Positions 1 to 33,274 of a stretch of 33,274 nt of DNA are shown one piece after another. The notes beneath the pieces are model-generated. The model was given only the letters and a program-made list of their open reading frames with translations. It was not told where the DNA came from and did no database searches. The translations under genes and the position numbers were made by a program. The stretch's first letter is position 1. Every line of letters begins with the position of its first letter. Source of the DNA: Aliarcobacter sp. GTDB lineage: Bacteria > Campylobacterota > Campylobacteria > Campylobacterales > Arcobacteraceae. The stretch lies in NCBI GenBank assembly GCA_028703945.1, contig JAQVLW010000025.1, positions 1 to 33,274 of the forward strand, in the 5' to 3' direction.

Positions 1-155
1 CCAATAAAAAGAGTTTTAAAAAGTTCAATTTTCTGTTCTTTTGAAAAAGGTGATAACTTTTCTATCTCTCTTTTTGTTTGAAGAATCTCATTATCTAAAT
101 TAATTCTTTGAGATTCTAAAAGTTGTAATTTGTGGCGAAGTTCTGGAAGAGTCAT
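1..155 (-). CDS. TOTE conflict-system primase/helicase-like protein, N-terminus only
   Basis: Only the first 51 codons lie in the window; the gene runs off the left edge. The visible part is an N-terminal coiled coil (about residues 3-32, heptads of Leu, Glu and Lys) followed by a segment with the pattern S-P-F-S-K-E-Q-K-I-E-L-F-K-T-L-F-I-G. From memory, this pattern leads into the archaeo-eukaryotic primase domain of TOTE conflict-system proteins, where a [SK]xxxKIxLFxxLFxGRxDVY motif follows a coiled coil and a DEAD-type helicase lies further on. The ATG at 153-155 follows the AbiEii stop codon by six bases, so the gene is probably the third member of the AbiEi-AbiEii operon. The catalytic primase and helicase parts are not visible, so family membership is inferred from one motif. 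Confidence 0.65.
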   Translation of the reverse strand, partial: MTLPELRHKLQLLESQRINLDNEILQTKREIEKLSPFSKEQKIELFKTLFI

Positions 156-161
156 TGAAAT

Positions 162-1049
162 CTATTTAACTTTAATATTCTCAATTACAGCTATAAAAAA
201 CTCTTTTGACCAAAGTTCAATTTCTCTAATATCTTTTATAAAAGGTTGAACATCATTTTTTGCTTTTTCTACATCAAGAGTTTCTATTCTTTGTAATAAT
301 AATTCTTTTATACTTTCTTGTGTAAGAATATCTGGTATTTTTATTTCATTAGATTCTAAATATTTACAACTTTGAGATAGTCTTGATTTTAGATGAATAG
401 AGTCAAGTTCTACATTATTTGCTATATACCAAATTAAATCATACCAATCTCTTCCTTTTGGTCTTGTACTCCATGCTCGACATAAAATCGCATGCATTTT
501 TCCTGCATATAAAGATGGCAATGTAAATGCATTTATAGAAAATGGTCTAGGTGTTAATCTAATAATATTTTGTGTTTGAAAATCTAAAGGAGGATTTGTA
601 TCTACTTCTAATTTTATTTTTACTATTTGATCTTTATTAATAGCTTTAGTAATATCTTTTGGAGCATTAATATTAAGTAAATGCTCAATAGTATTTCCTT
701 TTACAAATGCAGAAGCTATTGCACTATTTGAATTCTTTTCTTTTATTTCTATTGTTATATCAAATCCAAATGATTTTAAAGTATCAACAATTGCATTTTG
801 AAAAGGCTTTAAATCAAAGTTTGAATTTGATTCAAGAAGTGAAAAATCTAAATCTTCAGAAAATCTAGGAAGATTATGTAAAATTCGTAAAGCAGTTCCA
901 CCATAAAAAGCTGCATGTTTAAAAAATCCAGCATCATAAAGTCCAAGTAGTACTATTTCTTGAAGAATTTCTCTTAATGCATCAAAACTACTATTTGAAT
1001 TTGATAAATCGTATTTTTCTAACATTTTCATAAGTGCTGGATGTGTCAT
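162..1049 (-). CDS. abiEii: AbiEii-type nucleotidyltransferase toxin
   Basis: A 295-residue nucleotidyltransferase of the AbiEii/AbiGii (type IV) toxin family. The polymerase-beta-like core is visible: G50-G51-T52-A53-L54-R55, then R62-F-S-E-D66-L-D68-F, which supplies the metal-binding acidic pair. A later K-L-E-V-D-T segment supplies a third acidic residue. The conserved helix L-x-S-L-Y-A-G-K-M-H-A-I-L is followed by R-P-K-G-R-D-W-Y-D, the family's motif III/IV block. Family members transfer nucleotides to RNA (tRNA acceptor ends in studied cases) and cause growth arrest or abortive infection. The ATG overlaps the antitoxin stop by four bases (1046-1049), so the two are translationally coupled. 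Length is normal and all motifs are intact, so it is probably active. Confidence 0.92.
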   Translation of the reverse strand: MTHPALMKMLEKYDLSNSNSSFDALREILQEIVLLGLYDAGFFKHAAFYGGTALRILHNLPRFSEDLDFSLLESNSNFDLKPFQNAIVDTLKSFGFDITIEIKEKNSNSAIASAFVKGNTIEHLLNINAPKDITKAINKDQIVKIKLEVDTNPPLDFQTQNIIRLTPRPFSINAFTLPSLYAGKMHAILCRAWSTRPKGRDWYDLIWYIANNVELDSIHLKSRLSQSCKYLESNEIKIPDILTQESIKELLLQRIETLDVEKAKNDVQPFIKDIREIELWSKEFFIAVIENIKVK

Positions 1050-1684
1050 AATTTTCCTTTTTTTACAATTGTTGCCAATGTTTTTAGATTTCTTGATTTA
1101 TAGGCAGCCGCAATTATTTCTATAAGTTCATAATTTAATGGTTTTGTAATATCAATTCTTAAATCATATTTTAGATATTCAATCATTGAAGCTTGAGTTA
1201 AAGTTCCAATACCTCTATCATATTTTATTTTGTCACATAATGCTTTTTCAGCAGTTGCAATAAATCTTCCACCTTCAATATCATCATAAATCCAATCAAT
1301 TCCCAAAGAATATGCTTCTAGACTTATTTTTTTATAACTAAATCTTCCAATAGGAGTATCAAATAATTTTTCATTTTTACTTGTAGCTGATGTTACTTCA
1401 CTTACTCTTTCTGGTATCATTCCATAATAACTTAAAGCATAATCAAATGATACATAAGATGGAGAGTATAAAGTATTTGCAACACTAATTAAATTTATTG
1501 GTTTTGTTTGATAAAGTTTAGAAAAAGTATAAAAACCTTTTTTTAATCTTATTAATTCTTTATTTCTTACAAGATTTGATATTTTCTCATTTACATTACT
1601 AATTGATTTCTCAAGTAGTGAATATATCATTTCATGGGAAAAGATACTTAATGGTAAAGCATTTTTTAGTTCTATTGTTTTCAT
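1046..1684 (-). CDS. abiEi: AbiEi-type antitoxin/transcriptional repressor
   Basis: A 212-residue partner of the AbiEii toxin. Residues about 10-55 form a winged helix-turn-helix ending in I-R-L-K-K-G-F-Y-T-F, the wing typical of AbiEi antitoxins. The middle carries S-F-D-Y-A-L-S-Y-Y-G-M-I-P-E-R-V and T-S-A-T-S-K, the conserved AbiEi C-terminal signature. In the family the N-terminal domain represses the operon while the C-terminal domain is needed for antitoxicity; here both domains are present. It is the first gene of the leftward operon (antitoxin, toxin, TOTE-like protein) and overlaps the toxin by four bases. The start ATG at 1682-1684 has only a weak AAGAAT-like upstream element, and no other start keeps the winged helix intact. 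Confidence 0.88.
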   Translation of the reverse strand: MKTIELKNALPLSIFSHEMIYSLLEKSISNVNEKISNLVRNKELIRLKKGFYTFSKLYQTKPINLISVANTLYSPSYVSFDYALSYYGMIPERVSEVTSATSKNEKLFDTPIGRFSYKKISLEAYSLGIDWIYDDIEGGRFIATAEKALCDKIKYDRGIGTLTQASMIEYLKYDLRIDITKPLNYELIEIIAAAYKSRNLKTLATIVKKGKL

Positions 1685-2203
1685 AAGAATAATTTTAACA
1701 TAATATTCATTATATTATATAGATAATCCAATTAATTGAGATTAAGTTTATATAATAATGTATTTTATAATGAATACCATATTAAATTAAAAGTTTCAAT
1801 CAAAACTTAATTAAATATTAATAGTATGCACGAGAGTAATGAGATAAAAATAAATACAAGCAATATATTAAAAATTATTTTTTAACATCTGTTTTCCGAC
1901 ACCTTTACCCTAAATCAAAAAAACTACTAAAAACCACCCAAATAATATACGACAAACACTATCGAATTGTATTGTGATACGAAAACTATATCAAAGAGGT
2001 TTTTTGTATATTAATAGGTTATAGAGTTTGACCTAATAATCAAAATTATAATTCTTAAGAATAAATTATTCTAGAAAAGTATTACATTATGCAATATATT
2101 TAAAACTAACTTTTTAAATATAGTAAAATTACATAGTTACTCTTATAAATAACTATAATAGATAATTATTAATTAATATAAAACTATTATAGTTATATAT
2201 CTA
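1685..2203. other. Long intergenic region between divergent AbiE operon and small-protein cassette
   Basis: About 520 bases with no convincing gene. It must hold the leftward promoter of the AbiE operon (AT-rich TATAAT-like hexamers near 1710-1720). It also has a perfect 12-base palindrome ATTCTTAAGAAT near 2056 and two elements related to the operator at 2245-2259: CTATAATAG at 2153-2161 and AACTATTATAGTT at 2182-2194 (six-base arms, one centre base). A short leftward open stretch around 1916-2000 has no start codon and no recognisable product. The rest is low-complexity AT-rich sequence. Confidence 0.5.
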
Positions 2204-2233
2204 TTGACAAATCATATTATAATAGGTTATACT
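2204..2233 (+). promoter_or_regulatory. Sigma-70-type promoter of the small-protein/RNase H-like cassette
   Basis: A consensus -35 TTGACA (2204-2209) is followed after 18 bases by TATACT (2228-2233). This hexamer pair sits 55 bases before the first ATG of the rightward cassette, and transcription should begin near 2240, just before the palindrome at 2245-2259. The same hexamer spacing and downstream palindrome recur at 10732-10789. Confidence 0.7.
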
Positions 2234-2244
2234 TACGAATATAA

Positions 2245-2259
2245 TATCTATTATAGATA
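2245..2259. promoter_or_regulatory. Palindromic operator candidate (TATCTAT-N-ATAGATA)
   Basis: A perfect inverted repeat with seven-base arms around one centre base (2252). It begins about five bases after the expected transcription start, a position where a bound repressor would block initiation. Its centre lies 19 bases after the end of the -10 hexamer, exactly as for the longer version at 10771-10789. The related element AACTATTATAGTT lies just upstream of the -35 box. The regulator is unknown; local candidates are the small HTH proteins encoded at 10331-10582, 12948-13217 and 4644-5099. Confidence 0.6.
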
Positions 2260-2287
2260 AGATTAAGAATTTAATAAGGAAAATATT

Positions 2288-2419
2288 ATGATAAACCATG
2301 ATTTAAAAGCAGCAGTTGATGAATTAAAAAGAAAAAAAGCAGCAGAAAAAAAATCATCATCAACAAAGAGAGTTTTTATTTTACTTCTTATTGTTTCATT
2401 AGCTATTTATTTTTTGTAA
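2288..2419 (+). CDS. Small single-pass membrane protein with possible -1 frameshift extension
   Basis: A 43-residue protein with an AAGGAAA ribosome site seven bases before the ATG. Residues 5-27 are a charged helix rich in Lys, Glu and Ala, and residues 29-43 are one hydrophobic membrane segment ending at the stop. The last codons read TAT TTT TTG TAA, which contains the heptamer T-TTT-TTG (2410-2416), a legitimate -1 slippery sequence, directly before the stop. A -1 slip would continue through 25 more codons to a TAA at 2491-2493, adding a charged coiled-coil tail (VKEKLVEKYERLKNLYDK and seven residues) and giving 68 residues. Whether this is programmed frameshifting, an indel mutation or chance cannot be told from the sequence. 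No homologue is recognised. Confidence 0.6.
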   Translation: MINHDLKAAVDELKRKKAAEKKSSSTKRVFILLLIVSLAIYFL

Positions 2420-2477
2420 AAGAAAAATTAGTTGAGAAATATGAAAGATTAAAAAATCTATATGATAAGGTAAACCA

Positions 2478-2591
2478 GTGTCAACAGAATTAACAATATT
2501 TTTAATAGTGTATGTAATGGCAATAGCAATTGCCATATTTTTTATTCAAAAGAATGAAAAATTAAAAGATAAAATCAATAAATTTTTTTAA
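2478..2591 (+). CDS. Tiny membrane protein (37 residues, GTG start)
   Basis: A GTG at 2478 preceded by AAGG at a spacing of seven bases opens a 37-residue frame. It consists of a short N-terminus, one hydrophobic segment (about residues 5-22) and a basic tail with Lys/Asn residues, the usual layout of an inner-membrane protein with a cytoplasmic C-terminus. It overlaps by 16 bases the extended frame that a -1 shift in the preceding gene would produce, so it may be translationally coupled to it. Twenty bases separate it from the next gene. It is too short for family assignment and could be non-coding. Confidence 0.45.
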   Translation: MSTELTIFLIVYVMAIAIAIFFIQKNEKLKDKINKFF

Positions 2592-2611
2592 CTAAACTAA
2601 GGAGTTAATTT

Positions 2612-2815
2612 ATGCAATACCCAAATACAATAATTGAATTAGATGTTTATTTTACAGAACAAAATAAAAAAAGATTTCTAAAACTTATGAATAAAAACTT
2701 TGATATTGATGAGAAAGATATAGATATTTATAAAGCAAATGATTATGCAAAAGATAGTGATTTTTCTTCAGAAATTTATGATCAAGTATTTAGAATTTTA
2801 GAAAAAGAAAATTGA
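2612..2815 (+). CDS. Hypothetical acidic 67-residue protein
   Basis: A 67-residue soluble protein with a strong AAGGAG ribosome site. It is rich in Asp, Lys and Ile/Leu with no Cys, and has an amphipathic C-terminal helix (I-Y-D-Q-V-F-R-I-L-E-K-E). No domain is recognised. Position in the middle of the cassette, 27 bases before the RNase H-like gene, suggests a function tied to that gene, either as a binding partner or as a small regulator. The acidic, helical character would fit an inhibitor or antitoxin, but that is only a guess. Confidence 0.65.
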   Translation: MQYPNTIIELDVYFTEQNKKRFLKLMNKNFDIDEKDIDIYKANDYAKDSDFSSEIYDQVFRILEKEN

Positions 2816-2842
2816 TTTTTTTTAATTGGAGTATAAATAAAC

Positions 2843-3595
2843 ATGTTATCAAAAAAAGACATAGTATTTTTACAAAGTGATGCAAGTTATAGTGAAAAAA
2901 ATAAATTTGCAAATATTAGTGTGTATGATACTTATCAAAATAAATTTTATAGTAACGATATTTTTAAAATAAAAAATTCAACTCAAGCAGAGTTTTATGC
3001 TTTAATTTTTTCAATAAAAATTGCAAACAAAAACAAATATAAAAATGTAATATTTGTATATGATTGCAATAGTTTGGATATAGAATCTCTAACACAATTT
3101 TGTAAAACCAAATGTGGCTTTTATAGCTTTCAATTTCTTTGGTTACCAAGAACTTTTCTTTTACAAACTGATGAATTAGCAAGAACAAATTTAAAACAAT
3201 TAATCAAAAAATATGATTTTAATTTAACCGATGAAGAACTAATAATAACATATAAAAAATCTGATTCTAAAAGAATATTACTATCAGTTTTTAACTATTT
3301 AGATGATACTTTTATAAATGAAAAAAAAGCAATTGAAATATATTTAGAAAATAAATACTCTTTATTAAGATTACAAAAAATCAGAATACAGAACCAAGAT
3401 ATTTTTAGATTTATTTATCATACGATTGATACAGATGAAAAGCAAAAGTTCTATGCTTTTTTTTCAACCATAATGCCAACAATTGAAAATTCGCCGACCT
3501 TTTTAAAGCAGCCCAAAAAGATTTTTTTAGCTGAAATTTTGAGAGATATTCTGAGTAAATTGAGATTAAAGAAGGATATATTGAAATCTAAATAG
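2843..3595 (+). CDS. RNase H-fold protein with unknown C-terminal domain
   Basis: A 250-residue protein. The first 115 residues fit the RNase HI fold: beta strand V-F-L-Q-S-D13-A-S, helix start T-Q-A-E50-F-Y-A-L, strand V-I-F-V-Y-D74-C-N-S-L and T-D110-E-L-A-R, giving the D-E-D-D tetrad that binds two metals in RNase H enzymes. In family knowledge, D-A-S at the first strand and the D-x-L-A-R helix are typical of plant-type or bacterial RNase HI. The C-terminal 130 residues are Lys-rich and mostly helical with no recognised domain. The likely activity is cleavage of RNA in RNA-DNA hybrids or of a structured nucleic acid. It is the last gene of the small-protein cassette, and I do not recognise a described family for the full protein. 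Confidence 0.7.
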   Translation: MLSKKDIVFLQSDASYSEKNKFANISVYDTYQNKFYSNDIFKIKNSTQAEFYALIFSIKIANKNKYKNVIFVYDCNSLDIESLTQFCKTKCGFYSFQFLWLPRTFLLQTDELARTNLKQLIKKYDFNLTDEELIITYKKSDSKRILLSVFNYLDDTFINEKKAIEIYLENKYSLLRLQKIRIQNQDIFRFIYHTIDTDEKQKFYAFFSTIMPTIENSPTFLKQPKKIFLAEILRDILSKLRLKKDILKSK

Positions 3596-4241
3596 AATTA
3601 TTATTGATATTTTTTTTCCGATGATTCTCCGGTATATCGTAATTCGGTTTTGACAAAAGTAGTCAATTTTTAACTAATAAAAATTATACCTTTAAGAAAG
3701 AGTGTATTTAAATCGTCTAGAAATGAAAATAAATCTTTTTCAATAGAATGTAAGTATTTCTTTTACTTTTGTCTTGTAGTTTTAGTAGTAGAATCTAAAA
3801 TGTGTAATATCATAAATAGAAAACGAATTTCAAATACCTTTTTTATTTTATTAGATATGAAAAGTTTTTGCTATGATAATCAAAATTTAAACAAAATTTT
3901 TTTAACTATTTTTGTATATTTTTCCAACATTATGATATTTCTCATAAGTATAAATAAATATTTATGAGATGTTGCTTTTATTTTTTTATCATCTTCCTTT
4001 TTAAATCTTTTTACAATCAAAGTAATTCTGATAGGAAAAATCCTATCCCATCCAAACTTAGATTTGTTGTCAATATTTTATATCTGTCCTATTTAAAACT
4101 ACCTCTACCCTATTTCTATATGAAATTAAAGTTTATCAAAACTAATTTTTTACTGCTGACAGTTGTGTAGCAATTTTTAATTTATTATGCATATATTTAT
4201 CTGGATTTGTTTTTATTGCTCAAAATATTGTTTCTCAAGCT
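3596..4241. other. Gene-poor AT-rich gap with two hairpins
   Basis: No convincing gene. A weak terminator-like hairpin (TTGAC, seven-base loop, GTCAA, then TTTTT) lies at 3650-3666, 54 bases after the RNase H-like gene. A perfect seven-base hairpin with an AAAA loop (GATAGGA/TCCTATC) lies at 4030-4047 with no T-tract. An open stretch at 3964-4170 (68 codons, Phe- and Leu-rich) has no ribosome site and spans the second hairpin, so I do not call it a gene. The rest holds no recognisable signal. Confidence 0.5.
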
Positions 4242-4489
4242 TTAATCTCTTGAAGTTTCTCTAGATAGATAAGTTAGTTCATTTAAATCATTGTTCTTTA
4301 CATGCTCATCAAACTCATGATTTAACATTTTAACTGAAACAGCATGTTCTCTTGTAAGTGTAATCAGAAATTTGTTTTCTTTATATATATAGATGTTAAA
4401 GTATATGTAAATGTAAATGTAGTATAATACGTCAACTTTAACTTTTTTAAAAATTTGATCTTTTTTTACAAGAAAGATTTTTTACTCAT
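4242..4489 (-). pseudogene. Decayed small gene of unknown function
   Basis: Read leftwards, an ATG at 4487-4489 gives M-S-K-K-S-F-L and a stop, but shifting the frame near 4468 opens a run of about 75 codons. That run ends R-E-H-A-V-S-V-K-M-L-N-H-E-F-D-E-H-V, then NNDLNELTYLSRETSRD and a TAA at 4242-4244. The helical, charged C-terminus has protein-like composition, while the middle (about 4380-4430) is a TA-rich stretch that encodes alternating Ile and Tyr and may be an expanded microsatellite. The reading suggests a small gene broken by a frameshift. No family is recognised and the call is weak. Confidence 0.25.
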
Positions 4490-4619
4490 GTCTTAATCCA
4501 AAGACATATATCTTGTTTTTTCAATTCAAAAGTGAATAATACAAGCTACGGTTAGAAATTAGTTTTCAACTGTATTTTCTGAAAAGAACCATAAAAACAA
4601 CAGAGATTGTTACGGCATT

Positions 4620-4636
4620 CTATTAACTTTTAATAG
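4620..4636. promoter_or_regulatory. Perfect palindrome overlapping the ribosome site of the next gene
   Basis: CTATTAA-CTT-TTAATAG, a perfect seven-base inverted repeat with a three-base centre, runs into the TAGGAT ribosome site of the gene starting at 4644. It could be a DNA operator for autoregulation by that HTH protein, or an RNA hairpin hiding the ribosome site. Confidence 0.45.
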
Positions 4637-4643
4637 GATAATT

Positions 4644-5099
4644 ATGTCGAAGCAAATAAAAATAACTTGTGAAGTTATAACAAAAATGAGTGAAAATATT
4701 AGGGCAAAAAAACTAAAATTTTTTGCAAAAGTGACTGAAGAAATAAGTTTAGAGATACTCAAAATTAAGAAAAGAAATTTCCAGAAATTGAGAAATATAA
4801 ATATGTATAAAGATGCTACTAATGAGCTAATTGAGTTAGCTTCTCTGATTCTAGCGATTGATGAATATATGAAAACAATAAGTGAAGTTAGTCAACAGGC
4901 AATTAATTTAAAAGATAAAAATAGAGCAAAGAAGAACACAAAAAGTGATTTTTTGGCTGAAAATTGGTCTAAAGTAAAAGAATTAAAAAATGATATAGGA
5001 TATAGTTTTAGGAATATTTCAGAATATTTTAAGAAATATCATAGATTTTCTATTGCTCATACAACAATTCAGAACAAATGGAAAAAATTGGAAAACTAA
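4644..5099 (+). CDS. Hypothetical plasmid-type protein with C-terminal helix-turn-helix
   Basis: A 151-residue basic, helical protein. The N-terminal 100 residues form long Lys/Glu-rich helices (probable coiled coil, about 10-90). The C-terminus, from W-S-K-V-K-E-L-K-N-D-I-G-Y-S-F-R-N-I to the end, fits a helix-turn-helix of the kind used in small plasmid control and mobilisation proteins, with a second helix T-T-I-Q-N-K-W-K-K. It stands alone between long gaps. The palindrome over its ribosome site suggests autoregulation. Related proteins sit on plasmids and integrative elements, so a replication or transfer role is possible; no specific family is recognised. Confidence 0.6.
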   Translation: MSKQIKITCEVITKMSENIRAKKLKFFAKVTEEISLEILKIKKRNFQKLRNINMYKDATNELIELASLILAIDEYMKTISEVSQQAINLKDKNRAKKNTKSDFLAENWSKVKELKNDIGYSFRNISEYFKKYHRFSIAHTTIQNKWKKLEN

Positions 5100-5118
5100 A
5101 ATTTATTTTAAGATAAGC

Positions 5119-5198
5119 TGATTCTAAAGCCATTAATAAATATATGTTTTAATACATTAAAATAAATATTTTATAATTTGTCATTTGATTTAGAATCA
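5119..5198. repeat. Spaced inverted repeat TGATTCTAAA / TTTAGAATCA
   Basis: Two perfectly complementary ten-base arms (5119-5128 and 5189-5198) lie between the convergent genes ending at 5099 and 5283. The 60-base AT-rich loop has no T-tract after either arm. It may be a boundary of a decayed mobile element or part of an inefficient transcription end. Nothing else is seen in this 180-base gap. Confidence 0.3.
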
Positions 5199-5282
5199 AG
5201 TTTAACTTATAAAAACTTATTATGAGTTCTTTAAAAATGCCATTTAAAGTAATTTTTGTGATTAGCTTGTATTACAATTAAC

Positions 5283-6485
5283 TTAGACTTTAGGAAATAA
5301 TTCAGGAATAATCTCTGAAGCAAAGTGAGAATTAAATCTAATTCTAATTGGACTTTTAGGTTCAATAGAGCTTATATATTCTCTTTTTTCTAACTCTTTT
5401 ACAATTTTTATTGCTGTTGGTTTACTAACATTAATAATATCTTTTACACTATTTCTTGGTATTTCTCCATGAATCAATAAAGCTAAAAATATCTGTTGGG
5501 AATGTTTTGGTAAAGGTTCTATATTTGGATACATATTTCTTTGAGAAAATTCCACATAATTGCTTATTCTTGATGCAATTAAATCTATTCTTATTACACT
5601 TGCCATATATCTAACTTGATCAAGTGCAACATCAAGCATAAAATCTAAAAACTCTTTTAGTGCTTTTAAAGATAAGTTACCTCTACCATCATCATATCCA
5701 CCTCTATAAGGTTCATCTGCAACTGCTAAAGCTTTTTTATAATCTTTCACATTTCTAGCTAAGCCCCTTGAAAGATTCCATAAACCATAACCTTCTAAAT
5801 CAATCTTTTGAAGTATATAATCTAAATATAATCTTGAAATACGACCATTCCCATCATAAAAAGGGTGAATATAAACCAAACGATGATGAGAACATAATGT
5901 ATAAATTAATTTTATGGTTTGACTTTCTATTTTACATTGATTATATAAAGTTTCAAATTCATTAAAATAAGCAATTAATTCTTCAGGATTTGGTGCAATA
6001 TGATTTCCGACTTTTACAAAACTTTCTCTTAATTTACCTGGTATCATCTCAATTTCTAAATCCTTATGTTTTATTTTTAAAAAACTATCCATTTCTTCTT
6101 TTGAATAAAACTTTTTATGTATATCTAGTATAGTCTCCAAAGAGTATAATTTTGTTGCACTATCTTCCAAAACTTTTTTTTCTAAATCTTTTTGTATCTC
6201 TATATGTATCAATGATAATTGTTGTAAATTTTTTTTCTTTTTATCTTCAAAAAACTCTTTTTTCATAGCTTTTTCAATATCAATAGGATGAGTACCTTCT
6301 GATTCTATTCTATTTGAATAATAACTATTAGTAATTCGTAATAACTCTTTAATTGCATCAATAAAATATTTATTATGTCCACCTGTTAATTTTGCACTTT
6401 CAATTACAACAGCTTCTGCTTTCTTTAATATATTAATATCAAGTTTTATCTCAGTTGTTGAGGGTATTACAGGAGTAATATACAT
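5283..6485 (-). CDS. Fic-family protein, class II-like, with C-terminal winged helix
   Basis: A 400-residue Fic protein. The Fic motif H207-P-F-Y-D-G-N-G-R215 is intact, with the catalytic His and the phosphate-binding Gly-Asn-Gly-Arg. Fic enzymes usually transfer AMP to Ser, Thr or Tyr of target proteins. Residues 54-64 read S-Y-Y-S-N-R-I-E61-S-E-G, matching the inhibitory helix of class II Fic proteins ([S/T]xxxE), whose Glu blocks ATP orientation until relieved. The C-terminal 60 residues form a winged helix with a V-S-K-P-T-A-I-K-I-V-K-E-L recognition helix, so it may also bind DNA. There is no adjacent antitoxin gene, which fits internal inhibition. An AAGGAAA site precedes the ATG. Confidence 0.93.
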   Translation of the reverse strand: MYITPVIPSTTEIKLDINILKKAEAVVIESAKLTGGHNKYFIDAIKELLRITNSYYSNRIESEGTHPIDIEKAMKKEFFEDKKKKNLQQLSLIHIEIQKDLEKKVLEDSATKLYSLETILDIHKKFYSKEEMDSFLKIKHKDLEIEMIPGKLRESFVKVGNHIAPNPEELIAYFNEFETLYNQCKIESQTIKLIYTLCSHHRLVYIHPFYDGNGRISRLYLDYILQKIDLEGYGLWNLSRGLARNVKDYKKALAVADEPYRGGYDDGRGNLSLKALKEFLDFMLDVALDQVRYMASVIRIDLIASRISNYVEFSQRNMYPNIEPLPKHSQQIFLALLIHGEIPRNSVKDIINVSKPTAIKIVKELEKREYISSIEPKSPIRIRFNSHFASEIIPELFPKV

Positions 6486-7104
6486 ATATTTCCTTTAAAT
6501 AATTTTACCTAGTTTTTGACCTATGAATTTACTTCTAAATTATACAATAAGATATCATAAAATCAATACTAATAGGATTAATAAATATTAATAATGAATT
6601 TCTAAATAATATTTATTTTACCTATAGTTTTACTATTTTAGAAGATTTTAGAGGGAGAAAGCTTATTACTGTAGATATTTATTTATATGTTTAATAATGT
6701 TAATTAGCTTGTTCACTCTTTGTAAATTTGTATGTTTTTTTTTAAAAATGAACATGATTTAGAAAGCCCTAAAATAGAGCTTTTATATAGATCTTATAAA
6801 AAATAGAAACAGAAAAAAATAAATGAGTCTATTAAATTTTTTTATTCAAAAATATTGAACAAAAAAGTATGATATATTTTTAGTAATTTTAACTTTTTTA
6901 TTAATTGGGTAGATTAACAATCTATCAAGGTTTTCCATTATTTTTTTAAACGAAAAAGACTTTACGAGGTCTTATTTAGAAATATTGTTTAAAAAGAGCT
7001 CAAATGCAAGAGTTTGTAAATGCAGAATGACTTAACACTTAATGCCACAGATAGAGGCTGAACCTATCAAGAAAATCAAAATATTATATATTAAAGGCCA
7101 AAAA
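6486..7104. other. Intergenic region upstream of the integrase, with three hairpins; possible att region
   Basis: No gene is seen in about 620 bases. It contains a hairpin AAAGC-C-CTA / TAG-A-GCTTT at 6763-6783 followed by TTTTAT (terminator-like for an unknown rightward transcript), a perfect six-base hairpin TAGATT-AAC-AATCTA at 6910-6924, and AAGAC/GTCTT at 6956-6973. Inverted repeats this close to a tyrosine recombinase gene could be recombinase arm or core sites. I found no second copy of any of them in the window and no tRNA gene, so an attachment site cannot be named. Confidence 0.35.
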
Positions 7105-8022
7105 ATGCGTGGAAGCGTATATTATCAATCCAGTCAATTAGTAAAGCAAATCTTTGTTGAGGGTGCAAAAAAACAAGATAGAGTTAATCCAAACCATCAA
7201 CATTATCAACTAATTGCTTCATATAAAACAATGGAGAGTTATAGAAATATTTGGAATAACTTTTTTAACTATTTATTGGAGCATTGGAAAATAAAAGATT
7301 TTGAAAAAATTAGTTCAGAGCATATTGCAGCTTATATGGATTATAAAATAGAATACTATCCTTCAAAACAATATTTAGAAAAGATTAGTGCATCATTATG
7401 TAAGTTAGAAATAGCTTTAAAACTATTTGCCAAAAATATTCATGGAGTTGAAAGAGATTATGATTTCTCAATTCGTCAAACAATTTTAGATAATGCAAGA
7501 GATTTAAAATTAGTTGCTTCCAATTATCATAATCGTGCTTATTCAAATCCTAAGCTTTTAATTTCAAATTTAAGGGATGATTATCATAGATTAGCAGCAA
7601 TAGTTCAATATGAGGGTGGTGCAAGAATTGAAGGTGTTGCCCTTATTAAACCTGAACAATTAATGGGTACTAAAATCGATCCTATTACAAATAATGAAGT
7701 TGGAGTAATTGTTACAAAAGAAAAAGGTGGAAAAGTTGGCGAGGTATTAATAAACCTTGATACGTATAAAAAATTAGAATCATACTTTCAAGAACATGAT
7801 AAATTTAAGATCAATAGACAAGCTTATTACAATGATATAAAACAATCAGCAATTACTTCAAATGAGAATCAAGAAGCAAGTCATGGTCTTCGTTGGAACT
7901 TTGCTAAAAGAAGAATGTTTGAATATGGGAAAGCGGAATTCAAATATGAAGTGTGTTTACAGCAAGTTAGTCATGAGATGAAGCATAATCGTGCAAGTAT
8001 AACCAAGTATTATTTAGCTTAA
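7105..8022 (+). CDS. Tyrosine recombinase/integrase
   Basis: A site-specific recombinase of the phage-integrase family; all catalytic elements are visible. The N-terminal half is a SAM-like core-binding domain (about residues 50-130). The catalytic domain has R174 in Y-E-G-G-A-R-I-E-G, a Lys in the beta hairpin V-T-K-E-K-G-G-K, H260-G-L-R263, H294 in M-K-H-N-R-A-S-I-T, and the nucleophile Tyr in K-Y-Y-L-A at the very C-terminus (residue 303, possibly 302). I choose the ATG at 7105 because TAAAGG lies at a good distance before it; an upstream in-frame ATG at 7042 has no ribosome site. It probably moves or moved the surrounding accessory region. Nearby palindromes are candidate binding sites. 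Confidence 0.85.
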   Translation: MRGSVYYQSSQLVKQIFVEGAKKQDRVNPNHQHYQLIASYKTMESYRNIWNNFFNYLLEHWKIKDFEKISSEHIAAYMDYKIEYYPSKQYLEKISASLCKLEIALKLFAKNIHGVERDYDFSIRQTILDNARDLKLVASNYHNRAYSNPKLLISNLRDDYHRLAAIVQYEGGARIEGVALIKPEQLMGTKIDPITNNEVGVIVTKEKGGKVGEVLINLDTYKKLESYFQEHDKFKINRQAYYNDIKQSAITSNENQEASHGLRWNFAKRRMFEYGKAEFKYEVCLQQVSHEMKHNRASITKYYLA

Positions 8023-8113
8023 AAACTCTAATAAGTTAATATTTTTAGTTATACTTCCGAAAAAATATCAATAATTTATATTTATTAAAAACTTTTAGTA
8101 AAGGAAGAAAATT

Positions 8114-8470
8114 TTGTTAACATTTACATTTAATGGTGATGGAGTAAAAACTTGTAAATGTTGTGAAAAAAAAATGTCTTCAAAAGGTGGATTATATGAA
8201 GGTGTTTGTTCATCTACTTGCTCATCCCAACAATTAGAATATAATTCAATACCAATAAGCTTACTTTTTATAAAAAGAATATATACCCATATAAATGATG
8301 AAAAAATAAGAGAAGAAGAGATTGAAAAGTTTATTAAAATTAACAAACTAAATAAAGATATGACAAAACATAAAATAAAAAGGGTTTCTAAATATTTTTT
8401 ATCAAATGAACTTGATAAATTAGAAATTATAAGAAATTTGATTTATCATATAAACCATAAAGGAGAGTGA
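8114..8470 (+). CDS. Hypothetical small protein with N-terminal cysteine cluster
   Basis: A 118-residue protein starting at TTG with an AAGGAAG site eight bases upstream; no ATG lies nearby in frame. C14-K-C16-C17 and C32-S-S-T-C36 could form a small zinc-binding knuckle. The remaining 80 residues are Lys- and Ile-rich helices. It follows the integrase by about 90 bases on the same strand and ends in a terminator shared with hipA. No family is recognised; a small DNA- or RNA-binding protein of the element is plausible. Confidence 0.6.
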   Translation: MLTFTFNGDGVKTCKCCEKKMSSKGGLYEGVCSSTCSSQQLEYNSIPISLLFIKRIYTHINDEKIREEEIEKFIKINKLNKDMTKHKIKRVSKYFLSNELDKLEIIRNLIYHINHKGE

Positions 8471-8487
8471 TTTACTCTTCTTTTTTT
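8460..8487. terminator. Intrinsic terminator after the cysteine-cluster gene
   Basis: A nine-base stem with one G-U pair (AAGGAGAGT at 8460-8468, ACTCTTCTT at 8474-8482) and a five-base loop is followed by a run of T. It covers the end of the rightward gene and touches the end of hipA, which converges from the other side. Confidence 0.7.
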
Positions 8488-9748
8488 ATATCATAAGTAG
8501 CAATTTAATCTGATTATTTATATCACTTTTACAACTTTCAACTGTATCAATATCCAGTCCAAGTTCTTTTGCTCTTTGTTCAAATGTTTTTACAACTTCA
8601 ATACAACTATCAATAATTTTTACAGCACTTGTAGTTTTTATACCTTGAGCTTTTGCTATTTTTAGTACATCATTTCTTGTGATATTTGAATCTTTTCCAC
8701 AAACAGTTGTAGTGTGTGATTTCATTAATCCTTTTGAGTATGTAATATCATAAGCAGGAGACAAACTCCACTTTCCATTTTTATCCATTAAATAAGCAAA
8801 ATTCTTTGCGTGATCATCAAAATTTAAACAAAGAATATTTAATATCATTCTTTTGAAAAGTTCTTCTATATTTTCTTGAGATTTACATATATTTCTAGTA
8901 AGCATAAATAGATATTCATAAGATGTAGATTTTAAAATTGAAATATCAAGATGCATTAATCCAGCTGCTGTACACATATGTATCTTTTCATCATTATCAT
9001 CCCTATCAAATCTTTTTACTAAAAGATGATTAGCATCACCTTCATTAATTAATTGAAACTCTGAAGTATTTATACCTACTTCTTTTGCCATAAACATAAA
9101 TATATATTCTAGTTTTGTCAAACCAATACTTCCAACTCCTTCATAAATTTCATCAAATTTAATAATTGCTCTTATATAACCTTGATGAAGCTCTTTTTTA
9201 TTTAATCTAATTTCTTTTGTATCATAATTATATTGAACAAGCATTTTAGGTCTTCCACCACCAATAGGAGAAACACTTTGTCTAATATTCATTAAACTTT
9301 CAATTGAAGAATCATCACTTTGTATTCCTTGCTTCATCTCTTCATATGCTTCTTTTGCATTGATTGCAATATCAGAAGTTACAGCAGTGTCATCTTCTTT
9401 TGGCACATATTCAATTGCTCCCATTCCCCTATCACCGATAAAAGCTAATTTATGTAAAAGTGTTACTTCAAAAGGTTTAAGACCTTGCTTCTCAAAATAT
9501 CTGTCAATAAAAGGCATCCCATGTTTATCAGGAAGTGAATCAAAGAATACTCCAGCAATTCCTTTATAAAGATTTATATGATCAGGATTTGTATAAGCAT
9601 CTTTCGTTTTTAAAGTATGAAGTTTAATTGGAGATATTTCTAAGCCTTCTAATTTAAACTTCTTATCATATTCAAAATAGATAACTCCTTGATGTTCAAT
9701 CATTGTTCCTATTCTTTTACCATAAATATATGCGTTTATCTCTTCCAT
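8486..9748 (-). CDS. hipA: HipA-family serine/threonine kinase toxin
   Basis: A 420-residue HipA homologue. The N-terminal HipA couple domain contains G-V-F-F-D-S-L-P-D and the conserved L-A-F-I-G-D-R-G-M-G-A-I-E-Y. The kinase core has S-P-I-G-G-G-R-P-K (activation/P-loop-like region), L-L-V-K-R-F-D-R-D, then N-F-D-D-H-A-K-N-F with the catalytic Asp near residue 311, and S-P-A-Y-D-I-T-Y with the metal-binding Asp near 332. HipA kinases phosphorylate targets such as glutamyl-tRNA synthetase and induce dormancy. All motifs are intact and length is typical. It lies four bases downstream of the hipB-like gene, the usual order. Confidence 0.93.
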   Translation of the reverse strand: MEEINAYIYGKRIGTMIEHQGVIYFEYDKKFKLEGLEISPIKLHTLKTKDAYTNPDHINLYKGIAGVFFDSLPDKHGMPFIDRYFEKQGLKPFEVTLLHKLAFIGDRGMGAIEYVPKEDDTAVTSDIAINAKEAYEEMKQGIQSDDSSIESLMNIRQSVSPIGGGRPKMLVQYNYDTKEIRLNKKELHQGYIRAIIKFDEIYEGVGSIGLTKLEYIFMFMAKEVGINTSEFQLINEGDANHLLVKRFDRDDNDEKIHMCTAAGLMHLDISILKSTSYEYLFMLTRNICKSQENIEELFKRMILNILCLNFDDHAKNFAYLMDKNGKWSLSPAYDITYSKGLMKSHTTTVCGKDSNITRNDVLKIAKAQGIKTTSAVKIIDSCIEVVKTFEQRAKELGLDIDTVESCKSDINNQIKLLLMI

Positions 9749-9752
9749 GAAA

Positions 9753-10055
9753 TCAACCTTTTCTTACTCTTTTTTTCTCTTTATGCTTTTTTTCATTTCT
9801 GATTTCATCAATTGAAGTAAATTTTTCTTGCATAATTAGATTTTCTAATTTAGGTGTCATATCAAGAGCAATCATTATATTTACAATATTTTTAAATTTT
9901 GTGCTTTTTGTACTCATAAAATTTGCATAAGCTTTTGAAGACATACCAGCTGCTTTATATAAATCAACTTGAGTCATATTTTTCCTAACTCTTTGTTTTT
10001 CTATAACATCAACAAACTTTTCCATAATATCAAATTGAGTCATAAATTCAATCAT
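9753..10055 (-). CDS. hipB: HipB-like XRE antitoxin
   Basis: A 100-residue helix-turn-helix protein. Residues about 16-60 form an XRE-type domain (E-K-Q-R-V-R-K-N-M-T-Q-V-D-L-Y-K-A-A-G-M, then S-S-K-A-Y-A-N-F), with a Lys/Arg-rich C-terminal tail. It precedes hipA by four bases, so it is the antitoxin and autorepressor of the pair. AAGG lies seven bases before the ATG. A TATAAT-like hexamer read leftward at 10117-10122 is the probable promoter -10. The HTH is slightly unlike classical HipB in its second helix, so binding specificity is unknown. Confidence 0.85.
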   Translation of the reverse strand: MIEFMTQFDIMEKFVDVIEKQRVRKNMTQVDLYKAAGMSSKAYANFMSTKSTKFKNIVNIMIALDMTPKLENLIMQEKFTSIDEIRNEKKHKEKKRVRKG

Positions 10056-10210
10056 AATTTACCTTTTTGGTGTAAGTAAAATATCTTTAATGGAGTTATT
10101 TTATCTTTTAAAATAAATTATATCATAAGTATTAGAAACTTTTTTATAAATAGTATATTTCTTGAAGTTTTAAAAGAATCTATCATTAATTACAAATATA
10201 TGATCAGATA

Positions 10211-10324
10211 TTACTCTTCATTTTTCTTTGCTGAAAAGAAAGCAATTCTAATAATGCCTAATAAAATAGGTATTAATAAAATAAATCTACTAACTAGTAT
10301 TGTTGCGATAGCTTTTCTTTTAAA
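10211..10324 (-). other. Open membrane-peptide frame without a start codon
   Basis: Leftward, directly after the stop of the HTH gene and in the same frame (after two stop codons), there is an open run of 37 codons. It encodes a basic start, a hydrophobic segment (L-L-I-P-I-L-L-G-I-I-R-I) and the tail F-F-S-A-K-K-N-E-E before TAA. The composition is that of a small membrane protein, yet no ATG, GTG or TTG opens it. It may be the remains of a small gene or a fusion broken by stop codons. The opposite strand also has a 60-codon frame (10200-10382) without a ribosome site. Confidence 0.2.
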
Positions 10325-10330
10325 CTATAG

Positions 10331-10582
10331 CTACTTCTTCTCTAAAGTTTTTGCAACTTTTGAAAGCTCTTTCATTAAATAATCATATTTTCTAGATTTC
10401 TCATAGTGTTCTAAAAATGGTGTAATCCATTTTGGAACAGGTATTATTTTATCATTTGTTTTAAATCCCCAATTATTAATTGTTGAATAAGGTATATCAG
10501 CAATTATTGAGAAATCCTTAATTGATATATTTAACTCTTTTAATTTTGCGTTAAACTCTTCTTTTGTCATAAAAATATCCAT
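10331..10582 (-). CDS. Small helix-turn-helix regulator
   Basis: An 83-residue protein with an N-terminal Cro-like HTH: F-N-A-K-L-K-E-L-N-I-S-I-K-D-F-S, turn, I-P-Y-S-T-I-N-N-W as the recognition helix, followed by V-P-K-W-I-T-P-F-L and a Lys-rich helical tail. Such proteins occur widely on Campylobacterota plasmids and prophages as regulators. It is transcribed away from the membrane/zinc-ribbon gene at 10819, whose promoter lies about 150 bases upstream, making it a local candidate for the factor that binds the palindrome at 10771-10789. An alternative start at the fifth codon (ATG) would still keep the domain. Confidence 0.7.
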   Translation of the reverse strand: MDIFMTKEEFNAKLKELNISIKDFSIIADIPYSTINNWGFKTNDKIIPVPKWITPFLEHYEKSRKYDYLMKELSKVAKTLEKK

Positions 10583-10731
10583 TATTATTTATATTAGTAA
10601 TTATTATAACATATGATTGCTATATCAGATAAGTTTTGATTAAAAGACAACTTGTTTAAGTAAAACATATCAATATTTAACTATATTAGATATAAATATG
10701 GTAAATTTAATCCTAAATAGCTAATTTAATA

Positions 10732-10761
10732 TTGACAAGCATAACTTAATTAGATTATAAT
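10732..10761 (+). promoter_or_regulatory. Sigma-70-type promoter of the membrane/zinc-ribbon gene
   Basis: A perfect TTGACA (10732-10737), an 18-base spacer and a perfect TATAAT (10756-10761) lie 57 bases before the ATG at 10819. It is the strongest consensus promoter in the window and shares spacing and downstream palindrome with the promoter at 2204-2233. Confidence 0.75.
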
Positions 10762-10770
10762 TACTTAAAT

Positions 10771-10789
10771 ATTATCTATAATAGATAAT
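10771..10789. promoter_or_regulatory. Palindromic operator candidate (ATTATCTAT-N-ATAGATAAT)
   Basis: A perfect inverted repeat with nine-base arms and one centre base at 10780, 19 bases after the end of the -10 hexamer. The inner 15 bases match the operator at 2245-2259 except at the centre base. Position just after the transcription start suggests repression. Confidence 0.65.
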
Positions 10790-10818
10790 AAATCATAATT
10801 AAATACAAGGAAAAAAAA

Positions 10819-11070
10819 ATGGAAAGTTTATTAACATTAATAACAATAATTGGACTTATATATTTGATTTTTAAGATTTCAAGATTATATTATGACAAGC
10901 CAACATTGCAAGAGTATGTAGAACAAAATCCTCAATGTAATACTGGAAATGGAATTAAATGTTTTAATTGTGGCTCAAAATCTATTAAAAATTGGGGAAT
11001 AACAAATCCGAATAGTTATAATCGAATTCATATATGTAATCATTGTGGGATACAGTTATATAGAAGCTAA
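10819..11070 (+). CDS. Small membrane protein with C-terminal zinc ribbon
   Basis: An 83-residue protein with an AAGGAAA site. Residues 3-22 are one hydrophobic membrane segment. After a short linker, residues about 48-80 hold C-F-N-C-G-S and, after about 24 residues, C-N-H-C-G, two C-x2-C knuckles that should bind one zinc ion as a zinc ribbon. The layout suggests a membrane-anchored cytoplasmic zinc ribbon, a form used as an adaptor for nucleic acid or protein binding. It is a single-gene unit with its own strong promoter and operator, closed by a hairpin terminator. The operator is shared with the RNase H-like cassette, which hints at joint function. No family is recognised. Confidence 0.75.
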   Translation: MESLLTLITIIGLIYLIFKISRLYYDKPTLQEYVEQNPQCNTGNGIKCFNCGSKSIKNWGITNPNSYNRIHICNHCGIQLYRS

Positions 11071-11104
11071 AGTTTTAAGCATCCTACAGATGCTCAAACT
11101 TTTA
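11069..11104. terminator. Bidirectional intrinsic terminator
   Basis: A two-part stem: AAAGTTT (11069-11075) pairs with AAACTTT (11096-11102) outside, and AGCATC (11078-11083) pairs with GATGCT (11089-11094) inside, with loop CTACA. T-rich sequence follows on the + strand and A-rich sequence precedes, so it can serve both convergent genes. Confidence 0.75.
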
Positions 11105-11668
11105 TTTAATCTCTTTTATCTCACTAGATTCTAGTTTTGAATCAGATTGATAATATCCTAGTTGTTTTAAATCATCTAATACATTTTGAGCATTAAATGT
11201 TAAAACATCAGCAGGTTGTTCTTTATATAGTTTTATCATTAACATTGTTCTTCTTGGTATTTTATGAATATTACATTTTGAAGAGACAACATTTTCAAAC
11301 ATAGCAAATTCACACTTAGATAAATACTCTTTTACAGAAGTTACCATTGAACCATTAATATTTGAAACAGATTGTGGTTCAATTATTGCAAAATATTTCA
11401 TATTTCTTTGCAGTGCTAATTCAGCAGATACTTGTAAACTAGCTCTTACAGAGTTATTTAAATTAGTATGTGTAAATGTACTAGCTTCACCTAACGCATC
11501 AACTATATATGTATTTGCACTTTGTTGTGAACAATAAGCATTTTTATATTTAGCAACTTGACAACTTTTTTCATTTGCTACAATAGCACCACTTTTAGCT
11601 GAACATCCAGATAGTATAAATATAGCACTACTTGCTATTCCTAATAGTAATAAATTTTTCATTTTCAT
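11102..11668 (-). CDS. Hypothetical lipoprotein
   Basis: A 188-residue protein with a lipoprotein signal peptide: basic N-terminus, hydrophobic core and lipobox L-S-G-C22. Ser after the Cys predicts outer-membrane sorting by the usual +2 rule. The mature part contains four further Cys residues (about 36, 46, 117 and 129), which could form disulphides in the periplasm. No domain is recognised; the core Y-F-A-I-I-E-P strand and preceding helix A-E-L-A-L-Q-R-N-M-K recall small periplasmic alpha/beta lipoproteins of unknown role. It is last in a leftward four-gene envelope cluster, 14 bases after the TraT homologue. Confidence 0.75.
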   Translation of the reverse strand: MKMKNLLLLGIASSAIFILSGCSAKSGAIVANEKSCQVAKYKNAYCSQQSANTYIVDALGEASTFTHTNLNNSVRASLQVSAELALQRNMKYFAIIEPQSVSNINGSMVTSVKEYLSKCEFAMFENVVSSKCNIHKIPRRTMLMIKLYKEQPADVLTFNAQNVLDDLKQLGYYQSDSKLESSEIKEIK

Positions 11669-11682
11669 TAAATCTTCTCCCC

Positions 11683-12285
11683 TTAAAATATATTAACAAT
11701 ACTTTTTGTTGCTTCTTTTTCTAATATAGGCATTGCTTCATTTAAATCTAAATTAGTTTTAACAGCTTCACAATAAACTCTAGTATTTTCATTTGAATTA
11801 TTCAAGTTATTTACAACTTGAATATCAATAACTGTTCTAAAAGTTTCATCTTCTAAAGCTTTTCCTATTAATCCACTTGCTAGTGCTGCAGTTGCACCAA
11901 TAATTAAAGAATTACTTCCAGTATAACCAGATGCTAATGCTGTAACTCCTCCAAATACTCCTCCAACAGCAGTTGCTTGAATAGCTCTCGCTTCTTTTAG
12001 ATTATTTGCAAATAAAACATTTACAAATAGACTATAAGATGCTTTTTGACTAGAATCAACTATCTCATAACCTTTAGCTTTAAATGAATTTATAATGTTT
12101 TCATTTAAATTCATTTTTTCACCACCACTATTAGCAGTGTTTGTAACTTGTAAATAAATGGTTTTATTTGTAAGCTTAGAGTGATCAATTACAATTGTTC
12201 TTGTTAATTTAGAATTGGTTTCTAACTGCATTGTTGCACAACCTATAAATAAAAGTAGACAAATTAAAATATAAAACTTATTCAT
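11683..12285 (-). CDS. traT: TraT-family complement resistance/surface exclusion lipoprotein
   Basis: A 200-residue outer-membrane lipoprotein with a short signal and lipobox (F-I-G-C15). The sequence follows TraT throughout: T-I-Y-L-Q-V-T-N-T, then F-K-A-K-G-Y-E-I-V, then S-Y-S-L-F-V-N-V-L, a Gly/Ala-rich hydrophobic middle (G-G-V-F-G-G-V-T-A-L-A and A-A-L-A-S-G-L-I-G), R-T-V-I-D-I-Q-V and the C-terminus N-L-D-L-N-E-A-M-P-I-L-E-K-E. TraT on F-like plasmids blocks entry of a second plasmid and gives serum resistance; chromosomal homologues occur. No conjugation genes are nearby, so it may be a remnant of a conjugative element or an independent envelope gene. Confidence 0.85.
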   Translation of the reverse strand: MNKFYILICLLLFIGCATMQLETNSKLTRTIVIDHSKLTNKTIYLQVTNTANSGGEKMNLNENIINSFKAKGYEIVDSSQKASYSLFVNVLFANNLKEARAIQATAVGGVFGGVTALASGYTGSNSLIIGATAALASGLIGKALEDETFRTVIDIQVVNNLNNSNENTRVYCEAVKTNLDLNEAMPILEKEATKSIVNIF

Positions 12286-12287
12286 AT

Positions 12288-12500
12288 TTATTTTTTAATT
12301 CTTTGTTTTTTACCAATTAGTAAATATAGAACAATTCCCAAAGGTCCTGTAAATAAAACTAGAATTAACCAAATTACTTTATTGATACTATTTGTAAATT
12401 CACTTTTCAAAATATCTACTAAAACATAAATAAAAAGACCAATACTTCCTAAAACAATAACCATCATAAATAACCATTCAAATCCACCAGGCATTCCCAT
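12288..12500 (-). CDS. Small PLDc_N-domain membrane protein
   Basis: A 70-residue protein with two membrane helices (about 9-31 and 41-62) and a basic C-terminal tail. The pattern V-D-I-L-K-S-x-F, W-L-I-L-V-L-F-T-G-P-L-G-I-V-L-Y-L-L-I-G-K is the phospholipase D N-terminal-type (PLDc_N) membrane module, which also exists as a stand-alone protein. No catalytic HKD domain is attached. It ends two bases before the TraT start, so the two are co-translated in the envelope cluster. Confidence 0.8.
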   Translation of the reverse strand: MGMPGGFEWLFMMVIVLGSIGLFIYVLVDILKSEFTNSINKVIWLILVLFTGPLGIVLYLLIGKKQRIKK

Positions 12501-12535
12501 TTTTTTATCCTTAATATATTAATTTTATTTTAGAA

Positions 12536-12811
12536 TTATCCTCTACAACTTATACCTGTAGCTGACCAGTTTTTATCTATTTCAATCATAGGCATTTCGC
12601 AGATGCTTCCTTTAATTTCCAGAATAAATACTGTTTTACCTTTGTCTTCATATGATTTAACAATCTTTATATCAGATTCTTCGGCTGGTTTAATGTTATA
12701 TTTTAATGCAATATTTTTTACAACTTTTTCGTCTGGACCAGAACAAGCTGTCAATAATATTGATGCAGTTGTTGCTAAAAGAATAGCTTTTGTGATTTTT
12801 CTTATGTTCAT
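12536..12811 (-). CDS. Small hypothetical lipoprotein
   Basis: A 91-residue protein with a signal peptide and lipobox L-T-A-C23. The mature part (about 69 residues) has a K-x-V-F-I-L-E-I-K-G strand and two Cys (about 71 and 89) that may form a disulphide. It is first in the four-gene leftward envelope cluster and divergent from the XRE gene; the repeated boxes at 12878-12942 lie between them and could control both. No family is recognised. Confidence 0.7.
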   Translation of the reverse strand: MNIRKITKAILLATTASILLTACSGPDEKVVKNIALKYNIKPAEESDIKIVKSYEDKGKTVFILEIKGSICEMPMIEIDKNWSATGISCRG

Positions 12812-12877
12812 TTCTTCCCTTATTATTTAATTTAATAAAATTATTTTTGTCAATTTTAATCAAATAAAACTAAACAC

Positions 12878-12942
12878 AAACTTATAAGTGTTTGTTTGTA
12901 ATCGAGATAACCTATAAAATCAATAAAAACTTATAGGTGTTT
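12878..12942. promoter_or_regulatory. Repeated operator box AAACTTATARGTGTTT upstream of the XRE regulator
   Basis: Two 16-base copies lie at 12878-12893 and 12927-12942 and differ at one base. The first contains the perfect palindrome ACTTATAAGT and has outer arms AAACAC/GTGTTT. A partial inverted copy (AACCTATAA) lies near 12909. The second copy includes AGGTG, the only plausible ribosome site of the gene starting at 12948, so a protein bound there would also block that gene. Autoregulation by the XRE protein is the simplest reading. Confidence 0.6.
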
Positions 12943-12947
12943 ATACT

Positions 12948-13217
12948 TTGTTTGAATCTAATCCAGAATTATTTTTTGATAAAATTGTTGAAAATGTTAA
13001 AATTGAAAGAAAAAAAAGAAAAATTAGTCAATTAAAATTAGCTCAGATATTAGATTTTAGTTCTCCTAACTATGTTGCAAAGATTGAAACTAGAAAACAT
13101 AATGTATGTTATAACTTAGAACACTTATGTAAAATTGCAGAAGCTTTTAATTTAGAAGTTGTTGATTTTTTACCTAGTAGTGAAGAATTAGATATTAATA
13201 ATAATTCTGAACGATAA
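12948..13217 (+). CDS. XRE-family transcriptional regulator
   Basis: An 89-residue protein, nearly all of it one XRE HTH domain: K-I-E-R-K-K-R-K-I-S-Q-L-K-L-A-Q-I, turn, S-S-P-N-Y-V-A-K-I-E recognition helix, followed by L-C-K-I-A-E-A-F-N-L-E-V-V-D-F-L. The TTG at 12948 is chosen because it has AGGTG eight bases upstream and the preceding sequence contains the operator-like boxes; the domain starts about residue 14 in any case. It is divergent from the envelope lipoprotein cluster. It is typical of single-domain phage/plasmid repressors, some of which also act as antitoxins; no toxin gene is adjacent. Confidence 0.8.
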   Translation: MFESNPELFFDKIVENVKIERKKRKISQLKLAQILDFSSPNYVAKIETRKHNVCYNLEHLCKIAEAFNLEVVDFLPSSEELDINNNSER

Positions 13218-13471
13218 AAGAGATAAACGTTTTTTTTATTTCAATTTTTTTATTACCAAATCCATTTATTTCATTTTTAACCCAAAAACTTTTATTTCCA
13301 GTATGGATTCTAAAATACATATCGAAAATATAAAATATTTATATATTTTTTTTAGCTAATATAATAGATAAAAAATCATTGTAATAATGGCTACTACAAA
13401 ACAAATCACAAAATATGAGGTTGATATTATTAGATACGGAAATGGAGTGGCTTCAATTATATAAAATCTTT
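13218..13471 (+). other. Intergenic, with a 25-codon orphan frame
   Basis: No supported gene is present. A frame starting ATG at 13388 encodes 25 residues beginning M-A-T-T-K-Q-I-T-K-Y-E-V and ends at TAA 13463-13465. It may be the 5' stub of an insertion-sequence or element gene, since broken genes follow directly on both strands. No terminator hairpin was seen after the XRE gene, only a T8 run near 13230. Confidence 0.3.
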
Positions 13472-13639
13472 TTATTTGTTATTGAATTTATCTATAAAAA
13501 GTAAAGCATCATCTATTGATTCAAATACCTTCATACCCTCCTCTTTCTCATTTTTATCTAATAATTGAACGGCATATGGTTTTGAAACATCAAATGCAAG
13601 AAATTTAGCTCCATTAGACGACACAAAAACTACACGAAA
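13472..13639 (-). pseudogene. C-terminal fragment of an unrecognised gene
   Basis: Leftward, an open stretch of about 55 codons ends at TAA 13472-13474 and has no start codon; in-frame TGA codons lie just upstream, inside the neighbouring transposase remnant. The reading S-S-N-G-A-K-F-L-A-F-D-V-S-K-P-Y-A-V, and later M-K-V-F-E-S-I-D-D-A-L-L-F-I-D-K-F, has protein-like composition with an alternating strand and helix. It looks like the tail of a gene cut by the adjacent insertion. No family is recognised. Confidence 0.35.
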
Positions 13640-13819
13640 TCATCTTCAAAAGTATGTTTATAGACGACAAATATTAAAAAATTTAGCAGAAAAATATAGA
13701 CGAAGTATTTCATGGATTAGAAAGCAAATATTAGATTATGAAACACCTAAAAAGTTTATATAAGAGTAGTTATATTGGTTTGTGATGCAATTTTTTACGG
13801 TAAACGATGATAGGTTTCC
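13625..13819 (+). pseudogene. Transposase remnant (IS256-like, variant zinc-binding type)
   Basis: A decayed internal part of a transposase. The first frame reads K-Y-V-Y-R-R-Q-I-L-K-N-L-A-E-K-Y and S-I-S-W-I-R-K-Q-I-L, a helix-turn-helix typical of these transposases (Y-x-x-K-Q-T-L-x-Q-L). It stops at TAA 13761-13763. A shifted frame from 13766 then reads V-V-I-L-V-C-D-A-I-F-Y-G-K-R, the region of the first DDE aspartate, and a further one-base shift gives D-D-R-F at about 13808-13819. Coding matches end where the Cas9 fragment begins on the other strand. Both ends of the element are missing. The family name is from memory and is the less certain part. Confidence 0.6.
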
Positions 13820-14287
13820 ATTATCTTTCTTTTTTTCTTGATTTAATCCTAATTTTTCACAAAATTCTTCAAGTAAATCATCTGTATCAAGAGATTTATA
13901 ACCTCTATGTTTTGCGATTAAATATAAAATTGAAAAAAGTTCTTGAAATGTTAATTTTTCTTCAAAAGCTTTTTTTGCTCTTAATCCCCATTTATTTATA
14001 AATAGATTTTCCTTTTCTTGATTTAGAAAATCTTCTTTCTTAGCAAATCCAAAATCTTCAAAAAGTTTTGAGAGATTCTTTTTTCGTTCTTTTCTTAATT
14101 CATAAAGTTTTTTCGTTGATTTAATTTGACTATGTATTAATTTTTTTGAATTTCCATCTTTGTCATAAGGAGTATCAAACATATTAACACCATAATCAAT
14201 TAGGGAGTATTTATCATTATCTAGTTCATTTAAAACTGAATAACCAATAGAGGTAATACCTAAATTTATAGACAATAGCTTTTTCAT
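13820..14287 (-). pseudogene. cas9: Cas9 N-terminal fragment, truncated and RuvC-inactive
   Basis: About 156 codons of the N-terminus of a type II Cas9. Residues 4-17 are the RuvC-I segment (L-L-S-I-N8-L-G-I-T-S-I-G-Y-S), but position 8, Asp in active Cas9, is Asn here (AAT codon). A basic bridge-helix region follows (S-T-K-K-L-Y-E-L-R-K-E-R-K-K), then the conserved W-G-L-R-A-K-K-A-F-E-E-K-L and L-I-A-K-H-R-G-Y-K-S. Homology ends at about residue 156; the frame runs on as an artefact to a stop at 13736. The remaining roughly 80-85% of Cas9, cas1, cas2 and any array are absent from the window. The junction with the transposase remnant is sharp, at 13819/13820. It is non-functional as a nuclease. 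Confidence 0.85.
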
Positions 14288-14743
14288 TTGCTAAACCTTT
14301 ATTCAAATACATTTTATAACTTAGAATAGAATAATTTTGTTAAAGTAGATTAATACATAAAACTTATTAACATTCTTATTGTATCTTGCCACAAAATTTT
14401 ATGAATTTATAAAAACTATAAAGTAAGTAACTATGTTTTTTTGGAATTATAACTTAGTATTTTTTAATATTTGAATTACTAATTTTGTTATAGTTCTTTT
14501 CCATTTTGTATTTAGATAATTGATATGGTATCTAAATTGGTATATATTCTTGAATAAATAAAAATTTTAAATTCACATTACGACAAGAATCCCCGATTTA
14601 AACTTATATAAAATTATAAAATACAATTTGTCAAAACTAAATATTTTATAGAAATTTTTGCTTTATGAATAATTTTTTAAAACATTAACTATTTATTAAT
14701 TATATTAATATAGAATAGTATACAATTTAGGCAAAGGATAAAT
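14288..14743. other. Gap between the Cas9 remnant and the metal-efflux operon
   Basis: No gene is seen. A perfect nine-base hairpin (ATTTAGATA / TATCTAAAT, ten-base loop) lies at 14510-14537. The segment 14487-14520 starts GTTATAG and loosely resembles a type II-C CRISPR repeat, and a complementary ten-base stretch (AATTATAAC region, 14444-14453) lies just before it. This would be the expected place for a tracrRNA, but no second repeat exists and the match is weak. A TACAAT hexamer at 14721-14726 is a plausible -10 for the efflux operon. Confidence 0.35.
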
Positions 14744-15079
14744 ATGAATAATAAAAATACGTTTCGTAAATTTGTATTTATTTTTGCACTTTTCTCTATT
14801 TTTTATCATTCTTTTAATGAGTTTACATTCGAAAAAGTTTACGATAATGAGTCTAAAAATATTGTTAATCAATCAATAAAGACTACTGCCTTGACTAATG
14901 AGAATTCAAAAAAATGTAAAAATCATTCATTATGTATTTTAGAACATGAAATTCATAATTCCTATTTGAATATAGAAAGTGATTTTTATACAATTACTTT
15001 TATCAAAGAATTTTATACTGATTATACAAATTACTCTATTCTTATAATGAACCCTTTACTTAAACCACCTACTGTTTAA
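14744..15079 (+). CDS. Small exported protein leading the metal-efflux operon
   Basis: A 111-residue protein with an AAAGGA site. Residues 8-24 are one hydrophobic segment (signal anchor or signal peptide). The periplasmic remainder contains C-K-N-H-S-L-C-I-L-E-H-E-I-H, a Cys/His cluster that could bind metal, and the ending N-P-L-L-K-P-P-T-V, which resembles small proteins encoded directly before RND metal-efflux genes. It precedes the TolC-like gene by about 60 bases. A role in metal sensing or delivery to the pump is inferred from position only; no named family is recognised. Confidence 0.65.
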   Translation: MNNKNTFRKFVFIFALFSIFYHSFNEFTFEKVYDNESKNIVNQSIKTTALTNENSKKCKNHSLCILEHEIHNSYLNIESDFYTITFIKEFYTDYTNYSILIMNPLLKPPTV

Positions 15080-15140
15080 TTTATTTTCATAATCAAGTTC
15101 TTTTAAATAGAACTAATACTAAATTATATAAGGAAAATAA

Positions 15141-16334
15141 ATGATTAAGAATAAATTATTTTCTGTTTTTATGATATTTTTATGTTCATCACAAATATTA
15201 AATGCAGAAGATTTCAGATATTTATTAAATAAAGCTATTGAATCGAATTCGAATCTAAAATCATCAGAGATCGAGATTGATTTAGTAAAAGAAAAAGGTT
15301 CAATATTAACAAGATTTAACAACCCAACAATAGATCTTAATTATTCAAATTATAAGTTCAAAGAACAAATAAATAAAGATAATGGATATGGGGTTAGTTT
15401 AACGCAAAAAATAGTTCCATGGAATGTAGCTAATGATAAAACTCGTTTATCAGAAACCACTATTAAAAATGAAGTGGATAAATATAATCTTGATAAACAA
15501 GAATTCATTAAAGAGTTATCTATAAAATATACAATTTATGCTAAAAATAAGAAATTTTTTAATGTAATAAAAGAATCTGAAGACATTGCTAATAAAGTAT
15601 ATGATATTTCAAATCAACAATATAAAGTTGGTGCTATCTCAAAAGCAGAATTATTACAATCAGAAATTGAATTAATGGATATAAAAAAGAAAAAAGATGA
15701 ATTAAATTTGGAAATAATGAATACTTATTATGATTTAATAAGATTTTCTGGTATTGACCAAGAAATACATTTTAATTTAGAAAGTGACTATAAATTTAAA
15801 ATCACTAAGAGTATAAATTTAGAAAAGAACCCATTTATTAATTCAGAAGAAAGTAAAAAAGATATGTTGTTAGCTGAAGCTAAATTAGATTCAAATATTA
15901 TAGATTCATTTGACCTAATATATTCTTATAGTGAAGAACCTGATCAGATAGTTAATCAAGTGGGAATTAGTTTACCTTTACCTATTTTTAATATAAAATC
16001 AGAGGAAGGTAAAATTGCAAAATTAGAAGCAATGAAAATGAATTTATTGGTGAATAAAGAGAAACAACAAGCTTTAATGGAATATGAAAAACTTGTAAAA
16101 GAAAGAGTTTTGTTAGAAGATTTAAAAAAGAAAAACGAAACGGTATTAAAACTTCAATTAGATGCTTTAGAAATATCTATGGAAAAATTAAAGATGTTTA
16201 AAATTTCTATATTTGATATTCAAAATTCAAAAATAAAACTTATCCAAACTATGACAGATATAATTAACATAGAAACAGCATTAAACCAAAATGCGATTTC
16301 AATTAATTATATCCAAGGAGAACATAATGACTAA
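15141..16334 (+). CDS. TolC-like outer-membrane efflux channel (CusC/CzcC type)
   Basis: A 397-residue outer-membrane factor with a signal peptide (about residues 1-22, ending N-A-E-D). The remainder is long alternating helices with Leu/Lys/Glu heptads and short strands, as in the TolC alpha-barrel. A repeated element Q-Q-Y-K-V-G-A-I-S-K-A-E-L-L-Q-S-E-I-E-L and a later match V-G-I-S-L-P-L-P-I-F-N are standard OEP motifs. It has an AAGGAAA site and overlaps the adaptor start by eight bases. It forms the exit duct of a tripartite metal pump with the next two genes. Confidence 0.88.
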   Translation: MIKNKLFSVFMIFLCSSQILNAEDFRYLLNKAIESNSNLKSSEIEIDLVKEKGSILTRFNNPTIDLNYSNYKFKEQINKDNGYGVSLTQKIVPWNVANDKTRLSETTIKNEVDKYNLDKQEFIKELSIKYTIYAKNKKFFNVIKESEDIANKVYDISNQQYKVGAISKAELLQSEIELMDIKKKKDELNLEIMNTYYDLIRFSGIDQEIHFNLESDYKFKITKSINLEKNPFINSEESKKDMLLAEAKLDSNIIDSFDLIYSYSEEPDQIVNQVGISLPLPIFNIKSEEGKIAKLEAMKMNLLVNKEKQQALMEYEKLVKERVLLEDLKKKNETVLKLQLDALEISMEKLKMFKISIFDIQNSKIKLIQTMTDIINIETALNQNAISINYIQGEHND

Positions 16335-17415
16335 AATAATTATTATCAGTTTATTTTTCTTAAATTCTGCTTTTTCAAATGAAATAACTCTTGAAAATGC
16401 ACAAATAAGAAAATTCGGCAAATCAGTGGAATTAAATTCAAAAGTTATACAACTACCATCATCAAAACAATCTTTAATGGCGTCACTTGATGGAAAAATT
16501 GTTAAATATTATGTAAAAGAAGGAGATTTAGTAAAAAAAGGAGATAAAGTTGCGCTTATTCAATCTATCGAATTATCGAGAATGTCAGCAGAATATCTTG
16601 CTTTAAAAGAACAACTTAAAAGTATGGAAGAAAATTATAATGGTAATTTAATATTAAATAAAAGAGATATTGTTTCGAAACAAGAATTAAATTTATTAAA
16701 TATTCAAAGAAAAGATATTTCTGCCAAATTAGAAACTATTATTTCTCAACTAAAAACTTTAGACATAGAAGTAAAAGATATAAAAAATACGATATCTGAA
16801 TATACATTATTTGCTCACAACTCAGGTATCGTATCATCACTTCTAAAAACAGAATATTCTGCGGTATCTAAAGATACGGAAATTGTCTCTATTGTCAAAG
16901 AGAAATCTTTTTACCTTAAATCTTATTTACCAATAGCATATTCAGAATATTTAAAACCTGGTCAAAAAATTTCAACAAATTTCAATGGTAAAAATATAAT
17001 AAGTTATATCGAAAAAATTTTACCAGAATTAGATGAATCAACTCAAAGAATTATTGTTTTATCTAGTATTGAAGATGAAAAAATAAAACTTTATTCTAAT
17101 TTATATTTGGGGTCAATTTTATATTATGAAACTGATAAAGAATTTATTTCAGTTAAAAAATCTGCCTTATCTTTTATGAATAATGAATGGGTAATTTTTG
17201 TACCAAATAAGGAAAAACATGATGAAAAAGAAGTTTCCCATAAAGAAGAAGACAATGTACAAGAATTTAAGCCATTAGATATAAAGATTATTCAAGAGAA
17301 TGATGAATATGTGGCAGTAGAAGGTGTAGTAGACAATCAAGAATACGTAAGTGATGAACCATATAAAATTAAATCTATAGTTTTAAAATCATCTCTTGGC
17401 GGACATGGACATTAG
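16327..17415 (+). CDS. RND efflux periplasmic adaptor (CusB/CzcB type)
   Basis: A 362-residue membrane-fusion protein. I take the ATG at 16327, which has AAGGAG six bases upstream, follows directly with a signal peptide (I-I-I-I-S-L-F-F-L-N-S-A-F-S) and overlaps the TolC-like stop; the longer frame from 16291 would bury the signal. It has a lipoyl/barrel-sandwich half (L-D-G-K-I-V-K-Y-Y-V-K-E-G-D), a coiled-coil hairpin of two long helices (about residues 80-155), the second lipoyl half (A-H-N-S-G-I-V-S-S-L), and a C-terminal His/Glu-rich tail (K-H-D-E-K-E-V-S-H-K-E-E) ending G-G-H-G-H that may bind metal. It links the inner-membrane pump to the channel. Confidence 0.9.
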   Translation: MTKIIIISLFFLNSAFSNEITLENAQIRKFGKSVELNSKVIQLPSSKQSLMASLDGKIVKYYVKEGDLVKKGDKVALIQSIELSRMSAEYLALKEQLKSMEENYNGNLILNKRDIVSKQELNLLNIQRKDISAKLETIISQLKTLDIEVKDIKNTISEYTLFAHNSGIVSSLLKTEYSAVSKDTEIVSIVKEKSFYLKSYLPIAYSEYLKPGQKISTNFNGKNIISYIEKILPELDESTQRIIVLSSIEDEKIKLYSNLYLGSILYYETDKEFISVKKSALSFMNNEWVIFVPNKEKHDEKEVSHKEEDNVQEFKPLDIKIIQENDEYVAVEGVVDNQEYVSDEPYKIKSIVLKSSLGGHGH

Positions 17416-17423
17416 GAGATTAA

Positions 17424-20400
17424 ATGTTAGAAAAAATTATTGACATTTCGTTAAAATATAAATTAATGGTTATTATATTCTTTATTATAATTAGTATAAT
17501 GGGAATAAAAGCTTATAAATCAATTCCTGTAGATGCTTTTCCTGATATTACGCCTAAGCAAGTAGTAATATATACAGAAAGTCCAGGAAATTCTGCTGAA
17601 GATATTGAGAAATTAATAACATATCCTATCGAATCAGCTATGGCTGGAATGGCAGGAGTAAAAACAATAATGTCTAATTCAATTTTTGGATTATCATATG
17701 TATCCGTTTTTTTTGAAGATAATATGGATATATATTTTTTAAGACAACTTGTAAATGAAAGATTATCTACGGTTGATATTCCTGAATCTTGGGGAAAACC
17801 TACATTAGGTCCAAATACAACAGGTTTAGGTCAAGTATTCTGGTATCAACTGTATGATAAAACAAGCAAATATTCTTTAAAAGAATTAAGAGAAATGCAA
17901 GAATATTTAGTGACACCTTTGTTTAAAAGTGTTAAAGGTGTTGAAGATGTTATTGGATGGGGAGGAGATGAAAAGCAATATAATATATTAGTAGACAGTA
18001 AAAAATTACAAAATGTAAATATAACTTACAATGATATTGTTATTGCCCTACAAAAAAGCAATCAAGTTGCGGGAGGACAATATCTAGAATTTAATAAAGA
18101 ACAATATCTAATAAGAGGTGTTGGTTTATATAAATCAATAGAGGATATTAAAAAAACTGTAATTAAATCTGAAAATAGTCAAGCTATTACTATAGAAGAT
18201 ATTGGAAGTGTAGAAGAGAGTTCAAAACCAAGATTTGGGGCAGTCTCAATAAATGGAAATGAATCTGTTATTGGAATGATTTTACAAAGAAGTCAAACTA
18301 ATGCAGCTGAAGTTGTTTCAAAAATTAAAGAAAAAGTTCAAACGGTAAATAGTGTTTTACCTCAAGGTGTAGAAATTCGTCCTATGTATGATCGAACAGA
18401 GCTTACATTAAAAGCTGTTGATACAATGTCATCAGCTCTTACAGAAGGAATTATTTTAGTAACAATTATTCTTTTCCTATTTTTATTTGAGTTACGTTCA
18501 GCATTTATTGTTGTTATATCACTTCCTTTATCATTATTAATTGCATTTCTTTTTATGGATTATTATGGGCTTAGTGCAAATTTAATGAGTTTAAGTGGTT
18601 TAGCTATAGCCGTTGGAATGATAGTAGATGGGACTGTAGTAATTGTTGAAAATACATTTAGAAAATTAAGTAGTGATTCAAAGCATTTGACAAAATTAGA
18701 AATAGTAACACTAGCTGCAAAAGAAGTTGTTACTCCAGTAACTTTTGCCATATTAGTGATTGCAGTTGCATTTATTCCCTTAATTAGTTTAGACGGTCTA
18801 GCTGGAAAACTTTACAAACCAATGGCATTAAATATTGTATTTGTAATGATTGCATCTTTAATTGTTGCATTAATATTAGTTCCTGTGTTATGTTTATTAT
18901 TATTAAAAAGAACAGAACATACTGATAATATAGTTATGCGAAAAATTAAAACTTTTTATAGTCCTATATTAATGACTGCATTAAATAATTCAAAAAAGTT
19001 GGTTATAAGTATTGTTACACTTTTCTTATTTTGCGTAATATTACTGATGTTCCAAGGTCGAGAATTTATGCCTACTTTAAAAGAAGAATCAATTATGCTT
19101 AGAGTTACAGCAATTCCTGGAACTAGTCTTTCACAATCAATAAATTCAGCACAAGAAATAGAGAAATTTATTTTACAAGAATATCCTAAAGAGATAACAT
19201 CAGTATTATCTATGATAGGAAGAAGTGAAAAAGGAGAAACAGCTCAACCTAATTATATGGAAGTATTACTTACATTAAATGGGAAAATTAATAATTTAGA
19301 ATCATTAACGAATGATTTGAATGAAAAAGTTTCAGAAAAGTTTAATTATTTACAGTTTACTCCAACACAACCAATAGCAATGAGAGTGGAAGAATTATTA
19401 GAAGGTGTAAAAGCAGAACTGGCAATTAAGGTTTTTGGAGAAGACCAAGAACAATTAAACAAAATAGCTACTGAAATTAAAGAAAAAATTTCTAATGTTA
19501 ATGGTGTTGAGGGAATTGAATTAGAATCACAATTAGGACAATCACAAATTAAAATTGAACCAAATTATATAGCATTAGCAAGATATGGAATTAATATAGA
19601 TGAAGTAATGCAAGTAATTAAAAATGGTATAGGTGAAGAAGAAATTACTGAAAAAATTGAAGGTATTAAACGTTTTGGTGTTGTTGCAAAAATAAAAGAT
19701 GCTAAAAAAGATATTGATAGTATTAAAAAAATCAGTTTACGTTCTTCTTCAGGTTCTATTGTTAATTTAGAACAAATTTGTGAAATAAGTGTTGTTCAAG
19801 GAGCTTCTTTTATAAAAAGAGAAGACTTAAATAGGTATTTAGTTTTATCAATTGAAGTAGATGGAAGAGATATCGCTTCATTTGTTAAAGAAGCAGATGA
19901 AATTATTAAAAAAGAGATTTCCATCCCATCAGGCTATTATATATCTTGGGTAGGAGATTTTAAAAATATGCAAGAAGCAACTAGTAAGTTAATGATAATT
20001 ATACCATTAACCATATTACTTGTAATGTTACTTTTATTCATGGCATTTAATTCTATAAAAAAAGTAGGATTAATTTTGCTTAATGTTCCTTTTGGATTAA
20101 TTGGAGCTATTATCGCATTGTCAATTAGTGGCGTATATCTATCTGTATCAGCAATTGTAGGATTTATAGCAATTTTTGCAATAGCTATTTTAAATGGAAT
20201 AGTTTTAGTTAGTTTTATAGATGAATTACGAGATAAGTATCCACACACTAAATTGAAAATATTGTTAAAAGATGCCACATTACTCAGATTAAGACCTGTT
20301 TTAATGACTGCATTTACTACGTTATTTGGTATTTTACCCTTACTATTCGCTACAGGCGTTGGTAGTGAAATCCAATATCCATTAGCCGTTGTTGTTGTTG

Positions 20401-20507
20401 GAGGAGTAATTAGTTCTACAATACTTACTCTTTTAATATTGCCTTCAACATATCTTATATTTTATGAAAAATCAGAAAATGTTGAACAAAATAAGAAATT
20501 AATTTGA
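17424..20507 (+). CDS. Heavy-metal efflux RND permease (CzcA/CusA family)
   Basis: A 1027-residue HME-type RND transporter of normal length, starting eight bases after the adaptor. Features: TM1 after L-K-Y-K-L, the HME-typical I-P-V-D-A-F-P-D-I-T-P-K-Q-V, a large periplasmic loop, the TM4 segment A-V-G-M-I-V-D402-G-T-V-V-I-V-E-N with the proton-relay Asp and Glu, and a second loop and helix set mirroring the first. In CzcA the TM4 motif has an extra Asp before this (D-F-G); here that position is Ala-Val-Gly, so it is not a classic Czc-type HME1 protein. The exported ion (Cu/Ag versus Zn/Co/Cd) cannot be decided; copper-island proximity and the cadA gene next door allow both. Confidence 0.93.
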   Translation: MLEKIIDISLKYKLMVIIFFIIISIMGIKAYKSIPVDAFPDITPKQVVIYTESPGNSAEDIEKLITYPIESAMAGMAGVKTIMSNSIFGLSYVSVFFEDNMDIYFLRQLVNERLSTVDIPESWGKPTLGPNTTGLGQVFWYQLYDKTSKYSLKELREMQEYLVTPLFKSVKGVEDVIGWGGDEKQYNILVDSKKLQNVNITYNDIVIALQKSNQVAGGQYLEFNKEQYLIRGVGLYKSIEDIKKTVIKSENSQAITIEDIGSVEESSKPRFGAVSINGNESVIGMILQRSQTNAAEVVSKIKEKVQTVNSVLPQGVEIRPMYDRTELTLKAVDTMSSALTEGIILVTIILFLFLFELRSAFIVVISLPLSLLIAFLFMDYYGLSANLMSLSGLAIAVGMIVDGTVVIVENTFRKLSSDSKHLTKLEIVTLAAKEVVTPVTFAILVIAVAFIPLISLDGLAGKLYKPMALNIVFVMIASLIVALILVPVLCLLLLKRTEHTDNIVMRKIKTFYSPILMTALNNSKKLVISIVTLFLFCVILLMFQGREFMPTLKEESIMLRVTAIPGTSLSQSINSAQEIEKFILQEYPKEITSVLSMIGRSEKGETAQPNYMEVLLTLNGKINNLESLTNDLNEKVSEKFNYLQFTPTQPIAMRVEELLEGVKAELAIKVFGEDQEQLNKIATEIKEKISNVNGVEGIELESQLGQSQIKIEPNYIALARYGINIDEVMQVIKNGIGEEEITEKIEGIKRFGVVAKIKDAKKDIDSIKKISLRSSSGSIVNLEQICEISVVQGASFIKREDLNRYLVLSIEVDGRDIASFVKEADEIIKKEISIPSGYYISWVGDFKNMQEATSKLMIIIPLTILLVMLLLFMAFNSIKKVGLILLNVPFGLIGAIIALSISGVYLSVSAIVGFIAIFAIAILNGIVLVSFIDELRDKYPHTKLKILLKDATLLRLRPVLMTAFTTLFGILPLLFATGVGSEIQYPLAVVVVGGVISSTILTLLILPSTYLIFYEKSENVEQNKKLI

Positions 20508-20525
20508 AATAAATAAGGATAAAAA

Positions 20526-20915
20526 ATGAAGAATTTATTAAAAATACTACTTGTATTAGGAATTTTGTTAACAGGAAGTTTATCTCTAAATGCAAAAGAG
20601 ATATATTTATCACAACAAACTACTAAAGATTATAGTGTACATGTAAAAGTTTATGATGATTTAAAATTGGGAGATAATGAATTTAACGTTAAAATTCTTT
20701 ATAAAACTAAATCATTAGATGGAGTAAATGTAAATTTGAAATTATATAAACCAAATGGAGAAATAGTTGAATACAAAAGTAATACAATAAATGATAAAAG
20801 AAACTATACTTTTGATGTTAAACTTATAGAAAAAGGTCAATATAAATATCTTATTACATATAATGTAATGACAGGTGGAGTTACTCGTGATTCAAAAGGT
20901 TCTTTTGAATTATAA
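20526..20915 (+). CDS. FixH/YtkA-like periplasmic protein
   Basis: A 129-residue exported protein with a signal peptide (cleavage around S-L-N-A-K, residue 24). The mature part is predominantly beta: K-D-Y-S-V-H-V-K-V, N-E-F-N-V-K-I-L-Y-K, V-N-V-N-L-K-L-Y-K-P-N-G, then K-G-Q-Y-K-Y-L-I-T-Y, a layout like the YtkA/FixH immunoglobulin-like fold. These are found beside copper and efflux genes and may act as periplasmic metal-handling accessories. It is last in the RND operon, 18 bases after the permease, with an AAGGATA site and a terminator just downstream. Confidence 0.7.
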   Translation: MKNLLKILLVLGILLTGSLSLNAKEIYLSQQTTKDYSVHVKVYDDLKLGDNEFNVKILYKTKSLDGVNVNLKLYKPNGEIVEYKSNTINDKRNYTFDVKLIEKGQYKYLITYNVMTGGVTRDSKGSFEL

Positions 20916-20928
20916 AAGTAATTGAAGT

Positions 20929-20960
20929 CTAGACACTCTTTTAGAGTGCTAGGCATTTTC
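20929..20960 (+). terminator. Intrinsic terminator of the metal-efflux operon
   Basis: CTAG-A-CACTCT (20929-20939) pairs with AGAGTG-CTAG (20943-20952) around a TTT loop, a ten-pair stem with one bulged A, followed by GGCATTTTCTTT. It lies 14 bases after the last gene of the RND operon. Confidence 0.75.
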
Positions 20961-20973
20961 TTTAGATCAGAAT

Positions 20974-21313
20974 ATGATTAGAATGTTGTGACCATTCCAA
21001 AGAAGTAGAAAAAATAAAAAGTATTTTAGTTTGTGATGAAACTTTTTATGATGTTGCTGAACTGTTTAAAGCTTTTGCAGATACAACAAGAATAAAAATA
21101 ATTGCTGTGTTAAAAGATGAAGAGTTATGTGTTGGAGCAATTAGTGAGCTTATAAATGTAAGCCAATCAGCAGTTTCTCATCAACTAAGAGTTTTAAAGA
21201 ATTCAAAAATTATAAAACCAAAAAAAGTTGGAAAACAAATATTTTATTCATTAGATGATGAACATATTAAAAAAATATATGATATGGGATTAGAACATAT
21301 CATAAAAGGATAA
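20974..21313 (+). CDS. ArsR/SmtB (CadC/CmtR-like) metal repressor with disturbed 5' end
   Basis: A metal-sensing winged-helix repressor, predicted regulator of the downstream ATPase. From 20978 to 21313 one frame encodes C-C-D-H-S-K-E-V (metal-ligand N-terminus), L-F-K-A-F-A-D-T-T-R-I-K-I-I, E-L-C-V-G-A-I-S-E-L and recognition helix S-Q-S-A-V-S-H-Q-L-R-V-L-K, then Q-I-F-Y-S-L-D-D-E-H-I-K-K-I-Y-D-M-G-L-E-H-I, a full CadC-type protein. No ATG, GTG or TTG opens that frame: TGA (20975-20977) lies directly before it and the ATG at 20974 is one base out of frame and hits a stop after five codons. The first in-frame start is GTG 21107, which would omit the N-terminal half. Either one extra base after the ATG or a rare start codon explains this. 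It ends two bases before cadA. Confidence 0.75.
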
Positions 21314-21315
21314 TT

Positions 21316-23400
21316 ATGAAAAGTGTAAAACTTAAGAATCTTGATTGTGCAAATTGTGCTTTAAAGATTGAAAAAAAATTAAATGAATTAGAAGAATTAA
21401 ATAATGTAAGTTTAAATTTCTCAACTGCAACTTTGAGTTTTGAAAAAAATGTAAAATATGATGTCTTAGAAAAAATTGAAAAAGAGATTCAAAAAATTGA
21501 AAAAGAGGTGGTTATTGTAAAAGATGAAGAAAAAATACAAAAAAATTTTTGGCAACTTCTAAATAAAAAACTTTTATTAATTACTATTGTTTCTATTACT
21601 TTAACTTACATCTCTTACAACCATGTAACTAATAAAGAATTCCAAATAGCTTTATATTTAGTAGCCTATTTATTAGTTGGTTGGGATGTTGTATATAAAG
21701 CTATCCAAAATTTAATTCATGGGAAACTTTTTGATGAACATTTTTTAATGAGTATTGCTACCATTGGGGCATTTTCTTTAAATGATTTTGTCGAAGGTAT
21801 ATCTGTTATGATATTTTACCAAATAGGAGAAATGTTTCAAGCAGTTGCTGTTAATAATTCAAGAGATAATATAAATGCATTACTTGATATTAAACCTGAA
21901 TTTGCAAATATTAAAGTTGGTGAAACTATTGTTCAAAAAGCACCTGAAGATGTAAAACTAGATGATATTATTTTGATTAAAGTAGGAGAAAAAGTTCCTG
22001 TTGATGGTGTTCTTATCTCAAAAACTTGTTCATTTGATACAAGTGCTATTACTGGAGAATTTAAACCTAAAACAATAAATGAAAATGAACAAATTTTAAG
22101 TGGATTTATCAATACCTCAAATGCTTCATATGTAAAAGCAACTTCTTTGTATAAGGATTCAACAGTTGCAAAAATTATTGAACTTATAAATAACGCATCT
22201 TCGACAAAAGCAAAAGCTGAAAAGTTTATAACTAAATTTGCAGCAGTTTATACTCCAATTGTAGTTATTCTTGCAGTTCTTTTGACAATAATACCTCCAT
22301 TATTGATTGATGGAGCAATATTTAAAGATTGGTTTGAAAGAGCACTTATATTTTTAGTTATTTCATGTCCTTGCGCACTTGTAGTTTCTGTTCCTTTATC
22401 ATTTTTTAGTGCAATTGGAGCAATTTCAAAAAGAGGTGTATTAGTAAAAGGTGCAAATTATATTGAAAAATTAACTGAAATTAAAAATATGGTATTTGAT
22501 AAAACAGGAACTTTAACTTATGGAGTTTTTGAAGTTACTGATATTCAAAGTAAAGACCTAAGTAAAGATGAACTTTTGAAATATGCTGCATATGCAGAAA
22601 GCTTTTCAACTCATCCTATTGGAAAGTCAATTCTAAAAGCATTTGGTAAACCAATTGATTCAAAACTTATTACAAAACATGAAGAGTTAAGTGGCTTAGG
22701 TATTAGTGCAACAATTGATAATAAAGAAATTTTAATTGGAAATAAAAAACTTCTTGCAAAGTTTAATGTACAAATTGATGATATAGAAGAAAAATTAAGT
22801 GCTATTTTTATAGCTGTTGATAGTAAATTTGCTGGATATATTGTGGTAAATGATATTATTAAAATTGAAGCAAAAGATGTTATTTCTGAACTTAAAAAAC
22901 TAGATATTTCTAAAACTTATATGTTAACTGGAGATAAAAAAGTAGTTGCTTTAGAGGTGGGTAATACATTAGGAATTGATGTAATAAAATATGAACTTTT
23001 ACCACAAGAGAAATTAACTTATTTTGAACAAATAAAAAAAGAGACTAATCAAGTAACTGCATTTGTAGGTGATGGAATCAATGATGCTCCTACTTTGGCA
23101 AATGCTGATGTTAGTTTTGCAATGGGTGGAATGGGAAGTGATTTAGCAGTAAAATCTGCTGATATTATTCTTTTGAATGATAATATACAATCTATTGTTG
23201 ATGCTATAAAAATTGCTAAAAAAACTAAAACAATTGTTTATCAAAATATTGTTTTTATTATGATAGTTAAAATTGGTTTTCTTGTTCTTGGTGCAGGAGC
23301 AATCATTGGTATGAAAGAAGCGATTTTTGCAGATGTTGGTGTAGCTTTACTTGCTATTTTTAATTCTATGAGAATTCTAAATACTATAAAAGAGAAATAA
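21316..23400 (+). CDS. cadA: Zn/Cd-type P1B-ATPase (CadA/ZntA)
   Basis: A 694-residue metal-exporting ATPase. The N-terminal HMA domain has D-C11-A-N-C14. The core shows the actuator motif T-G-E-F-K-P, the membrane metal site C351-P-C353 followed by A-L-V-V-S-V-P-L, phosphorylation site D395-K-T-G-T-L-T, the HP element T-H-P-I-G, and G-D-G-I-N-D-A-P-T-L-A, followed by A-M-G-G-M-G-S-D-L-A. C-P-C-A-L-V-V-S and the M-G-G-x-G-S-D loop are typical of the P1B-2 (Zn, Cd, Pb) group rather than the copper group. It follows the ArsR-type repressor by two bases, matching the cadC-cadA arrangement, so metal binding to the repressor should induce it. Confidence 0.93.
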   Translation: MKSVKLKNLDCANCALKIEKKLNELEELNNVSLNFSTATLSFEKNVKYDVLEKIEKEIQKIEKEVVIVKDEEKIQKNFWQLLNKKLLLITIVSITLTYISYNHVTNKEFQIALYLVAYLLVGWDVVYKAIQNLIHGKLFDEHFLMSIATIGAFSLNDFVEGISVMIFYQIGEMFQAVAVNNSRDNINALLDIKPEFANIKVGETIVQKAPEDVKLDDIILIKVGEKVPVDGVLISKTCSFDTSAITGEFKPKTINENEQILSGFINTSNASYVKATSLYKDSTVAKIIELINNASSTKAKAEKFITKFAAVYTPIVVILAVLLTIIPPLLIDGAIFKDWFERALIFLVISCPCALVVSVPLSFFSAIGAISKRGVLVKGANYIEKLTEIKNMVFDKTGTLTYGVFEVTDIQSKDLSKDELLKYAAYAESFSTHPIGKSILKAFGKPIDSKLITKHEELSGLGISATIDNKEILIGNKKLLAKFNVQIDDIEEKLSAIFIAVDSKFAGYIVVNDIIKIEAKDVISELKKLDISKTYMLTGDKKVVALEVGNTLGIDVIKYELLPQEKLTYFEQIKKETNQVTAFVGDGINDAPTLANADVSFAMGGMGSDLAVKSADIILLNDNIQSIVDAIKIAKKTKTIVYQNIVFIMIVKIGFLVLGAGAIIGMKEAIFADVGVALLAIFNSMRILNTIKEK

Positions 23401-23415
23401 AATATTGGACAATAT

Positions 23416-23745
23416 ATGATAGGTAATTTAGGGATATTTTTTTTAGCAGCTTTTTTTGAAATATTTGGCTGTTTTACTTTTTGGTTATATTTTAGACTTG
23501 AAAGAACTCCTTGGTGGATAGCTTTAGGAGTTGTTTCTTTAGTTCTTTTTGCTTATGTTTTAACAAAAATTGATGTAGAAAATGCAGGAAGAGTTTATGC
23601 TATTTATGGTGGAATTTATATAATAGCCTCTTTAATATGGCTTGTATTAGTTGAAAAAGATAGTTTTAATAGATGGGATATTATTGGTGCAAGTTTAGCA
23701 ATGATTGGTGCATTTATTATATTTATAGGAAATAAAAATGTTTGA
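23416..23745 (+). CDS. YnfA-family (UPF0060) membrane protein
   Basis: A 109-residue protein with four membrane helices. The family signatures are all present: A-A-F-F-E-I-F-G-C in TM1, F-W-L-Y-F-R-L, T-K-I-D-V-E-N-A-G-R-V-Y-A-I-Y-G-G-I-Y-I, W-L-V-L-V-E and W-D-I-I-G-A. YnfA proteins are distant SMR-fold relatives, implicated in small-molecule export, and are often linked to metal genes. It follows cadA by 15 bases without its own clear ribosome site, so it is probably translated from the same transcript. Its substrate is unknown. Confidence 0.9.
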   Translation: MIGNLGIFFLAAFFEIFGCFTFWLYFRLERTPWWIALGVVSLVLFAYVLTKIDVENAGRVYAIYGGIYIIASLIWLVLVEKDSFNRWDIIGASLAMIGAFIIFIGNKNV

Positions 23746-23760
23746 GGAACTATTATATGA

Positions 23761-23850
23761 TTAACTTGCAGGAATCCACCTATAAAGTGTAGCTAAAGAT
23801 ACACCTAAATCTTTTGCTACATCTTTTGGTGGGATATCATACATATAGAT
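23761..23850 (-). pseudogene. C-terminal fragment of a serine recombinase (resolvase)
   Basis: Leftward, an open run ending at TAA 23761-23763 encodes D-I-P-P-K-D-V-A-K-D-L-G-V-S-L-A-T-L-Y-R and W-I-P-A-S. This is the DNA-binding HTH tail of Tn3-type resolvases/invertases (x-x-V-A-x-x-L-G-V-S-x-A-T-L-Y-R-W). No catalytic N-terminal domain is present: only about 30 codons remain before the small lipoprotein gene on the other strand. It marks a mobile-element remnant between the cadmium and copper blocks. Confidence 0.7.
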
Positions 23851-23882
23851 TATTTTAATTAAAATACATAAAAGGAAAAATA

Positions 23883-23981
23883 ATGAAAAAAATAAATATA
23901 TTAAAAATAGGTATTAGTCTATTTTTAATAAGTACTTTGTTTACGGGGTGTTTTATGATGGGTGGAATGTTTTTTAAATAA
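23883..23981 (+). CDS. Tiny Met-rich lipoprotein (32 residues)
   Basis: An ATG with AAAGGA seven bases upstream opens a 32-residue frame: a basic N-terminus, a hydrophobic core and lipobox L-F-T-G-C23, then only nine residues, F-M-M-G-G-M-F-F-K. The mature peptide is thus a lipid-anchored methionine-rich tag, unusual in size. Its three Met residues could be Cu(I) ligands. Position 100 bases before the multicopper oxidase suggests a copper role, but it lies before the oxidase promoter box, so it is on a different transcript. Confidence 0.6.
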   Translation: MKKINILKIGISLFLISTLFTGCFMMGGMFFK

Positions 23982-24019
23982 ACTAAATAATTAGATTTTT
24001 AACTATTTATAAAATTTTT

Positions 24020-24052
24020 CTACACATTCATTCCTTATATAAATAGTAATAT
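24020..24052 (+). promoter_or_regulatory. Copper-island promoter box 1 (multicopper oxidase operon)
   Basis: CTACACATTCATTCCTTAT (24020-24038), then -10 TAATAT at 24047-24052. From the ACACAT element to the -10 there are exactly 19 bases, as in the other two strong copies. No TTGACA-type -35 is present, which fits a promoter that needs an activator. It lies 30 bases before the oxidase ATG. Confidence 0.7.
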
Positions 24053-24081
24053 CTTCAATATGAATAAAAAAGGAATTTCTT

Positions 24082-25908
24082 ATGAATAATATGAACAGAA
24101 GAACATTTGTAAAAGGCGTTTTGGCAACAAGTATCATAGCCTCTATACCTATAAACCTGAGTGCAAATTCTAAAATATCGACTCGAAAAAAAACGATTGA
24201 ATTAAGTGGAAATACATTTAATTTAAGCATTGAAAAAATAGCTGTAAATGTTACTGGTAATCCAAGTATTGCAAAAACAGTAAATGGAATGCTAAGTGGT
24301 CCGACTCTTAGATGGAAAGAAGGTGATACAGTTACAATAAATGTCACTAATAATCTTAATGAAGATACTTCTATTCATTGGCATGGAATTATTTTACCTG
24401 CTTCTATGGATGGTGTTCCTGGATTTAGCAACTTTAATGGTATTAAACCAGGAGAAACTTTTACTTATAAATTTCCAATACTTCAAAGTGGGACTTATTG
24501 GTATCATTCACACTCTGGATTTCAAGAACAAGAAGGTGTTTTTGGAGCAATTATAATTGAACCAAAAATAAAAGACCCATATGAATATGATAGAGAATAT
24601 GTAATCTCATTATCAGATTGGTCAGATGAAAAACCATCTTCAGTTTACAGAAAAATTAAACTTTCTTCTTCTTATTATAACTTCAAACAACGAACAGTTG
24701 GTGATTTTATTGATGAAGTAAAAGAAAAAGGTTTCTTCGAAGCATTTAGTGAAAGAAAAATGTGGAACGAAATGAAAATGACAGATAGAGATATTTCAGA
24801 TGTATCAGGATATACATATACATATTTAATGAATGGTGAGAACCCAGCTACAGGGTTTAAAGCATTATTTAAAAATGGTGAGAAAATTAGATTAAGATTT
24901 ATAAATAGTGCAGCTATGACATTTTTTGATGTAAGAATTCCTGGTCTAAAAATGACAGTGGTTGCAGCGGATGGGAATAATATTCAACCTGTAACTGTTG
25001 ATGAATTTAGAATAGGAGTTGCTGAAACTTATGATGTAATAGTAGAACCTGAAGTAAATAAAGCTTATTCAATTTTTGCTCAAAGTATTGATAGAAGTGG
25101 ATATGCTCTTGGAGCTTTAACTTTTGATGAAAAAGTGATTGCTCAAACTCCACAAATGGATGCATTCCCAATATTAACACATGCAGATATGGGTATGGGA
25201 GGGACTAGTGATAATAATTCAGAACATGATATGTCGACTATGGAAACTCAAAAACCTGCTAAACAAGAAAGTGCTATGAAATGTGGAGCAGGAATGGATA
25301 TGTCTAGTATGGAAAAACCAAAACCTACAATGAATCACTCTATGATGGGGCATGATATGTCAGCTATGAATAGTAATCAGAAAAAAGAAATACCAATTAC
25401 TAAACTTGAAGAATCAACAGGTGTTCAAGTAGATGCAGTAGCAATGAATCCACAATATAGACTTAGTGACCCAGGAGTAGGACTTAGAAATAATGGAAGA
25501 AGAGTTTTAACATACGCAGATTTAAAATCATTAACTCCTACAACTAATGATAAATATCCTGATAGAGAGATAATTTTAAGACTTACAGGAAATATGGAAA
25601 GATATATGTGGTCTATTAATGGTATAACTTATAAAGATGCAAAACCTTTAGAGTTCAAATATGGAGAAAGATTAAGAATAACATACATTAATGATACGAT
25701 GATGAATCATCCTATGCATTTACATGGTATGTGGAGTGATTTAGAAACAGGTGATGACAATTATTTACCAAGAAAACATACAATTATTGTACAACCAGGT
25801 TCGAAAATAAGTTTCAGAGTAAATGTAGATGCAAAAGGTTCTTGGGCTTATCATTGTCATTTACTTTATCATATGACTGATATGTTCAGAAAAGTAATAG
25901 TATCTTAA
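24082..25908 (+). CDS. pcoA: Tat-exported multicopper oxidase, CopA/PcoA family
   Basis: A 608-residue periplasmic multicopper oxidase of the copper-resistance type. The start M-N-N-M-N-R6-R7-T-F-V-K is a Tat signal followed by a hydrophobic stretch, so it is exported folded. Copper ligands: H99-W-H101-G, W-Y-H142-S-H144, H543-P-M-H546-L-H548-G and H591-C592-H593-L-L-Y-H597. A Met/His-rich region (about 380-435; H-D-M-S-T-M, D-M-S-S-M, M-N-H-S-M-M-G-H-D-M) should bind further Cu(I). Known homologues oxidise Cu(I) to less toxic Cu(II). The C-terminus reads H597-M-T-D-M601-F, one residue shorter than I recall in PcoA-type proteins, so the axial type 1 ligand may differ. It is first in the copper operon with copB. 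Confidence 0.93.
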   Translation: MNNMNRRTFVKGVLATSIIASIPINLSANSKISTRKKTIELSGNTFNLSIEKIAVNVTGNPSIAKTVNGMLSGPTLRWKEGDTVTINVTNNLNEDTSIHWHGIILPASMDGVPGFSNFNGIKPGETFTYKFPILQSGTYWYHSHSGFQEQEGVFGAIIIEPKIKDPYEYDREYVISLSDWSDEKPSSVYRKIKLSSSYYNFKQRTVGDFIDEVKEKGFFEAFSERKMWNEMKMTDRDISDVSGYTYTYLMNGENPATGFKALFKNGEKIRLRFINSAAMTFFDVRIPGLKMTVVAADGNNIQPVTVDEFRIGVAETYDVIVEPEVNKAYSIFAQSIDRSGYALGALTFDEKVIAQTPQMDAFPILTHADMGMGGTSDNNSEHDMSTMETQKPAKQESAMKCGAGMDMSSMEKPKPTMNHSMMGHDMSAMNSNQKKEIPITKLEESTGVQVDAVAMNPQYRLSDPGVGLRNNGRRVLTYADLKSLTPTTNDKYPDREIILRLTGNMERYMWSINGITYKDAKPLEFKYGERLRITYINDTMMNHPMHLHGMWSDLETGDDNYLPRKHTIIVQPGSKISFRVNVDAKGSWAYHCHLLYHMTDMFRKVIVS

Positions 25909-25920
25909 AGGAGTTTTATT

Positions 25921-26607
25921 ATGAAAAAATTATTATTAGCAACATCTCTATTGGGATTTATTACAACAAATAGTTTTGCAATGGAAGGTGAAGGAGATAT
26001 TTTTAGAAGTTCTTTAGTTGTAGATAAACTTGAATATCAATTTAGTGATGAGAAAGCTACTAATTGGGATTTATATGGATATGCAGGTTATGATATAAAT
26101 AAGATTTATATTTATTCAGAGGGCGAGAAAGTTAAAAATGAATCTGCTAAAAGTGAAAATCAATTAGTTTATTCAAGAGCAATTTCTCCTTTTTGGGATG
26201 CTCAAGTAGGTATTGGTTATGATAAGAATAATGAAGCTCATCAAACTTGGGGTATTATAGGATTACAAGGATTATCTCAATATTTCTTTGAAACAAGAAC
26301 TACTCTTTTATTAGGTGAAGATGGAAATGTTGGATTAAAAACTCAAGCTGAATACGATGCATTATTAACACAAAAACTTATATTAACTCCAAGTATTCAA
26401 TTATCTGCTTATACAAAAGATAATGAAGAAATGGGTATTGGAAGTGGATTTTCAAATATTACAATGGGTACAAGATTAAGATATGAAATTACTAGAGAAT
26501 TTGCTCCTTATATAGGAGTTGAATGGAATAAGAATTTAGGAAATACAAATGATATTACATCATTAGATGAAGTATATGCAGTAGTTGGTGTGAGATTCTG
26601 GTTTTAA
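25921..26607 (+). CDS. pcoB: Outer-membrane copper resistance protein CopB/PcoB
   Basis: A 228-residue CopB-family protein with an AAGGAG site 12 bases after the oxidase. The signal peptide ends S-F-A-M-E-G. The rest is a beta barrel: alternating strands such as L-E-Y-Q-F-S, W-D-L-Y-G-Y-A-G-Y, F-W-D-A-Q-V-G-I-G-Y-D and Y-I-G-V-E-W-N-K, ending in V-R-F-W-F with a terminal Phe for barrel assembly. It lacks the long Met/His-rich N-terminal extension of the Pseudomonas protein, hence the shorter length. It is expected to sequester or move copper at the outer membrane together with the oxidase. Confidence 0.9.
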   Translation: MKKLLLATSLLGFITTNSFAMEGEGDIFRSSLVVDKLEYQFSDEKATNWDLYGYAGYDINKIYIYSEGEKVKNESAKSENQLVYSRAISPFWDAQVGIGYDKNNEAHQTWGIIGLQGLSQYFFETRTTLLLGEDGNVGLKTQAEYDALLTQKLILTPSIQLSAYTKDNEEMGIGSGFSNITMGTRLRYEITREFAPYIGVEWNKNLGNTNDITSLDEVYAVVGVRFWF

Positions 26608-26617
26608 GAATAATTAC

Positions 26618-26649
26618 TCCACATAGATTCCTCATAATAAAAATATAAT
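26618..26649 (+). promoter_or_regulatory. Copper-island promoter box 2 (Met-rich protein/copA operon)
   Basis: TCCACATAGATTCCTCAT (26618-26635), then TATAAT at 26644-26649, 19 bases after CCACAT. It starts 10 bases after the copB stop codon, giving the second half of the copper genes their own promoter; there is no terminator between copB and this box. Confidence 0.75.
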
Positions 26650-26676
26650 TACGAATAAAATAAAAAAGGATTTAAA

Positions 26677-27024
26677 ATGAAAAAGTTATCAACAGTATTA
26701 TTAGGTTTAGGGTTATTTGTAAGTAGTGCGTTATATGCAGCTGAAGCTAATAAATCTACAACTCAACAAGCTACTCATATGGGTGACCACATGCATGAAG
26801 GAAAAATGATGAACCATATGAATATGAATGGTATGACTGATGAAGAAATGAAAAAAATGCATGATAAAATGAATGGCATGAATGATGAAGAGATGAAAAA
26901 AAACCATGAGAAATTAGATAGTATGTCTAATGAAGAAATGAAAAAGATGCATCAAGACATGGCTAATGAAAAAACTAAAAATGGTATGAGTGATGAAGAA
27001 ATGAAGAAAATGGGTCATAAATAA
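26677..27024 (+). CDS. Periplasmic Met/His-rich repeat protein, probable copper binder
   Basis: A 115-residue exported protein with a signal peptide (cleavage about A-L-Y-A-A, residue 22). The mature part is very rich in Met and His: H-M-G-D-H-M-H-E-G-K-M-M-N-H-M-N-M-N, followed by four degenerate 12-14-residue repeats G-M-x-D/N-E-E-M-K-K-M-H. Each repeat supplies Met and His in a predicted helix, suggesting a linear Cu(I) sponge or chaperone. It belongs to no named family that I recognise. It leads the HMA protein and Cu ATPase genes and has its own promoter box. Confidence 0.75.
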   Translation: MKKLSTVLLGLGLFVSSALYAAEANKSTTQQATHMGDHMHEGKMMNHMNMNGMTDEEMKKMHDKMNGMNDEEMKKNHEKLDSMSNEEMKKMHQDMANEKTKNGMSDEEMKKMGHK

Positions 27025-27029
27025 AAAAT

Positions 27030-27236
27030 ATGAAAAAAACATTTAAAGCAAATAACATCTCTTGTAAGAGTTGTGCAAATCTTATTAAAGGCTCTTTAGA
27101 AGATAGTTTTGGAGAGATTGAAGTAAACTTGAATACTTCACCAAAAGAAGTTACTCTTGAAATTCCAACTGAAGAACAAGAAGTTACATTTAAAAAAGAA
27201 ATGCAGGAACTAGGATTTGAAATAATAGACAATTAA
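27030..27236 (+). CDS. HMA-domain copper chaperone (CopZ-like)
   Basis: A 68-residue single HMA domain with the ferredoxin-like layout: strand K-T-F-K-A-N, metal loop I-S-C12-K-S-C15-A-N, helix, strand E-I-E-V-N-L, then K-E-V-T-L-E-I and G-F-E-I-I at the end. The usual G-M-x-C-x-x-C is I-S-C-K-S-C here. It should carry Cu(I) in the cytoplasm to the ATPase encoded 27 bases downstream. Only five bases separate it from the Met-rich gene. No good ribosome site stands out, so translation may be coupled. Confidence 0.85.
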   Translation: MKKTFKANNISCKSCANLIKGSLEDSFGEIEVNLNTSPKEVTLEIPTEEQEVTFKKEMQELGFEIIDN

Positions 27237-27263
27237 AATATATAAGTTATTCAAGGATTAAAA

Positions 27264-29444
27264 ATGTCAAAAGAAATAATAAAAATAAATATTTCGGGAA
27301 TGACTTGTGTAAATTGTTCAAATGGAATTGAGAAAGCTGTCAATAAACTTGATGGCTTACTCTCTTCAAAAGTAAGTTTTGCTTCAAATGAAGGTGAATT
27401 TGAAATTGAAAATAAACTTTTAGATAAAGAAGCATTGTTCAATAAAATCAGAAAGCTAGGCTATGGAGTTGAAGAAGATTTAAAAGCTTTAGAAAAGTCT
27501 AAATTAATTGCTTACAATAAACTAAAGTATAATTTTTTTGTAAGTATTTCACTCACCATTATAATGCTTTATTTTGTTTTATTTCCTCTTCAAGATTTAC
27601 TAAACAATCAATATATTATGTTTTCACTTGCAACGGTTATTCAATTTTATTCAGGAAGAAGATTTTATACTTTAGCATATAAGGCTTTAAGTAATAAAAA
27701 CTATGATATGAATGTTTTAGTTGCATTAGGAACTAGTGCTGCATATTTTTACTCTGTTTTTGTAGTATTTTTTCCTTCATTATTTCCTGAAAATTTAAGA
27801 TTCTTATATTTTGATGGGGCTGCTGTTATAATTAGTTTTATTCTTTTAGGACGATTACTTGAAGAGCGTTCAAAAGCAAAAGCTACTGATTTCTTAAAAA
27901 AACTTATGGACTTAGCTCCTTTAAATGCAACACTTATTACCAAAGATGGCAGTTTTAAAACTATTTTAGCAACACAACTCAAAATAGGCGATAAAGTTCT
28001 AATAAAAACAGGTGAAAAAATATCAACTGATGCAGTTATCGTAAAAGGTAGTGCAGATATTGATACCTCTATGATTACAGGTGAATATATGCCTATTTAT
28101 AAAACTATTGGGGATGAAGTAATTTCTGGAACTCTAAATACAAGTGGAATTATAGAAGTTATAGTTTTAAGAGAATCAAAAGATACAACTTTATCAAAAA
28201 TAGTTGCACTCTTAAGTACAGCTCAAAGTAAAAAACTTCCTATAAGTAGATTTGCTGATAATGTTGCAAATATTTTTGTTCCTATTGTTATTGGTATTTC
28301 TATACTTACTTTTTTGGCTTGGTATTTTATAGTTGGTGATGCTTTTAATGCTATATTAGCTTCAATTTCTGTTTTAATAATTTCTTGCCCTTGTGCTTTG
28401 GGACTTGCAACTCCTATTGCAATAGTAAGTTCTGTTGGAAAAGCTGCACAAGAAGGAATTTTAATACGGAATCCTGAGATATTAGAAATTATAAAAGATA
28501 TAAAATACGCAGTATTTGATAAAACTGGAACTTTAACAAGTGGAATTATAAGCGTTAAAGATGCTATTTATGAAGAAAAATATTTAGATATTCTAGCTTC
28601 TTTAGAAACTAAAAGTGAACATCCTATTTCAAAAGCAATAGTAAATTTTGCAAAAAATAAAAATATACCATTAAATATTGAACTTGAAGATATAGAACTG
28701 GTACCAGGACTTGGTATTAGTGCAATTTATGAAAAGAAAATGGTATTGATTGGTTCTCTATCTTTCTTAAAAAATAATGGTATTAAATTAGATACTAAAT
28801 ATTTAGATTTTTATAATAACTCTTTAAAAGATGGAGCAGGAGTTATTTTAGCATCTATAGAAAAAGAATGTATTGCTGTTTTTGCTTTAGAAGATAGTAT
28901 AAAAAATGGAGCAAAAGAATTAATTGCCGATTTAAAAGCAAAAAATATTATTCCTATATTATTAACAGGAGATAATGAAATTACAGCAAATTATGTTGCC
29001 AAAAAACTAAATATAGATAAAGTATATTCTCAAGTTCTTCCAGATGAAAAATATAAAGTAATAATAGAACTTCAACAAGATGCAAAAGTAATGTTTGTAG
29101 GAGATGGTATAAATGATTCACCTTCAATTAAACAAGCAGATATTGGAATTACTTTAAATTCTGGTTCTGATATTACAAAGGATGCAGGAGATATTATTTT
29201 AATAAACAATGAGCTAAAAGCTGTATTAAAAAGCATAAACTTATCAATTGAATCAATGAAAATTATTAAACAAAATTTATTTTGGGCTTTTATTTATAAT
29301 ATAGGTGGTATTCCTCTAGCAGCAGGTGTTTTTTATCCTATTCTTGGTGTTATGTTGACTCCAATGTATGCAGGAATTGCTATGAGTTTTTCATCTGTAA
29401 CAGTAGTTTTAAATTCACTCAGACTAAAATTAAAAAAGATATAG
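27264..29444 (+). CDS. copA: Cu(I)-exporting P1B-ATPase CopA
   Basis: A 726-residue copper ATPase. The N-terminal HMA has G-M-T-C15-V-N-C18. The core shows T-G-E-Y-M-P (actuator), the membrane copper site C375-P-C377-A-L-G-L-A-T-P, D419-K-T-G-T-L-T, S-E-H-P-I-S (HP element) and G-D-G-I-N-D-S-P-S-I. The late helices contain N-x6-Y-N and M-S-x-S-S-x-x-V-V-x-N-S, which complete the Cu(I) site of P1B-1 pumps (Y-N and M-S-S). C-P-C-A-L-G-L-A-T-P is diagnostic of the copper group, unlike the C-P-C-A-L-V-V-S pump at 21316. It moves Cu(I) from cytoplasm to periplasm, where the oxidase can act. Confidence 0.95.
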   Translation: MSKEIIKINISGMTCVNCSNGIEKAVNKLDGLLSSKVSFASNEGEFEIENKLLDKEALFNKIRKLGYGVEEDLKALEKSKLIAYNKLKYNFFVSISLTIIMLYFVLFPLQDLLNNQYIMFSLATVIQFYSGRRFYTLAYKALSNKNYDMNVLVALGTSAAYFYSVFVVFFPSLFPENLRFLYFDGAAVIISFILLGRLLEERSKAKATDFLKKLMDLAPLNATLITKDGSFKTILATQLKIGDKVLIKTGEKISTDAVIVKGSADIDTSMITGEYMPIYKTIGDEVISGTLNTSGIIEVIVLRESKDTTLSKIVALLSTAQSKKLPISRFADNVANIFVPIVIGISILTFLAWYFIVGDAFNAILASISVLIISCPCALGLATPIAIVSSVGKAAQEGILIRNPEILEIIKDIKYAVFDKTGTLTSGIISVKDAIYEEKYLDILASLETKSEHPISKAIVNFAKNKNIPLNIELEDIELVPGLGISAIYEKKMVLIGSLSFLKNNGIKLDTKYLDFYNNSLKDGAGVILASIEKECIAVFALEDSIKNGAKELIADLKAKNIIPILLTGDNEITANYVAKKLNIDKVYSQVLPDEKYKVIIELQQDAKVMFVGDGINDSPSIKQADIGITLNSGSDITKDAGDIILINNELKAVLKSINLSIESMKIIKQNLFWAFIYNIGGIPLAAGVFYPILGVMLTPMYAGIAMSFSSVTVVLNSLRLKLKKI

Positions 29445-29471
29445 AAAGTAATTCTTTCTATATCTTTTTTT
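29435..29471 (+). terminator. Intrinsic terminator of the copper operon
   Basis: A perfect 14-base stem AAAGATATAGAAAG / CTTTCTATATCTTT (29435-29467, loop TAATT) is followed by more T. It begins inside the last codons of copA. Confidence 0.88.
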
Positions 29472-29540
29472 AATGGCAATTCAAAATAACAACTCCTAAA
29501 TTAGAACTTTTTATAATAAAATTAATCAAATACATAGTCT

Positions 29541-29572
29541 TCCACATTCTTTCCTTATTAGATTATTATAAT
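29541..29572 (+). promoter_or_regulatory. Copper-island promoter box 3 (small Met-rich gene)
   Basis: TCCACATTCTTTCCTTAT (29541-29558), then a perfect TATAAT at 29567-29572, 19 bases after CCACAT. It drives the short gene at 29602. Confidence 0.75.
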
Positions 29573-29601
29573 TCTACATATAAAAAATCAAAGGATAAAA
29601 A

Positions 29602-29823
29602 ATGAAAAAATTAACAATCACAGTTCTAGTAGCAGGTTTATTTGCAGGAAGTTTATTTGCAGCAGAAAATAACATGATGATGGGTATGGATAAAGAAAAA
29701 TGTATGGCTATGCATAAATCAATGCATGAAATGAATAAAGACAATTCAGTAAAAAAAGAGTTCTCTATACAAGAAAAACATCAAGAACTTCTCAATTCTG
29801 ATAACACAGGATATGGAGGTTGA
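29602..29823 (+). CDS. Small exported Met-rich protein
   Basis: A 73-residue protein with an AAGGAT site and a signal peptide ending S-L-F-A-A-E (about residue 21). The mature 52 residues start N-N-M-M-M-G-M-D-K-E-K-C-M-A-M-H-K-S-M-H-E-M, a Met/His/Cys-rich stretch fit for Cu(I), and end in G-Y-G-G. It is monocistronic, with the copper-type promoter box and a terminator on either side, and was probably expressed with the rest of the copper regulon. It is a likely periplasmic copper-buffering peptide; no family is recognised. Confidence 0.75.
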   Translation: MKKLTITVLVAGLFAGSLFAAENNMMMGMDKEKCMAMHKSMHEMNKDNSVKKEFSIQEKHQELLNSDNTGYGG

Positions 29824-29856
29824 TTATTAATAAACCTTCATTAGTATCTTTCTTAA

Positions 29857-29890
29857 AAACCTTCAAGTACTAACTCTTGAAGGTTTCTTA
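29857..29890. terminator. Bidirectional intrinsic terminator
   Basis: A perfect 11-base stem AAACCTTCAAG (29857-29867) / CTTGAAGGTTT (29876-29886) with an eight-base loop lies between the convergent small Met-rich gene and the histidine kinase, with T-rich sequence on both outgoing strands. Confidence 0.8.
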
Positions 29891-29904
29891 TTTTATAGAA
29901 GTTT

Positions 29905-31059
29905 TTAAAAAATTAATTTAAAAGTCGTACTTTCATTTAGCTCTGAATCAACTACTATTCTTATATTATAATCTTTACATATTTTACTTACAATATTTAA
30001 TCCTATTCCAAAACCACCTTGTTCTGAAGTTGCTCTATAATATCTCTCAAAAATATTTTTTACTTTTTCTTCTTGAATACCTATTCCTGTATCTTTAATG
30101 GTTAGAATTTTATTTTTTAAGGATATATCTATTTCTCCACCCATTCTATTATATTTAATTGCATTAGAAACTAAATTATTAAAAACTCTTATAAAATCGT
30201 TTTCATTAATTTTATATTTAAATTCCTCTAAATTTGTGCGAATAGTAATTCTTTTTTTAGATGCAAGTGCTTCAAAATACTTTAATTGCTCATTTATTAT
30301 AGTATTCAATGAAAGTTCATTTATGATTTTTTCATTTAGATGATTTTCCAAAAATACATATGTTAAATCTTTATAAATTTCAGATACTCTTTTAGCACTT
30401 AGTTTAACTCTTTCAATTTGTTTAGGAGTTAAATTATCAGATTCGGTTGACATTAAAATAGCACTTATTGGTGTATTTAATTCATGTGTTGTATCTTTAA
30501 TAAAAGTATTTAATCTTTCTCTCTCGTCTTTTATTGGTTTTAGAAATAATTTTGCAAGATAAAACCCAATTAAAGAAATAACCGAATAAATAAAAATAAA
30601 AATGAAAATAATATTAATTGTTAATTTGTTAATCTTTTCAGAATATAAGTTTTCTTCAATTGCAATATAAGATATTCCAAGATGACCTAATGTTGATTTA
30701 TCAACTAGTACAAAATGTTCTTCATGTTGTATTAAATCTTTTGAAAAATCTATATCATCATCAAGATTACCAAAAATCTTCTCTTTATTCTCATTATAAA
30801 AAGAAATTTTATACTCTTTAGTTTCCAATAATTTACTAGTGTCTAAAGTTGTATTTGTCATATGAGCAGATATTATTTTTGATGATAATTTTGAGGTAAC
30901 ATTTTGCATATCTGCTTTTGTTAAATCAAAATATAAAGTTTTTTCATTTTGATAATATAAAAAAGCTACTAATATCATTAAAATAAACGATGAACCTAAG
31001 TATAAAGATAAAAATCTTATAAATGTTGTTTTTTCACTATTTGTTAAATCTATAACCAA
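29905..31059 (-). CDS. Membrane sensor histidine kinase (copper-island two-component system)
   Basis: A 384-residue kinase. TM1 about 16-36, a periplasmic sensor of about 110 residues (37-145), TM2 about 146-170. No separate HAMP is obvious, only a short linker. H box D-T-T-H192-E-L-N-T-P, N box F-N-N-L-V-S-N299-A-I-K-Y-N, G1 D323-T-G-I-G-I and G2 G-G-F-G-I-G-L are intact, so phosphotransfer should work. The start TTG at 31057-31059 overlaps the regulator's end by 23 bases and has GAGGAG directly before it; the spacing is unusually short, so the true start may be a few codons further on. Location and convergent Met-rich gene suggest it senses periplasmic copper, but no metal ligands are obvious in the sensor. 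Confidence 0.9.
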   Translation of the reverse strand: MVIDLTNSEKTTFIRFLSLYLGSSFILMILVAFLYYQNEKTLYFDLTKADMQNVTSKLSSKIISAHMTNTTLDTSKLLETKEYKISFYNENKEKIFGNLDDDIDFSKDLIQHEEHFVLVDKSTLGHLGISYIAIEENLYSEKINKLTINIIFIFIFIYSVISLIGFYLAKLFLKPIKDERERLNTFIKDTTHELNTPISAILMSTESDNLTPKQIERVKLSAKRVSEIYKDLTYVFLENHLNEKIINELSLNTIINEQLKYFEALASKKRITIRTNLEEFKYKINENDFIRVFNNLVSNAIKYNRMGGEIDISLKNKILTIKDTGIGIQEEKVKNIFERYYRATSEQGGFGIGLNIVSKICKDYNIRIVVDSELNESTTFKLIF

Positions 31060-31696
31060 CTCCTCTTATATTTGTAATAAATTCTTCTCCAAGTATTTTT
31101 CTCAAATTCTTTATATATGTTCTAACTGTTGATGGATTTGGTGAATCTTCATAACTCCAAACATTTATACTTAATTCTTCAATACTTACTACTTTTTTAT
31201 GATTATTTATTAAATATAATAGCATTTCACACTCTTTTTTTGCAATATGTATCTCTTTATCATTTATTTTAATAAATAAATTTAATCTATCTAAATATAT
31301 ATTTCGTGAAATTTCCATAATTTCATTAGGTAAAATATTAAATAATCTTTTTATATTGTTTATTCTTATATCTAATTCTTTTAGTTCTATAGGCTTTTTT
31401 ACATAATCATCACAACCTGATACAAACCCTTTTTCAATATCATCAACCATATTTAAAGATGTTAAAAAAATAGTAGGTGTTTTTATATCATTTTGTCTTG
31501 CACTTTTCAATAATTCAAAACCTGTAATTCCAGGTACATTAACATCAAAAAGAAATAAATCAAATTTCTCAGAGTATATCAACTCTTCTGCTTCATATCC
31601 AGTAAATGTTGATTTAACACGGTATCCTTCGTTTTCTAAGTGTTCTTGTATAATTTCATTGAGTAATATATCATCTTCAAGAAAGAGTATTTTCAT
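31037..31696 (-). CDS. OmpR-family response regulator (copper-island system)
   Basis: A 219-residue response regulator. Receiver: E7-D8-D9, phosphoacceptor D51-V-N-V-P, T79 and K100/K101-P. The C-terminal winged helix has the R-T-Y-I-K-N-L-R-K-I-L-G recognition helix and I-R-G-V-G-Y-R-F wing of the OmpR class. It precedes and overlaps the histidine kinase, with which it forms a pair. It is transcribed divergently from the SHOCT/DUF411 genes across a 104-base gap with a degenerate copper box. The repeated boxes upstream of the copper genes are its most likely targets. Its own start has AAAGGAT. Confidence 0.92.
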   Translation of the reverse strand: MKILFLEDDILLNEIIQEHLENEGYRVKSTFTGYEAEELIYSEKFDLFLFDVNVPGITGFELLKSARQNDIKTPTIFLTSLNMVDDIEKGFVSGCDDYVKKPIELKELDIRINNIKRLFNILPNEIMEISRNIYLDRLNLFIKINDKEIHIAKKECEMLLYLINNHKKVVSIEELSINVWSYEDSPNPSTVRTYIKNLRKILGEEFITNIRGVGYRFNK

Positions 31697-31757
31697 AAAA
31701 ATCCTTTAAAAGATTTTATCATAAAAGTTTTAAACTAATTTGTTTTTACTCATACAC

Positions 31758-31778
31758 TCCACACACTCTTGATACAAT
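31758..31778. promoter_or_regulatory. Degenerate copper-island box 4 in the divergent promoter
   Basis: TCCACACACTCTTGAT (31758-31773) shares TCCACA and a few further positions with the three strong boxes. TACAAT at 31773-31778 is a possible -10 for the rightward SHOCT gene, so geometry differs from the other copies. It could serve either direction. Weaker evidence than for boxes 1-3. Confidence 0.35.
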
Positions 31779-31800
31779 CAAAATAAAAAAAGGATTTATT

Positions 31801-32013
31801 ATGTTTGAGTTTATGAATATGAACATGACATTATTTCATGGTTTTTCAATGTTTATTTTTTGGGCAATATTTTTTTATTTATTTGTTTCAATTGATATAA
31901 AAGAAAAACCATCTTTATTAGATATTCTGAAAAAACGATTAGCAAAAGGTGAAATAACTCAAGAACAGTTTGAATCAATAAAAGCTACATTAAAATTAAA
32001 AGAGGAAATATAA
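31801..32013 (+). CDS. Small membrane protein with SHOCT domain
   Basis: A 70-residue protein with AAAAAAGG before the ATG. It has a Met-rich start (M-F-E-F-M-N-M-N-M-T-L-F-H-G), one membrane helix (about 17-31) and a C-terminal SHOCT element L-K-K-R-L-A-K-G-E-I-T-Q-E-Q-F-E-S-I-K. SHOCT modules usually close small membrane proteins and mediate oligomerisation. It is followed after two bases by the DUF411 gene, so the two are co-translated. The Met-rich outer end may contact copper. Confidence 0.8.
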   Translation: MFEFMNMNMTLFHGFSMFIFWAIFFYLFVSIDIKEKPSLLDILKKRLAKGEITQEQFESIKATLKLKEEI

Positions 32014-32015
32014 AT

Positions 32016-32444
32016 ATGAAGAAAACTATTTTATCATTAATGTTAATTACTAGTTCAATTTTTGCAATGGAAGGTAAAACTATGACAGTTTATAAATCAC
32101 CTTCTTGTGGTTGTTGTAGTGAATGGATTGATATTATGAAAAGTAAAGGTTTTGAAGTAAAAACTATTGAAACAAATGAAGTTAATACTATAAAACAAAA
32201 GGCTGGTTTACAAGCTGGACAAACATCATGTCATACAGCATTTGTTGATGGATATGTAATTGAAGGTCATGTAGACTATAGTGCAATAAAAAAAATGCTT
32301 GTTGAAAAACCAAATATTTTAGGAATTACTGTTCCTGGTATGCCAATAGGAAGTCCTGGAATGGAGCAAGGAAATACTAAACAAGCTTATAATATATTGT
32401 ATGTAAATAAAGATGGTTCTACAGGTGTGTATGAATCTCATTAG
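32016..32444 (+). CDS. DUF411 (CopG-like) periplasmic copper-binding protein
   Basis: A 142-residue exported protein; signal about residues 1-17 (S-I-F-A). The DUF411 signature is present: Y-K-S-P-S-C31-G-C33-C34-S-E-W, then T-S-C72-H73-T-A-F-V-D-G-Y-V-I-E-G-H85-V, and V-P-G-M-P-I-G-S-P-G-M-E. The Cys and His/Met residues bind Cu(I) in studied CopG-type members. It occurs regularly in copper islands, supporting the copper role of this block. It lies between the SHOCT gene (two bases) and the second response regulator (23 bases), forming one operon. Confidence 0.92.
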   Translation: MKKTILSLMLITSSIFAMEGKTMTVYKSPSCGCCSEWIDIMKSKGFEVKTIETNEVNTIKQKAGLQAGQTSCHTAFVDGYVIEGHVDYSAIKKMLVEKPNILGITVPGMPIGSPGMEQGNTKQAYNILYVNKDGSTGVYESH

Positions 32445-32467
32445 AAAATAAATAGGATATTAATAAA

Positions 32468-33130
32468 ATGAAAATACTTTTACTTGAAGATGATGTTATT
32501 CTAAATGAGATAATTGAAGAATTTTTGTTATCTTTAAATTATGAAGTAATTACTGCTTTTGATGGGAATATTGCTGAAGAGTTAATCTATGAAGAGAGTT
32601 TTGACCTTTTATTATTCGATGTTAATATTCCTAATATTACAGGATTTGAACTGTTAAAAAATATTCGTCAAAATAATATTAATATCCCTACAATATTTAT
32701 AACATCAAGACATACAGCTGATGATGTAAAGATAGGATTTAACTCTGGTTGTGATGATTATATTAAAAAACCATTTGAATTAAGTGAATTAGAACTCAGA
32801 ATTGAAAATATAAAAAGATTAAGACAAATTGATAATCATGGACAAATAAAAATAGATAATGACACTTTTTATAATTATGAAAAAAAAGTTATCATAAGAA
32901 ATAATGAAGAGTTTAATTTATCAAAAATAGAAACAAAGATTTTAGAATATTTCTTAAAAAATAAAAATAAAACTATTTCTATAGATGAAATATCAGTAAA
33001 TAATTGGGTTTATGATGAAATGCCTGAATCTACAACAATAAGAACATACATTAAAAATTTAAGAAAAAAACTTAATGATGAAACTATAACAACCCTCAAA
33101 GGAATTGGATATAGATTTAATATTAGTTAA
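32468..33130 (+). CDS. Second OmpR-family response regulator, paralogue of the first
   Basis: A 220-residue regulator with D8-D9, D51, T79 and K100-K101-P in the receiver and the R-T-Y-I-K-N-L-R-K-K-L recognition helix. It aligns without gaps to the regulator encoded at 31037-31696, with more than half of the receiver residues identical by eye, so the two arose by duplication. No histidine kinase follows within the window; one could lie beyond the right edge, or the kinase at 29905 could serve both. It is downstream of DUF411 in the same operon. Confidence 0.9.
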   Translation: MKILLLEDDVILNEIIEEFLLSLNYEVITAFDGNIAEELIYEESFDLLLFDVNIPNITGFELLKNIRQNNINIPTIFITSRHTADDVKIGFNSGCDDYIKKPFELSELELRIENIKRLRQIDNHGQIKIDNDTFYNYEKKVIIRNNEEFNLSKIETKILEYFLKNKNKTISIDEISVNNWVYDEMPESTTIRTYIKNLRKKLNDETITTLKGIGYRFNIS

Positions 33131-33210
33131 GATTGATTATTTTATAGAAAAAAACAAATTCTAAATGTTAAAAAAGCAAGAAACAAAAAGTTAATCTAAT
33201 AAGGAAAAAT

Positions 33211-33274
33211 ATGAAAAACAAATATTTGCTTCTTTTAATCTCTTTTTCATTTCTATTTATAGGTTGTGAAGAGG
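33211..33274 (+). CDS. Lipoprotein, N-terminal part only
   Basis: The first 21 codons of a gene that runs off the right edge. An AAGGAA site precedes the ATG at 33211. The sequence is a lipoprotein signal: M-K-N-K, hydrophobic core L-L-L-L-I-S-F-S-F-L-F and lipobox I-G-C19, followed by Glu-Glu. Family cannot be named from this much. It lies 80 bases after the second response regulator on the same strand, with no terminator seen between. Confidence 0.7.
   Translation, partial: MKNKYLLLLISFSFLFIGCEE

Follow-up and report, generated by a model that had tools for sequence, protein, structure and literature searches.

A predicted RNase H1-type nuclease as optional cargo of a putatively repressed membrane-protein operon in mobile elements of Aliarcobacter

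A small cassette of an Aliarcobacter genome encodes a mobile-element variant of RNase H, which appears to be carried as an option by a membrane-protein operon that is probably under repressor control. The window, the whole stretch of 33,274 nucleotides that was analyzed, is contig C49 of this 2.33-Mb genome. We read the cassette as the partly deleted 3' end of a repressed accessory operon whose RNase H cargo probably acts against competing replicons, a reading to which we give somewhat short of an even chance; the operon as a whole would be hosted by an integrative or plasmid-borne element of Aliarcobacter. The original prediction had proposed an undescribed anti-phage or toxin system, in which a nuclease works with membrane partners and a small acidic protein. 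The feature is real and conserved, but this interpretation of it was overstated. The positions of all features are collected in Table 1.

Table 1. Features of the cassette and of the surrounding element in the window
Feature	Position	Strand	Basis or remark
Pair of palindromic operators upstream of the promoter, AACTATAATAGAT (2151-2163) and AACTATTATAGTT (2182-2194)	2151-2194	+	Pattern scan; 29-nt palindrome
Promoter TTGACA-N18-TATACT	2204-2233	+	Sequence pattern
Main operator ATCTATTATAGAT	2246-2258	+	Palindrome, 12 nt past the -10 box; architecture as at the promoter at 10732
43-aa ORF, what a deletion left of the N-terminus of a ~102-aa membrane protein (M0/M1 family)	2288-2419	+	hmmsearch, translations
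Phd/YefM-like gene remnant '...VKEKLVEKYERLKNLYDKVNQCQQN'	2418-2495	+	Frame 1, other than that of the 43-aa ORF; E 4e-4
37-aa single-TM protein, GTG start	2478-2591	+	84% to paralogue; dN 0.109, dS 1.14 vs L017
67-aa acidic protein, family S, net charge -5	2612-2815	+	Found elsewhere without RNase H too
250-aa RNase H-fold protein	2843-3595	+	Alignment of homologues, AlphaFold model, structural match
151-aa predicted DNA-binding protein	4644-5099	+	HMM map
Tyrosine recombinase of the element, 'MRGSVYYQSS' family	7042-8022	+	Common to related elements
Cys-rich 118-aa gene	8114-8470	+	92% DNA identity to L017 9185-9540
HTH protein, candidate cassette repressor	10331-10582	-	Homologues divergent from membrane operons
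Second promoter and operator, TTGACA-N18-TATAAT-N12-ATCTATAATAGAT	10732-10786	+	Between HTH gene and 83-aa gene
83-aa TM and zinc-ribbon protein	10819-11070	+	Divergent from HTH; operator as at the cassette
TraT-family lipoprotein of the element	11683-12285	-	PF05818, E 8e-34

The AlphaFold2 model of the 250-residue protein (pLDDT 87) arranges its strands and helices in the RNase H order. Residues 5-120 form an RNase H1 fold, as anticipated from the sequence, and the best structural match is the archaeal RNase H1 of Halobacterium (PDB code 4e19; Z 15.2, with 113 residues aligned at an rmsd of 2.2). The full tetrad D13, E50, D74 and D110 falls on strand 1, helix A, the end of strand 4 and helix C, a placement judged from the secondary-structure positions of the model. 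These four residues are invariant in 11 aligned homologues with 25-79% identity to the window protein, and R103 and W100 are likewise invariant. The Pfam model PF13456 (RVT_3) scores 19.6 bits, below its cut-off of 21.6, and covers residues 45-78 only; no sequence relative of the protein was found in the PDB. Comparison with RNase H1 (4e19, and the LC11-RNase H1 3u3g) shows the same fold, the same order and position of the tetrad and an arginine seven residues before the last aspartate, which we take to be the archaeal-type counterpart of His124 in E. coli. The window protein differs from these enzymes by the sub-cut-off RVT_3 score, by an extra basic helical domain at the C-terminus and by its mobile-element context.

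The C-terminal part (residues ~126-250) is modeled as a confident, basic, all-helical domain, also when predicted alone (pLDDT 88, pTM 0.81). The original prediction had called this part unknown, and our searches agree: the domain alone gave no Foldseek match in the PDB at E <= 0.001 and a best VIA hit of Z 2.3, although a new fold is not thereby proven. Each of eight homologues examined for charge has a basic domain here (+5 to +23), and the domain is duplicated in the Sulfurimonas homologues. Its charge suggests that it binds nucleic acid, and as modeled the protein is predicted to be a nuclease of the RNase H1 type whose tail would hold nucleic acid. An N-terminal RNase H followed by a second domain is found as well in the mycobacterial bifunctional RNase H of the Rv2228c type (3hst). 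The C-terminus of Rv2228c is a CobC-like phosphatase, unlike the small helical domain seen here.

The control region of the cassette is well supported. Four matches to the operator motif AWCTATWATAGWT are present in the window, against 0.05 expected in the pattern scan, and the composite TTGACA-N18-TATAMT-N12-ATCTATWATAGAT occurs exactly twice (2204 and 10732) and in none of 100 shuffles. Over the whole 2.33 Mb of the genome, the 15-bp operator core TATCTATWATAGATA is found only at 2245 and 10773. The promoter and operator originally proposed for the cassette can thus be taken as real; the second composite stands beside the HTH gene, 8 kb from the cassette, whose product is the likely repressor. 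The assignment of the HTH protein as the likely repressor follows its position and the shared sites only. Among other Aliarcobacter loci of the same element family (L066, L067 and L099-L103), the promoter spacing is the same or nearly the same and the palindromes are slightly different. A homologous HTH gene in Sulfuricurvum lies upstream of a membrane-protein operon that includes the RNase H gene.

The small genes tell of a deletion. Two tiny membrane proteins had been described; the 37-aa protein is real and under purifying selection, but the 43-aa ORF does not stand as an intact membrane protein. Its similarity is confined to the N-terminus of a 102-aa membrane protein in the paralogous element L017 (hmmsearch E 2e-4), and tail codons of a Phd-like gene follow directly 3' of its stop in another frame, which argues that a deletion removed about three genes. 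Lost in this way were the 3' part of the first gene, another two membrane genes and the greater part of the Phd-like gene. The acidic 67-aa protein is a real ORF, as proposed. The 250-aa gene is present once more in this genome, on contig C78, in a copy with 80% identity to that of the window. The dN/dS values against this paralogue (~0.1 for the 37-aa gene, ~0.2 for the 67-aa and 250-aa genes, with both domains of the latter constrained) indicate purifying selection over a time that includes the one before the deletion. The Phd-like gene of the paralogue is frameshifted.

Between the cassette and the HTH gene lie Fic and HipBA genes with a cargo-like look. The 151-aa protein has a homologue directly downstream of the RNase H gene in genome G021 (L018), and the Cys-rich 118-aa gene adjoins the RNase H gene in L017. 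The cassette had been placed next to AbiE and TOTE; the AbiEi/AbiEii pair does adjoin it, but no TOTE ORF or family match was seen beside AbiE within the window. On related plasmids the AbiE homologues do have a TOTE-like helicase gene beside them, and on the Aliarcobacter plasmids L102 and L105 the block helicase (TOTE-like)-AbiEii-AbiEi, with an AbiE pair close to that of the window, stands between two membrane-protein cassettes. Among the window ORFs no Zot, secretin, Rep or coat genes were seen around the cassette; of the nuclease homologues, only the one in genome G023 is part of a filamentous prophage. Farther downstream, a 183-aa ORF (13736-14287, minus strand) looks by eye like an N-terminal (RuvC-I) fragment of Cas9, the rest of which is apparently absent. 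The segment 15141-33130 resembles a copper- or heavy-metal-handling cluster as read from translations only (outer-membrane efflux protein, RND pump, P-type ATPases, multicopper oxidase, two response regulators and a sensor kinase).

Homologues of the nuclease are few. The single protein matched in 8 of 397 Campylobacterota genomes and the profile in 16 genomes, several of these matches being weak or single-domain. The homologues are carried by Aliarcobacter elements with a tyrosine recombinase (the window, L017 and L018), by a filamentous prophage that encodes Zot, a secretin and a GPA-type Rep (L020, G023), and by plasmids of Sulfuricurvum and Sulfurimonas as well as Sulfurimonas MAGs. Genome G021 belongs to the same genus, Aliarcobacter, and its loci L018 and L019 were counted as one because 47.6 kb are identical up to the ends of the two contigs (C8 and C11), probably an assembly duplicate. 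Short single-domain RNase H matches (G009, G011, G033 and G409) were set aside as another branch without the C-terminal domain. An initial alignment (A3) proved too heterogeneous for pattern scanning. No relative was found in viral contigs, scanned with the single window and prophage proteins and with an alignment, or in a phage collection scanned with the window protein; our literature search turned up no paper that describes such an RNase H from an inovirus or a plasmid.

Upstream of the related element in G021 (L018/L061, contig C8) is a type II CBASS-like operon with a CD-NTase-like protein (333 aa), an E1/E2-like protein (561 aa), a JAB-like protein (164 aa) and a membrane protein (356 aa). 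In the segment 3388-9995 of L047 (G009), a short single-domain RNase H gene (157 aa) overlaps an SbcD-like gene and stands beside an SbcC-like gene and one of 697 aa; the group may form a further nuclease operon. In three separate loci (L006, L022 and L052) the RNase H gene has a gamma-glutamylcyclotransferase-like gene a short distance upstream, and a DUF2130 gene is nearby in the Sulfurimonas loci L006 and L051.

The relation of the nuclease to the membrane-protein operon is loose. Profiles of the small genes recover the order HTH / M1-M2-M3-M4-(Phd)-(67 aa) in seven loci (L066, L067 and L100-L104), some of them on Aliarcobacter plasmids, and RNase H adjoins the operon in 0 of these 7. The order in L017 and L018 is M1-M2-Phd-67aa-RNase H, so that the nuclease is best described as a 3' option of the operon; these two loci also bear out the proposed co-occurrence of RNase H homologues with the small genes. 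A similar membrane-protein operon without RNase H is thus present in at least seven Aliarcobacter loci besides the window, the RNase H gene occurs without the operon in the filamentous prophage and the Sulfurimonas loci, and the 67-aa gene occurs without RNase H in four genomes. The nuclease is therefore optional cargo, and a system built around it from nuclease, membrane proteins and inhibitor is not what the loci show. Membrane proteins of Sulfuricurvum (158 and 207 aa) were considered as homologues of the Cys-containing ones of Aliarcobacter and rejected: the pattern is suggestive, but the HHalign probability is ~7% or less. The proposal of one undescribed defense system is in part upheld by the fold and by the co-occurrence, so that neither of the two outcomes named beforehand as refuting it was obtained. 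PADLOC gave no match to a described defense family for the 250-aa and 67-aa proteins. The proposal is supported only partly because the arrangement is not fixed and the membrane partners are not obligatory; a defense role of the cassette is possible.

Comparison of two filamentous prophages leads to the same view of the nuclease. The prophage of the window's own genome (contig C7) and the RNase H-bearing prophage of G023 are collinear, with blocks of 74-88% DNA identity and rep genes that are 84% identical. The slot after Rep holds RNase H in the G023 prophage versus an unrelated 195-aa ORF in the C7 prophage (L123 1191-1778, minus strand; no Pfam match). As the content of this slot differs between collinear prophages, RNase H behaves as accessory cargo. 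Accessory hot spots of filamentous prophages in Vibrio often hold defense genes (PMC11630473), and an accessory module of a Pf prophage (Pf KKP) serves both to control prophages resident in the same cell and to defend against lytic phages (PMC11341870). The RNase H gene is likewise optional cargo at a variable slot of a filamentous prophage and is found in other mobile elements too; the proteins here differ from those of the Pf KKP and Vibrio modules.

Under the reading that we favor, repressed accessory cargo, the HTH protein would keep the operon off in the resident element. Entry into a new cell, excision or the arrival of another element would leave the repressor absent or titrated, and the operon would be turned on. 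The C-terminal domain of the nuclease would then hold nucleic acid while the RNA strand of RNA-DNA hybrids such as primers and R-loops is cut by the RNase H domain, and this cutting would disturb the replication or the transcription of competitors, be they phages, plasmids or co-resident prophages. The small membrane proteins may belong to the same program of exclusion or maintenance, without being obligatory partners of the nuclease. This reading draws on the fold, the tetrad and the basic C-terminal domain, on purifying selection in both domains, on the shared promoter-operator, on the presence or absence of RNase H in similar elements and at the prophage slot, on the mobile-element setting and on the precedent of the Pf and Vibrio modules. 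Against it count the lack of a PADLOC match, the loss of most membrane genes from the window operon and the post-Rep position of the gene in the prophage, which fits a replication role as well.

That role is the main rival. An element could carry its own RNase H to clear RNA primers and R-loops during replication or excision, with no action on competitors, and the RNase H1 fold with its tetrad, the location directly after Rep and the carriage by plasmids would all suit it. The C7 prophage with its 84%-identical rep DNA nevertheless does without RNase H, as do similar elements, and no replication gene was seen next to the RNase H gene in the window; we regard this explanation as somewhat unlikely. 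A leftover in decay, that is, an operon cut by deletion whose surviving genes have no present function in the strain, would account for the remnants of membrane and Phd-like genes in the window, for the split RNase H ORF in G342 and for the frameshift in the paralogue. It appears improbable given an intact promoter, operator and 37-aa, 67-aa and 250-aa genes, and given the dN/dS of 0.1-0.2 between the paralogues, though this includes time before the deletion.

A toxin-antitoxin or abortive-infection system, with the RNase H-fold protein as toxic nuclease, the acidic 67-aa protein as inhibitor and the Phd-like protein as regulator, seems to us quite improbable. The 67-aa gene precedes the RNase H gene in three loci (S-R order), an acidic protein is paired with a basic nuclease, and in relatives of the cassette a Phd-like gene lies upstream of the 67-aa gene and overlaps it, as small genes do in Phd/YefM type II systems. 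Unlike those systems, the Phd match of the relatives reaches 22.4 bits against a cut-off of 29.8 and the window gene is a remnant only; no toxin family match was found. The explanation is weakened because the 67-aa and Phd-like genes coexist without the nuclease in three mapped loci (L066, L067 and L100). Most RNase H homologues lack the 67-aa gene, and the window has lost its Phd-like gene with RNase H intact.

Returning to accessory cargo, a bolder and, in our estimate, unlikely form of it would make these proteins an undescribed family of anti-replicon effectors. Its nuclease, of the RNase H1 type and under the control of a repressor, would have a new, sometimes duplicated, helical module for binding nucleic acid and would be accompanied by small membrane proteins of a new family. 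In Campylobacterota it would travel on plasmids, integrative elements and filamentous prophages and cut RNA primers or R-loops of competing mobile elements. What emerges is a small mobile-element RNase H family with an uncharacterized C-terminal domain, tied to an operator, a candidate repressor and recurring membrane-protein operons of Aliarcobacter; for none of these did the libraries searched contain a family model. Should the nuclease indeed attack competing replicons, mobile elements would be using RNA-DNA hybrids as a target in their conflicts.
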